A stretch of DNA of 49,837 nt from Bythopirellula sp. (GTDB taxonomy: Bacteria > Planctomycetota > Planctomycetia > Pirellulales > Lacipirellulaceae): contig JANQQA010000145.1 of the NCBI GenBank assembly GCA_028285205.1, positions 1 to 49,837 of the forward strand. Reading direction: 5' to 3'. Below are positions 1 to 49,837 of this stretch, one piece after another. The notes below the pieces were generated by a model. That model was not told where the DNA came from and searched no databases. It worked only from the letters and a program-made list of their open reading frames with translations. How positions within the stretch are numbered: the stretch's first letter is position 1; the number at the start of each line of letters is the position of its first letter. Made by a program: the position numbers and the translations under genes.

Positions 1-1750
1 GAATCACCGAACGCGTGACGGTGAGTTCAAGGGCTGAGTGGATTGCCCCTCCGTCAGTTCCACTTCGATTTCTCACGAAAGCGCTTTCGGAAACCGATAG
101 GTCCGTGAATCTCTCCGAGTAAATCGCCCCGCCGCGACCGTTTTGAGTATGGTTGTCTTGAAAGAGGCTCCGCTGGACATCAATCGTTGCCGATGCCTCG
201 CTGCCAACCGCTCCACCGTCAACGCCAGCGCGATTGTTGGCGAACACGGTATCGGTGATCGTCAAGACCGAGCTGCTTTGGGCGGGCTGCACCCAGATTA
301 CACCCCCGCTGCCTTCTCGGCTCTCGTTGTTTTCGAAGCGCACATCTGCGATCATTGCATTGCTGCCCGCCAAGTAGATCGCTCCGCCATTAAGACTCGC
401 GAAGTTCGAGCCAACTTCGCTTTGCTCAATGGTGACCGAACTGCCTTCTGCCCAGATCGCTCCACCGGAGACAACGTTGCTGTTGTTATTTCTTTCAATC
501 GTGGTGTCGTGAATGTGCACGTTGGCGTTTGTAGCCAGGATTCCGCCACCGCGCAACGTGACATTGTTTTCGCTGATTTCGCTGCCCTCGATGGACAATG
601 TTCCATCCTCAACCCAGATCGCGCCCCCGCTCGTATCTTGCGCTCGGCCAAGATTGCGTAGCAGCGCGCTGTTGCGGATTGTTAATTCACCGCCGCTCTG
701 TGCGATCCCCATTCCCCGCGTGCCATCGAAGTTTACGATTCCGTTGTTACGAATTTCGCTGTCGTCGATTTCAGCCTGCACGCCCCGCAAGCGTAGGCCT
801 GCACCTGACCGGGTCGCGCCGTTGAACAGCAGAATACTTTCCCGAAGATCTAGCGAACCCCCGCTAGAGTAGATTCCTCCACCTTCCAGACCTAGATTGC
901 CGTCAATTCTCGAGTCGACGATGGTGGTCGCATCGTTGATGAAGCCAAGTCCGCCCCCGAATCCAGTAGCTTCGTTTTGCGTGACTTGGCTATTTACGAT
1001 CGTTGTGGTTGCGCCGCGGACCGACCACAGTCCGCCTCCGCCTCCGTCAGCCACGTTGCCGACGATCGTCGAGTCTTCAATCCTCAGGTCGGCACCGCTA
1101 AATAAGCGTATCGCCCCACCATTGGCTCCGCTGGCATTGTCTTCCAGGTGCACATTGCTGAGATTCACGCGCGCCCCGAGCATCAGCCCTCCTCCGTCGC
1201 GTCCCGCATAATTGTCGATGATCCTTACGTCCGAGAGCGCTAGATTAGTGAACGAGTGGATCGCGCCACCTTCGCCCGGCGTGTCCGCTCCCGTGAGCGC
1301 AACTCCGCTGATGGCTACATCGATCGAAGGTCCTCGGCCACTTGTAGCTAAGAAAATGCGACTGCCATCGCCATTGTTTTCGTCGGGGGTAGGATCACTT
1401 CCGCTCGCATCGATCGTAAGTATGCCGGAGCCTGGGCCAATCAACGAAAGTTCGTCTGAGATCACGATCTGACCCTCGGTGAGAACGATCGTGGCCGTAT
1501 CGTTGCCGCCTAGATCGAACACGATCTCATCGTGCCCCGGTACGGTGTTCGCTGCGAAGATCGCTTCGCGAAGCGATGTCCGTCCGTCGTTCAGGTCGAC
1601 GATGTCTTCAAACGTATTGACCGTGACGACTGCCAGCATGCGCCGATGTTCTAGGTTCTCGCAGCGAAGGATCCTACCTGCGCGCCATCCTCGGCGATCG
1701 TGAAGGGGCGAACCGGCTCGGTGCTTGGGTTTGAATCTTCTGGCGGCCAT
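1..1750 (-). CDS. Beta-helix surface protein with CSLREA domain (3' end outside window)
   Basis: About 583 codons are open from an ATG at 1750 to the window edge, so the C-terminus is missing. The start is fixed by AAGGAG (complement of 1758-1763) seven bases upstream. The basic N-terminus leads into LEHRRMLA (residues 33-40), which resembles the LEPR-xLL N-terminal signal of large exported planctomycete proteins, then SLREAIFAAN (from residue 59), the CSLREA motif. The rest is a ladder of short repeats of the kind N-x-A-x3-GGAI, with many Asn, Gly and Ile, typical of right-handed parallel beta-helices of the polymorphic outer membrane protein or choice-of-anchor type. It is probably exported and surface-bound; the ligand is unknown. 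It is divergent from the DUF1559 gene at 2058. The gene at 47929 has the same design. Confidence 0.85.
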   Translation of the reverse strand, partial: MAARRFKPKHRAGSPLHDRRGWRAGRILRCENLEHRRMLAVVTVNTFEDIVDLNDGRTSLREAIFAANTVPGHDEIVFDLGGNDTATIVLTEGQIVISDELSLIGPGSGILTIDASGSDPTPDENNGDGSRIFLATSGRGPSIDVAISGVALTGADTPGEGGAIHSFTNLALSDVRIIDNYAGRDGGGLMLGARVNLSNVHLEDNASGANGGAIRLFSGADLRIEDSTIVGNVADGGGGGLWSVRGATTTIVNSQVTQNEATGFGGGLGFINDATTIVDSRIDGNLGLEGGGIYSSGGSLDLRESILLFNGATRSGAGLRLRGVQAEIDDSEIRNNGIVNFDGTRGMGIAQSGGELTIRNSALLRNLGRAQDTSGGAIWVEDGTLSIEGSEISENNVTLRGGGILATNANVHIHDTTIERNNNSNVVSGGAIWAEGSSVTIEQSEVGSNFASLNGGAIYLAGSNAMIADVRFENNESREGSGGVIWVQPAQSSSVLTITDTVFANNRAGVDGGAVGSEASATIDVQRSLFQDNHTQNGRGGAIYSERFTDLSVSESAFVRNRSGTDGGAIHSALELTVTRSVI

Positions 1751-2057
1751 CGATCAACTCCTTGATTTTCTTTCGAACGTCTCTAGCCAAGGGACGAGTT
1801 GCCGCAAGCGAATGGCCCGCGCGACGACTCTGCTGCAACCCACATCCCGTTATGACCGCAAACCTCTCCGTACACCCCTCAAATCCAATACATCCGTAGC
1901 GGAAAAATCAGGCCTGAGAGCTATAATGATGCTAGGCAGAATTTGCTGGAAACTGACTACTCTTCGCGGGGTTTTGCATCGTACTTTGCGGTGTTAACTA
2001 ATTGGCCGAATCCTACTCAGCGACCATGTGATAAGTGCGCCTCGCAGCGGCCCCGCT
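1751..2057. other. Divergent intergenic region
   Basis: About 300 bases separate the beta-helix gene (minus) from the DUF1559 gene (plus). A TATAAT hexamer at 1922-1927 could be a plus-strand -10 box, but no good -35 hexamer lies 16-18 bases upstream. Short open frames here have no recognisable product. No RNA gene or long repeat was seen. Confidence 0.4.
1758..1763 (-). promoter_or_regulatory. Shine-Dalgarno site of the beta-helix gene
   Basis: The minus strand reads AAGGAG seven bases before the ATG at 1750. It is one of the few strong ribosome binding sites here and settles the start of a gene that is cut by the window edge. Confidence 0.7.
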
Positions 2058-3104
2058 ATGCAAAAGTTGAGCAACTCTCACCGCAGAACAATCCACCAGC
2101 CACTGCCAGGGTATGGTCTGCGCGGGCGCGTCTCGACGCGCGGCTTTACGCTTGTCGAGTTGCTGGTGGTGATTGCGATCATTGGGATCATGGTTCTGTT
2201 GCTGTTGCCGGCAATCCAGGCCGCGCGAGAGGCTTCGCGGCGGAGCAGCTGTAGCCAGTCGGTACGGCAGTTGGGAATGGCAGCGCTGCAATTCGAAACT
2301 GCTCGAGGCCACTTTCCCACCGCGAGCGAGGATGGGCTCAATCTCAGCCAGCACGCACGTTTGCTGCCCTACCTGGAGCAGCAGGCACTTTGGGAGCGTT
2401 TGCAGCTGCAAGCTGACCAGCAGCAAGACACTACTCAGCTGGAAACACTGGCCATCTTTCTATGCCCGTCTGATCCCGCGGAGGCAACATTCGATCAGAT
2501 CGCGCGAAATAACTTTCGCGCCAATTCCGGGACAAACCTTGGCCGCTGGGATCAGATTCTCATGCAAGAAGACAATGACGGAGTTTTCGTCGCAGGTTTT
2601 GAAGTACGCACCGAGCAAATCACCAGCGGCTTGTCGAAGACCGCGCTATTCTCAGAAATGGCAATGGGTGACGACCAACCAGATCAGGTCAGTCAATTCG
2701 GGGACTGGTTCTTCGCATCTGGAGGGCGAAACGCGGATCAGTTCTTTTTGAACTGCAGCAGGATCCAACCGTCGGCGGCAATTGGACAGGGAGCGCAGTT
2801 CAGCCTCTCGGGTCGGAGTTGGGCGCTGGCCACACTCAACAACTCCAGATACAACCATCTCATGCCACCAAACACCCACAGTTGCATGACCGGCAGTAGG
2901 CGGTCGACAGATGGACCGGCTGCGGACAGGGCGGTGTTGAATCAGGGCGCCGCAGGTACAGCCACCAGTTGGCACAACGGTGGGGTGAACGTCGTCTACG
3001 CGGACGGACACGTGGAGTTTGTCAGCGAGGAGATAAGCGTCATGGTCTGGCGCGGAATCGGCTCGCGAAGCTCAGAAGATGCAGCTGCAGTCGGACGGAA
3101 TTGA
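2058..3104 (+). CDS. DUF1559 domain protein (type II pseudopilin-like)
   Basis: A 348-residue protein with an N-terminal type IV pilin/pseudopilin methylation motif, [15 protein letters not shown], running into a hydrophobic helix. It is followed by the DUF1559 signature AAREASRR, and ends with the H-X9-DG element ([12 protein letters not shown]). The prepilin peptidase would cut after the Gly of RGFTLVE. DUF1559 proteins are greatly expanded in planctomycetes; their role is thought to be pseudopilin- or envelope-related but is not settled. A GTG at 2028 would add ten residues. The ATG at 2058 is preferred because it gives a short basic leader, although neither start has a clear ribosome site. 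It converges on the kinase gene with an 11-base gap. Confidence 0.85.
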
Positions 3105-3115
3105 TCTAACTCCGC

Positions 3116-4768
3116 TCAGTTTGCCTCGTCTTGCACCGCCTGGAGCCGACCTAGCGCGGTGAGAAGCTGCGTCCGAAACTCTGGCTCCGTCGAATCTTCC
3201 AAGAGTGCTTGCAAGACACCAATAGCCTTTTCGCGTTTTTCAGCGCCTTCAGGATAGCGCTGGGTGTTGATCCAATCGTTTCGAATCAGGATCTCCACAC
3301 AACGCCGCTGTTCCGGTACGTACTTGCTCTCCAACATTTGCGTTTCCAGATAAACCAGGTCCCGATCGAGGTAGGTCATCTCCTTCGGATCCGCAATGAT
3401 CAGCTCCGCCAGCAGCTCACGCCGCTCGGCGTTCTTGATTTCCAGTTCCAGTTGCAATTGTTGGACGACGTTCTCGTTTTGCTGGCTCTCGGCCAGGCGC
3501 AGACCCCAAGACCAGGCGCCAAAAACAGTCGCCGCGAGAATTGCGGCAAATGCGATCGTCGGCCGAGGATTCCTGCGAATCCACCGCACGGCGCGCTCGA
3601 CAAACGAGACTCTTCGACTGTGAATCGGACGTCCCGACTCAATCCGCGCCAGCTCGTCCGCCAATTCGCCGCACGAAGTGAGTCGGTCGGCAGGTCGTTT
3701 CTGTAGACAGCGGTCGATCACAATTTCGAGATCTTTGGGAACATTCGCTCGCAGCAGCCCGGGACGCCGGTAGGCGGCATCGCAAATGTTGCTGCACAGG
3801 TGCAGGTCGGTGGCTCCCTGAAACGGCAACTCGCCGGTTAGCAATTCATACAGCACAACGCCCAAGCTCCACAGATCGGTCCGTTCACCGATGAGTTCCT
3901 GTGCACCCGTTGCTTGTTCCGGACTCATGTAGTCGAGCGTTCCGATGCGCGCTGCTAATGAGCGCGTGGCATCGGCACCCACCGCCAATGCCAGACCAAA
4001 GTCGGTCAGCACCGGCTGATTCTCGCCGGTGATCAAGATGTTGGAGGGTTTGATGTCTCGATGGATAATGCCCTGCTGGTGGGCATATTGAACGGCCATC
4101 GCCAGCTGGCGAACGAAGGCAACGATTTCTAATGGGCTCTTGCGGGTGAATTCGTCTAGCCGCAGTTTGAGGTTGTCGCCATCGACAAGTTGGTAGGCGA
4201 TGTAGGTGACCCCGGCCGTATTACCCGAATCCCACACCCGCGCGATATTCGGATGATCAAGCGAGCCCGCTGCCTTGGCCTCGCGGAAGAACTCCTCCAA
4301 CTCTCGCCCAACGAGTTGATGTGCAAACCGAGGGACCTTCAGCGCAACCTGCCGCTGATGCCGCGTGTCCCAAGCTCGAAAGACGAGCCCAAAACCGCCG
4401 TCGCCGATCTTCTCCAGTTGCTGAAAATGTCCTAGCGAATTCGCGGAGAGCGTTAGCGAATGATTGCCAGCCTCCCCGACGCCCAGCACGCTTTCGACCA
4501 CGGCGCTGCTGTTGGGGAAGCGATCGAGTAGTTCGCGACGAAGCTGCTCGGTGTCGGAGGCGCGCTCGCGCCAGTGCGTCTCGATCCTCAGCAGTTCGCG
4601 CAAGAGTACGGACCGCAGCGGGTCTTGGATACCTTGCAGATAGTCATCAATTTTTGGCCAGCTCTGCTGTTGCCAGGCAGATTCGAAATCGTCGCAGAGC
4701 TGATCCAATTGTTGCCGCTGAGCGGCAGTGAGCGTCGCTTCGTCCAGGGTGCTGGATTCTTCCGTCAC
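3116..4768 (-). CDS. Membrane-anchored serine/threonine protein kinase
   Basis: A 550-residue Hanks-type kinase. Visible elements are the Gly-rich loop GDGGFG (122-127), the ATP lysine in VALK (K144), the catalytic loop HRDIKPSN (236-243), DFG (256-258) and the activation-segment end YMSPEQ (280-285). All are intact, so it should be active. Residues 1-110 are a helical extension common in planctomycete kinases. One transmembrane helix (about 401-421) follows the kinase domain, with a roughly 125-residue helical, charged tail beyond it. The ATG overlaps the stop of the upstream sigma factor by four bases, so the two are translationally coupled. A sigma/kinase pair of this sort suggests phosphorylation-controlled ECF signalling, which is inference. 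Confidence 0.92.
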   Translation of the reverse strand: MTEESSTLDEATLTAAQRQQLDQLCDDFESAWQQQSWPKIDDYLQGIQDPLRSVLLRELLRIETHWRERASDTEQLRRELLDRFPNSSAVVESVLGVGEAGNHSLTLSANSLGHFQQLEKIGDGGFGLVFRAWDTRHQRQVALKVPRFAHQLVGRELEEFFREAKAAGSLDHPNIARVWDSGNTAGVTYIAYQLVDGDNLKLRLDEFTRKSPLEIVAFVRQLAMAVQYAHQQGIIHRDIKPSNILITGENQPVLTDFGLALAVGADATRSLAARIGTLDYMSPEQATGAQELIGERTDLWSLGVVLYELLTGELPFQGATDLHLCSNICDAAYRRPGLLRANVPKDLEIVIDRCLQKRPADRLTSCGELADELARIESGRPIHSRRVSFVERAVRWIRRNPRPTIAFAAILAATVFGAWSWGLRLAESQQNENVVQQLQLELEIKNAERRELLAELIIADPKEMTYLDRDLVYLETQMLESKYVPEQRRCVEILIRNDWINTQRYPEGAEKREKAIGVLQALLEDSTEPEFRTQLLTALGRLQAVQDEAN

Positions 4769-5406
4769 TGCGCTGCCAACTCTGAGGGATAGTCGTCGGA
4801 CAATTGTTCGCGGATTCGGCGTCTTTTGCGTTCTACGGTGGCAATCGACAATTGCATCTGCTCGGCGATTTCCTCATTGGTGAGCCCTTCGTAGCGAAGC
4901 ACTAGTATGGTCCGCAGATCAGAATCGGAAAGCTTGTCCAGCAACTTTTGAATCTGCTCAGTTGCGATCTCTCTGGTGGAGGGAGTCTCTTGCTCGCCCT
5001 GAAACCGATCGAAACCGCCGTTGCGACGACTATCCATCGGCGAAAAAATCGAATTTCCGCGGATCCGCCCTCCGCCACGTTTCTGGGCCGTCTGACGTCG
5101 AATCGCATCGACGACCCGATCTCTGGTCAGCTGCGTTAAGATGAGCAACAGACCCGAGGACTCGCGAATCTGCGCGAATTCGCCCTGCTGTGCGCGAGCG
5201 TGAAATGACTGCAAGACGTCGTTGGCGATCGCGTACTCATCGATCACGCGAAGCGGAAAACTGCCAAAACGTCGGCGAGCAATCGCGGCTAGCTTTTCGT
5301 AGTAAAGCGTGCAGAGCGACTCCACCGCATCGGGCTCGTTGGCCTCGAGCTTGGCGAAATAGTTGGCGATATGTTCTGAATCACTCAGCAAATCACGGTT
5401 CCACAA
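4765..5406 (-). CDS. ECF-type RNA polymerase sigma factor
   Basis: A 213-residue sigma-70-family protein. Region 2 lies in the N-terminal half. A linker holds a Gly/Arg-rich stretch. Region 4 has a clear helix-turn-helix (about residues 165-195, NEEIAEQMQLSIATVERKRR). The size and DLR-x-ILVLRYEG-x-TNEEIA pattern match the planctomycete ECF group found next to Ser/Thr kinases. No ATG fits. An in-frame TGA lies two codons upstream of the TTG at 5406, so the start is that TTG or the TTG five codons later. It overlaps the kinase by four bases. No anti-sigma gene is adjacent, so control may run through the kinase. Confidence 0.88.
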   Translation of the reverse strand: MWNRDLLSDSEHIANYFAKLEANEPDAVESLCTLYYEKLAAIARRRFGSFPLRVIDEYAIANDVLQSFHARAQQGEFAQIRESSGLLLILTQLTRDRVVDAIRRQTAQKRGGGRIRGNSIFSPMDSRRNGGFDRFQGEQETPSTREIATEQIQKLLDKLSDSDLRTILVLRYEGLTNEEIAEQMQLSIATVERKRRRIREQLSDDYPSELAAQ

Positions 5407-5515
5407 ACACCCTCAGACCGGGAAAATGACGATCTTTCCAGTATAGCAAGAAATCGAAACCTGAAACGCAGCCAATCAAATTCTTCGCAGTCGCCGTAAA
5501 TGTTGCGGCAAGATA

Positions 5516-6976
5516 CTAGGACAAGATTTCGTGCACTACGTGCCCGTGTACGTCGGTCAGGCGGAAATGCCTACCCTGGAACTTGAAGGTCAGTAGCTCG
5601 TGGTCGATGCCCAGTTGCGATAGCACGGTCGCCTGCAGGTCGTGGATGTGCACCTTATCTTTCACGATGTTGTATCCAAATTCATCTGTCTGACCATAGG
5701 TGAAGCCCGGTTTCACCCCTCCGCCAGCCATCCAGATCGTAAAACAATTCGGGTGGTGATCACGTCCGTGGGTGCGCTGATTATTGATATCGCCTTGTCC
5801 GTAGGGGGTACGGCCAAATTCGCCGCCCCAAATTACCAACGTGTCTTCGAGCATCCCGCGTTGCTTCAGATCTTTGACCAGCGCTGCTGAGGCTTGGTCT
5901 GTATCGTAGCATTGTTGTTCTAGTTGGGTTGGCAAGTTCGTATGCTGATCCCAGCCCGAGTGCAAGAGCTGGATGAATCGCACGTCCTGCTCCGCCAAAC
6001 GACGGGCCATTAGGCAATTGAACGCAAAGGTCCCGGGTTGTGTACAATCGGGTCCGTACATATCGAGCACACTTTGCGGCTCGTCACTCAGATCGGTCAA
6101 GGCGGGCACCGACGTCTGCATGCGATAGGCCATCTCGTACTGAGCAATGCGGGTAAGCGTTTCGGAGTCTCCGCTTGCTTCGTACTGCAGACGGTTCATC
6201 TCGCCAATCGTATCGAGAATCTTCCGTCGCGTAGCGGCCTTCATGCCCTGTGGATTCGATAAGTAAAGCACTGGATCGCCGCCGCTGCGAAACTTGACAC
6301 CTTGATGTTTGGTGGGCAGGAATCCACTTCCCCAATAGTAATCGTAAAACAACTGCCCACAGCTTCCCTCGCGGTCGCGCGACGTCATCACGCAGAAGGT
6401 CGGCAGATCTTCGTTCGCGCTTCCCAGGCCGTAGGAAAGCCAGGCGCCCATACTTGGTCGCCCCGGCTGCTCGCCGCCAGTGAGCAGAAAGGTCATCGCC
6501 GGCGCGTGATTCACGGACTCGGTCCGCATCGATTTTACAAAGCACAGATCATCGACGATGCTCGCGGTGTGCGGCAGGAAATCCGTCACGGATGCGCCGC
6601 AGTCGCCGTGTTTCCGAATCGGGACTCGCGCTCCCAGGCACGGCTGGCCCTTACCGGCCGTCATCGTAGAACTCTGCTGCCCCATGTGAATCGAGGCGGG
6701 GATCTCCTCGCCGCGCAACTTGGCCAACAGCGGCTTGTGATCGAACAGATCCACATGGGATGGCGCCCCCGATTGCATCAGGTAGATGACACGCTTTACG
6801 CGCGGCGTGTGGTGCGGCAGTCCAGCAAGTCCACCTGCGTTCGCCCCAGCGGCCAGTGTGTTCGACGCACCAGTAAGCTGGAAAAACGCAGCCATTCCCA
6901 GCCCTAAACTCGACCGGCCGAGGAATTGGCGCCGTGATTCCAGAGCCAATCTTTTGTGTTGCGGTGAATCAAACAT
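5516..6976 (-). CDS. DUF1501 domain protein, Tat-exported
   Basis: A 486-residue DUF1501 protein (alkaline phosphatase/sulfatase-like fold). The N-terminus has a twin-arginine signal, SRRQFLGRSSLGLGMAAFF, ending near the Ala-rich stretch at about residue 45. Motifs typical of the family are visible: the MQSGAPSHVDLFDHKP block and, near the C-terminus, WGGEFGRTPYGQG and GRDHHPNCFT. The gene follows the DUF1549/DUF1553 gene by 33 bases. That order is very common in planctomycetes, where the two are thought to act together in the periplasm. The exact substrate is unknown. The protein looks complete. Confidence 0.92.
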   Translation of the reverse strand: MFDSPQHKRLALESRRQFLGRSSLGLGMAAFFQLTGASNTLAAGANAGGLAGLPHHTPRVKRVIYLMQSGAPSHVDLFDHKPLLAKLRGEEIPASIHMGQQSSTMTAGKGQPCLGARVPIRKHGDCGASVTDFLPHTASIVDDLCFVKSMRTESVNHAPAMTFLLTGGEQPGRPSMGAWLSYGLGSANEDLPTFCVMTSRDREGSCGQLFYDYYWGSGFLPTKHQGVKFRSGGDPVLYLSNPQGMKAATRRKILDTIGEMNRLQYEASGDSETLTRIAQYEMAYRMQTSVPALTDLSDEPQSVLDMYGPDCTQPGTFAFNCLMARRLAEQDVRFIQLLHSGWDQHTNLPTQLEQQCYDTDQASAALVKDLKQRGMLEDTLVIWGGEFGRTPYGQGDINNQRTHGRDHHPNCFTIWMAGGGVKPGFTYGQTDEFGYNIVKDKVHIHDLQATVLSQLGIDHELLTFKFQGRHFRLTDVHGHVVHEILS

Positions 6977-7009
6977 TGATGAACATTGCCTGCGTTTGAC
7001 TTCGCTGGT

Positions 7010-9421
7010 TTATCCCTTTGTGACCACTTCATCGAGATTAAGAATCGCGTTCATCACGCATGTATACGCAGCGAGTTCTGCCTCGTCGAACTGCTCTTCT
7101 CGCGGGTGCTCTCCAACAGCGAGCAGAGTCTTGGCCGCCTCCGGATCCTCCTGGAAGTCTCGAAGAAAGTCGCGATACGCTGCTCGAAGTTTGTGCGACT
7201 CGACCTCTGTGGCATGACGCGATGTAGCGAGGCGGAAGGCAAGTTGAATGCGTGCCTCCGTATTGTTCGCTGCAGACATGACGCGCTGGGCGAGCACCCG
7301 CGCCGCTTCGACATACGTCACGTCATTCAGTGTCGTGAGCGCATGCAGCGGGGTATTCGTCAGCGACGGTCGAACCGTGCACATCTGCCGAGCCGGGTTG
7401 TCGAACAATACCGTCGGGCCCACGGACCGCCGCCAAAAGATATAGACGCTCCGACGGTACAACTCTTCACCCTGCCCTTGCTTGTACTTGATCTTTCCCA
7501 AGCTGAAGTCCGACCACACGCCCAGCGGCTGATAGGGCATTACGCCAGGTCCGCCAATCTTGTTGACCAACAAGCCGCTCACCGCCAAGGCCTGATCTCG
7601 CAACGCTTGCGCCGAGAGTCGAAATCGCGGTCCACGCGCGAGCAGTCGATTTTGCGGATCACTCTGGACTAACTCGGCACTCGCCTGAGAACTTTGCTGA
7701 TACGTCGCCGAGAGGACGATGAGCTTGTGCAGATGTTTGACATTCCAGCCTGACTGAATGAACTCAGTGGCGAGCCAATCAAGTAGCTTCGGATGACTGG
7801 GAAGATCGCCCTGCACACCGAAATCTTCGCTCGTTTTTACAATGCCGGTGCCGAAGAAGTGTTGCCAATAGCGATTCACCGTCACGCGCGCGGTCAGAGG
7901 ATGGTCGGGCCGCATCAGCCAACGCGCTAACGTCAGACGGTTTTTCGACGCACCGTCGACAAGCGGTGGCAAACAGCCAAATACATCGGGGTGAATCTGC
8001 TCACTCTCATCAGGATTATTCCAGATGCCGCGTACAAGGCGAAAAGTGTTGCGAGGCTGTTTGCGTTCTCGCATCACCATCGTGTAGAGCTGCTTGCCTT
8101 CGATTGCTTCGATCGATTTAGTGAGCTGCTCAATTTGTTCACGAAAGGGTGCCTCGCGGTCGAGCTGCGCTTGCTGCGCGCTGGTCGGTTGTTCGCTTGC
8201 GGTGCCGGCAGCGGGCACTTTGCGAAGCGCGGCGATTTCATCCTCCACGCGGGCAATCTCTTTGCGAAGTCTCGCTATTTCCTCGCGCTGCTCGTCTGTG
8301 GGCAGAGCCATCACCGGTTTGGCGTTTCCCCCCGCGTCGACGCCGCCGTGCTCGTCAATCGTGTTGAAGTACGCGTAGAGCTGATAGAACTCTTTTTGGC
8401 TGACCGTGTCGTACTTGTGATCGTGGCAGCGCGCACAGCCAACCGTGAGGCCCATCCAAACCGTGCCGGTGGTTTCCGCACGATCGACCACATACTCGAC
8501 CCGCGACTCCTCCGCGTTACGCCCACCTTCACCGTTGAGAGCATGATTGCGATGAAACCCCGTGGCGATGAGCTGATCTTGCGTCGGATTCTCCAACAGA
8601 TCCCCTGCCAGTTGGTTGATCGTGAACTCGTCGAACGGCATGTTGTCGTTCATCGCTCGGATCACCCAATCGCGCCATGGCCACATCGTACGGGTGCGGT
8701 CTTGCTGATAGCCGTTGGTGTCCGCGTAACGCGCCGCGGCCAGCCAAGCTAGCGCCATGTGTTCACCGTATCGCGGCGAAGCAAGCAGGCGATCCACGAC
8801 ACGCTCGTAAGCCTCGGGCGACTCGTCGGCCAAAAAATCGTCGACTTCTTCGAGCGTCGGCGGCAGGCCGGTGAGATCAAGCGTTACGCGCCGAATCAGC
8901 GTCTCACGACTCGCCCTCGGCGACGGCACCAAATTACGCGATTCCAGCCGAGCCAGTGTGAAATAGTCGATACCCACTCGCGGCCAGTCCGCTTCTCGGA
9001 CTTCCGGATAACCTTCGCGTTTTGGCGGGACAAACGACCAGTGCTTTTCCCAAGCCGCGCCACTGGCGACCCAACGCCTCAAGACTTCGATTTGCTGCGG
9101 CGCGAGTTGCTGCTTCTCGTCGGGCGGAGGCATACGCTCATCGGGGTCATCACTGGCAATACGACGAATGAACTCACTCGAATCCAAATCCCCAGGCACA
9201 ATGACGTACTCTTTGGCAGCCTCCTCCTGGTCCAACCGCAAATCAGCTGCTCGTTGAGCTTCGTCTGGTCCGTGGCAGTGATAGCAGGTATTCGACAGAA
9301 TCGGACGTACGTCGGCGTTGAAGTCCGGTGCCTGAATGTCGGCGGCTTGGCAGCACAGAACCTGAGCGCACAGGAGTATCAAGCCACCGGCAGCTCGAGA
9401 TGTTGGTACTCGCAAACGCAT
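7010..9421 (-). CDS. PSCyt1/DUF1549/DUF1553 c-type cytochrome
   Basis: An exported protein of 803 residues. A signal peptide occupies residues 1-26. The planctomycete cytochrome domain carries a haem motif CYHCH (46-50) and a distal MPPP about 50 residues on. DUF1549 follows, with RYADTNGYQQD and a second CxxCH (CARCHDHKYD, near residue 330). DUF1553 makes up the C-terminal third (LTARVTVNRYWQHFFG). A coiled, Glu-rich segment links DUF1549 and DUF1553. The frame opens with a TTG at 9490. The ATG at 9421 is preferred because it begins directly with the signal peptide. Proteins of this class are thought to be redox components of periplasmic polysaccharide or organic-acid breakdown, but the reaction is not established. 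Confidence 0.9.
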   Translation of the reverse strand: MRLRVPTSRAAGGLILLCAQVLCCQAADIQAPDFNADVRPILSNTCYHCHGPDEAQRAADLRLDQEEAAKEYVIVPGDLDSSEFIRRIASDDPDERMPPPDEKQQLAPQQIEVLRRWVASGAAWEKHWSFVPPKREGYPEVREADWPRVGIDYFTLARLESRNLVPSPRASRETLIRRVTLDLTGLPPTLEEVDDFLADESPEAYERVVDRLLASPRYGEHMALAWLAAARYADTNGYQQDRTRTMWPWRDWVIRAMNDNMPFDEFTINQLAGDLLENPTQDQLIATGFHRNHALNGEGGRNAEESRVEYVVDRAETTGTVWMGLTVGCARCHDHKYDTVSQKEFYQLYAYFNTIDEHGGVDAGGNAKPVMALPTDEQREEIARLRKEIARVEDEIAALRKVPAAGTASEQPTSAQQAQLDREAPFREQIEQLTKSIEAIEGKQLYTMVMRERKQPRNTFRLVRGIWNNPDESEQIHPDVFGCLPPLVDGASKNRLTLARWLMRPDHPLTARVTVNRYWQHFFGTGIVKTSEDFGVQGDLPSHPKLLDWLATEFIQSGWNVKHLHKLIVLSATYQQSSQASAELVQSDPQNRLLARGPRFRLSAQALRDQALAVSGLLVNKIGGPGVMPYQPLGVWSDFSLGKIKYKQGQGEELYRRSVYIFWRRSVGPTVLFDNPARQMCTVRPSLTNTPLHALTTLNDVTYVEAARVLAQRVMSAANNTEARIQLAFRLATSRHATEVESHKLRAAYRDFLRDFQEDPEAAKTLLAVGEHPREEQFDEAELAAYTCVMNAILNLDEVVTKG

Positions 9422-9641
9422 CTTTGTCGAGGAATCCGAAGTGGAAGCGGCTGCGGATTGGGCCAGTCGTGACAGTGTGTGCCGACTCAAACGCTTATCG
9501 CCCTATTGTCCCATCGTCGGTCGAATGGTTCAAGCAGCCCGGTGGCTGCAAGTAGTGTGAATCGATATGACCCGAGAGTTGGGAAGACATGTTCATCAGG
9601 ACAGAGCGGAAGCGGCCGTGAGTGTCGTTGCCGCGGACGAG

Positions 9642-10433
9642 CTACTCTGTCGCGACCGTCGCACGCGTCGCACCAGTCGAGATCCCGCCATCAACCAGCA
9701 GCGTCTGACCTGTGATGTACTGGCTCGCATCCGACGCGAGAAACACGACCGCACCGCGCAAATCACCGGGTTGACCGGGTCGCCGCAATGGGATGCGGTC
9801 CACCAAATAGTCAAGCCATTCTTGATTTTCGTACAACACTTTGTTTTGCTCCGTACGAAACCAACCGGGTGCCAGGCAGTTGACAGTTACCCCGCTGGGT
9901 CCCCAATCATCGGCGAGACTCATCGTCAGCTGCTTCACGCCGCCCCGACTCGCGCAGTAAGGACCCAGTCCTGCATACCCGGCCACTGAGGTCACCGAAC
10001 CGATATTGATCACACGCCCTGAACCGCGCTCGACCATGCCGCGCCCGATTGCCTGCGCAACGAAGAAAGTGCCACGCAAATTCGTATCGAGCACAAGATT
10101 CCAATCGTCCCATGTCACGTCGAGCGCGGGCTTGCGAACATTGCAGCCCGCGTTGTTGACGAGAATATCAATCCTGCCGTACGCCTCGATTGCGTTGGCC
10201 GCCATCTGCTGAATGCTCTCGTGGTCACGTACATCCAGCTGCAACGGAACCGCGCGACGACCGAGCGATTCGATTTCACTTTGGAAGTCAGCCAGCGAAT
10301 CGACGTTTCGGCTGGTAATCACTAAGTCAGCGCCGGCGGCCGCCAGCGCTCGCCCAAACTCCTGCCCAAGCCCACGACTGGCACCCGTGACGATGGCAAC
10401 TTTACCGGTGAGATCGAATGGATTGTCAGACAC
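9642..10433 (-). CDS. SDR-family dehydrogenase, gluconate 5-dehydrogenase-like
   Basis: A 263-residue classical short-chain dehydrogenase. TGASRGLG (17-24) binds the nucleotide, NNAG sits at 93-96, and the catalytic Ser lies in INIGS. The usual Y-x3-K dyad reads YCASR (159-163), with Arg where Lys is expected. A GTG start is chosen because a TTG five codons upstream gives no better alignment. The gene lies 20 bases after the zinc dehydrogenase and behind a GntP permease, the same three classes as E. coli idnO, idnD and idnT. A ketogluconate reductase role is therefore plausible but unproven. The Arg substitution could be a subfamily trait. Confidence 0.85.
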   Translation of the reverse strand: MSDNPFDLTGKVAIVTGASRGLGQEFGRALAAAGADLVITSRNVDSLADFQSEIESLGRRAVPLQLDVRDHESIQQMAANAIEAYGRIDILVNNAGCNVRKPALDVTWDDWNLVLDTNLRGTFFVAQAIGRGMVERGSGRVINIGSVTSVAGYAGLGPYCASRGGVKQLTMSLADDWGPSGVTVNCLAPGWFRTEQNKVLYENQEWLDYLVDRIPLRRPGQPGDLRGAVVFLASDASQYITGQTLLVDGGISTGATRATVATE

Positions 10434-10453
10434 GGTCCAGGTTCGCAAAGGGG

Positions 10454-11500
10454 TTATGGCTTCAACACAACTTTCATCAGCCCCGCCTCCCGCCGGTACA
10501 ACCGGTCAAACCACTCGGGACCTTCTTCCAGCGGAGCAAAAGCGGATAGCAGCGGGGCAACATCGATCGCTCCATTAGCCATCAACTCTATGCACTTGGG
10601 ATACTCACCGGCCGACGCACAGGAACCCTGCAGTGTGATCTCTCGCGTCACGACCGACTGCAGCGGGATTTCCACGTTAGGAGCGATGTTGCCGACAAGC
10701 GTCACAGCACCGCCCTTGCAAGCCGATTCGATGGCCGTTCGGATCGTCGCGGAAGTGCCCACCGCTTCCAGCACGATCGATGCACCAACTCCATCCGTAA
10801 AGTCGCGAATCATCGCAACTGCGTCCGACACGTTTGCATTCACGAGTTTGGCAGTACCGAACTGCTCGGCCAACTGCAACCGAGCGTCATCGACGTCGAC
10901 GGCGATGATGTTTTCACATCCAGCAGCACGTAACGCTTGCACAATCAGCAGTCCGATCATCCCGACGCCAACGACCACCGCTGTACGATCGGACGGAATC
11001 GGCTGTCCGTCGGGCGTGTGCATCCCGACGGCATGCACAGCGACCGACACCGCTTCGATCAGCGCCGCCTGCTCGAAGGGCAACTCATCAGGCAACTGAT
11101 AAACGATTCGCGCAGGCACCGCGACGAACTCCGCGAAGGCCCCATGTCTGCGATAATCGCCGCAGGAAACACCGAGGACTTGGCGATCGTCGCAGAGGTT
11201 TACCTGGCCGCGTTTGCAGAAGTCGCACTTACCACAGAAGACCGTCGAGTCAAAAGTGACGCGGTCGCCTGGCGCGCTGTCTGCGACCTCGGTCCCAACC
11301 CGCTCGACGACGCCCGCTGCCTCGTGCCCCATGACCAGCGGGGCGATCCGCCGTCCGGAACTGCCGTCGTACCCGTGAACATCGCTACCACAAATGCCGC
11401 AGGCTGCCACCCGCACCAGCACGGTGTCGTCGTGCAGTTCCGGCTCCGGAAGCTCGGCGATCTCAAGTCGCATTTCCTGGGTGAGCAGCAGTGCTTTCAT
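10454..11500 (-). CDS. Zinc-dependent medium-chain alcohol/polyol dehydrogenase
   Basis: A 348-residue MDR enzyme. The catalytic zinc site shows as CGICGSDVH (Cys37) and GHE (His59-Glu60). The structural zinc loop has four Cys at 89, 92, 95 and 103. A Rossmann fold begins near residue 172 (VVGVGMIG) with an acidic residue at the end of its second strand (AVDVDD), which favours NAD. All metal ligands are present, so it should be active. The closest relatives by pattern are sorbitol, threonine and L-idonate 5-dehydrogenases. The operon with a GntP permease and an SDR enzyme favours an idonate- or sugar-acid-type substrate, which is an inference from context. Confidence 0.88.
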   Translation of the reverse strand: MKALLLTQEMRLEIAELPEPELHDDTVLVRVAACGICGSDVHGYDGSSGRRIAPLVMGHEAAGVVERVGTEVADSAPGDRVTFDSTVFCGKCDFCKRGQVNLCDDRQVLGVSCGDYRRHGAFAEFVAVPARIVYQLPDELPFEQAALIEAVSVAVHAVGMHTPDGQPIPSDRTAVVVGVGMIGLLIVQALRAAGCENIIAVDVDDARLQLAEQFGTAKLVNANVSDAVAMIRDFTDGVGASIVLEAVGTSATIRTAIESACKGGAVTLVGNIAPNVEIPLQSVVTREITLQGSCASAGEYPKCIELMANGAIDVAPLLSAFAPLEEGPEWFDRLYRREAGLMKVVLKP

Positions 11501-11536
11501 GCGCGGTAAGTTCTTCGGCAGTCTGAGTTGGTCTCG

Positions 11537-12931
11537 TTATGTCGTGACCGGCGCCAGCGGCAGCACACTTGCCACACCGACGGTGATCAGCATCGCCGTC
11601 AGCGCGACGATCGCCAGAATCACTGTCCATGTTTTTAACCCTTCGCTCTCGGTTAATCCACCCATGCGGCAGAACAGCCAGAAGCCACTATCGTTCATCC
11701 ACACGCCGAACAGTGCTCCGCAGCCAATCGCCTGGGCGAGATAGACGGGATTGAAATCGAGTGGCTGTCCTTCGATCATCGTCGCCAGCATGCCGCTGGC
11801 AGTGATCATCGCGACGGTCCCCGAGCCTTGGCTGACTTTTATCAAACTGGCAATCCCAAACGCCAGCCACAGCAGCGCCGTCCCACTTGCTTCGGCCGAC
11901 GTCAACGAGTCCTTAATCGCTGGTCCGATTTCTGCCACCTTCAGCATCGCTCCGAACGCGCCGCCGGCGGCAGTGATCAGCACAATCACGCCTGCACTCA
12001 TGAGCGCTTCTTCGACCAGGGTGGAGACATCTGCCCGCGATGGTCTCTTGAATCTTACGAATACTACCAAGGCAATCGCGGCTGCGAGCAACAAGGCAAA
12101 GTTTGGGTTACCGAGCAAGGCGGAGATCTCGGCCGCGTCGGTGAGTAGCGCACTGGCTGGATCACTTTCCGACAACCGTTTGAAAATCGTCTGCGAGGCG
12201 ACCAGCAACACCGGCAGAACGATGGGCAGCGAGGAAAGGAACAAGCCCGGCGAAGCACTAGCTGATTCCGCGGCCGGCGAAGTGGATTTCGGTTGTTCCT
12301 CGATCTCCGGTGGATTCGCCAGGGAGACCACACGATCGAGCCAGCCGGCGACCAACAGGCCCACCCCCATCGCGGGTAGACCCACCGCGATACCGATCAT
12401 CATCATCAATCCGACATCAACACCCAACTGATCCGCGACGAACAGCGGCCCCGGCGTCGGTGGCACCAACGTATGCGCGACCGCGCCGCCCGCGCCGATC
12501 GCGAGCAGGAACTTGAGATAGTTGCGCTTTGTTTGCTGGAACAGCGAACGCGCTAGCGGTACCAACAGAAAAAAAACCGTGTCAAAGAACACGGGAATGG
12601 AGAGCGTGAACCCGCTTGCAGCCAGCGCCGTGGCTCCGCGCTGCTCGCCGAACAGGCTGAGCATCGCTTGCACGATCCGATCTGCCGCGCCCGACGCTAG
12701 CAGGCAAGCCCCAATGATCGCCGCCATCGCGATGGGAACGCCGATCTTGCCGGCCGAGACACCGAATGCCGTCGCGACGCGCGGAATCTTCTCGCTCAGT
12801 TCGCCAGGGGCAAGCAGACTCACGACAATCGCCACCGTAATCAGCGCGACGAACGCATTCAGTCGCAACACCAGGATCAGCCCCAGCACCAGAGCGACTG
12901 CGATAGCGAGAATGACGAGTGGTGGCATCAC
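11537..12931 (-). CDS. GntP-family sugar-acid permease
   Basis: A 464-residue integral membrane protein with roughly 12-14 hydrophobic helices. Family features are the IPVFFDTVFFLLVPLA block and the VPPTPGPLFVA motif (near residue 160), both characteristic of gluconate:H+ symporters (GntP, IdnT). The central loop (near residue 210) is polar. It is the first gene of a trio with the MDR and SDR dehydrogenases, spaced 36 and 20 bases apart, and follows the PhoD-like gene by 50 bases. It probably brings gluconate, idonate or a related acid across the inner membrane. No kinase (gntK/idnK) or GntR regulator is present nearby. Confidence 0.9.
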   Translation of the reverse strand: MMPPLVILAIAVALVLGLILVLRLNAFVALITVAIVVSLLAPGELSEKIPRVATAFGVSAGKIGVPIAMAAIIGACLLASGAADRIVQAMLSLFGEQRGATALAASGFTLSIPVFFDTVFFLLVPLARSLFQQTKRNYLKFLLAIGAGGAVAHTLVPPTPGPLFVADQLGVDVGLMMMIGIAVGLPAMGVGLLVAGWLDRVVSLANPPEIEEQPKSTSPAAESASASPGLFLSSLPIVLPVLLVASQTIFKRLSESDPASALLTDAAEISALLGNPNFALLLAAAIALVVFVRFKRPSRADVSTLVEEALMSAGVIVLITAAGGAFGAMLKVAEIGPAIKDSLTSAEASGTALLWLAFGIASLIKVSQGSGTVAMITASGMLATMIEGQPLDFNPVYLAQAIGCGALFGVWMNDSGFWLFCRMGGLTESEGLKTWTVILAIVALTAMLITVGVASVLPLAPVTT

Positions 12932-12981
12932 GTGAAGTTACTGAGGTTGTCGTCCTGATCTAGGCGTAGCTACAAACCGCG

Positions 12982-15312
12982 TTAGCCCAGCACCTTCTCG
13001 CCGCCATTCTCCGCCTGCTGCAACGTAACTGGCCAGCCGGGGAACTGGTTCTCCGGGTTACCGTCGGTCGCGTCGACGAGGAAGCGGAACGACTCGATCC
13101 GATAAGTCCGCTGCTGGGTATCGATCGTCACGAGTCCAAGGCCGCTGCCCTTTTGATGTGCGCGCTCGTAGCGATTTTTCTTCGTCGCAACTTCAGGGTT
13201 CCCCACCGCGTAGACATAAACCTTGTTGCCAAACCCATCGAGGAATTCGCCCGTGTGCGGCAGTCCATGCTGGGGTCGGTTCTGGTGCGGCATGCCAACT
13301 TCATCGGGCACCCACCAGCGCGGGTAGCCAGCACCGATCGCTGGCGTGCAGAACGACCAGTTGCTGTCGCGTTGCTCATTGACGCCGTACTGGACAAGCG
13401 AAGTGAGATGCTGATCGCCGTTGATGTGCAAGGCTTTCGACGGACGCAGGATGTCGATCGCACGATTGCGAGCCGTTTGCGGCCAGGCTCCCGAATCGAG
13501 ATCCGCCTTCAAGTATCCATCCCGCCGGCCATGCTGGGTTGCCACACCAGCAAAAACCGTCTGACTCAGTAGCACCTTCATCGTGTGTCCGCGCCAATCA
13601 CTGCCCCACTGGCGGAGGAACTCCTCTTGCCGCTCACCCAGCAGTACGAGTCCCGGCTTGTCGAGCGGCAACGTGTCGAATTCGGGATCCGCGACGTGGT
13701 CGGCACGCCCCGGCCCACTGTCGACGCGCCGGGGACCACTCTTCCACTGCCGATCACCGAGGATGGCAAAGCTTACCCCGCCGTAAACCATGTCGCCGTA
13801 GTAGACGCTGATCTCTTGCTTCACGGGTGTTGGATCATAGAAGTCCGGGTGGTGACCGCAGTTGGTGCGATGCACCGCGTTCACCATCCGCGCGGGCTGG
13901 CGATAACCGCCCTTCGACGACGAGTCATTGTCTTTCACCACCATCGGCGCGCCCCCTTCGCCCCAAATGTTGCCGTGGAACACATCGTGATCGTCGGGGA
14001 TACACAACGTTGGCGCATTCCGGATCGCCTCGCGAAACGCCCAACCAAATTGGTAGAACTTGCGCAGGTAGTTGAGAATCGCCGGTCCGGCGGGATCGCG
14101 AATAAACCCGAAGCCTCCGTGATGCTCATAGATTTGATCACCGGAAAAGTAAAGCATGTCGGGATCGAGCTTGACGAGATTGTTGACGACGGGCTCGTAC
14201 GGGAACGCATAATCGTTCTGGCACGTAAGCGCTCCCAATCGGACAGGACGGCCAACCGGGTTGGCTTTGATCTTGCCAGTCCAGTGATACGGAGATTCGC
14301 TCCCATCGCGGTGTTTTTCCGCGTAAACAAGCCGATAGGGCGTTTCGACCTTTTCGTTCCAGTTGGGAATCCGAAACGTCGCGACCCAAGCGTCCGTGTC
14401 GAGCGTGGCTGTGCCCAGCAATTCCCACGCGCCGTCGCGTTCGACCTGGAGCTGAACTTCGTGGCTATCCTGTTCTCCCATCGGACCGGTGAGTGCGCTA
14501 ATCTTGAGCACAAATCCCTCGTCGGAACGCGAGTCGCTCAGCGAGTACATGGACCACAGGATCGGACCAAACTGCCGTTCCGGCCGAACAGCCACCGCAT
14601 CGCCGCCCAGTTGCCAGTTGCGGAAGCGGTAGCCTTGCTTACCCGTCCGCTTCTTGGCACCAGTGAACTGGCTGACGAGTGCCACGTTGCCGACGACACT
14701 CTCGCCAGATACGTCCGCAGTCAGCGAGCCAAGCGGTTCGCCGGAACCTGCGCTGGTCGCACTCAACGTCAGCTGAAACTTGCCAGCAGTAGGTTTGCCG
14801 GTCAGACGCAGAAGAACGCCGTCCTGGCCAACTTGCTTGGTCAATCGCTGTCGCGACTCGCCGATCGCCAACTCGTCGCCGATGATCCCCGCGTTGATGC
14901 CGTCTCGGGCAAAGCAATTTGCGCGGTGGTCACCGATATCAGAACGGATTCCGATGCGGAACCCCGCGCCCCCGTCGTCAGCCAAGCTTTCAGGGCGGTC
15001 GACTTCTACGGCCATTTCAAACTGACGATCGGATTTCTCGATCTGCCTTGTGATTGAATGAATATTACGATTGCCACCCGCCTCCATGCACTCGGCCCAG
15101 CCATCAGCAACGCGCCAATCTTCCATCGGATTCGCCCACATTTCGCCGCCGAGCCAAACGCGATCATGCGTTCGCTGCCAGTTGTCGATGCGCTCGGCAG
15201 ACTCATTCGCTGGCTGTTGAGCATATCCGCGCTGCGGCTTCGACAAACCAAGCAGTCCGCCGAGAGCAAAAAACTTGAGCGCGATTCGTCTGGAAATCGA
15301 TTCAAACATCAT
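12982..15312 (-). CDS. PhoD-like metallophosphatase, Tat-exported
   Basis: A 776-residue protein. The N-terminus has a twin-arginine signal (SRRIALKFF) and a hydrophobic stretch ending at AYAQ-like residues near 32. The first half is a beta-rich region that may bind sugar or polymer. The second half is the PhoD-like metallophosphatase domain. It shows [21 protein letters not shown] (near residue 440), a further Asp/His-rich block and INGDQH, all expected metal ligands. PhoD enzymes are phosphodiesterases/phosphomonoesterases of the periplasm. Sitting between a sulfatase and a sugar-acid permease, it may trim an ester-modified glycan, which is inference. The substrate is not known. Confidence 0.85.
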
Positions 15313-15355
15313 TGTTTCTCCTGCGCATCGCCGAATAAATTATGAAGTTGGTCTC

Positions 15356-16732
15356 TCAGGGCGTAGGTGAGTGAGCCTGTCTAATAAGGGCGTCCAGTTC
15401 CGCGAGCACCTCGGGGTAATTTTCCGCTAAGTTGTTTCTTTCGCCTGGATCAGCGGACAGGTCATACAGTTCCAGACGAGAATCTGGATCGACCGAAGTA
15501 TTGTAGCGGACCCCTTTCCAATTTCCTCTGCGTATAGCAACGCGTCCTTTTCGCTCGTGGAATTCCCAATACAGATACTCGTGATTCTCTTGGCCCGCTG
15601 CCCCCAGCAGAGTCGGCAACATCGAAACCCCGTCGGTCGCGCTGCTGAGCGGTTGCTCGGCCAATTCCGCCATCGTCGGCAGGAAATCCCAAAATGCAGA
15701 GACATGGTCGGAAACGCTTCCCGGCTTGACCTTCCCAGGCCAGCGCGCAATCAGTGGCACGCGTGTGCCGCCTTCGTATAAGTCGCGTTTGAACCCCCGT
15801 AGTATGCCGTTGGAGTCAAAGTACTTCGAGTCATGCCCACCTTCGAGATGCGGACCGTTGTCCGACGAGAAAATGACTAGTGTGCTGTCGGCGATTCCCA
15901 GCTGATCCAACTCCTCTAAGATCTCACCCACGTAGTCATCCAGCACGTTGACCATGGCCGCGAACGCCGCATGACCCTCGGGTTGAGCAATGTAGCCGCC
16001 CGCCGGGTAGCTGTTTTCCGGCTCGTACTTTCCTCGGTATTTCTCCATGTATTCATTCGGAGCGATCATGTCCGCATGCGGTTGGATTGCCGCGTAGTAG
16101 CAGAAGAATGGTTGGTCCTTGTGTTGGCGAATAAAGTTGATCGCCTCGGCTTGAATCCGATGCGGAGCGTAGTCGCGCTTCTTTGATGCAACGTTGCCCC
16201 ACAATAATTCCCGTTGGTCGTCATTCCAAACAAACGCCGGATAGTAGCAATGCGCCATCCGCTGACAGTTGTAGCCGTAGAACCGATCGAAACCCATCTT
16301 GAGCGGAGTACTCACCGACCCGGGCGCGCCCAGTCCCCATTTGCCAAAGATGCCTGTTCGATAGCCTGCCTGTTGCATCAGATGTGCCACCGTGAATGTG
16401 TCGGCCGGCATCGGCCGTTGACCTTCCGGCTGGACTTCCGAATTGCCGCGAATCGGGCAGTTGCCCGTGTGCAGCCCGGTCATCAGTGCACAGCGTGAAG
16501 GCGCGCAGACGGCACTCCCCGAGTAGTGCTGTGTAAACCGAATGCCCTCTGTTGCAAGCCGATCGATATTCGGAGTCTCAAACTTCGTTTGACCGTAGCA
16601 GCTCAGGTCGCCATAGCCCAGGTCGTCGGCGAGAATGAAGATGACATTGGGTGGTCGCGAGGCTGCCTCGCACGGCAAGCATATCGTCGCGAGCGCGACG
16701 GCGCTCCAACAAACTATCAACAGATGCTTCAT
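15356..16732 (-). CDS. Type I sulfatase (arylsulfatase A-like)
   Basis: A 458-residue secreted sulfatase. The signal peptide covers about residues 1-24. The metal-binding block ILADDLGYGD (34-43) and the active-site CAPSR motif (Cys76 to Arg80) are intact. This Cys is converted to formylglycine in the family. The C-terminus is complete: ADPGERNNLAENYPEVLAEL, then about 12 residues. No maturation enzyme is encoded in the window. It follows another sulfatase and precedes the PhoD-like gene by 43 bases. The family hydrolyses sulfate esters, often of marine polysaccharides. The precise substrate cannot be read from sequence. Confidence 0.92.
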   Translation of the reverse strand: MKHLLIVCWSAVALATICLPCEAASRPPNVIFILADDLGYGDLSCYGQTKFETPNIDRLATEGIRFTQHYSGSAVCAPSRCALMTGLHTGNCPIRGNSEVQPEGQRPMPADTFTVAHLMQQAGYRTGIFGKWGLGAPGSVSTPLKMGFDRFYGYNCQRMAHCYYPAFVWNDDQRELLWGNVASKKRDYAPHRIQAEAINFIRQHKDQPFFCYYAAIQPHADMIAPNEYMEKYRGKYEPENSYPAGGYIAQPEGHAAFAAMVNVLDDYVGEILEELDQLGIADSTLVIFSSDNGPHLEGGHDSKYFDSNGILRGFKRDLYEGGTRVPLIARWPGKVKPGSVSDHVSAFWDFLPTMAELAEQPLSSATDGVSMLPTLLGAAGQENHEYLYWEFHERKGRVAIRRGNWKGVRYNTSVDPDSRLELYDLSADPGERNNLAENYPEVLAELDALIRQAHSPTP

Positions 16733-16870
16733 GACCGACGAGACTTTGGGGCTAATGCGCGTGCGACAAGCATGGCGTGGGGCGAATAGTCAATCATCGT
16801 ACCCACAAAAACGCTGACGAGCGACAGGTCGATTCTGCCATTTTCATTTGTCGAACTACAGGAGATGGGC

Positions 16871-17050
16871 TCATGACTGCTTCGTTCTCGTCCGCTGCGG
16901 ACGTTTCGGACCAGCTCTCGGCTCATCATGCTTGCCAAATTTCGCCCGCCGGTCGCGCTGGTGGCGATCCCGTGTAGTGAAGGTTCCTTCCCGCACCGGT
17001 TCGTGTGCCGACTGGGCGAGCGCAACCAACTCGGCGAGTTTTTCAGGGTG
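16871..17050 (-). pseudogene. Stranded C-terminal coding remnant of the upstream sulfatase
   Basis: Fifty-nine codons continue the sulfatase frame past its TAA. They read HPEKLAELVALAQSAHEPVR, then a basic stretch containing DRHQRDRRAKFG, and stop at TGA. The residues match the C-terminal pattern of this sulfatase group and of the neighbour at 15356. There is no start codon or ribosome site that would allow separate translation. The TAA may be a recent point change, a sequencing error, or a readthrough site. Confidence 0.75.
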
Positions 17051-18352
17051 TTACTCGGCGATGCTGTGAGCCTCGCTCGGATCATTCTCAACGTCGTACA
17101 ACTCCCAATCTGCTTCTTGCTTCGGACGGACGGCGCGCCACTTGCCCTGGCGTATTGCCGTCTGGCCCATGATTTCCCAGTACAGAAACTCATGCCGCGG
17201 TTGTTCGCGACCCGCCGCTGCCGCACCCAAAAGCTCGGGGAAGAGGCTGATGCCGTCGATGTCGTCCGGCGGTGTCGCGCCGGTTAACTCCGCAACGGTC
17301 GGCAGGATGTCAGGGAAGTACCCCATGTGCTCGCTGACCGTTCCAGGTTTGATTTTGCCTGGCCAACGCGCCACGAAGGGAATCCGCAGACCGCCTTCGT
17401 AGAGCGTTCGCTTCGTGCCACGGTACTCGACGCCCGTCTTTGGGTGCTTATTCGCCGAGTGCACGCCGCGCGGATGTCTGGGGGACTTAAAATAGTCAGC
17501 GCCACCGTTGTCGCCACTAAAGAACACGATCGTGTTGTCTTCCAATCCCAATTCCTTGAGCAACGAGAGTACTTCGCCCACCTGTCGATCGAGCATCGTC
17601 ACCATCGCCGCGTAGCGCGCCCGTTCGTTCCATGGTTTGTCTTGGTACATTGCCCACGCGAGGTCATCGTCGGGAATGTCGAACAGTCCATGTGGCGGTG
17701 TGTACGGGAGGTAGGCGAAGAACGGCTTGTCTTTGTTGGTGCGAATGAAATTGAGTGCCGCTTCGTGTATCACATATTGCGAATAGGTCTTGCCCTTGCT
17801 GAGGCCCTGGTTTCCCTCGAGCGGGACCTCTTCGCTGTTGCGCACAAGATAGGGCGGATAGTACGTGTGTGCATGGACTTGATCGTAGTAGCCTAAGAAT
17901 TCGTCGAAACCGTGATTTTCGGGCACTCCCGTTGAATCGCGGCCGCCGCATCCCCACTTGCCGTAACCGCCGGTGGCGTAGCCGAGCGGTTTGAGCATCG
18001 AGGCAATCGTCTCTTCATCAGCCCGCAGCGGCGTGCCGCCCCCGTTGGATCGGACCGACGTGTGCCCACTGTGCTTGCCAGTGAGAAATACACAACGTGT
18101 CGGAGCGCAGACCGACGAACCGGCAAACAGGTTGCGAAACACCATCCCTTCGGCCGCCATCTGATCGAGGTGAGGTGTCTTGATGTTCTGCCCACCCATG
18201 AAACCCGGTTCGAAATACCCCAACTCATCAGCCATGATGTAGACCACATTGGTTGGCTTCTCATGATGATCGGCAGAGCAAGTCGAGGACCCACAATAGA
18301 CCAAGAGGGCCACGACCAGGAAGGCGCAAGAGTCCAAGCCGAATGTTCTCAT
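17051..18352 (-). CDS. Type I sulfatase, probably truncated by a nonsense codon
   Basis: 433 residues from the ATG at 18352, which opens a signal peptide (about 1-28); a non-ATG start upstream would add 17 residues. The active site CAPTR (Cys82 to Arg86) and IMADELGY are present. The usual second Asp of this motif is Glu. The frame stops at TAA (17053-17051) after AHSIAE. It then remains open for 59 further codons to a TGA at 16871-16873, beginning HPEKLAELVALAQSAHEPV. The intact neighbour at 15356 ends LAEN-YPEVLAELDALI, so the stop occupies the position of that Asn. The core is complete, so activity may survive, but loss of the C-terminal segment is likely. Confidence 0.88.
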   Translation of the reverse strand: MRTFGLDSCAFLVVALLVYCGSSTCSADHHEKPTNVVYIMADELGYFEPGFMGGQNIKTPHLDQMAAEGMVFRNLFAGSSVCAPTRCVFLTGKHSGHTSVRSNGGGTPLRADEETIASMLKPLGYATGGYGKWGCGGRDSTGVPENHGFDEFLGYYDQVHAHTYYPPYLVRNSEEVPLEGNQGLSKGKTYSQYVIHEAALNFIRTNKDKPFFAYLPYTPPHGLFDIPDDDLAWAMYQDKPWNERARYAAMVTMLDRQVGEVLSLLKELGLEDNTIVFFSGDNGGADYFKSPRHPRGVHSANKHPKTGVEYRGTKRTLYEGGLRIPFVARWPGKIKPGTVSEHMGYFPDILPTVAELTGATPPDDIDGISLFPELLGAAAAGREQPRHEFLYWEIMGQTAIRQGKWRAVRPKQEADWELYDVENDPSEAHSIAE

Positions 18353-18730
18353 AGGAATATTCTGTTGAAGTGGGAGGATTGAAAGATCGCACCAGTGTAT
18401 CACTGGAGTGTCGAGAATCCTAACTCACTAGTTGAATAAGGAACGGGTCACCTGTTGCGCACCGTGTAGGATGGGCGCTGCCAGGCCCATCTTGCGTCCA
18501 AATACCACAATCGAGGCAACCCTTGCCAGCGAAGGATCTCGGACGGCGCCTATCATGTGATCGAGAACCACCCCCCAAGTGGCCGAAAACTAATGCTCGC
18601 AATCAGTCGAGGGAATGGGGATAATCAACGAGGCAATGAGACTTGCTTCATTCGTGCTGCGCATTGCTGGAGGGAGAGACACAATTTCGCAACTCACAAA
18701 ATGACCGCTCACAACATCGAACTCGAAAAA

Positions 18731-18753
18731 TGCAAAACTCGGTACTTTTTGCA
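18731..18753. repeat. TGCAAAA inverted repeat
   Basis: TGCAAAA (18731-18737) and TTTTGCA (18747-18753) are perfect seven-base arms, nine bases apart. They form one of three related elements in this gap. Confidence 0.6.
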
Positions 18754-18805
18754 GCCCGAGGTTGCTGCACACCGCTTGAGATCAGGCACTTGTGGCCAGC
18801 CTCGG

Positions 18806-18829
18806 ACGCAAAATGCATGAATTTTGCGT
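18806..18829. repeat. ACGCAAAAT inverted repeat
   Basis: Perfect nine-base arms ACGCAAAAT (18806-18814) and ATTTTGCGT (18821-18829) flank a six-base loop. The element could be an operator or a small hairpin. There is no run of T behind it, so a terminator is unlikely. Confidence 0.65.
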
Positions 18830-18861
18830 TAACTTGTGCGTTTTTGAAAACGATGCGGACC

Positions 18862-18880
18862 TGCAAAAGTATGCAAAAGT
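18862..18880 (+). repeat. TGCAAAAGT direct repeat
   Basis: TGCAAAAGT occurs twice, at 18862-18870 and 18872-18880, with a ten-base period, about one DNA turn. This spacing is typical of sites on one face of the helix. Confidence 0.6.
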
Positions 18881-19041
18881 CGGTGACACGCAGTGGGGGC
18901 GGATAGATGTCGATTGTTGGTGGCGGTATCTCGCCAGGTGAGATTGTGGATCGTTCCGGCTATTCGGCGAGCACGGTCCGCCACGGTTGCCGCGCACGCT
19001 GGAAGTGGAACAAAAGGCACTCGCCCATTCGTTTAGGTCTC

Positions 19042-19050
19042 TGCTATAAT
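19042..19050 (+). promoter_or_regulatory. Extended -10 promoter for the DUF1559 gene
   Basis: TGCTATAAT is a perfect extended -10 element (TG-n-TATAAT). No good -35 hexamer lies upstream, as is usual for this promoter class. It lies about 68 bases before the ATG at 19118. Confidence 0.6.
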
Positions 19051-19117
19051 GTTTGGAATCTATTCTCATCTATCGATTATGGCGTTTATCTTCAGTTGAT
19101 CACGGGAGGGCCTCTGT

Positions 19118-20230
19118 ATGGCTGCACAACGTACCACCACCAATGCTCGATGCCTGGCTCGCCGCCAACGCGCTCACCGAATCGGCTTCACACTGGTAGA
19201 GCTACTGGTGGTGATCGCGATCATCGGAGTGTTGGTGGCACTACTGCTTCCGGCCGTCCAATCGGCTCGCGAATCGGCCCGACGGAGCCAATGCCAATCG
19301 CAGCTGAAGCAATTAGCGCTGGGGTGCTTGAACACACACGACGTCGCCGGACACTTCCCAACGGGCGGTTGGGGTTGGTTTTGGACGGGCGATGCCGATC
19401 GCGGGTATGGCGAAGAGCAGCCGGGCGGCTGGATCTACAACATCCTGCCGTTCATTGAACAAGCACAACTTCATCAGCTCTCCAGCGATGGGCAGCCTGA
19501 TGTGATCACGCCACAGCAACGCGCTGGCGCCGCGCGGATCATTGAGACCCCGTTTCCACTGATCGTCTGCCCGTCGCGCCGAGGCACCACGACACACGCT
19601 ATCAACCCCAACTTGGTAAACAATTTTTTCAACGCCGACCCGCCGGCCGAAGCTGGACGAGCCGACTACGCGGCGAATTCGGGTACCTGGTATAACCAAG
19701 GCGGTCCAGAAAACAGTCCCGGCGGTGGACCAAGCACTCTCGATGACTCGGATTTTCGCTGGCTGTTTCTAATGCTGGAACGCCGCAACAACGGTGATCG
19801 ACTCGATGGAATCATGCATCAGAGATCCGAAATATCGGTCGCCCGAGTCACCGATGGCACCTCGAACACCCTGATGATCGGCGAAAAGGCACATAATGCT
19901 GAGCAATACGAAACGGGAGAATCCGGCGGCGACAACGAGACTTGGTGCACCGGTTTCAACAACGACGTCTATCGTGGCATGATTGGGATCTACCGCGAGG
20001 GCCGAGCTGTACCTGCCGCGTGGTTGCCGATCTCGGATGTGGAACAAGTTCGCCAAATCAGGGACAGTGCAGTCTTCGGCCGGAATTTCGGCTCGGCACA
20101 CGCGGCCGTCTGGTATGCCGCGCTTTGTGATGGCAGTGTACACGGAATCAGCTACGACGCCGATCCGCTTGTCCTGAAGAGCCTAGCTAACCGGGCAGAC
20201 GGCGGCGTTGTCGACTTCGAACAACTATAG
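19118..20230 (+). CDS. DUF1559 domain protein (type II pseudopilin-like)
   Basis: A 370-residue protein. The pilin-like motif [16 protein letters not shown] (from residue 22) leads into a hydrophobic helix, then [17 protein letters not shown]. The H-X9-DG tail is present ([12 protein letters not shown]), followed by an acidic end. The ATG is backed by GGGAGGG at 19104-19110, eight bases ahead. It has its own promoter-like element at 19042-19050. It converges on aceK with a 63-base gap. It belongs to the same family as 2058-3104 but is not a recent copy: apart from the pilin block and tail the sequences differ. Its partner system (a T2SS- or pilus-like assembly) is not in the window. Confidence 0.88.
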
Positions 20231-20293
20231 CCAGGCGCTGGGGCATCATTCGCACGGTAATGACAAGTTGATGGTGCGGATCGTCCAGAGGTC

Positions 20294-22039
20294 TCAGCGA
20301 CACCGGCAGAGCCGTTTGGACTCGGCGTAGGGAGGAACGTGAAATAGTCGGTCCTCGGCGATCTGCCGCTTGATCTGATTCCAGTAGTCGGCTTCGAACA
20401 GCTCTCCGTGGTGCTCGACGAGCAAGTCCTTCAGTCGAGGCGGCAGTCCGAGGAAGTCGATGAACTCCTCGGGAAAGATATCGTTGGGGCCGACGCCAAA
20501 CCATGGCTCTGCAGCGATTTCGTCGTCGTAGTTGCCAGTCTGAGGTATCTTGCGAAAGTTGCATTCCTCCACCAGGCAAACTTCATCATAGTCGTAGAAC
20601 ACGACTCGTCCGTTGCGGGTGACGCCAAAGTTCTTGGGTAGCAGATCGCCCGGGAAGAGGTTGGTCAGTGCGAGGTCCTTCATTGCTTGACCGTAATCAA
20701 GAACAGCTCGGCTGGCAGCCTGATCATCAACTTGCTGAAAATACACGTTCAGCGGCGTAACACGTCGTTCCGCGTAGCAATGCTTTACAACTACCTCGTC
20801 GCGTTTCACGTCAACCGTGCGCGACGCTTGTTGAACCAAAACTTCCAGCAGTTCTTCCTTGAAGCGAGCACGCTGCAGGACCAGGTACTCATACTCCTGC
20901 GCGTCGACGAGTCGACCGGCGCGATCGTGCCGGAAAATGAGATGGTACCGATCAATGACACCCTGGCGACTGACTTCTTTTGGATAATCGAAATGGTCGC
21001 GGATCACTTTGAATACGACCGGATAGGTTGGCCGCGTGAACACGATCATCACCATGCCCCGATTTCCCTCTGCAATTTGATACAGGTCGTCAGTGCGAGC
21101 CAGGTGGCGTAGGGCGTTGCGATACAACTCGGTCTTGCCGTGCTTGTTGTAGCCCAGCGAGATGTAGATTTCCGCGACCCGCTTACGCGGAATCAGCGAG
21201 TGGATGAATTGCACGACATCGTAAGGGCGAAACACCTCGACCTGAAAGTAGGAGCGAGTAAAGCTGAACAGTAGGCTCACGTCATTTTCTTCGAGGAGGA
21301 CCGCCTCGACGTGAGGCCCGCGATCGTCGTTGGTGAAGCAAAGCACGACAGGGAGCACACCATCTTTTCGAGCCGCACGACCCATGAGATAGGCATGCTC
21401 ACCCCGATAGAACACTGTCTTCGCAACCTCGGCATCGCAGACGGTCGCGTCTTCCCCACGGGCTTTGAGTTCAGATTCGATCCGCTTCGCAACCAGCACC
21501 GCGTCCTCGCTGGTCACCTCCGACGGCAGGAACAGTTCTGGATGATCCGCCAGTATCTTGCAGATCAGTTCCTCGGTCGTCTCAGCATGGTATGAGCGGT
21601 ACACACTCTGCTGAGACGGCGTGGGGGGTTTCGTGTAATCGGTTTGGACAAATTCGATCTCTTCGTCAATTCCCACCGTGCTAAACACGCGACGCGTGAC
21701 CGAGTTGTAGAAAGTCTCGGCTAGTTCCCAGTCGTCGCGCTGGCTGATCATGCCTGAGTAGACGGCCTTGACACCGATCCACGTGAGCCGCGACTGAATC
21801 CTCTCGGCCAGTTTCTCGCGCACTTCGATGAGCAGTTCCTCAAGCACCTGACTACGAACGTCGAGCCGCTGCCGTGCGTCTGCATGCAGGCCCTGCCAAT
21901 CTCGTCGGGCAAACCTCTGCGTGGCCCGCCGAGTGATACCGCGGAAGGTGTTGTGAAACCTTGCAAACGCGTCGCGGATCAGTCGCGCAACGTCGTTGGC
22001 GATCCGACTAGTCGAGGGCGGTTTGTCGTGCATCTCCAT
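20294..22039 (-). CDS. aceK: Isocitrate dehydrogenase kinase/phosphatase
   Basis: A 581-residue protein, close to the E. coli AceK length. It carries the AceK kinase/phosphatase features: the ATP-site lysine in VVFKVIRD, the LFPGDLLPKNFGV block and the metal-binding YDYDE pair that replaces DFG. The N-terminal helical regulatory half is also AceK-like. The enzyme reversibly phosphorylates isocitrate dehydrogenase, diverting isocitrate to the glyoxylate shunt. It is divergent from the fused malate synthase/isocitrate lyase, so this is an aceBAK set with aceBA fused and aceK turned round. The frame is open further upstream. The ATG at 22039 is chosen for length; another Met lies two codons on. 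No strong ribosome site is visible. Confidence 0.93.
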   Translation of the reverse strand: MEMHDKPPSTSRIANDVARLIRDAFARFHNTFRGITRRATQRFARRDWQGLHADARQRLDVRSQVLEELLIEVREKLAERIQSRLTWIGVKAVYSGMISQRDDWELAETFYNSVTRRVFSTVGIDEEIEFVQTDYTKPPTPSQQSVYRSYHAETTEELICKILADHPELFLPSEVTSEDAVLVAKRIESELKARGEDATVCDAEVAKTVFYRGEHAYLMGRAARKDGVLPVVLCFTNDDRGPHVEAVLLEENDVSLLFSFTRSYFQVEVFRPYDVVQFIHSLIPRKRVAEIYISLGYNKHGKTELYRNALRHLARTDDLYQIAEGNRGMVMIVFTRPTYPVVFKVIRDHFDYPKEVSRQGVIDRYHLIFRHDRAGRLVDAQEYEYLVLQRARFKEELLEVLVQQASRTVDVKRDEVVVKHCYAERRVTPLNVYFQQVDDQAASRAVLDYGQAMKDLALTNLFPGDLLPKNFGVTRNGRVVFYDYDEVCLVEECNFRKIPQTGNYDDEIAAEPWFGVGPNDIFPEEFIDFLGLPPRLKDLLVEHHGELFEADYWNQIKRQIAEDRLFHVPPYAESKRLCRCR

Positions 22040-22232
22040 AGGTCGTTGTGCGCGGCCAGAACACACCGGAACTGCCACGTCCGCTGCTGAACATGTCGGA
22101 GGGAACTCTACGCCTCTCCAAAAAACAGCACGCATCTCTGTGGCGCCTAACGTGGGACATTCTAACCAATGCTCTCAAAAGCGCCGACAGTTGGAGCAGA
22201 TCGCGCGGATACGCTCACAGTGTTCTGACTCG

Positions 22233-22252
22233 ACGAAGGTTGCGACCTTCGT
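22233..22252. promoter_or_regulatory. Inverted repeat, candidate operator
   Basis: ACGAAGGT (22233-22240) and ACCTTCGT (22245-22252) are perfect eight-base arms around TGCG. It lies midway between aceK and the fusion gene, a plausible operator for both. The bound protein is unknown. Confidence 0.5.
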
Positions 22253-22269
22253 GTGCAGATTCGCACACG
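22250..22269. promoter_or_regulatory. Second inverted repeat, candidate operator
   Basis: CGTGTGC (22250-22256) and GCACACG (22263-22269) are perfect seven-base arms around AGATTC. The left arm overlaps the end of the previous repeat, so the two structures are mutually exclusive. Confidence 0.5.
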
Positions 22270-22456
22270 CGTGGCCTTGCAAGCGCGCGGCGCCAACCCT
22301 GACACTGTTCGCTCTATTGGACGGCAAGCGTTTTCGACATGGGCTGACATAAGCCGCAGTGCAGCTACGAGGATTCGAGCTGTGCGGCATCCGATTTGCT
22401 GAAGTGTTCGAGTCGACGATGCTTCTACGGCTGTATCTGGTCAAGGAGATGGATAA

Positions 22457-25400
22457 ATGAGCGCCCCGTCGAAAGATTCAACAGCTTCCTCCGCTGGCAG
22501 TTTCAAATTGCCTGGACTCACCATTCGCGACGATCTGAGAAACACTTACTCTGACGTCTATACCCCCGACGCGCTGGCCGCCTTGGCGGCCATGGCCAAG
22601 TTCAATCACGATCAGAAGCAGCTGATGGCCACTCGCATTGCGCGCCGAGCGAGGCGCTTCCGCGACCAGGAGCACATTCGCTTTCTTGATGCCGACTCAC
22701 TGATCCCTCGGACCCAGATCCGGGTACAGGACGCACGGGATGGAAAGTTCGTGGGATCGGAGATTCCGGCCGACCTCCAGCGACAGTGGATTCAAGGCAC
22801 CGGTCCGGCTGCGAAACCGAACGCACCGACAGAATCCAGCATTCGAAACGTCGCTTACGCGCTGCTTTCTGGTGCCGACGGCTGGATGTTTGATGGTGAG
22901 GATGCCCTCGGCCAGATCGACTGCATGTCACTCGACAACCAGCGCAACCTGAAGCTGGCGATCCACAAAGACAAGATCTTTATGGATACGGCACGCGAAG
23001 TGGCTGACGAGATGAACACCTGGGCGCGAGCTTTTCACGGCCATGGCACCATCCAGGACTGGAAGAAGCAGCTGGACTTCACGACGAGAATCTTCCGCGC
23101 GCGAGGTCTACACCTCGACGATCGGCATATCCGCGACGAACAAGGAAGGCCGTTCTCGGCGTCAATCGTCGATCTGACGCTTTACGTGACCAACAATTAT
23201 CGGCAGCTTCAGCGAGAGGGCTCGTCGATCATCCTCTATTTGCCCAAGATTCAGACGGCCGAGGAAGCCGCGTTGTGGAACGAGATGCTACTCGCTCTGG
23301 AAGGCTATCTCGGCCTAGTTGCGGGCACGATCAAAGTCTATGTGCTCGTGGAACAGCTTGAAGCCACATTTCAGCTGATGGAGATTCGCGCCGCGCTGGG
23401 TGAGCATTTCGTCGGATACAACACAGGCCGATGGGACTACATCAACAGCGTCGCCGACGCACTTGCTTGGAACAAGGACTTTATCAACGCCAATATCGAC
23501 GCGATCACAATGACGTATGGCTACATGCGAAACTACGAAGATCGCGTACGTCGCGCGGTGACCACGCCGGACAGTTTGGGAAGATACGCGCTGTGGCAAG
23601 GAGGCATGGAGCCAAACATCCCGGTCGGCTCGCAACAAGGTGTGGCCAACAGCATGGCGAAAGCTGTGGCTGGGGCGGAACGCGAACAACGAGAAGGCGC
23701 CAGCGGTAAATGGGTCGCCCACTGGAAGATGGTGCACATTGTCCGGCCTGTCTGGGAGAAAGTCGGAGAGGACAACCAGCTAGGGCGCGAATTCCCGCGA
23801 TTGACCTATACCCAGGCGGACGCCGATGGCCTGATGCTCTTAGAGGATGCACCTCGCACCATTCGCGGAGCGCGCGACCTACTCAGCGTCGGATTGCAAT
23901 ACGGGAACGCCTTCGGACAGGGCTTCCAGGCCGCAGCGCTCAAGCCGGCGGACTTTTTTGGCAACGAAGACGTGCTGTACCTCATGGAAGATGCAGCAAC
24001 CGGTGAAATCCGACTCAGCATCCTCTGGGAATGGGTCCACAAAGGCGCCAAGCTTACCGAGGACGACCCTCACACGGGTGCCAAAGCGGGCGATCTCTTC
24101 ACGGTTGATGTGTTTCGCCGCTTACTAACCGAGGAGTTCGGCAAGCTGTTGGAAGCGAGCGGCAGAGATGTGCATACGATCTCAAAGTCGACCACCCTGC
24201 CGATCGCACGCGCGATCGTCGAGGCGTACGTGATCGACGGAACCAAGGCCCCGTGGTACATCGATCTCTTGAACCTCAACCTCAACAACCACGACCTGCG
24301 CGTTGCATACGATCGGATTCAGCAATACATGTGCAGTTTCAAAAGCGACGGGACGCGAATTACGGAGAACCTTGATACAGCACGCGCCTTGGAGAGCAGC
24401 GAAGCAGACTTGTTCGATGATCAAGTTCGCGAAATCAAACAGTGGCAGCAAAGCCCGCGATTTAAGCACGTGACCCGACTGTATGGACCGCGTCAAGTGG
24501 CCGAGCAGCGCGGGACGGTTTCGCAGGACTACTCGATAGCTAAAACAGCAGCGGAAGGAATGTACGCACGCTTGCGCGAGTTGTTTCTCGGCAAACAAGC
24601 GATCACCACTTTCGGACCTTATTCTCCCGGCCAGGCGGTCGTGATGAAACGGATTGGCATCGAAGGCATCTACCTGGGCGGCTGGGCGACTTCCGCCAAG
24701 GGATCCATCGATGAAGATCCCGGGGCCGATCTGGCCAGTTACCCGCTCAGTCAGGTTCCCGACGAAGCGGCGCCCATCGTGCGCGCGTTGCTCACCGCGG
24801 ACAAGAATCAGCAGTTCACCCGTACGCGGCTGACCGAGGACCAGCTGGCGAGAACTCCGAAGTACGACTATCGGCCGTTTATCATCGCCGATGCGGACAC
24901 CGGACACGGTGGCGACGCACACGTCCGAAATCTGATCCGCCGCTTTGTCGAAGTAGGCGTGCCCGGCTACCACATCGAGGATCAAAAACCGGGCTGCAAG
25001 AAGTGCGGTCATCAAGGGGGCAAGGTGCTGGTCCCGGTGGATGAGCAGATCAAGCGACTCAACGCGGCTCGCTTCCAACTCGACGTGATGAACGTACCGG
25101 GTATCATCGTCGCGCGCACAGATGCGGAGGCGGCAACTTTGCTGGACGGAAAAGGCGATGAGCGCGATCAGCCGTTCATCCTTGGCGCGACCAGGGTTGT
25201 CGACCTACCAAGCTGGCGGTCGGCGTACCTCGCTATTCTGAAGAGACTCAACGAGCTGGGTGTCCAGGAGATCTATGGACATCTGTTGTATAAGCTCCCC
25301 GACCGTGACTACGAAATGGCCAACACGTGGCTGGATAGAGTAGGCATTTTCTCCATGATGGAGGAGTTGCTTCAACGCCATCGACGAGACCGCCTGCTTC

Positions 25401-26683
25401 CGGTCGACGCGATTCTCAGCGAGGTATCTAACAAGTTCGTCGAGTCATGGGAGTCGCAGGCAGGACTCAAGACATTCCAGCAAGCGGTGGCCGACGCGAT
25501 GACCTTCCACATTGATGAGGGTCAGCAATTTGAGATGACGGTCGACCAATGGCTCACGTGGTCCCAAGCTGTGGGCCATCACGAAGCTCGTGCACGAACC
25601 CAGTCTATGGGATTGAACATGGTGTGGGATTGCGAGCTGGGCCGTACCCCTGAGGGATACTTTCCCGTCCAAGGTGGCATTGACTACGCCATTGCCAAAT
25701 CCTTGGCGGTAGCACCGTTTTGCGACTTGATTTGGATGGAAACAAAGACTGCCAACTTGGCCGATGCCAGGCAGTTCGCCGAGGCGATCCACGCTGTGTA
25801 TCCCGATCAAATGCTGGCCTACAATCTCTCCCCATCATTTAATTGGGATACGACGGGCATGACTGATGACCAGATGCGCGAGTTTCCTCAGGAACTCGGC
25901 AAGCTCGGCTTCGTGTTCAACTTTATTACCTACGGCGGACATCAGGTCGACGGCATGGCAGCGGAAGAATTCGCTACCGCACTGAAGCAGGATGGCATGT
26001 TGTCACTGGCCCGCTTGCAGCGGAAACTGCGACTGGTCGAGTCGCCTTACAAGACGCCGCAAACGCTCGTGGGTGGTCCTCGTTTGGATGGTGCGCTGAT
26101 GGCGTGCTCCGGGCGCACCGCAACTACCGCCGCGATGGGCAAGGGGTCTACGCAGGTGCAACACCTCGTGCAGACCGAGGTGCCTGTGCGGCTCTTGGAC
26201 GAATGGCTCGAGCTGTGGAAACAGAGCTATGAGACGCTCAGTCCGCTTCGCGCTCAGCTGCGGCCGCATGCTGCCGGCTCAGATCTGTTGGAGTTGAGTG
26301 TTCTCGATTCGTGCGAATTTAAGAAAGCTGGGATAATTCTCGCTCCCATTAAGGATCACAGAGGCAACAACATTCTATCCATCCGCTATTTGGAGACCTA
26401 CGACGGTGAATTTCGACGCAAACGCCTGATGACGTTGCTGCATCTGTTTTTGATTCACCGCTACAAGGCCGCGTCGGTCCACTATTTGAGTCCCAACGAA
26501 GACAATCAACGACAGTCCGTTCGCATGCAGGAACTGGGCATATTCGACGACGTGCAGACAGAGGTAGGGCACATTATCGTTGCTGCCGTGAACGCCGAAC
26601 GGATCGCCGAACTATTGAACCCAGACCGTATCGAGCTGGCGAAGCTGATCGGCAAGGGCCAAGCCGAACTCGCAGCCCATTGA
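22457..26683 (+). CDS. Malate synthase-isocitrate lyase fusion protein
   Basis: 1408 residues joining both glyoxylate-shunt enzymes. Residues 1 to about 620 are malate synthase A-like: [13 protein letters not shown] (262-274), GRWDYI (324-329) and MEDAA (510-514), whose Asp corresponds to the catalytic base. Residues about 645-1240 are isocitrate lyase: [21 protein letters not shown] (811-819), the KKCGH signature (848-852) and SPSFNW (1125-1130). A C-terminal segment of about 150 residues (from about 1245) resembles the extra domain of ICL2-type lyases. All key motifs are intact, so both activities are expected. Together they turn isocitrate and acetyl-CoA into succinate and malate, possibly with channelled glyoxylate. 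AAGGAG lies eight bases before the ATG. The lone frame has no internal stop, so the fusion is real in this sequence. Confidence 0.94.
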
Positions 26684-26787
26684 GTTGGAAGAAACGCCCG
26701 CGCTACAACGCTGTGGATCACAATGAAACTACACATTGACCGACGTAAGCATCACGCGGGCGTAGCGATGCTAAGCGGGAGTTATTC

Positions 26788-26807
26788 GGTGCCGTCAGAT
26801 CGGCACC
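26788..26807 (+). repeat. Hairpin just ahead of the DUF6489-like gene
   Basis: GGTGCCG (26788-26794) and CGGCACC (26801-26807) are perfect seven-base arms around TCAGAT. The hairpin ends nine bases before AAGGAG, close enough to influence ribosome access. No T-run follows. Confidence 0.5.
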
Positions 26808-26828
26808 ATGCATTCTAAGGAGCCTTGC

Positions 26829-27086
26829 ATGAAAATCACAATCAACGTTGAGTGCACACCTGAGGAGGCGCGACGGTACATGGGTCTACCCGACGTGGCC
26901 CCTATGCAGGAGGCCATGCTGAAGGAGATGCAGCAGCAGATGATGGCCAACGTCAAAAGCATGCAGCCCTCCGAGATGATGAAAGCTTGGCTCCCAATGG
27001 GCCTTAATGGCTGGCTCGACATGCAAAAGAACCTCTGGACCCAAATGACCTCAATTGCGGGCAATAAAGACGACGACCAAAAGTAG
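26829..27086 (+). CDS. Small DUF6489-like protein
   Basis: An 85-residue soluble protein. The start is fixed by AAGGAG (26817-26822) six bases ahead; an upstream in-frame ATG would add seven residues before that site. The opening MKITINVECTPEEARRYMGLP resembles DUF6489-type proteins, which is a recollection of the family. The rest is Met/Gln-rich and helical, with QEAMLKEMQQQMMAN and a Trp-rich C-terminal patch, somewhat phasin-like. No enzyme motif is seen. It lies 145 bases after the glyoxylate fusion, and might relate to acetyl-CoA/PHA carbon storage, which is speculation. Confidence 0.75.
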   Translation: MKITINVECTPEEARRYMGLPDVAPMQEAMLKEMQQQMMANVKSMQPSEMMKAWLPMGLNGWLDMQKNLWTQMTSIAGNKDDDQK

Positions 27087-27492
27087 TCGGCGTCCGAATC
27101 GAGTGGTTCTCAATCGAGACAAACCGCGCAAGACGCAGCTCGGTTGCTGTCATCTGTGGTGCCCAGAACAAATCCATGCACGGTCAGTCTGTTTGACATG
27201 GTGATGAGTAATGCTTCGACTTCGATGAATGCATGATTGCTTGCCTGCTCCAGGGCGCACTCGCCAAACACAAAGCATTTGGAATTTGGCGCTGCGCCGG
27301 CGTCGGGTCCGGCGGCAGGTACTGCCCCAACCACTTAGCCGCCAACAACCAATACAATGCCCTCTGACCTAGCCTTTTGGCCTCGGCAGCGTAGTGTTAT
27401 GATGGCCGAAATTCTTTGCTGAGTGGCATTGATCCTCCAGGCGAATACGTTGCGCACGCCGTACCTGGAAGACTTCTACACAGGTTCACATT
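27087..27492. other. Intergenic stretch before the Hsp70 operon
   Basis: About 400 bases. A 74-codon minus-strand frame (27110-27334) has no recognisable motif and is not called. TTGGCC (27377-27382) and TATGAT (27398-27403) could be a promoter for the DUF2760 gene, but the 15-base spacing is short. No RNA gene was seen. Confidence 0.4.
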
Positions 27493-28023
27493 ATGCGATT
27501 GTTGTTAGCTATCCAGTGCTTCGTGAAAGTGCTGTTTGATTCTAGTTTTGGCGACAAAGTCAGACAACTGACTGAGGGCGACGCTGTTCCGTCGTCGCCG
27601 CAGCCAAAGGCGCCGGAGGTCTCGCCGTCGCCGCCACCTGGACGGAGCGAGGCGATCGCGTTAGTTGCGGCGCTGCAGCGTGAGGCAAGGTTCGTGGACT
27701 TAGTCACCGAGTCGCTTGATGGCTACTCCGATGCGCAGATTGGAGCCGCCGCGCGGGAGGTCCTGTCCAACTGCGGCAAGGTGCTCGACCGGGTGTTCGC
27801 GCTCCGGCCGGTGGCGGAAGTCGCGGAAGGCGAATCGATGCAAGTGCCAGCAGAGTACGACACGGGCCGCGTGCGGATTACGGGCAACGTTTCGCAGCAG
27901 CCACCATTCTCGGGCAAGCTCGTCCACGCTGGTTGGGCGGCAACACAGTGCGAATTGTCATCGTGGACCGGAAGTGCTGCCGCTGCCTTGGTCGTGGCTC
28001 CGGCGGAAGTGGAAGTCGGTTAA
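27493..28023 (+). CDS. DUF2760 domain protein
   Basis: A 176-residue protein. Residues 33-50 are a Pro/Ser linker. The rest is the DUF2760 core: ALVAALQREARFVDLV, ARAVLSNCGKVLDR-like helices and GKLVHAGW near residue 140. DUF2760 genes are known next to Hsp70-like genes, as here, where the next starts 18 bases on. No catalytic motif is seen. The N-terminal hydrophobic stretch (about residues 1-17) could be a membrane anchor but is short. A co-factor role for the ATPases is likely from context but untested. The ATG at 27493 has no clear ribosome site. Confidence 0.82.
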   Translation: MRLLLAIQCFVKVLFDSSFGDKVRQLTEGDAVPSSPQPKAPEVSPSPPPGRSEAIALVAALQREARFVDLVTESLDGYSDAQIGAAAREVLSNCGKVLDRVFALRPVAEVAEGESMQVPAEYDTGRVRITGNVSQQPPFSGKLVHAGWAATQCELSSWTGSAAAALVVAPAEVEVG

Positions 28024-28041
28024 TTCGAACAAGAGTTGGAT

Positions 28042-29850
28042 ATGAATGCGAAGTATGTCATTGGTATCGATTTGGGAACGACCAATTCCGTCGTGTCATA
28101 CGTGGCGCTGGATGCGGAAAATCCTACCGTCGAACTGCTGAGTCTGCCACAACTGGTTGCGCCAAGCACCATCGAGCAACGTGACGCACTGCCGTCGTTC
28201 CTCTACCTGGCTCCCCAGCACGAAGCGGAGTCGGGCGCACTCGACGTGCCTTGGGACCAGGGTAGGCAGTATTGCGTCGGCGAGCACGCCCGCCGACAAG
28301 GGGCAGAGATGCCCGATCGCACGGTCGCCGCCGCCAAGTCTTGGCTATGTCATAGTCGGGTGGACCGTCGGCAACCGTTGCTGCCTTTCGGTGCCTCGTC
28401 GGAAGTCGACACCATCTCGCCAGTCATGGCATCGCAGCGCTATCTGGAGCACCTGATCGAATGTTGGGATGCGAAATTTCCTGAGTCACCGATCCACGAA
28501 CAACAAGTTGTGCTCACGGTGCCAGCTTCGTTCGACGCCGCAGCGCGCGAGCTGACGCGAGAAGCTGCCAGAGCGGCAGGACTACCCGCGGATTTGGTCT
28601 TGCTCGAAGAACCGCAGGCCGCACTCTACGCTTGGCTGGCCGAGCGAGGAGATGCTTGGCGAGAAGATCTCTCTGCCGGGGATCGCCTGTTGGTTTGTGA
28701 CGTCGGCGGCGGCACGACTGACTTGACCCTGATCGACGTGGTTGATGAGCAGGGCGAGCTTGAGCTACGTCGGCTGGCTGTCGGCGATCATTTGCTGGTC
28801 GGCGGCGACAACATGGATTTGACTCTCGCCCACGGCGTTGCGGAGTTGTTCGCCGACGAAGGCGTCAAGCTCGATGCCTGGCAGTCCGTATCACTGTGGC
28901 ATGCTTGCCGCGATGCCAAGGAAGCCCTGCTCTCCCACGATGCCCCTGAGTCGCATCGTGTTTCGGTCTTAGGCCGCGGCAGTAAGGTCATTGGCGGCAC
29001 CGTTAGCGTTGATGTACCCCGCGAGTTGGCTGCCGATCTGTTGGTCAGCGGCTTCTTTCCGGAGTGTGAACTGGGCGATAAACCACAGCGACGTCGTGCC
29101 TCGGGTTTTCAGGAACTCGGCTTGCCATTCGAGTCGGATGTCGCCATTACCCGACACTTGGCTGCGTTTCTCACTGCACACACGAAGGGTGAGAGTAAGG
29201 CAAACTATCCCACACACTTGCTATTCAACGGTGGCGTTTTCAAAGCCGATGCGTTGCGGCAACTGGTCATCAGCACATTAGGCGGATGGTTGCCAGAGCA
29301 GCATAGTGTGAAGGAACTGCCGGGCCAGCGCGATCTCGATTTCGCTGTAGCCCGCGGGGCGGCATTTTACGGTCGGATGAAACATCACGGCGGCATGCGG
29401 ATCCGCGGCGGGACCGCGCGCTCGTACTACGTTGGGATTGAGACCGCCGGGCTCGCGATTCCCGGAGTCCCTCGGCCGTTGCGCGCCTTGTGCGTCGTGC
29501 CGTTTGGCATGGAGGAGGGGACCGAAGTGGAGGTGCCGTCCGGCGAAATCGGTGTCGTGATTGGCGAGCCGGTGCACTTTCGGTTTTTTAGTTCCGCCGT
29601 CCGCTCTCATGACCAGCCCGGCTGTGTCCTGCCTCAGATCGATGAGGAGGAACTCGACGAGACCGACTCACTGGAAACGGTATTGGAAGCGGGCGACGGC
29701 TCCGAGGAGACGTACGTCCCTGTTCGCTTCCTTGCCAAGATCACTGAACTAGGAGTATTTGAGCTGTGGTGCGTCAGCACTTCGTCGGATCACCGGTGGA
29801 AGCTGGAGTTCAGCATTCGCGATGAAGCGCCAGACAGGGCACAGGTGTGA
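28042..29850 (+). CDS. Hsp70-like ATPase (first of a tandem pair)
   Basis: 602 residues. The actin/Hsp70 nucleotide-binding fold is intact: GIDLGTTNS (8-16), the LLEEPQAALYAW block near residue 190 and CDVGGGTTDLTLI near residue 220. Later motifs are VGDHLLVGGDNMDL and LLFNGGVFKA. The C-terminal region is shorter and unlike the DnaK peptide-binding domain. The frame starts at a TTG (28036), but the ATG at 28042 is preferred. It overlaps the second Hsp70 by GTGA at 29847-29850, so both are co-translated. It is not DnaK: no DnaJ or GrpE gene is near. Such proteins may act on a specific client. Its function is unknown. Confidence 0.88.
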   Translation: MNAKYVIGIDLGTTNSVVSYVALDAENPTVELLSLPQLVAPSTIEQRDALPSFLYLAPQHEAESGALDVPWDQGRQYCVGEHARRQGAEMPDRTVAAAKSWLCHSRVDRRQPLLPFGASSEVDTISPVMASQRYLEHLIECWDAKFPESPIHEQQVVLTVPASFDAAARELTREAARAAGLPADLVLLEEPQAALYAWLAERGDAWREDLSAGDRLLVCDVGGGTTDLTLIDVVDEQGELELRRLAVGDHLLVGGDNMDLTLAHGVAELFADEGVKLDAWQSVSLWHACRDAKEALLSHDAPESHRVSVLGRGSKVIGGTVSVDVPRELAADLLVSGFFPECELGDKPQRRRASGFQELGLPFESDVAITRHLAAFLTAHTKGESKANYPTHLLFNGGVFKADALRQLVISTLGGWLPEQHSVKELPGQRDLDFAVARGAAFYGRMKHHGGMRIRGGTARSYYVGIETAGLAIPGVPRPLRALCVVPFGMEEGTEVEVPSGEIGVVIGEPVHFRFFSSAVRSHDQPGCVLPQIDEEELDETDSLETVLEAGDGSEETYVPVRFLAKITELGVFELWCVSTSSDHRWKLEFSIRDEAPDRAQV

Positions 29851-32693
29851 CCGATCAGCCAAACAACTCCGCTTCCGACGAGCCCACCCCGAGCCGGTTT
29901 GTCGTGGGAATCGACCTCGGCACGACCAACTCCGCGCTGGCGTATGTCGATTCGCACGAGACGGAGTGGCAAGTCCGCACCCTGCCGATACGCCAAATTG
30001 TGGCCGCCGGCGAAGTAGACGATCGGTCGACGTTGCCGTCGTTTCTCTACCAGGCAACTCTAGCGGAGTCCAAGACGCAAACGTTCGAGTTGCCGTGGCA
30101 CGATGCAGACGGGCAATGGGTGGTGGGTCTTTACGCCCGCGATGAGGGTTCACTGAAGCCCGGTCGCGTGATCAACTCCGCAAAATCATGGCTATCACAT
30201 TCGGGAGTCGATCGAACAGCCGACTTACTGCCCTGGCAAGGCGATAGCGACGTCGAACGGATTTCACCCGTGCAGGCATCGGCCGCAGTCCTACGCCATT
30301 TGCACAACGCGTGGAATTTAGACTTCCCCGACCATCCTCTGGCCGAGCAAGACGTCGTCGTCACCCTGCCCGCCTCGTTTGACGAGGTTGCGCGCGAACT
30401 TACGCTGGCAGCCGCCAAGCAAGCCGGCCTGTCGGGCGTCGTGTTGTTGGAAGAACCCCAGGCCGCATTCCACGCTTGGGTCGCCCGTCAAGCAGAAAGT
30501 TGGCAGGAACACGTCAGACCGAACCAAAAGATCTTGGTCTGTGACATCGGTGGCGGAACAACCGACTTCACACTGATTCGCGTGAGCGAGAACAACAGCA
30601 CCGGCGAATTGGAGTTCCATCGCATTGCGGTAGGCGATCATCTGCTCTTGGGCGGCGACAACCTCGATCTCGCCCTGGCCCGGTACCTCGAAGGACGAAT
30701 ATCCGGCGGAGGTCGACTCGACAGCCGCCAGTGGGATGTGCTGGTCCGTTCTGCCTGCCGTGTCAAAGAGACATTACTCTCGGATCAGGGACCCGATAGG
30801 TTTACCCTGCATCTTCCCGCCAGCGGATCGAAGCTAATTGGCGGTGGTGTTCAAGTCGACGTGACGCGCGAAGAGGTGTTGAAAGTGTTGGTGGAAGGCT
30901 TTTTGCCTCAGGTCGCACTGACTGACAAACCAGAACGCCATCGCTCTGGGTTTCAAGACTTTGGCCTACCCTTCACGGCAGATGCGGCCATAACGCGCTA
31001 TTTGGCACTTTTCTTGTCTGCCCATCGGCACACTGGCAGCGAGTTGGCACAGTTTGATCAGCATGAGCAACGAGATTTCGATCCGGCTCGCCCGGATGTG
31101 ATTCTCCTCAACGGAGGGTTCTTTGAGTCGCGCGTCCTCAGCAACCGACTGATTGAGGCGGTCCGCCTATGGTTCTCACAAAGTGACCAACCGTGGGAAC
31201 CGCGAGTACTTGATACACAACACTTGGACTTGGCGGTTGCCCGCGGAGCGGCCTACTACGGCATGGTCCGTCGAGGTGAAGGCGTTGGCATCATCGCGAC
31301 TTTGGCGCGGAGCTACTACGTGGGGGTCGCCGGTTCTCCTCCGCGCGCGGTATGCCTGGCACCAGGGACTGCTCAGGCGGGGCAAGACTTCGAAATCAGC
31401 GATCTTGAGTTTCAGCTGACGCTTGCAGAGCCCGTCGAGTTCCCGATCTACGTTTCCAGCACGCGACTCGTCGATCCTCCGGGCAAGATTGTGGACGTGG
31501 ACCCCAACGAGCTAACGCCCTTGCCGCCGATTCGCACCGTGCTGCACACGGGACGGAAGAAAGAAAGACAACTGGCGAACGTGCGTTTGCATGCGCATCT
31601 CTCCGAGATTGGCATGCTCGAACTCTCGTGCAAAGACGTCGATACCGACCGTGTATGGCAAATGCAGTTCGATGTTCGCTCGACGACGCAATCCGACTTG
31701 CAACCTCACGAGTCGGCCTCCGAGAGCGAGGGTTTCGTCGATGAAGACCTCATCACAGCAGCTGCTTCTACCATCAACGCGGTGTTCGGTGAGGCCGCGA
31801 CCGAACCGCCCTCAAAACTGATGAAGCAATTAGCCAGTACACTCGATCTGGAAAAGCACGCATGGCCAACATCGGTTTTGCGGCGGCTGTGGGAAGTGCT
31901 GATGGAAGTGGAATCTGGTCGCCGGCGCTCCGCGGCCCACGAATCAAGATGGCTGCACTTGGTGGGCTACAGTTTGCGTCCGGGATACGGTTTCGCGGTC
32001 GACGATTGGCGTGTTGCCGAGACTTGGCGCGCCGTGAACGGAAAGCTCGCCTTTCCTGCGTCACAAGCACCCGCACTCGTACTGTGGCGACGCATTGCCG
32101 GCGGTTTGTCGCGTGGACAACAATTGGCGCTGGCCGAACCACTACTGGCAGACATGCGGAGCCTGAGGCGGCGGTTCAGCGGAGGAAAATCGAAGTCGAC
32201 TCAGACGTTGCTCGACCCGACTCGGGCGGCCGAGATATGGCGTTTGTTGGGTGCGCTGGAGCTCCTACCCGTCGAAGTAAAGACGGAATTGGGCGATATC
32301 GTTGTCGAACTGCTGCCCAAACGCAAGCTGGCGACCCGCGTCCCCGATATGTTGTGGACGCTCGGTCGTTTGGGGCAACGCGTGCCACTCTACGGACCTC
32401 TGAATACGCTCGTCTCGGTGGAGATCGCAAGCAGGTGGTTGGACGCGATCTTGAATGTGCCCGACGATCAACCGATGGCGTTGCTCGCTGCCATGCAGCT
32501 TGCACGGCGAACGGGAGATCGTCATCGCGACTTAGCCGACTCTAATCGGCAGGACGTGATCGAGTGGCTACAGGAAAACGACGCGGCCGAACACTTGGTT
32601 CAACTCGTGGCAACCGGAGGCACTCTAGTCGACGAAGAACAACAAATCGTCTTTGGTGAGTCGCTCCCCGCAGGACTGCTGATTTCGGTCTAA
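29847..32693 (+). CDS. Hsp70-like ATPase with long C-terminal extension
   Basis: 948 residues, much longer than DnaK. The N-terminal ATPase domain matches the gene before it motif for motif: GIDLGTTNSALAYV, LLEEPQAAFHAW, CDIGGGTTDFTLI, VGDHLLLGGDNLDL, and TDKPERHRSGFQDFGLPF. The two are therefore tandem paralogues. The last 300 or so residues have no counterpart in the first protein. They are Leu/Arg-rich and helical (for example SGRRRSAAHESRWLHLVGYSLRPG). Start GTG at 29847 overlaps the previous stop. Both ATPase sites are intact, so the pair may form a hetero-complex with DUF2760. No J-protein or nucleotide exchange factor is nearby. Function unknown. Confidence 0.88.
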   Translation: MTDQPNNSASDEPTPSRFVVGIDLGTTNSALAYVDSHETEWQVRTLPIRQIVAAGEVDDRSTLPSFLYQATLAESKTQTFELPWHDADGQWVVGLYARDEGSLKPGRVINSAKSWLSHSGVDRTADLLPWQGDSDVERISPVQASAAVLRHLHNAWNLDFPDHPLAEQDVVVTLPASFDEVARELTLAAAKQAGLSGVVLLEEPQAAFHAWVARQAESWQEHVRPNQKILVCDIGGGTTDFTLIRVSENNSTGELEFHRIAVGDHLLLGGDNLDLALARYLEGRISGGGRLDSRQWDVLVRSACRVKETLLSDQGPDRFTLHLPASGSKLIGGGVQVDVTREEVLKVLVEGFLPQVALTDKPERHRSGFQDFGLPFTADAAITRYLALFLSAHRHTGSELAQFDQHEQRDFDPARPDVILLNGGFFESRVLSNRLIEAVRLWFSQSDQPWEPRVLDTQHLDLAVARGAAYYGMVRRGEGVGIIATLARSYYVGVAGSPPRAVCLAPGTAQAGQDFEISDLEFQLTLAEPVEFPIYVSSTRLVDPPGKIVDVDPNELTPLPPIRTVLHTGRKKERQLANVRLHAHLSEIGMLELSCKDVDTDRVWQMQFDVRSTTQSDLQPHESASESEGFVDEDLITAAASTINAVFGEAATEPPSKLMKQLASTLDLEKHAWPTSVLRRLWEVLMEVESGRRRSAAHESRWLHLVGYSLRPGYGFAVDDWRVAETWRAVNGKLAFPASQAPALVLWRRIAGGLSRGQQLALAEPLLADMRSLRRRFSGGKSKSTQTLLDPTRAAEIWRLLGALELLPVEVKTELGDIVVELLPKRKLATRVPDMLWTLGRLGQRVPLYGPLNTLVSVEIASRWLDAILNVPDDQPMALLAAMQLARRTGDRHRDLADSNRQDVIEWLQENDAAEHLVQLVATGGTLVDEEQQIVFGESLPAGLLISV

Positions 32694-32813
32694 TCGAGGC
32701 AATCGCACTCTCAAGACCATAGTGTCGTGCGAGCGCAGCTTGTCGAACATCCAGAGTTTGCGATTCAATACTTGAAATGCTTGTCGTACAGCCTCGCCGG
32801 AAAATCCGAGTGG

Positions 32814-33767
32814 CTAGGCCATTCCAGATACCTCATCGATCGTCAGTTCGGCAGCCATGTTTTGTAGCTTCTCCAACGCGCGCTTCTCAAGTTGCCGGGC
32901 ACGTTCCTTGGACACGCCGAGTTTGTCAGCCAAATACTGAAAAGTACGCTTCTTTCGATGAGCGCCCAAAGCGTAGCGACTGCGAATGACAAACCGCTCG
33001 CGTCTGTCCAGCTGGCGTACCATGGAACTCATGAGTTCGCCGAGTTCGCTGTACTCTTTATCCTGTCGAGCAGCGAGAGATAGGTCTTTCCCAACAAACG
33101 CCCATTCGTCGGCGTCGCGAGTGACGCGAGACTCATCTCGGCTAAACGTTTTCACCTGTCGGCATGCATTCCGTGCGATGGAACGATACGCGTATGTGCT
33201 GAACCGGAAACCACGATCGAAGTCGAATTTCTCGACCGCCTGCATCAGCGTGAAGATACCATCGCTCAACATGTCATCAAACGACTGCTGAGGAGTCACG
33301 AACTGCTTGACCACGGAGATCACTAAACGGGTGTTCGCTCTGATGAGGTGGTCTCGAATCTCCGTCGCATCGTTGAGCAGCGATCGGATCTTTTCGACGG
33401 TCTCTGGATCAGGATCGCTAAGGTCCAGCTTATCTCGCAGCTGACTGGCTCGAAATTTGAGGAAATTCATCTGGCGGAACAGCGCCGACTCTTGTGCGTG
33501 CGTCAAAAGCCCGACAGCGCAGAGCGTCCGCAAATGTGCCGGCAGATCCTTTTGCTTCGCTGCGGAATTCCGCTCCGCCAACGTCGCAGCAACGAGTTCA
33601 TCCTGTTCCACAGTTTCGTCGCCAAAAGAGGCATTTGGGATGAAGTCGATGGCATCTTGAAGAAAGTCGATGTCACCTCCGCTCCCATCACCCGACTGCA
33701 AGATTGCGTGCGACTGGCTGAGCTCAGGGTGATACCCGCTGCTTGCCGTAGTGCTGAATTCGTTCAT
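32814..33767 (-). CDS. Sigma-70 family RNA polymerase sigma factor
   Basis: 317 residues. Region 2 (about 138-210) includes DMLSDGIFTLMQAVEKFDFDRGFRFSTYAYRSIARNACR. Region 4 (about 245-301) ends in a helix-turn-helix, YLADKLGVSKERARQLEKRAL. It lacks the large N-terminal part of a housekeeping RpoD, so it is an alternative factor. The first 75 residues are acidic and unstructured, perhaps a site for control. Its promoter region is shared with the CarH-like regulator at 34009 and contains repeated TGAAYG sites. An alternative factor driven by such a regulator recalls LitR/LitS light-response pairs, as an inference. It converges with the Hsp70 operon. Confidence 0.9.
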   Translation of the reverse strand: MNEFSTTASSGYHPELSQSHAILQSGDGSGGDIDFLQDAIDFIPNASFGDETVEQDELVAATLAERNSAAKQKDLPAHLRTLCAVGLLTHAQESALFRQMNFLKFRASQLRDKLDLSDPDPETVEKIRSLLNDATEIRDHLIRANTRLVISVVKQFVTPQQSFDDMLSDGIFTLMQAVEKFDFDRGFRFSTYAYRSIARNACRQVKTFSRDESRVTRDADEWAFVGKDLSLAARQDKEYSELGELMSSMVRQLDRRERFVIRSRYALGAHRKKRTFQYLADKLGVSKERARQLEKRALEKLQNMAAELTIDEVSGMA

Positions 33768-33781
33768 GAGATGATCCCGAT

Positions 33782-33798
33782 ATCGTTCAAAACATTCA
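33782..33798 (-). promoter_or_regulatory. Repeated operator-like site 1 (TGAAYG tandem)
   Basis: The minus strand reads TGAATG-TTT-TGAACG-AT, a tandem of two TGAAYG units with a nine-base period. It is one base different from site 2 and lies about 15 bases before the sigma-factor start, where a bound regulator would block it. Confidence 0.5.
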
Positions 33799-33839
33799 CC
33801 CCTGTTTTACCGGGGCACCACTCGAATCGCAACAGTAAA

Positions 33840-33856
33840 ATCGTTCAAAACGTTCA
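33840..33856 (-). promoter_or_regulatory. Repeated operator-like site 2 (TGAACG tandem)
   Basis: The minus strand reads TGAACG-TTT-TGAACG-AT, a perfect tandem of TGAACG. It is 58 bases from site 1. A third, partial copy is at 33974-33987 beside the start of the CarH-like gene. Repeats of this kind fit head-to-tail binding by MerR-type domains. Confidence 0.5.
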
Positions 33857-33973
33857 TTTTTGGCTGAGAATGGTCGCATGGCCCCAAAATCGCCCGGTTT
33901 TATGAGTTTGGCATATCATTTCCCGTGATGTTCGTGCTATAGTATGGAGTGAACTAGCCACTATCGCCGAGGG

Positions 33974-33987
33974 CTTACAAACATTCA
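33974..33987 (-). promoter_or_regulatory. Partial third copy of the TGAAYG site
   Basis: The minus strand reads TGAATGTTTGTAAG, matching the first nine bases of sites 1 and 2. It lies just ahead of the ATG at 34009, so autoregulation is possible. Confidence 0.4.
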
Positions 33988-34008
33988 ATTCGTGCACCCA
34001 CGCGACCC

Positions 34009-34899
34009 ATGAAGAAGCTCTTTACACCTCGCCAAGTCGCTCGGGCTATTGATGTCAGCGAGTCCTCCGTGAAGCGTTGGTGTGACAAGGGCGCGATCGA
34101 AACGCGGTACACGGCAGGCGGCCATCGCCGGATCCCATTGCCGGAACTCCTCGAGTTTCTGCGTACTTCGAAGATTGAACTGGTGAATCCCGTGGCTCTG
34201 GGGCTGCCAGCGGCGAGCGCCGGTACTCCCCGCGTGTTGCACCGCTCCAGTGAGCAGTTGAGCGAAGCCTTGCTTGCGGGCGACGAGCATCTTTGTCGTC
34301 AGATTACGCTAGAACTATTCTTGGCTGAGCATAGCCTTAGCACAATTTGCGACGAGGTCTTTGCCACTGCTTTTCGATCCGTCGGTGACTGTTGGGAGGA
34401 TGGCTCCGCGGAAATCTACCAAGAACGGCGTGCATCCGAAATCGCCTTGCGCTTGCTCCATGAATTGCGTTCGTTGCTGCCGGCTATTCCGGCCGACGCA
34501 CCAGTTGCTGTCGGCGGTGCCGTATCTGGCGATCACTACACGCTGGGCACGACCATGGCCGAATTAGTGCTGCGGGATGCGAAATGGAACGCCGTTTCCT
34601 TGGGTGATAACCTGCCTTTCTCTACCATCGCAGCCGCAATCAAAGAGCAGCGTCCTCAACTGTTTTGGCTGAGTTGCTCGCATATTGAGGATGCAGACGA
34701 ATTCGTGGCAGGCTATAACGAGCTGTATGAAGAGTTCGGTCTGGATGTTGCCTTCGTGATCGGCGGATTCGCGTTGACAGAGGACTTGCGAAAGCAGATG
34801 AAGTATTCATCCCATTGCGATAACTTGCAGCAACTCGAGCGGTTTGCACAGACGCTAAGCGGAGCGCTAAGCTCGAAGAAGACGAAGCAGTCGCATTGA
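34009..34899 (+). CDS. CarH/LitR-like MerR regulator with degenerate B12-binding domain
   Basis: 296 residues: a MerR/excisionase-type HTH (residues 4-41, RQVARAIDVSESSVKRWCDKG and GGHRRI), a helical bundle (about 75-160) and a B12-binding fold (about 165-285). The layout matches CarH/LitR light-sensing repressors. Differences at key places stand out. The bundle has W129 but E130 where CarH has its His132 ligand, and E139-R140 in place of E141-H142. The DxHxxG motif reads D175-H176-Y177-T178-L179-G180, so Tyr replaces the cobalt-ligating His. Binding of adenosylcobalamin in the known way is therefore unlikely. It may use another ligand or none. Divergent from the sigma factor, with shared repeat sites. 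Confidence 0.85.
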   Translation: MKKLFTPRQVARAIDVSESSVKRWCDKGAIETRYTAGGHRRIPLPELLEFLRTSKIELVNPVALGLPAASAGTPRVLHRSSEQLSEALLAGDEHLCRQITLELFLAEHSLSTICDEVFATAFRSVGDCWEDGSAEIYQERRASEIALRLLHELRSLLPAIPADAPVAVGGAVSGDHYTLGTTMAELVLRDAKWNAVSLGDNLPFSTIAAAIKEQRPQLFWLSCSHIEDADEFVAGYNELYEEFGLDVAFVIGGFALTEDLRKQMKYSSHCDNLQQLERFAQTLSGALSSKKTKQSH

Positions 34900-34932
34900 A
34901 GCGGCGATTGATTCTTAACTTCCCGCTTCTCA

Positions 34933-35724
34933 TCATCTCAACTGGCATTTTGGGCAGGCGAACACCCTACGGCCGCCGAGCAGCCAGTCTTCGATTTCGG
35001 TGTCGCAACGACTACATACCGGTTGCTTATAGACGAGGAGTCTCTCGTCACGATTCATGCGGCTACGCGGCTTACCGATTTCACTTGGCTCAGCAATGAT
35101 GATGCGGTTGTACTTAACACCAATTTCCAGCAGTGCTTTCAGCTCTGACCATAAGGAATTGATCTGTTGTCGATCTAACGACTGGCCTGGAGTCTCGGGG
35201 TGAATACCAAGCAGATGCAGCACTTCACTGCGATAAATATTACCGACGCCAGCAATGACCGACTGATTCAGCAGCAGTGTGCCAATCGCGGCGCGGCTGC
35301 TGCCGATTCGACTCCAAACTTGCTCAAAGTCACCGTCGTCACGCAATGGATCTGCCCCTAAGCGTGCTTGAACCGCTGCCCGCTCCTTCGCAGTAATAAC
35401 CCGGCACGTGTTGGGGCCATTGAGATCAAAGGCTTTTTCGCTGCCAACCACACGCAGGCGAACCTGACCGCGTGGTTCAGGAATGGGTGGGCGATGAAGG
35501 CGGAATTTTCCGTAGAGCCCCAGATGGACGTGAAGGGTTTTACCGGCTGACCAATTGTAGAACAGGTGCTTGCCGTGAGCCTCGACGGACTTGAGCGTCC
35601 GACCGGTTAGTAACTTCGCGCCGTCAACGAACCGCCCCTGCGGAGACGAAACTGTTAGTCGCTCGCCGGCAAAATCGCGGTGATGATCCCGAGCAAGCCG
35701 GTGAATCGTGTGGCCCTCGGGCAT
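34933..35724 (-). CDS. Nei/Fpg-family DNA glycosylase
   Basis: 263 residues beginning MPEGHTIHRLA, with catalytic Pro2 and Glu3. MPEGH is the endonuclease VIII (Nei)-type form of this N-terminus. The H2TH region is present (NQSVIAGVGNIYRSE) and the C-terminus has a zinc finger of CxxC (CSRC) and CxxC (CPKC). The enzyme removes oxidised bases and nicks the strand. The C-terminal Gln-Leu-Arg tail is normal. It stops convergent with the CarH-like gene (33 bases apart). Neighbours include a phosphatase and pterin genes, so a damage or stress setting is plausible. Confidence 0.92.
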   Translation of the reverse strand: MPEGHTIHRLARDHHRDFAGERLTVSSPQGRFVDGAKLLTGRTLKSVEAHGKHLFYNWSAGKTLHVHLGLYGKFRLHRPPIPEPRGQVRLRVVGSEKAFDLNGPNTCRVITAKERAAVQARLGADPLRDDGDFEQVWSRIGSSRAAIGTLLLNQSVIAGVGNIYRSEVLHLLGIHPETPGQSLDRQQINSLWSELKALLEIGVKYNRIIIAEPSEIGKPRSRMNRDERLLVYKQPVCSRCDTEIEDWLLGGRRVFACPKCQLR

Positions 35725-35739
35725 CGGTGAGACAGCTTC

Positions 35740-36603
35740 CTATTCGATCTCAGTTTTGTCGATCGCACCCTGGAAGTAACGCAGCGGTGCCAGCAAGTTG
35801 TCTTTCCAAGGCACGCGTATCTGATTTCCCTGACAGAGCAAAATCGTCGCGTCATCAACCGATAGATTCTCAGGATGTTCTTCCCTGATCCCTGCTGTGA
35901 GCGTGGAGATAAGTTGTCCAGGCTGCGCTGGATCGAGCTTGCGGACGCGTTCGTAGATTCCTTGCAGACCGATGGTCTTCCCACGTGCATCACGACACTC
36001 AGTGATCGCGTTGCTGAAGCAAAGGGCCAAATCACGAGAGTTGAGCTTCGTTTCGAAATTCTGGTACTCTTCCAGATCGGTCACGCCCCACGACTCGGGG
36101 GTGGCGTCCAAGTTCGCAGGGGCCTGTTTTAGAATCGACCAATCCTGTTGCCGGCTATCGAAGAACAGTGGCGGCGGATTCCCCGTGTTGCACAGCGAGA
36201 GGCTCCGTGTTGGGGAAAAGTAAGTGCAGATCATTGTCGTGGCAAAGCACCCATGCTCTGAGCACTCGGCGAATCGTCGACTAATCTCGTTGACGAATCG
36301 AGCTTGCCCTATTGTGTTGATGTTTTGCTTCATCAACTCACGCAATTCGTCGGAGAGCTTGCTGAAATCGGGCATCTGGCCGCAAATCTCCGCGACCATC
36401 ATTCGCGTGATCCGGCCTGACGAGCACGAAGAAAGAAGGTACAGGTCAGAGCCGCCAGAGAGGTCACAATCGACGGCCTGGCTAGTGATCCAGACGTCGA
36501 CCCCTGGCCGCACGAAGTGATTCTCTCGGCTTCCATTGCCTCCCCAGACCTCCATGCATTTCAATTCGGAGTTATCAAGGCTGGTCGATGCTGAAGATGA
36601 CAT
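35740..36603 (-). CDS. SpoIIE/PP2C-type protein phosphatase
   Basis: 287 residues. The block GGSDLYLLSSCSSGRITRMMVAEICG (about 50-75) and the later CFATTMICTYFSPTRSLSLCNTGNPPP match SpoIIE/RsbU phosphatases. FSNAITECRDARG and DDATILLC supply the distal metal sites. The first Asp-rich site is partly altered compared with the consensus. There is no sensor domain or transmembrane helix. In other bacteria these enzymes act on anti-anti-sigma proteins in partner-switch circuits. A sigma factor lies nearby, but no anti-sigma or STAS gene is in the window. The Nei gene begins 15 bases downstream. Confidence 0.85.
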   Translation of the reverse strand: MSSSASTSLDNSELKCMEVWGGNGSRENHFVRPGVDVWITSQAVDCDLSGGSDLYLLSSCSSGRITRMMVAEICGQMPDFSKLSDELRELMKQNINTIGQARFVNEISRRFAECSEHGCFATTMICTYFSPTRSLSLCNTGNPPPLFFDSRQQDWSILKQAPANLDATPESWGVTDLEEYQNFETKLNSRDLALCFSNAITECRDARGKTIGLQGIYERVRKLDPAQPGQLISTLTAGIREEHPENLSVDDATILLCQGNQIRVPWKDNLLAPLRYFQGAIDKTEIE

Positions 36604-36642
36604 GATTGTGGATTGTCAAAAAGGTTAATAGTGAGGTAATGC

Positions 36643-37119
36643 CTAGGAAACTGACTCAGAAGTTAGCGCCGTGTTGCTGGCGAAGTAGCGATTGTCATTC
36701 ACCCAATCTTCACGCCTGTATCTGACCACAGAACTATCAGTTTCACGGACTTCGAGCAAGCTGAGCCGAAAGCCCATTTCCGTGATTTCAGTAAACAGCA
36801 TGTGGGCGAGGTTCTCAACCGTGGTCGGCTGTGCAAATCGCTTCAACTTCAGGTCTTCGCCGGTTCGCAGCATGTGCTGGGTCAGTGTGTCGTAAAGTGG
36901 ATCCTTCACATGGATCATCATCCCGTGGTCATACTCGGCTTTCAAGAACGGTTCGATCTTACCGTCGAAATCGCCGAACAGCGTCGACAGTGCGCCGGTC
37001 CGCTCGACTTCGAAATGGCAAGTGATTCCATAGCGGTGCCCGTGCAGGTTGCTACACTTGTCTTGCAACTCTTCGTTGCGATGGGCCGCGTAAAATTTGT
37101 ACTGCTTTTGGATGATCAT
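36643..37119 (-). CDS. 6-pyruvoyl-tetrahydropterin synthase / QueD family protein
   Basis: 158 residues. The zinc-binding histidines are His13, His26 and His28 (in HGH), and the catalytic Cys is at 22. Other family features are DFDGKIEPFLKAEYDHGMM and PTTVENLAHMLFTEI, the substrate-binding Glu in LLEVRETDSS. It lies 38 bases downstream of folE, which makes its substrate, dihydroneopterin triphosphate. Queuosine-precursor (QueD) or tetrahydropterin synthesis are both possible. No queC, queE or other pterin gene is in view, so the pathway cannot be named. The length (158) is slightly larger than typical QueD. Confidence 0.88.
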   Translation of the reverse strand: MIIQKQYKFYAAHRNEELQDKCSNLHGHRYGITCHFEVERTGALSTLFGDFDGKIEPFLKAEYDHGMMIHVKDPLYDTLTQHMLRTGEDLKLKRFAQPTTVENLAHMLFTEITEMGFRLSLLEVRETDSSVVRYRREDWVNDNRYFASNTALTSESVS

Positions 37120-37157
37120 GCTGACTCTCTGACGATGATGATTCTCTGAGTGTAGCC

Positions 37158-37850
37158 CTAGCCCATCGGACGAGTGTCGACGAACGACAAAAACTCGCTG
37201 CGGCTGGATAAGTTGGTTTTCAGACTGCCGCGAAACGCGTTGGTGATCGTGGAGCTGCCGTGCTTTTTGACGCCGCGGATTGACATGCAGGAGTGCTCCG
37301 CTTGCACAATGACGCCGACACCCGATGTTTGCAGTCCTGTTTCGATCATTTCCGCGATGGTCTGTGTCATTCGCTCTTGAACTTGGGGACGACGAGCAAC
37401 CTCTTCCACAACGCGGGCCAACTTGCTGAGACCAGTCACCTGACCTTGCGGGATATATCCGACGTGAGCCACTCCGGTAAAGGGCAGCAGATGATGTTCA
37501 CACATGCTCGTGAACGGAATGTCTCGAACCAAGACAAGCTCACCATACTCTTCTTCAAAAGTCACTTCCAAGTGCCGGGCTGGATCGAGACGAAGGCCCT
37601 CGAACATCTCGGCGTACATTTTGGCAACGCGACGAGGCGTCTCTTCCAGGCCGGTTCGATCCGGGTCTTCGCCGACAGCCTTGAGAATCGTACGAACGGC
37701 AGACTTGATTGCAGCCAGGTCAACTTCACCCGGCTTCTTGCTCGAACGGTGGGACTCGGTTTGGGATTGGGAACCAAGCGAACCATTCTGAACGGTGCGA
37801 CTTGATGAGGATGGGATGTCCAAAACGGTATGCATAGTGCCTGAACTCAT
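37158..37850 (-). CDS. folE: GTP cyclohydrolase I
   Basis: 230 residues with a long N-terminal Ser-rich tail (1-40). The zinc site is intact: Cys117 and His120 (in MCEHHLLPF) and Cys188 (in EHSCMSIRG). GEDPDRTGLEETPRRVA and HVGYIPQGQVTGLSK are also family marks. It converts GTP to dihydroneopterin triphosphate and formate. The next gene downstream is a PTPS/QueD-family protein, so a two-step pterin route is likely. The ATG at 37850 is used, although an internal Met at residue 6 is possible. A perfect palindrome at 38011-38028 lies upstream. Confidence 0.95.
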   Translation of the reverse strand: MSSGTMHTVLDIPSSSSRTVQNGSLGSQSQTESHRSSKKPGEVDLAAIKSAVRTILKAVGEDPDRTGLEETPRRVAKMYAEMFEGLRLDPARHLEVTFEEEYGELVLVRDIPFTSMCEHHLLPFTGVAHVGYIPQGQVTGLSKLARVVEEVARRPQVQERMTQTIAEMIETGLQTSGVGVIVQAEHSCMSIRGVKKHGSSTITNAFRGSLKTNLSSRSEFLSFVDTRPMG

Positions 37851-38010
37851 TTGAGGTCACAGAAGGTCAAGAACAACACCGGTACCTTAGGCGGCGAGCA
37901 GGTCGTGACAACGCAAATTCCGCTCTTTTTCCGGCAGAAGCAAGGAAACCATCCGTTTGAGCGTATGAAAATCGGCCCAAGCCGCGATGCCAGCGGAAGA
38001 CTGTGATACG

Positions 38011-38028
38011 CTCGTCGGCTCCGACGAG
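38011..38028. promoter_or_regulatory. Palindrome upstream of folE, candidate operator
   Basis: CTCGTCGG (38011-38018) and CCGACGAG (38021-38028) are perfect eight-base arms with a two-base centre. It lies about 160 bases before the folE start. A dimeric repressor site is plausible. No partner protein is known. Confidence 0.5.
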
Positions 38029-38133
38029 TCAATTGCTGGGTTTTCCTGACCGCAGCCATCCAATCAGACACGTGCGGTGAAGGTCCGATCTTTCAAGATG
38101 GCGCGAATTTAAGGATCGTGGCTTTGTCGCCAC

Positions 38134-38181
38134 AAAAAAAGAAGCCGGTTTCCGGTCGGATGACGACTGGAAACCGGCTTC
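38134..38181 (-). terminator. Intrinsic terminator of the FAS1 gene
   Basis: Perfect 13-base arms (38141-38153 and 38169-38181) of the sequence GAAGCCGGTTTCC and its complement, with a 15-base loop, are followed on the minus strand by seven T (38134-38140). It lies 23 bases beyond the stop of the FAS1 gene. It is the clearest terminator in the window. Confidence 0.9.
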
Positions 38182-38203
38182 CGTGGCTATGTACAAGTCA
38201 CCG

Positions 38204-39400
38204 TTATCGAGCGGTGAGCTGCATGCTCTTGTAGGTGGAATCCAAAGCGTGCCGCAAAGTCCAAGCTTGCGTATTACTGCAACTGCAGTGTTCAGCTTCG
38301 CTGACAGCGGTTTGCAAGGCGTGAACAGCGGAAGTGCTCATGCCGTGATTGTCCATCGACAGCAGATTCTTGGCGGTGGTCATGTAGACCTTGGCACAGG
38401 CGCTAGGATGACCTGCATTGAACAGGGGCGCACCCTCGGCAATCGCCGACTCGATCATCTTGTGCGGCATCGCTGCGGCCTGCTTGTCAGATGGCGGCAT
38501 GATCACTGTGTCGATGACGTGGATCACTCCGTTGGTGGCGTCCAGATCGGTGGCAAGCAACTTCGCATTGTTCACCATGGCAACGCCACTCTTGACGGCG
38601 ATGCTCACCGGTTGGCCCTGGAGCGTCTTTGCCTTGCCAGCAGCGAGCGCGTCGGACGAGTAAACGCGACCGGGGACAACGTGATACTTCAGTATCGCGA
38701 CCAGCTTCGCCTTGTTCTCAGGCTTCAGCAGGCTTTCCACGGTACCAGCTGGCAACTTCGCGAAAGCATCGTCGGTGGGTGCAAACACCGTGAGCGGACC
38801 TTCACCAGCCAGCGCATCGACGAGGCCAGCTGCCTGAGCGGCTGCCACGAGGGTCTTGAAATTCCCTGCCTTAATGGCTGTTGTCGGCAGATCGTCGGAC
38901 GCAGGCAGAATAACCTGATCGATCACGTGGATCACGCCGTTCGAGCAACCGATGTCCGTCTTCAAGACGGTCGCTTGGTCAGTTTTGACTTTACCATCGA
39001 CAACCTTGATGTCGATCTGCTGACCGTTGAGTGCCTTCGCTCCGCTCAGTTTCACAACTTCGCTCGAGCCGACTTTGCCTTTCACAACGTGATAGGTGAG
39101 CACATCGACCAGCTTCTGCTTGTTTTCTGGCTTCAGCAGCGTCTCGACGGTGCCCTTCGGCAACTTGGCGAATGCCTCATCGGTCGGAGCGAACACTGTG
39201 AACGGGCCTTCGCCTTGGAGTGCGCCCACGAGATCAGCAGCCTGAAGTGCAGCGGCCAAAGTTTTGAATGATCCGGCCGCAACGGCGGTTTCGACGATAT
39301 CCTTCTGAGCTGACCCGGCGGGGGCAGCTTGCGAGACGCTCGTTGCGAAGGCGAGGGTCAAGCCGACGCAAAGTGCCTTGGTTGATAGGTACTTACCCAT
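38204..39400 (-). CDS. Secreted protein with two FAS1 (fasciclin) domains
   Basis: 398 residues. A signal peptide (about 1-25, ending SQAA) is followed by two FAS1 domains. Each shows TVFAPTD-x-AFAKLP (about 68-81 and 203-217), a central YHVV block and a terminal GVIHVIDQV (155-163) or GVIHVIDTV (291-299). A roughly 90-residue helical tail with four Cys/His positions (for example HCSCSN) follows. FAS1 domains mediate adhesion between cells or to matrix. The ATG at 39400 follows AGGA. An in-frame extension upstream has no signal peptide and is not used. It has its own terminator at 38134-38181. Confidence 0.9.
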
Positions 39401-39758
39401 GTTTTGTTTTCCTGTTGAATGGCGGGTTGTCACTGGACTGTGATTTAGACTGCAATTGAGCTTCGACGCTTGGCCAAGTCTGATCAAAATTGCTTTGGCA
39501 TTAAAGGAAGGGGCAACCAAATGGCAAGTCCGGCTGGGAACTTTTTTTCGGATGTTTTCCTCGCAGCGTTTGTCGACCAGCGCCTATCGATTTTGCTTCG
39601 TCCACACATTGATAGACGAATTCCACAAGAGACAGAGACTGTCAAGATCGAGCTTCAGCAGATTAATCCGCGCAGCCAGACAACTGAGTGTCCGCCAAGC
39701 TCGATTCATGAAGGTTTGCGACTCGCCGCAGTTCGCTGCGAGTACGAACAGTTGGTCG
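39401..39758. other. Intergenic stretch between FAS1 and csrA
   Basis: About 358 bases. It holds the upstream region of the FAS1 gene (minus). A plus-strand frame from 39521 has a GA-rich stretch ahead of its ATG, but no known motif and is not called. Nothing else stands out. Confidence 0.4.
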
Positions 39759-39980
39759 CTATCTGGTGGTAGCCAGTGCAAGAGTGGCCTGCTGAACGCA
39801 CGAGTCCTCCTGAAACTCCCACTGTCCAACCGCCGGTGTTAGCTCACCGCGTAGAATTCGCACCTGATCGGGTGCTTGAATGCCAACTTTGACACTATTG
39901 CCGTTGATTCGCAATATCGTGATCTGAACGTCGTCGCCGATCTGAATCGTCTGTTCCTCTTTCCTTCCAAGCACTAACAT
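39759..39980 (-). CDS. csrA: Carbon storage/translation regulator CsrA
   Basis: 73 residues. It opens MLVLGRKEEQTIQIGDDVQITIL and continues GNSVKVGIQAPDQVRILRGEL, a full CsrA RNA-binding fold, including Arg6 and the C-terminal VRILRGEL. A longer upstream frame is not part of it. AAAGGA lies about seven bases before the ATG at 39980. CsrA binds GGA-containing mRNA leaders and represses or activates translation. The C-terminal 20 or so residues are specific to this copy. No flagellar or fliW gene is adjacent. Confidence 0.95.
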   Translation of the reverse strand: MLVLGRKEEQTIQIGDDVQITILRINGNSVKVGIQAPDQVRILRGELTPAVGQWEFQEDSCVQQATLALATTR

Positions 39981-40209
39981 TGTGAATCCTTTCGAGGTTG
40001 GCGTTACACCTATTCCAAAATCACGAAACTGTAGATCCGCAATGACTACTGACAAGTAGGTCAGCACCATTTTTCCAGCCCCGCGCGCAATGCATGCACT
40101 GAAAGCAACAGCGTCGGTGAACCTTGCCAAACGCGTGTCGCAAATGTGTCTAAGATGACACCAGCGATTTGAAGAGCGTCGAGGAAGTCACCGCCTAGCC
40201 TTCCGATTC

Positions 40210-41199
40210 TCACTTCTCGCTCAGCGGAACATCGCGGTACTGAGTATGGCATGCGACACAGTTGGCGGAGATCTTAGCCATACTGATTCGAGCCATTCCT
40301 GTAGCGTCAGACTCGTTTGAGTCGGCCGACCGATTTCGGAGCGCGTTCTCAAGGCTTCGAGCAGCTGCTTCAGACTCTCGCAAGAACTGTCGGAACTGCG
40401 GCGGCTTTGCCTTGACGCCCTGGGTGCGCAGCAACTCCGTGAACTGCTCTCGCATCAGGAGTGCCTCATGCGCTGGATCGAGGTCGGGGTGGTCTGAAGG
40501 CGGAGACCACGCCGCCTGCGCGATGAGTCGTAAACGCTCGTGAGTGCTGTCCATGGCCACCATCGCCTCGGCGAGCGGAGGAACCTCGACAGATTCAGAG
40601 AACTCGACGACCAGCGCAGCGAGCGACGCGCTGTCCACGGGCTTGGTCTCACGCACTGATTCGAAGAGTCCACGGTAGTGTGGGCTCGTTCCAGCGATCT
40701 GCAGAACGGACATCGCCTGCGAAGCTGGAATCAATCCCGCTGCCACGCAGGCGACGCTTGCCGCCGCCGGACTACGATGCTTGCCGTGATGGCAATGAAT
40801 GTATATCGGACCGTCCAATTCGCGAACTGCTTTCGCTAGTTCCCTTGCCCTTTGCATTGGCACGCCGTCGTAGCCATGCGGCAAGTGGACGTACCGGAGC
40901 CCGTACTTACCGGCAGTTGCCACGTCAGGCGTCACCCCATCCACACTGATGAGTGTTCTGACACCTAACATTTGCAACTCTTTAAAGGCTCTGTCTCCTT
41001 CAGGGAGCCCTCCGGAAATGACCTTGGGATGCACGCGCACGGGATTAGGAAGATAGTTGGCTCCGATCCGTTGCGGCCATTGTTGACGGGTAATCTGTTT
41101 TGTCTTCTGTCCCGCCTGAGTTCCGTCTGCCTGGCGTTGGGCACCTGCCTGCCAACAACCGAATGCCACGGACAAGACAAGTGCGACTAGTCTGGACAT
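40210..41199 (-). CDS. Exported tyrosine-phosphatase-like protein with C-terminal haem motif
   Basis: 329 residues. A signal peptide (about 1-20) leads into a dual-specificity/tyrosine phosphatase fold. The P-loop HCHHGKHRS has Cys136 and Arg142 (C-x5-R), and the upstream Asp in HLPHGYDG is a candidate general acid. Residues about 185-329 are helical and end with a single CVACH (314-318), a c-type haem site near the C-terminus, as in class II cytochromes c. The whole protein seems to be periplasmic. A phosphatase joined to a cytochrome c is unusual. It might be redox-controlled, which is inference. The ATG at 41199 is chosen over an upstream TTG because the signal peptide starts there. csrA follows at 39980. 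Confidence 0.85.
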   Translation of the reverse strand: MSRLVALVLSVAFGCWQAGAQRQADGTQAGQKTKQITRQQWPQRIGANYLPNPVRVHPKVISGGLPEGDRAFKELQMLGVRTLISVDGVTPDVATAGKYGLRYVHLPHGYDGVPMQRARELAKAVRELDGPIYIHCHHGKHRSPAAASVACVAAGLIPASQAMSVLQIAGTSPHYRGLFESVRETKPVDSASLAALVVEFSESVEVPPLAEAMVAMDSTHERLRLIAQAAWSPPSDHPDLDPAHEALLMREQFTELLRTQGVKAKPPQFRQFLRESEAAARSLENALRNRSADSNESDATGMARISMAKISANCVACHTQYRDVPLSEK

Positions 41200-41368
41200 C
41201 GTCGGGACTCTCGGCAACTGGCAAAACTCTGGAGTGGCAACTTCCTTGATGAATGACGCAGCCTAATTGTACACGCGCGTGAGACTTCGTACGAGCGATC
41301 GCAAGGCAGCAAATGGTTTCCGCGCTGAATCAATGCCATCCTGCATATGCTCCGCGTTGTCGCGATTG

Positions 41369-41374
41369 TATAAT
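41369..41374 (+). promoter_or_regulatory. Possible -10 box for the P-type ATPase
   Basis: A perfect TATAAT hexamer, preceded by TTG, lies about 110 bases before the P-type ATPase gene. No good -35 hexamer is placed at 16-18 bases, so the call is weak. Confidence 0.4.
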
Positions 41375-41480
41375 GAAACATCCAGCACCAATCCTACTTT
41401 GCTCCAGGAGACAGCCCATACATAGCTGAGCAGGCGTCCGAAAATCACAAATTTTATCCGCGAGTACGTTGGAGAACGTT

Positions 41481-44126
41481 TTGAATCCGAAGACATGTCC
41501 TCTCGACGACGTCTATCAGGCTCTGCAATCGTCACCCGAAGGACTAAGCAACGCGGCAGCCAGTGAACGACTGGCGGAATACGGCCCGAACGAATTGCAG
41601 GCCACGCATCGTGTTTCTCCGTGGAGCATTCTGGCCGCCCAGCTGCAGAATGTGCTGATCATTATCCTGCTGATCGCCACCGTGTTCTCGGCATTTGTGG
41701 GTCACGGCATTGAGGCGATTGCGATCGCCGTAATTGTCTTATTCGCCGTCATCCTGGGTTTCGTCCAGGAGTACCGCGCCGAGCGGGCAATCGAGGCGCT
41801 GGGCAAAATGGCCGCCCCACAGGCGACAGTCTTGCGCGACGGTAAGTTGCAAACACTGCCTGCGCGTGACTTAGTGCCAGGCGATGTCATTGAGATTCAC
41901 ACAGGCGACAAGGTGCCGGCCGACTCACGAGTGGTCGAGTCGATCAATCTGCGGCTGGAAGAAGCGGCGCTCACTGGTGAATCCGTGGCCGTGGAAAAAC
42001 AGAACCAGCCGCTGGAACGTGACGACGTGCCGTTGGGTGACCAGAGTAATATGCTGTTCGCGGGCACCGCGGTTACCTACGGCCGTGGGAAGGCAATTGT
42101 GTCAGCAACCGGGATGCAAACCGAATTCGGCAAGATCGCTGGTATGCTGCAATCGGTCGAGACCGGCACGACGCCGCTGCAACAGAATCTCGATCGCGTC
42201 GGCCGGCGGCTGGCTCAAGCGGGATTTGCCATCGTGGTGTTCGTCGTACTACTCGGCCTCTACCAGGGACGCGGCTGGCTCGACATGCTAATTTTCGGGA
42301 TCGCGCTGGCGGTGGCCGTGGTCCCCGAAGCACTGCCGGCGGTCGTAACGATTTCGCTGGCTATCGGTGTGCAGCGAATGGCGCGACGTCATGCGCTCGT
42401 GCGGCGATTGCCTGCCGTTGAGACGCTGGGCAGCACGTCGGTCATTTGCACCGACAAGACGGGCACCTTGACCCGCGATGAAATGACCATCCGCAGAATT
42501 GTCGTCGCAGGCGAAACGTTTGAGGTTACGGGTGCTGGCTACGACCCAATCGGCGAGTTCCAACACCACGGCGAAGAAGTTGAAGTCAGTGAACAGCTTG
42601 AGCAATTGCTACAAGCCGCGGCGCTCTGCACCGATGTCTTGCTAGAGAAGGACGACGACGGGAAATGGACGATTCAAGGCGACCCGACCGAGGGTGCACT
42701 GGTGGTCGCTGCCGCAAAGGCAGGTCTCGGCAAGTCGCAACTGGAAACCGACTATCCGCGTGTCGACGAAATCCCCTTCACTTCCGAAACCAAGCGGATG
42801 ACGACGATCCACGAGATCGACGGCACGACGGTCGCCTACACGAAAGGGGCACCGGAAGTCATTCTGCAGCGCTGCGCATTGCGTCTGTGCCCCGATGGGG
42901 TCTCCGAGTTAGACGACGCTGCCCGCGACGACGTGCTGGAAGCCGCCAACCAAATGGCTGAGGACGCGCTACGGGTACTAGCGATTGCCTCCCATCCAGG
43001 TGCGGGACGAGACGACGCTGAAGTCGAAATGACCCTGTTGGGTCTGGTCGGCATGATCGATCCTCCCCGCGAGGAAGCCAAGTCTGCGGTCGCGGAGTGC
43101 GAACAGGCGGGCATCCGGCCGATCATGATCACGGGTGACCACCCAACCACCGCCAAAGCGATCGCAACTGAGCTGGGAATCCTGAAGCAAGGCGACGTGG
43201 TCACGGGTGCTGAGCTCGACAAACTTTCTGATGCGGACTACGACCAACAAGTGGAGCAGATAGAGGTGTACGCCCGCGTGTCTCCGAAGCACAAGCTGAG
43301 GGCTGTGGCCGCGTTGCAGGACAAGGGATACGTCACGGCCATGACAGGGGACGGAGTCAATGACGCGCCGGCACTGAAGAAGTCCGACATCGGCATCGCG
43401 ATGGGTATCACAGGTACCGAAGTGACCAAAGAGGCGGCCGCAATGACGCTGACCGACGACAACTTCGCGTCGATCGTCGCGGCAATTGAGGAGGGAAGGA
43501 TCGTCTACGGCAACATTAAGAAGTATCTGATGTACCTGCTCTCGTCCAACGTCGGCGAGTTGGGCTTGATGGCTGGTGCGGCCTTCGCAAATCTGCCGCT
43601 TCCGCTTACTGCAGTCCAGCTCTTATACGTCAACCTGGCCACTGACGGACTACCGGCGCTTGCGTTAGCGCTCGACCCGCCCGAGGCTGATTTGATGAAG
43701 CAGAAGCCGCGCAATCCAAAAACTGGCATTTTCACACGGCCTGTCGTGGCGTTGATGCTCGTCGGCGGAATTTGGTCGACGATTATCAATTTGAGCCTAT
43801 TCTGGTGGGCGCTTCGCTCGAACTACCCGCTCGAACACGCCATGACGATGACATTCGTATCGTTGGTCCTGATTCAGTTTTTCAAGGCATACAATTTCCG
43901 CTCCGATCACCTTTCGATTCTGCGCCGTCCGTTTGAGAATCGATGGCTAAACCTTGCGATCATCTGGGAATTGCTCCTGTTGTGGCTGATCGTCCATATC
44001 CCATTTCTGCAAACACCGTTCAGCACACAGACGCTCTCAGTCCAGGAATGGCTGCTGATTTCGGGCCTGTCGCTGACTATCGTCCCCGTGCTCGAGTTGG
44101 CAAAGGTGTTTGTTCGTCGATATTGA
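41481..44126 (+). CDS. Cation-transporting P-type ATPase, Ca2+-ATPase-like
   Basis: 881 residues. The phosphorylation site DKTGTLT (Asp325), TGES, KGAPE, TGDGVNDAPALK and MTGDHP-type motifs are all intact. The M4 motif VVPEALPAVV and M6 NLATDGLPALALALDPP match type IIA pumps (Ca2+/Mn2+). There are about ten hydrophobic helices, and no metal-binding Cys domain. Start: TTG at 41481 is backed by GGAG (41471-41474); a TTG at 41469 would add four residues. Export of Ca2+ or Mn2+ is likely; the ion is inference. The gene is followed by a universal stress protein and an acyl-CoA synthetase/acetyltransferase fusion. Confidence 0.9.
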   Translation: MNPKTCPLDDVYQALQSSPEGLSNAAASERLAEYGPNELQATHRVSPWSILAAQLQNVLIIILLIATVFSAFVGHGIEAIAIAVIVLFAVILGFVQEYRAERAIEALGKMAAPQATVLRDGKLQTLPARDLVPGDVIEIHTGDKVPADSRVVESINLRLEEAALTGESVAVEKQNQPLERDDVPLGDQSNMLFAGTAVTYGRGKAIVSATGMQTEFGKIAGMLQSVETGTTPLQQNLDRVGRRLAQAGFAIVVFVVLLGLYQGRGWLDMLIFGIALAVAVVPEALPAVVTISLAIGVQRMARRHALVRRLPAVETLGSTSVICTDKTGTLTRDEMTIRRIVVAGETFEVTGAGYDPIGEFQHHGEEVEVSEQLEQLLQAAALCTDVLLEKDDDGKWTIQGDPTEGALVVAAAKAGLGKSQLETDYPRVDEIPFTSETKRMTTIHEIDGTTVAYTKGAPEVILQRCALRLCPDGVSELDDAARDDVLEAANQMAEDALRVLAIASHPGAGRDDAEVEMTLLGLVGMIDPPREEAKSAVAECEQAGIRPIMITGDHPTTAKAIATELGILKQGDVVTGAELDKLSDADYDQQVEQIEVYARVSPKHKLRAVAALQDKGYVTAMTGDGVNDAPALKKSDIGIAMGITGTEVTKEAAAMTLTDDNFASIVAAIEEGRIVYGNIKKYLMYLLSSNVGELGLMAGAAFANLPLPLTAVQLLYVNLATDGLPALALALDPPEADLMKQKPRNPKTGIFTRPVVALMLVGGIWSTIINLSLFWWALRSNYPLEHAMTMTFVSLVLIQFFKAYNFRSDHLSILRRPFENRWLNLAIIWELLLLWLIVHIPFLQTPFSTQTLSVQEWLLISGLSLTIVPVLELAKVFVRRY

Positions 44127-44351
44127 CTTTGCCCGCCAGGCGCGGCCCACGTTGACTGCCAGCTTGGGGAATCTCAACTCGACAATACGATTCCACGCAC
44201 ACCGGTTGGCTGGCAAGCGCGCCAATTCGCGCACTCTCGTGGCATGAGTGTGCGGTAGCTCCGTCAAATGTGCTACTGGTCGACACTCAGTAGCGTTGGT
44301 ATGCGCTTTGCTTCCTACTTCGACAACTGAAGGTCGTTAGGTCACCCCCGT

Positions 44352-44801
44352 ATGCGTTGGGAGCGGCAACAGGTGGGATCACTGTTCAAGAAGATCTTGG
44401 TACCTCTGGATTTTACTTCCAAGAATGATGCAGCGTTGCGCGTGGCGGCCGATCTCGCCAAGCAGAACGACGCTCACGTAACACTGATCCATGTCATCGA
44501 GAAGATCGAGTACGCCGACGAAGAAGAAATCGCGAGCTTCTATGAGTCGCTGAAACAACGCGCCCGAACGATGTTGCGGGCATGTGCAGAAGGGTTTCAT
44601 CGTGCCATGTTACCAGTGACCGAAGAAGTGGTGTTAGGCAATACGACCCAAACCGTCGTCAACTACGCGACGGAGAATCAGATCGACCTCGTGGTGCTCA
44701 GTTCGCACAGAGTCAATCTCGATGAGCCCCCCAAAGGCTGGGCTACTCTGAGTTATCAGTTGTCGATACTCTGTCAGTGTCCGGTGATGCTTGTGAAATG
44801 A
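44352..44801 (+). CDS. Universal stress protein (UspA family)
   Basis: 149 residues with the UspA fold: KKILVPLDFTSKNDAALR, ADLAKQNDAHVTLIHVIE and CPVMLVK. The ATP-binding G-x2-G-x9-G-S/T motif near the C-terminus is absent, so it belongs to the UspA (non-nucleotide) group. No partner is fused. It lies between the Ca2+-type ATPase and the acyl-CoA synthetase/GNAT gene, all on the plus strand, and may be co-regulated. A GTG at 44373 is an alternative start, giving a 142-residue protein. Function in stress is known for the family only in general terms. Confidence 0.85.
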   Translation: MRWERQQVGSLFKKILVPLDFTSKNDAALRVAADLAKQNDAHVTLIHVIEKIEYADEEEIASFYESLKQRARTMLRACAEGFHRAMLPVTEEVVLGNTTQTVVNYATENQIDLVVLSSHRVNLDEPPKGWATLSYQLSILCQCPVMLVK

Positions 44802-44934
44802 ACGGAATCGACCATCTCAGCCGCCCCAAACTTTCATTTCCTGGCTCCTCGCTATCGGTACAGACGCTTGTTTGTAGCATGCACGCCCCACGACGAGGAC
44901 ATGGCTTTCGTCGGCAGACTAACGAGAACTACTG

Positions 44935-47622
44935 ATGGCAGTCCGCAATCTTGAGAAGATATTTCGCGCGCAAAGCGTTGCGATCATTGGTGCCAGCCAG
45001 AACGAGTCGAGTCTGGGCCATACCGTAGTACGCAACGTGCTCGGCGGCGGCTTCGAGGGCGACGTGTTCCCGGTGAATCCGAAGTATAAGACGATTGACG
45101 GGCTGCGCTGTTACGCGCGGATCGCCGATTTACCGGCGCCCGCTGACATGGCGATCATCTGCACACCTGCCGCGACCGTGCCCGCCGTTGTCCGTGAATG
45201 CGGCGAGGCGGGCATCATGGGACTGGTGATCATTTCAGCGGGCTTCCGAGAGTCGGGCACCAGCGGGGCTGAGCTGGAAGAAGTCGTCCTGCGCGAGGCA
45301 GCTGCGTTTGATGGTTTGCGGATGATTGGGCCCAACTGTCTCGGGATTATGGCTCCGCACAATTCGCTCAACGCAAGCTTCGCTAGCGGATCGCCGTCAC
45401 GAGGTCACGTTGCATTTCTGTCACAGTCGGGTGCCGTCTGCACAGCGGTCCTCGATTGGGCGAAGCAGGAGCACATTGGATTCTCGTATTTCGTTTCCGT
45501 GGGCAACATGCTCGACGTGACGGTCGCCGACCTGATCGACTACTTTGCTTCCGATCCCTGGACCAAGTCGATCATCATGTACGTCGAATCAATCACCGAA
45601 GCTCGGGAGTTTATGTCGGCGGCCCGCGCTTTCGCGCGCCGCAAACCAATCATCGCGTACAAAGCCGGCCGCTTTGCCGAATCCGCACAGGCAGCGGCAT
45701 CGCACACTGGGGCGATGGCGGGCGTCGATACCGTCTATCAAGCGGCATTCAACCGAGCTGGGATCGTCCGCGTCATGGAGATGACCGACATCTTCGACTG
45801 TGCGGAGCTACTCGCTCGACAGAAGCTGCCCAAGGGCCCGCGGTTAGCAATTGTGACCAACGCAGGTGGGCCAGGCGTGATGGCCATCGATGCGCTGCTG
45901 GAATTGAAGGGCGCGCTGGCTCAACTGACCGACGAGACGATGGAGACCCTTAACCAACACCTGCCGCCCGCATGGTCGCACAACAATCCGGTCGACGTAT
46001 TGGGGGACGCGAGCCCACAGCGGCTGGCCAAAGCAGTCGATATCGTGCTGGCCGATGAGGGAGTGGACGCAGCGCTGGTGGTGTTCGCGCCGCAGGCCGT
46101 CAGTGAACCCACCGATGCGGCCGAAGCAGTAATTGAAATTGCCAAAACGAGCGGGAAACCGATTCTTACGTCGTGGATGGGCGGCGTCGCAATGCAGCCG
46201 GGCGTCGACCTGCTCAACGCCGCCTCGATCCCTACCTACCCCACGCCGGAAGCAGCTGTTCGTGCATTCATGTATCTGGTGACGTACGCGCGGACCCGCG
46301 AAGTGCTTAGCGAGACGCCACGCGATTTGTCGGTCAACTTCCCACTCAGCCGCAACAAGCGGAGGTTCGAGTTAGAGGCAAGCCTGGGCAACGGACAAGG
46401 CACGCTCAGCGAAGACGCCTCGAAGAATCTTCTCGAAGCTTACGAGATTCCCGTGGCGAAACCCCAGCAAGCCCGCAGTGCCGATGAAGCGGTTGAAGTC
46501 GCCAACGAGATTGGATATCCGGTGGCTTTGAAGGTGCTCTCGCCACAGATCACACACAAGACGGACGTCGGCGGCGTCGCACTCGATATTGCCAACGACG
46601 CCGAGGTGCGCGAAGCTTACGATCGCATCGTCTCACGTGCCCGAGAGCTCCGGCCTGATGCAACCGTCGAAGGGGTCACCGTGCAGAAAATGGTGACCAG
46701 CCCTGTCGGGCGCGAGTTGATTGTCGGCGCGAAACGCGATGCCGTCTTCGGGTCGGTGCTGTTGGTGGGAGCTGGAGGCACAGAAGCGGAGTTGTTCAAA
46801 GACATTGCTCTTGAGTTACCGCCGTTGAGTGAGCGTCTCGCGCGCAGGATGCTCGAATCGTTGCGGTCGTGGCCGCTGCTGACCGGATATCGCGGCCGTC
46901 CGCCGGTAAACATCGATCGCCTGGTCGAGGTGCTGATGAGAATCTCGTATCTGATCGCAGATTCTCCCGAAATCAGCGAAATGGACGTCAATCCGCTGCT
47001 CGTCACTCCGGACGATGTGATCGCTCTTGATGCTCGGATAATCGTTGATCCTGAACTGCTGAAGCGTCGGCCGGAACCATATTCACACTTGGCCATCCAT
47101 CCTTACCCGGAGGAGTACACACGCACCGCGGAGCTCAAAGATGGTACTCAAGTGCTTCTGCGAGCAATCAAGCCAGAAGATGAGCCAATGTGGCACGAAC
47201 TGCTGAAATCTTGCTCAGAGGAATCCATCTGGTATCGCTTCATGCGGATATTCAAGGAAGCGAGCCATGAGATGGCCGCTCGTTTCTGCTACATCGATTA
47301 CGATCGTGAAATCGCTATTGTGGCCGAACTGGAGCGCGATGGTGAGCGTAAGCTGATCGGAGTCGGCAGATTGGTGGCGGATGCCGATCATACCGAGGCG
47401 GAGTACGCCGTGCTTGTTGCCGATGCCTATCAAGGGCGCGGGTTGGGCGGGCTGTTGACCGACTACTGCCTCGAGATTTGCAAGTCTTGGGGAATCCGCT
47501 CGGTAGTGATTGAGTCTGCCCCTGACAACCGGAAGATGCTACGCATGTCTGAGGGCCGAGGTTTCACGATTGAACGCTGCGACACCAACGGCATCGCCAT
47601 TGGTCGTGTTGCGCTCGATTAG
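44935..47622 (+). CDS. ADP-forming acyl-CoA synthetase fused to GNAT acetyltransferase
   Basis: 895 residues. A CoA-binding domain (residues 1-130, SVAIIGASQNESSLG), a succinyl-CoA-synthetase-like region with SHTGAMAG (His257) and an ATP-grasp part (about 470-700) lie in that order. A GNAT domain follows (about 715-895), with YQGRGLGG for acetyl-CoA. The layout matches Pat/PatZ lysine acetyltransferases, which regulate acetyl-CoA synthetase. In the classical Pat proteins the catalytic His is said to be lost. Here His257 is kept, so the synthetase part may be active, and the protein may act on acetate metabolism and signal by acetylation. The start ATG is 44935. It has no obvious ribosome site. 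Confidence 0.9.
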   Translation: MAVRNLEKIFRAQSVAIIGASQNESSLGHTVVRNVLGGGFEGDVFPVNPKYKTIDGLRCYARIADLPAPADMAIICTPAATVPAVVRECGEAGIMGLVIISAGFRESGTSGAELEEVVLREAAAFDGLRMIGPNCLGIMAPHNSLNASFASGSPSRGHVAFLSQSGAVCTAVLDWAKQEHIGFSYFVSVGNMLDVTVADLIDYFASDPWTKSIIMYVESITEAREFMSAARAFARRKPIIAYKAGRFAESAQAAASHTGAMAGVDTVYQAAFNRAGIVRVMEMTDIFDCAELLARQKLPKGPRLAIVTNAGGPGVMAIDALLELKGALAQLTDETMETLNQHLPPAWSHNNPVDVLGDASPQRLAKAVDIVLADEGVDAALVVFAPQAVSEPTDAAEAVIEIAKTSGKPILTSWMGGVAMQPGVDLLNAASIPTYPTPEAAVRAFMYLVTYARTREVLSETPRDLSVNFPLSRNKRRFELEASLGNGQGTLSEDASKNLLEAYEIPVAKPQQARSADEAVEVANEIGYPVALKVLSPQITHKTDVGGVALDIANDAEVREAYDRIVSRARELRPDATVEGVTVQKMVTSPVGRELIVGAKRDAVFGSVLLVGAGGTEAELFKDIALELPPLSERLARRMLESLRSWPLLTGYRGRPPVNIDRLVEVLMRISYLIADSPEISEMDVNPLLVTPDDVIALDARIIVDPELLKRRPEPYSHLAIHPYPEEYTRTAELKDGTQVLLRAIKPEDEPMWHELLKSCSEESIWYRFMRIFKEASHEMAARFCYIDYDREIAIVAELERDGERKLIGVGRLVADADHTEAEYAVLVADAYQGRGLGGLLTDYCLEICKSWGIRSVVIESAPDNRKMLRMSEGRGFTIERCDTNGIAIGRVALD

Positions 47623-47928
47623 TGCGGAGCGCGTTTGGACAAACGAATCAACGGATCGCAATCTACGGGTCCACCCACCGGGGTGGTCGTCTAAGCACGT
47701 GACGATTCTGCGCTAGTCGCCGCCCTCTCCCACTCGACTGCCGGCGGGGCCTAGCAATCATTGAGGGGCACATGCGCGTATTTGTCTTAGCGCGCGTTTA
47801 CGTCACATAAGCGTTTGCCGGCGGCGGCGTTCTGATCGGCATTTCAGCAGTCGCGGCGCGGCAATCGTTGGCATCCGGTTTGCACAGCTGTACGAGGTCA
47901 TGGCGATGTGAAGCGCGAGGGGAACACC
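47623..47928. other. Intergenic stretch before the second beta-helix gene
   Basis: About 306 bases. A short hairpin, CCACCC (47671-47676) and GGGTGG (47681-47686) around ACCG, lies 49 bases after the acyl-CoA synthetase stop. It may be a weak terminator but lacks a T-run. GAGGGG ahead of 47929 is the ribosome site of the next gene. No promoter stood out. Confidence 0.4.
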
Positions 47929-49837
47929 ATGATCCTAAGCCGCAAAGGTTGCAACCAGAATCGAAGACTCAATGCCCGCCGTCGTCGGCAGCGGGTGCAA
48001 CATAGAGGACTGACCGTCGAGCCTCTGGAATCACGGCGCCTACTGGCCACTATCGTGGTCGATACCCAATTCGATCTGGTGGACGTCGCGAACACTGCCA
48101 CAATCAGCGATCTTCCAGGGCCGGATTTGCAAGTCTCCCTGCGTGAGGCACTGTTGGCTGCGAACAACACACCAGGGATTGATCAGATTGAATTTGACTC
48201 GGCGGCGGTATTCGCTGATAGCCAGACAATTCTCCTCGACCACGGCCAGCTTAGAATTCGCGACTCGGTGAATCTGGTCGGTCCTGGCGCCGATCGACTG
48301 ACCATCGATGCCCAGGGTCAGTCGCGGGTGGTGCTCATCGGCAACAATAGCGCAGCGTCGCGACTCGATGTGTCGCTCAGTAGTCTGACGCTGACAGGCG
48401 GATTAACGACCGCCGACGGCGGCGGAATCCAGAACGCCTTCGAGAATCTCTCCCTCACGGAGATGCAAATTGTTGGCAATACCGCGGCCAACCGCGGCGG
48501 TGCGATTCACCATCAAGGTGGCGATCTGCACATCGAGAGCAGCACGATCGCAAACAATGCCGCAGCCAAGGGTGGCGGGCTCTGGACAAAGCTCGAAGAA
48601 GCAGACAAGACCACGTTGATCGTTAACTCAACCTTCTCGGGCAACACAGCTAGCGATCGCGGTGGCGGCATTGAGAACTTCCTCGGCGCGACGACTATTC
48701 AGAACAGTACAATCACGGCGAACAGCGCACCTACCGGTAGCGGGATCGCGAGCAAAGGGAACTCCAGTTCTGAGACGCGAATCGGTTCCAGTATCATTGC
48801 GGGCAATCTGTCCAGCGACATCGACTTTGTCGCTGGTCCGCTCAACACATTCGTAAGTTTGGGGTCCAACGTTGTCGGCTTGGGCACCGGTGCTGCCAAT
48901 TTTGACAACGACGATCAAACGAGTATCGTCGATCCAAAGCTGGAGGCGCTAGCCGACAACGGCGGCCCGACCCAAACGCATGCCCTGCTCGCAGATAGTC
49001 CGGCAATTGACTCGGGAGACAACAACCTCGGACTGTCGTTCGACCAGCGCGGCACGCCCTTCGTGCGGTCGAGTGGAGCGGACAGCGATGCTGGCGCTTT
49101 CGAGTTACAAGGACTGACCGGACCACTCGTCGTCGACATTGCAGTTGACGAAAGCGATGGCAACTTCAGCCCCGGCGACCTCAGTTTGCGGGAAGCCATT
49201 GAGCTGGCCAACAGCAACCCCGGCGTTGACGAGATTATGTTCGACACTGCCGGTGTGTTCGCCACCCAACGAACCATAGCGCTCCAGTTTGGCACGCTGT
49301 TGATCAGCGACGACGTCAACGTGACGGGCCCAGGAGCGACGCAGCTAACGATCGTCGGCCAGCCGGGGGCCGACTTGCTGATGATTGAAGATGGAGACCC
49401 TCGCAGCAATATCGATGTTTCGATTGCAGGACTGACGTTAACCGGTGCCGGACGGGCCGCGATCAACAGCATGGAAAACCTGAGAGTCCGCGATAGCCTC
49501 ATTACGGGGAACACACTGTGGGGAATACTCTCTGATTCGTCGGGACTCAATGACTTTTTCCGCAGAAACAAACTGGCAGTGATCAATAGCACCATCGAAA
49601 ACAACACCGATGGTGTGCAGACGTATGAGAGCTACGTCAACATTACCAACAGCCGCATTTCCGGGAACTCCAACTACGGCCTCTATGCAAACGAAGGCAA
49701 AGTGTCGGTTAATGTCAGCACGATTAGCGCGAATCGGGGCGGCGGCATCTACGCCAACAGCCCAGACTTAGAAGATGGTTTCGTCAAGGTTCAAGGAAGT
49801 CGGAACATCAATAACACTGCCCGCCGAGGCGGTATCT
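47929..49837 (+). CDS. Beta-helix surface protein with two CSLREA domains (3' end outside window)
   Basis: About 636 codons from the ATG at 47929 to the window edge; the rest is outside. GAGGGG lies just upstream. The basic N-terminus leads to EPLESRRLLA (31-40), a LEPR-xLL-like exported-protein motif, then SLREALLAAN (from residue 70). A second SLREA occurs near residue 419, so the protein is built of at least two repeats of about 350 residues. Between them is a beta-helix with motifs such as NTAANRGGAI, and DNGGPTQTHALLADSPAIDSG, the choice-of-anchor Q signature. It is the same family as the gene at the other end of the window. Secretion and adhesion are likely. Confidence 0.88.
   Translation, partial: MILSRKGCNQNRRLNARRRRQRVQHRGLTVEPLESRRLLATIVVDTQFDLVDVANTATISDLPGPDLQVSLREALLAANNTPGIDQIEFDSAAVFADSQTILLDHGQLRIRDSVNLVGPGADRLTIDAQGQSRVVLIGNNSAASRLDVSLSSLTLTGGLTTADGGGIQNAFENLSLTEMQIVGNTAANRGGAIHHQGGDLHIESSTIANNAAAKGGGLWTKLEEADKTTLIVNSTFSGNTASDRGGGIENFLGATTIQNSTITANSAPTGSGIASKGNSSSETRIGSSIIAGNLSSDIDFVAGPLNTFVSLGSNVVGLGTGAANFDNDDQTSIVDPKLEALADNGGPTQTHALLADSPAIDSGDNNLGLSFDQRGTPFVRSSGADSDAGAFELQGLTGPLVVDIAVDESDGNFSPGDLSLREAIELANSNPGVDEIMFDTAGVFATQRTIALQFGTLLISDDVNVTGPGATQLTIVGQPGADLLMIEDGDPRSNIDVSIAGLTLTGAGRAAINSMENLRVRDSLITGNTLWGILSDSSGLNDFFRRNKLAVINSTIENNTDGVQTYESYVNITNSRISGNSNYGLYANEGKVSVNVSTISANRGGGIYANSPDLEDGFVKVQGSRNINNTARRGGI

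Follow-up and report, generated by a model that had tools for sequence, protein, structure and literature searches.

At least three independent fusions of malate synthase (MS) and isocitrate lyase (ICL) have been recognised in the available text of PMC1630690: in nematodes, where ICL comes first, in Euglena, where MS comes first, and in the bacterium Anaeromyxobacter dehalogenans. A table in PMC4921024 lists an ICL/MS fusion for taxid 404589 (Anaeromyxobacter Fw109-5), and a 2021 study, in the portion accessible, added fusions from Acanthamoeba, three chrysophytes and a prokinetoplastid and gave the source of the euglenophyte fusion as unknown (PMC8219788). Chloroflexus has the two genes at two loci (PMC3150298). 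Among lyases, isocitrate lyase 2 (ICL2) of Mycobacterium tuberculosis is described in the available text of PMC6788997 as having a helical insert (residues 278-427), often present in fungal forms too, and an acetyl-CoA-binding C-terminal domain (603-766); acetyl-CoA on this domain rearranges the tetramer and raises activity. For planctomycetes, the accessible parts of two papers report that the shunt is absent from all planctomycetal genomes analysed to that date (PMC7716947) and that no Planctomycetia isolate was found to have either enzyme (PMC8303584).

We analysed a 49,837-nucleotide stretch of DNA (henceforth the window) from Bythopirellula sp., family Lacipirellulaceae, which is contig 326 of a 7.9-Mb draft genome in 373 contigs, 93% complete and with 3% contamination. 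Inspection of the frame and its translation revealed a single open frame of 1408 residues at 22457-26683 on the forward strand that begins with ATG and contains no internal stop, confirming that it encodes malate synthase followed by ICL2, fused in one protein. All four motifs on which a sequence-only reading had based this proposal are present in the translation, GRWDY and MEDAA first and then KKCGH and SPSFNW. Pfam assigns MS_TIM-barrel to residues 212-443, MS_C to 506-569 and ICL from residue 657 onward in two stretches, such that both domains lie within one open frame, as they do in the fused orthologues described below. The features of the locus are as follows.

20294-22135, reverse strand: aceK, encoding isocitrate dehydrogenase kinase/phosphatase, a divergent neighbour (NF002804, 652 bits, cut-off 488)
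22443-22448, forward strand: likely ribosome-binding site AAGGAG, read from the sequence 8 bases upstream of the ATG of the fused gene
22457-26683, forward strand: malate synthase-ICL2 fusion, 1408 residues (frame, Pfam, alignment to 6edw_A, orthologues)
22457-24376, forward strand: malate synthase half, residues 1-640, an MSA-like fold with extra length and conserved R214, R216, E299, D327 and D512
24377-24412, forward strand: linker, residues 641-652, containing a GCA codon where a close relative retains a relic ATG
24413-26134, forward strand: ICL2 catalytic domain, residues about 653-1226, with KKCGH at 848-852 (Pfam and 6edw_A alignment)
25193-25642, forward strand: ICL2 helical insert, residues about 913-1062, placed by adding 635 to positions 278-427 of M. 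tuberculosis ICL2 (boundaries as given in the available text of PMC6788997)
26168-26659, forward strand: ICL2 C-terminal regulatory domain, residues about 1238-1401 (6edw_A alignment and a separate 8g8k match at 1241-1400; domain as in the available text of PMC6788997)

The order of the two halves is that of the Euglena gracilis, Acanthamoeba, chrysophyte and prokinetoplastid fusions, which are likewise one chain with MS first but are eukaryotic, while the bifunctional ICL-MS of Caenorhabditis elegans carries both enzymes in one chain in the opposite order (PMC1630690, PMC8219788, in the text available of each). The sequence-only reading had the Euglena order right, and the nematode and Euglena fusions that it named stand; it left out the bacterial fusions of Anaeromyxobacter that had already been reported (PMC1630690, PMC4921024, available portions). 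The latter differ in belonging to a Myxococcota host, and the ICL of A. dehalogenans was grouped with the inserted-domain form (PMC1630690); the Anaeromyxobacter fusion may be of the same kind as ours. Since this kind of fusion has been known from Anaeromyxobacter since 2006, the window's gene adds a member to it.

An AlphaFold model of the MS half built on a 45-row alignment (pLDDT 85.3, pTM 0.88) has as its best match in the PDB the stand-alone malate synthase A (MSA) of E. coli, 3cuz, with a TMt of 0.90 at 25% identity, although the E. coli enzyme is about 110 residues shorter than the window's MS half. The catalytic and magnesium-ligand residues named in the accessible text of PMC3112382 correspond, through the 3cuz alignment and with equivalences counted by hand, to R214, E299, D327 and D512. 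The MSA fold and the catalytic Arg, Glu, Asp and Asp are common to both enzymes. These four residues and R216 are identical in all 53 rows of our alignment. Against the NCBIfam equivalog model of MSA (TIGR01344), the half scores 242.6 bits with a cut-off of 594.5, and we therefore class it as MSA-like and not as a member of that equivalog. Because an unfused relative (L038) also falls under this cut-off, at 241.9 bits, the low score probably reflects the subfamily itself rather than any harm done by fusion. We also modelled the joined protein (residues 27-1226, 16 fused rows) and discarded the result (pLDDT 49.4, pTM 0.33).

The lyase half aligns with M. tuberculosis ICL2 (6edw_A) over residues 653-1400 in one continuous stretch of 1102 bits, whereas the matches to other isocitrate lyases from bacteria and fungi are mostly split in two, with the first part ending near 908-914; in the alignments of two of the fungal lyases, the second part resumes at 995. 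The 6edw_A alignment runs unbroken through the helical insert and on through the C-terminal regulatory domain, which is also matched separately by 8g8k (1241-1400). The KKCGH active-site loop is present at 848-852, and its cysteine is invariant across the 51 rows that include the position (two of the 53 rows do not reach it). Helical insert, C-terminal acetyl-CoA domain and KKCGH loop are thus common to our protein and M. tuberculosis ICL2 (6edw, 6ee1), the difference being that the latter is a free-standing enzyme of 766 residues. This end-to-end alignment bears out the proposal of the sequence-only reading that the lyase half is of the larger ICL2 type with an extra C-terminal domain. That reading had named loss of a catalytic residue from one half as evidence against a working fusion; the catalytic residues of both halves are present.

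How widely the fusion occurs was surveyed with the window's protein or its MS half as query, which favours near relatives in all the counts that follow. Of 59 genomes, made up of our own and 58 relatives, 35 gave matches at E 0.001, and a complete fusion is carried by four (G000, G004, G007 and G033). When named genome contigs were scanned with the MS half, 447 relatives emerged among 515 pattern matches, and the best 80 of these 447 were kept: 18 are fused loci (three of them truncated at contig ends), at 26 a malate synthase gene precedes a separate ICL2 gene, and at the other 36 the stretch examined contains no ICL, some of these stretches ending soon past the synthase. Eleven of 294 Planctomycetota genomes match at E 1e-60. 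Two of them are fused, the window's own genome and a Phycisphaeraceae MAG (G135, identical in coordinates to G355, from which locus L065 comes), seven have the two genes adjacent and unfused (G061, G083, G139, G223, G235, G281 and G305), and G161 and G234 carry a more distant pair at 33-35% identity. In the Dadabacteria, the phylum of G350, 36 of 57 genomes match, 16 of them with complete fused frames without a stop and two more with frames cut at a contig end. Matches are sparser elsewhere: four of 80 genomes in the Krumholzibacteriota, the phylum of L061, two being fused (G351 and G415); 11 of 68 in the Hydrogenedentota, the phylum of L082, comprising eight distant matches, one fused frame cut at a contig end, one free-standing ICL2 and one genome with separate frames; and, in the class of L065, a single fused match among 198 genomes. 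Plasmids gave zero matches at E 1e-60. The database count that the sequence-only reading had proposed thus places fused forms in several bacterial lineages.

Several candidates were rejected along the way. Long frames in G139, G223 and G235 had the appearance of fusions with long linkers; their open reading frames show separate MS and ICL2 genes. A 1424-residue frame in G376 with one TAG within the match proved to be an operon whose genes are separated by one stop, and an ICL2 match in G528 that reaches the synthase end of the query is a free-standing ICL2.

We then asked how fused and operon forms are related, using a joined MS and ICL2 tree of 53 rows (23 fused and 30 operon) that leaves out six near-duplicates, L138, L139 and duplicate loci. 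The state changes between fused and operon five times on this tree, and well-supported branches force every one of these changes. The five fused groups are a planctomycete clade, whose sister is the operon locus L038 (100/100), a Dadabacteria clade of 15 rows, and the single loci L061, L163 (from G415) and L082. The data reject a single clade of all fused rows (log-likelihood difference 293, p-AU 1e-47) and also a grouping of the Dadabacteria with the planctomycetes (p 2.5e-55). Grouping the Dadabacteria with L061, a constraint named after the tree had been seen, is only weakly rejected (p 0.026), and a cautious count of origins is therefore four. Quick trees of the single halves are less resolved: the fused state changes six times on the MS tree, three of them forced, and four times on the ICL2 tree (46 rows), one of them forced. 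Within the planctomycete clade, L065 from the Phycisphaeraceae nests among Lacipirellulaceae sequences (100/99), and since it is also the sole match among the 198 genomes of its class, this position suggests that a ready-made fusion was transferred or that the contig was mis-binned.

The direction of change can be read from a relic of the operon. In 27 of 32 operon loci an ATG, the likely start of ICL2, is found three codons upstream of the residue at which conservation of the ICL2 domain begins. Twelve of 26 fused loci still have an ATG at this -3 position and none at -6 to -4, -2 or -1, counts that are based on alignment and refer to sequences, not independent events (L118, L123, L153 and duplicates excluded). 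The relic survives in one or more members of every one of the five fused groups, which points from operon to fusion. Linker lengths also differ by group: 12 residues in the window, L036, L037 and L047 and 11-12 across the planctomycetes, 16-18 in most others, and 41 in L163; the linker of L132, counted as 21 residues, belongs to a match that begins four residues late. Together, the tree and the relic start codon suggest that two-gene operons gave rise to this fusion on several occasions. A history in which the fused form is ancestral and operons arose by fission would draw on the fact that changes on an unrooted tree do not separate gain from loss, and on L070, whose ICL2 frame lacks a start at the usual place. 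It is unclear whether L070 is a fusion broken by a frameshift or an ICL2 with an N-terminal extension, two possibilities that are equally likely since the free-standing ICL2 of G528 has such an extension. Against fission stand the relic ATG in every fused group, the group-specific linkers and the occurrence of three of the five fused groups as single rows amid operon neighbours, and we regard it as improbable. What looks new, then, is how broadly fusion from operons extends, operon forms standing between the five groups of fused ones.

In L038, inspected by eye, the ICL2 start is a GTG nine bases past a TAG stop, and this TAG overlaps an AGGAG resembling a ribosome-binding site. By its sequence, this arrangement may represent a step before fusion.

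The retained start codons raise a second possibility, that the fused gene also yields a separate ICL2 through translation initiating internally, ahead of the ICL2 domain. Such a product would fit with the in-frame ATG that 12 of 26 fused genes retain at the former operon start and with two in-frame TTG codons in the window's linker. However, the codon at that position is GCA in the window, ATG in the close relative L036 and GTG in L037, two of the four planctomycete relatives have GCA or GCG there, six other loci have CTC, and no ribosome-binding site is evident by eye before the window's TTG codons. Since the old start position varies among the fused loci, an internal start is not conserved, and we consider a second product quite unlikely.

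In E. coli, malate synthase, isocitrate lyase and AceK are encoded in this order in the aceBAK operon. The aceK gene adjoins the fusion in all five planctomycete fused loci examined, in two arrangements: it is divergent from the fusion in the window, L036, L037 and L065, and lies downstream on the same strand in Bythopirellula polymerisocia (L047). The latter therefore resembles aceBAK in grouping MS, ICL and aceK on one strand, except that MS and ICL are fused and ICL2 replaces the short ICL, while the window differs further in its divergent aceK. Among the other loci searched (L031-L131, with duplicates of those five set aside), aceK was found only at the operon locus L084. The window's genome encodes one NADP-isocitrate dehydrogenase above the family cut-off, and this protein contains GGGIRSLNVALRQ, which we take to be the site phosphorylated by AceK in E. 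coli. In this 93%-complete genome we found neither a second malate synthase nor a second isocitrate lyase.

We hold it very likely that the fused gene provides one polypeptide for both steps of the glyoxylate shunt, gated by acetyl-CoA, coupled to AceK and born by repeated operon fusion. Judged by homology, the ICL2 part would split isocitrate into succinate and glyoxylate, and the N-terminal malate synthase part would form malate from glyoxylate and acetyl-CoA. Given an ICL2-type lyase with the same C-terminal domain, the pathway is probably opened when acetyl-CoA, which the synthase half would also use as its second substrate, binds to this domain. By analogy with ICL2, the enzyme is predicted to form a tetramer of about 0.6 MDa with synthase and lyase at 1:1, and AceK, by phosphorylating isocitrate dehydrogenase, would divert isocitrate to it. 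The fused gene would have been born when an MS-ICL2 operon lost its intergenic stop, an event that would have occurred independently in other bacterial groups. We infer both activities, acetyl-CoA activation, the tetramer and AceK coupling from sequence; of the two ideas raised by the sequence-only reading, acetyl-CoA control is plausible and channelling of glyoxylate between the halves possible. An enzyme serving mainly as methylisocitrate lyase for propionate would be consistent with M. tuberculosis ICL2, which has both lyase activities and responds to propionyl-CoA (PMC6788997, available text), but the fused malate synthase and the adjoining aceK speak for glyoxylate and isocitrate, making such a role very unlikely.

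Open frames encoding fused orthologues were found in G007 (1412 residues, 83% identity), in the isolate Aeoliella straminimaris ICT_H6.2 (G033, locus L037; 1436 residues, 83%) and in the isolate B. polymerisocia Pla144 (G004, locus L047; 1400 residues, 75%). A stop or frameshift between the halves, which the sequence-only reading had seen as telling against fusion, is contradicted by these intact frames in independent genomes, and although the window comes from a fragmented draft, an assembly or frameshift artefact joining neighbouring genes is refuted by fused frames with 75-83% identity that recur in three further genomes, including those of two cultured isolates, and by the same 12-residue linker in the window, L036, L037 and L047, leaving it a negligible chance.

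The same pair of enzymes, fused repeatedly and in the same order, offers a natural experiment on why consecutive enzymes join. As a tentative conjecture, possible though rather doubtful, bacteria fused MS to an acetyl-CoA-gated ICL2 repeatedly, perhaps five times, the fusion was retained for acetyl-CoA-switched channelling of glyoxylate, and one such lineage could be the source of the MS-first fusion of Euglena, Acanthamoeba and chrysophytes. Bacterial fusions are candidate sources of the eukaryotic one, and since cultured environmental bacteria carry them, activity, gating and channelling are directly testable.

The view that planctomycetes have no shunt shapes ideas of their life on acetate and fatty acids, yet some Lacipirellulaceae carry a shunt gene. 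As far as gene content goes, the fused genes in Lacipirellulaceae genomes contradict the absence of the shunt stated in the available parts of PMC7716947 and PMC8303584. Two Planctomycetia isolates have the fusion, A. straminimaris (L037) and B. polymerisocia Pla144 (L047), the latter a type strain described in 2020. In the open-licence literature, within the text available, we found no report of MS-ICL2 fusions in planctomycetes or Dadabacteria; the accessible text of PMC8406227, in which Dadabacteria and both genes are named, mentions no fusion, and the words glyoxylate, isocitrate and malate are absent from the main text of the paper describing Pla144. When the fused protein of Pla144 is searched with NCBIfam, the isocitrate lyase model alone passes its cut-off, which may be a reason why the shunt was overlooked.

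Several types of shunt occur among the relatives of the window, since the unfused malate synthase and isocitrate lyase 2 (ICL2) genes of genome G036 differ from the more distant type of adjoining malate synthase and isocitrate lyase genes (34-36% identity) found in G009, G047, G053 and G055. The loci concerned are:

G036, contig C37, 36678-40936 (locus L031, 6655-10964): adjoining, unfused malate synthase and ICL2 genes, same-order planctomycete
L032, 2114-2236, minus strand: ICL2 match after the malate synthase gene in a same-family relative, G021
L070, 2507-4897: ICL2 frame, Hydrogenedentota

The G021 match spans just 41 residues (49% identity, E 7e-7), and the locus is a shunt operon that has apparently lost its lyase. 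At L070, the ICL2 frame overlaps the end of the malate synthase, and there is no start codon in its customary position. This locus is either a frameshift-disrupted fusion or an ICL2 extended at its N terminus, for which the similarly extended ICL2 of G528 offers a parallel.

The fused gene of a Phycisphaeraceae MAG (L065, G355, contig C53) was placed inside Lacipirellulaceae sequences and is the sole match among 198 genomes of its class, suggesting either transfer or a mis-binned contig.

Elsewhere in the window lie:

27493-32693, plus strand: DUF2760 gene, then two Hsp70-like proteins
44935-47622, plus strand: 895-residue protein with CoA-binding, succinyl-CoA-ligase-like, ATP-grasp and GNAT acetyltransferase domains

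The first three genes, all on one strand, are possibly a small chaperone operon, in which the second Hsp70-like protein carries a C-terminal DUF3731 domain. The 895-residue protein, encoded 18 kb from the fused gene, may be an acetyl-CoA-linked protein acetyltransferase.
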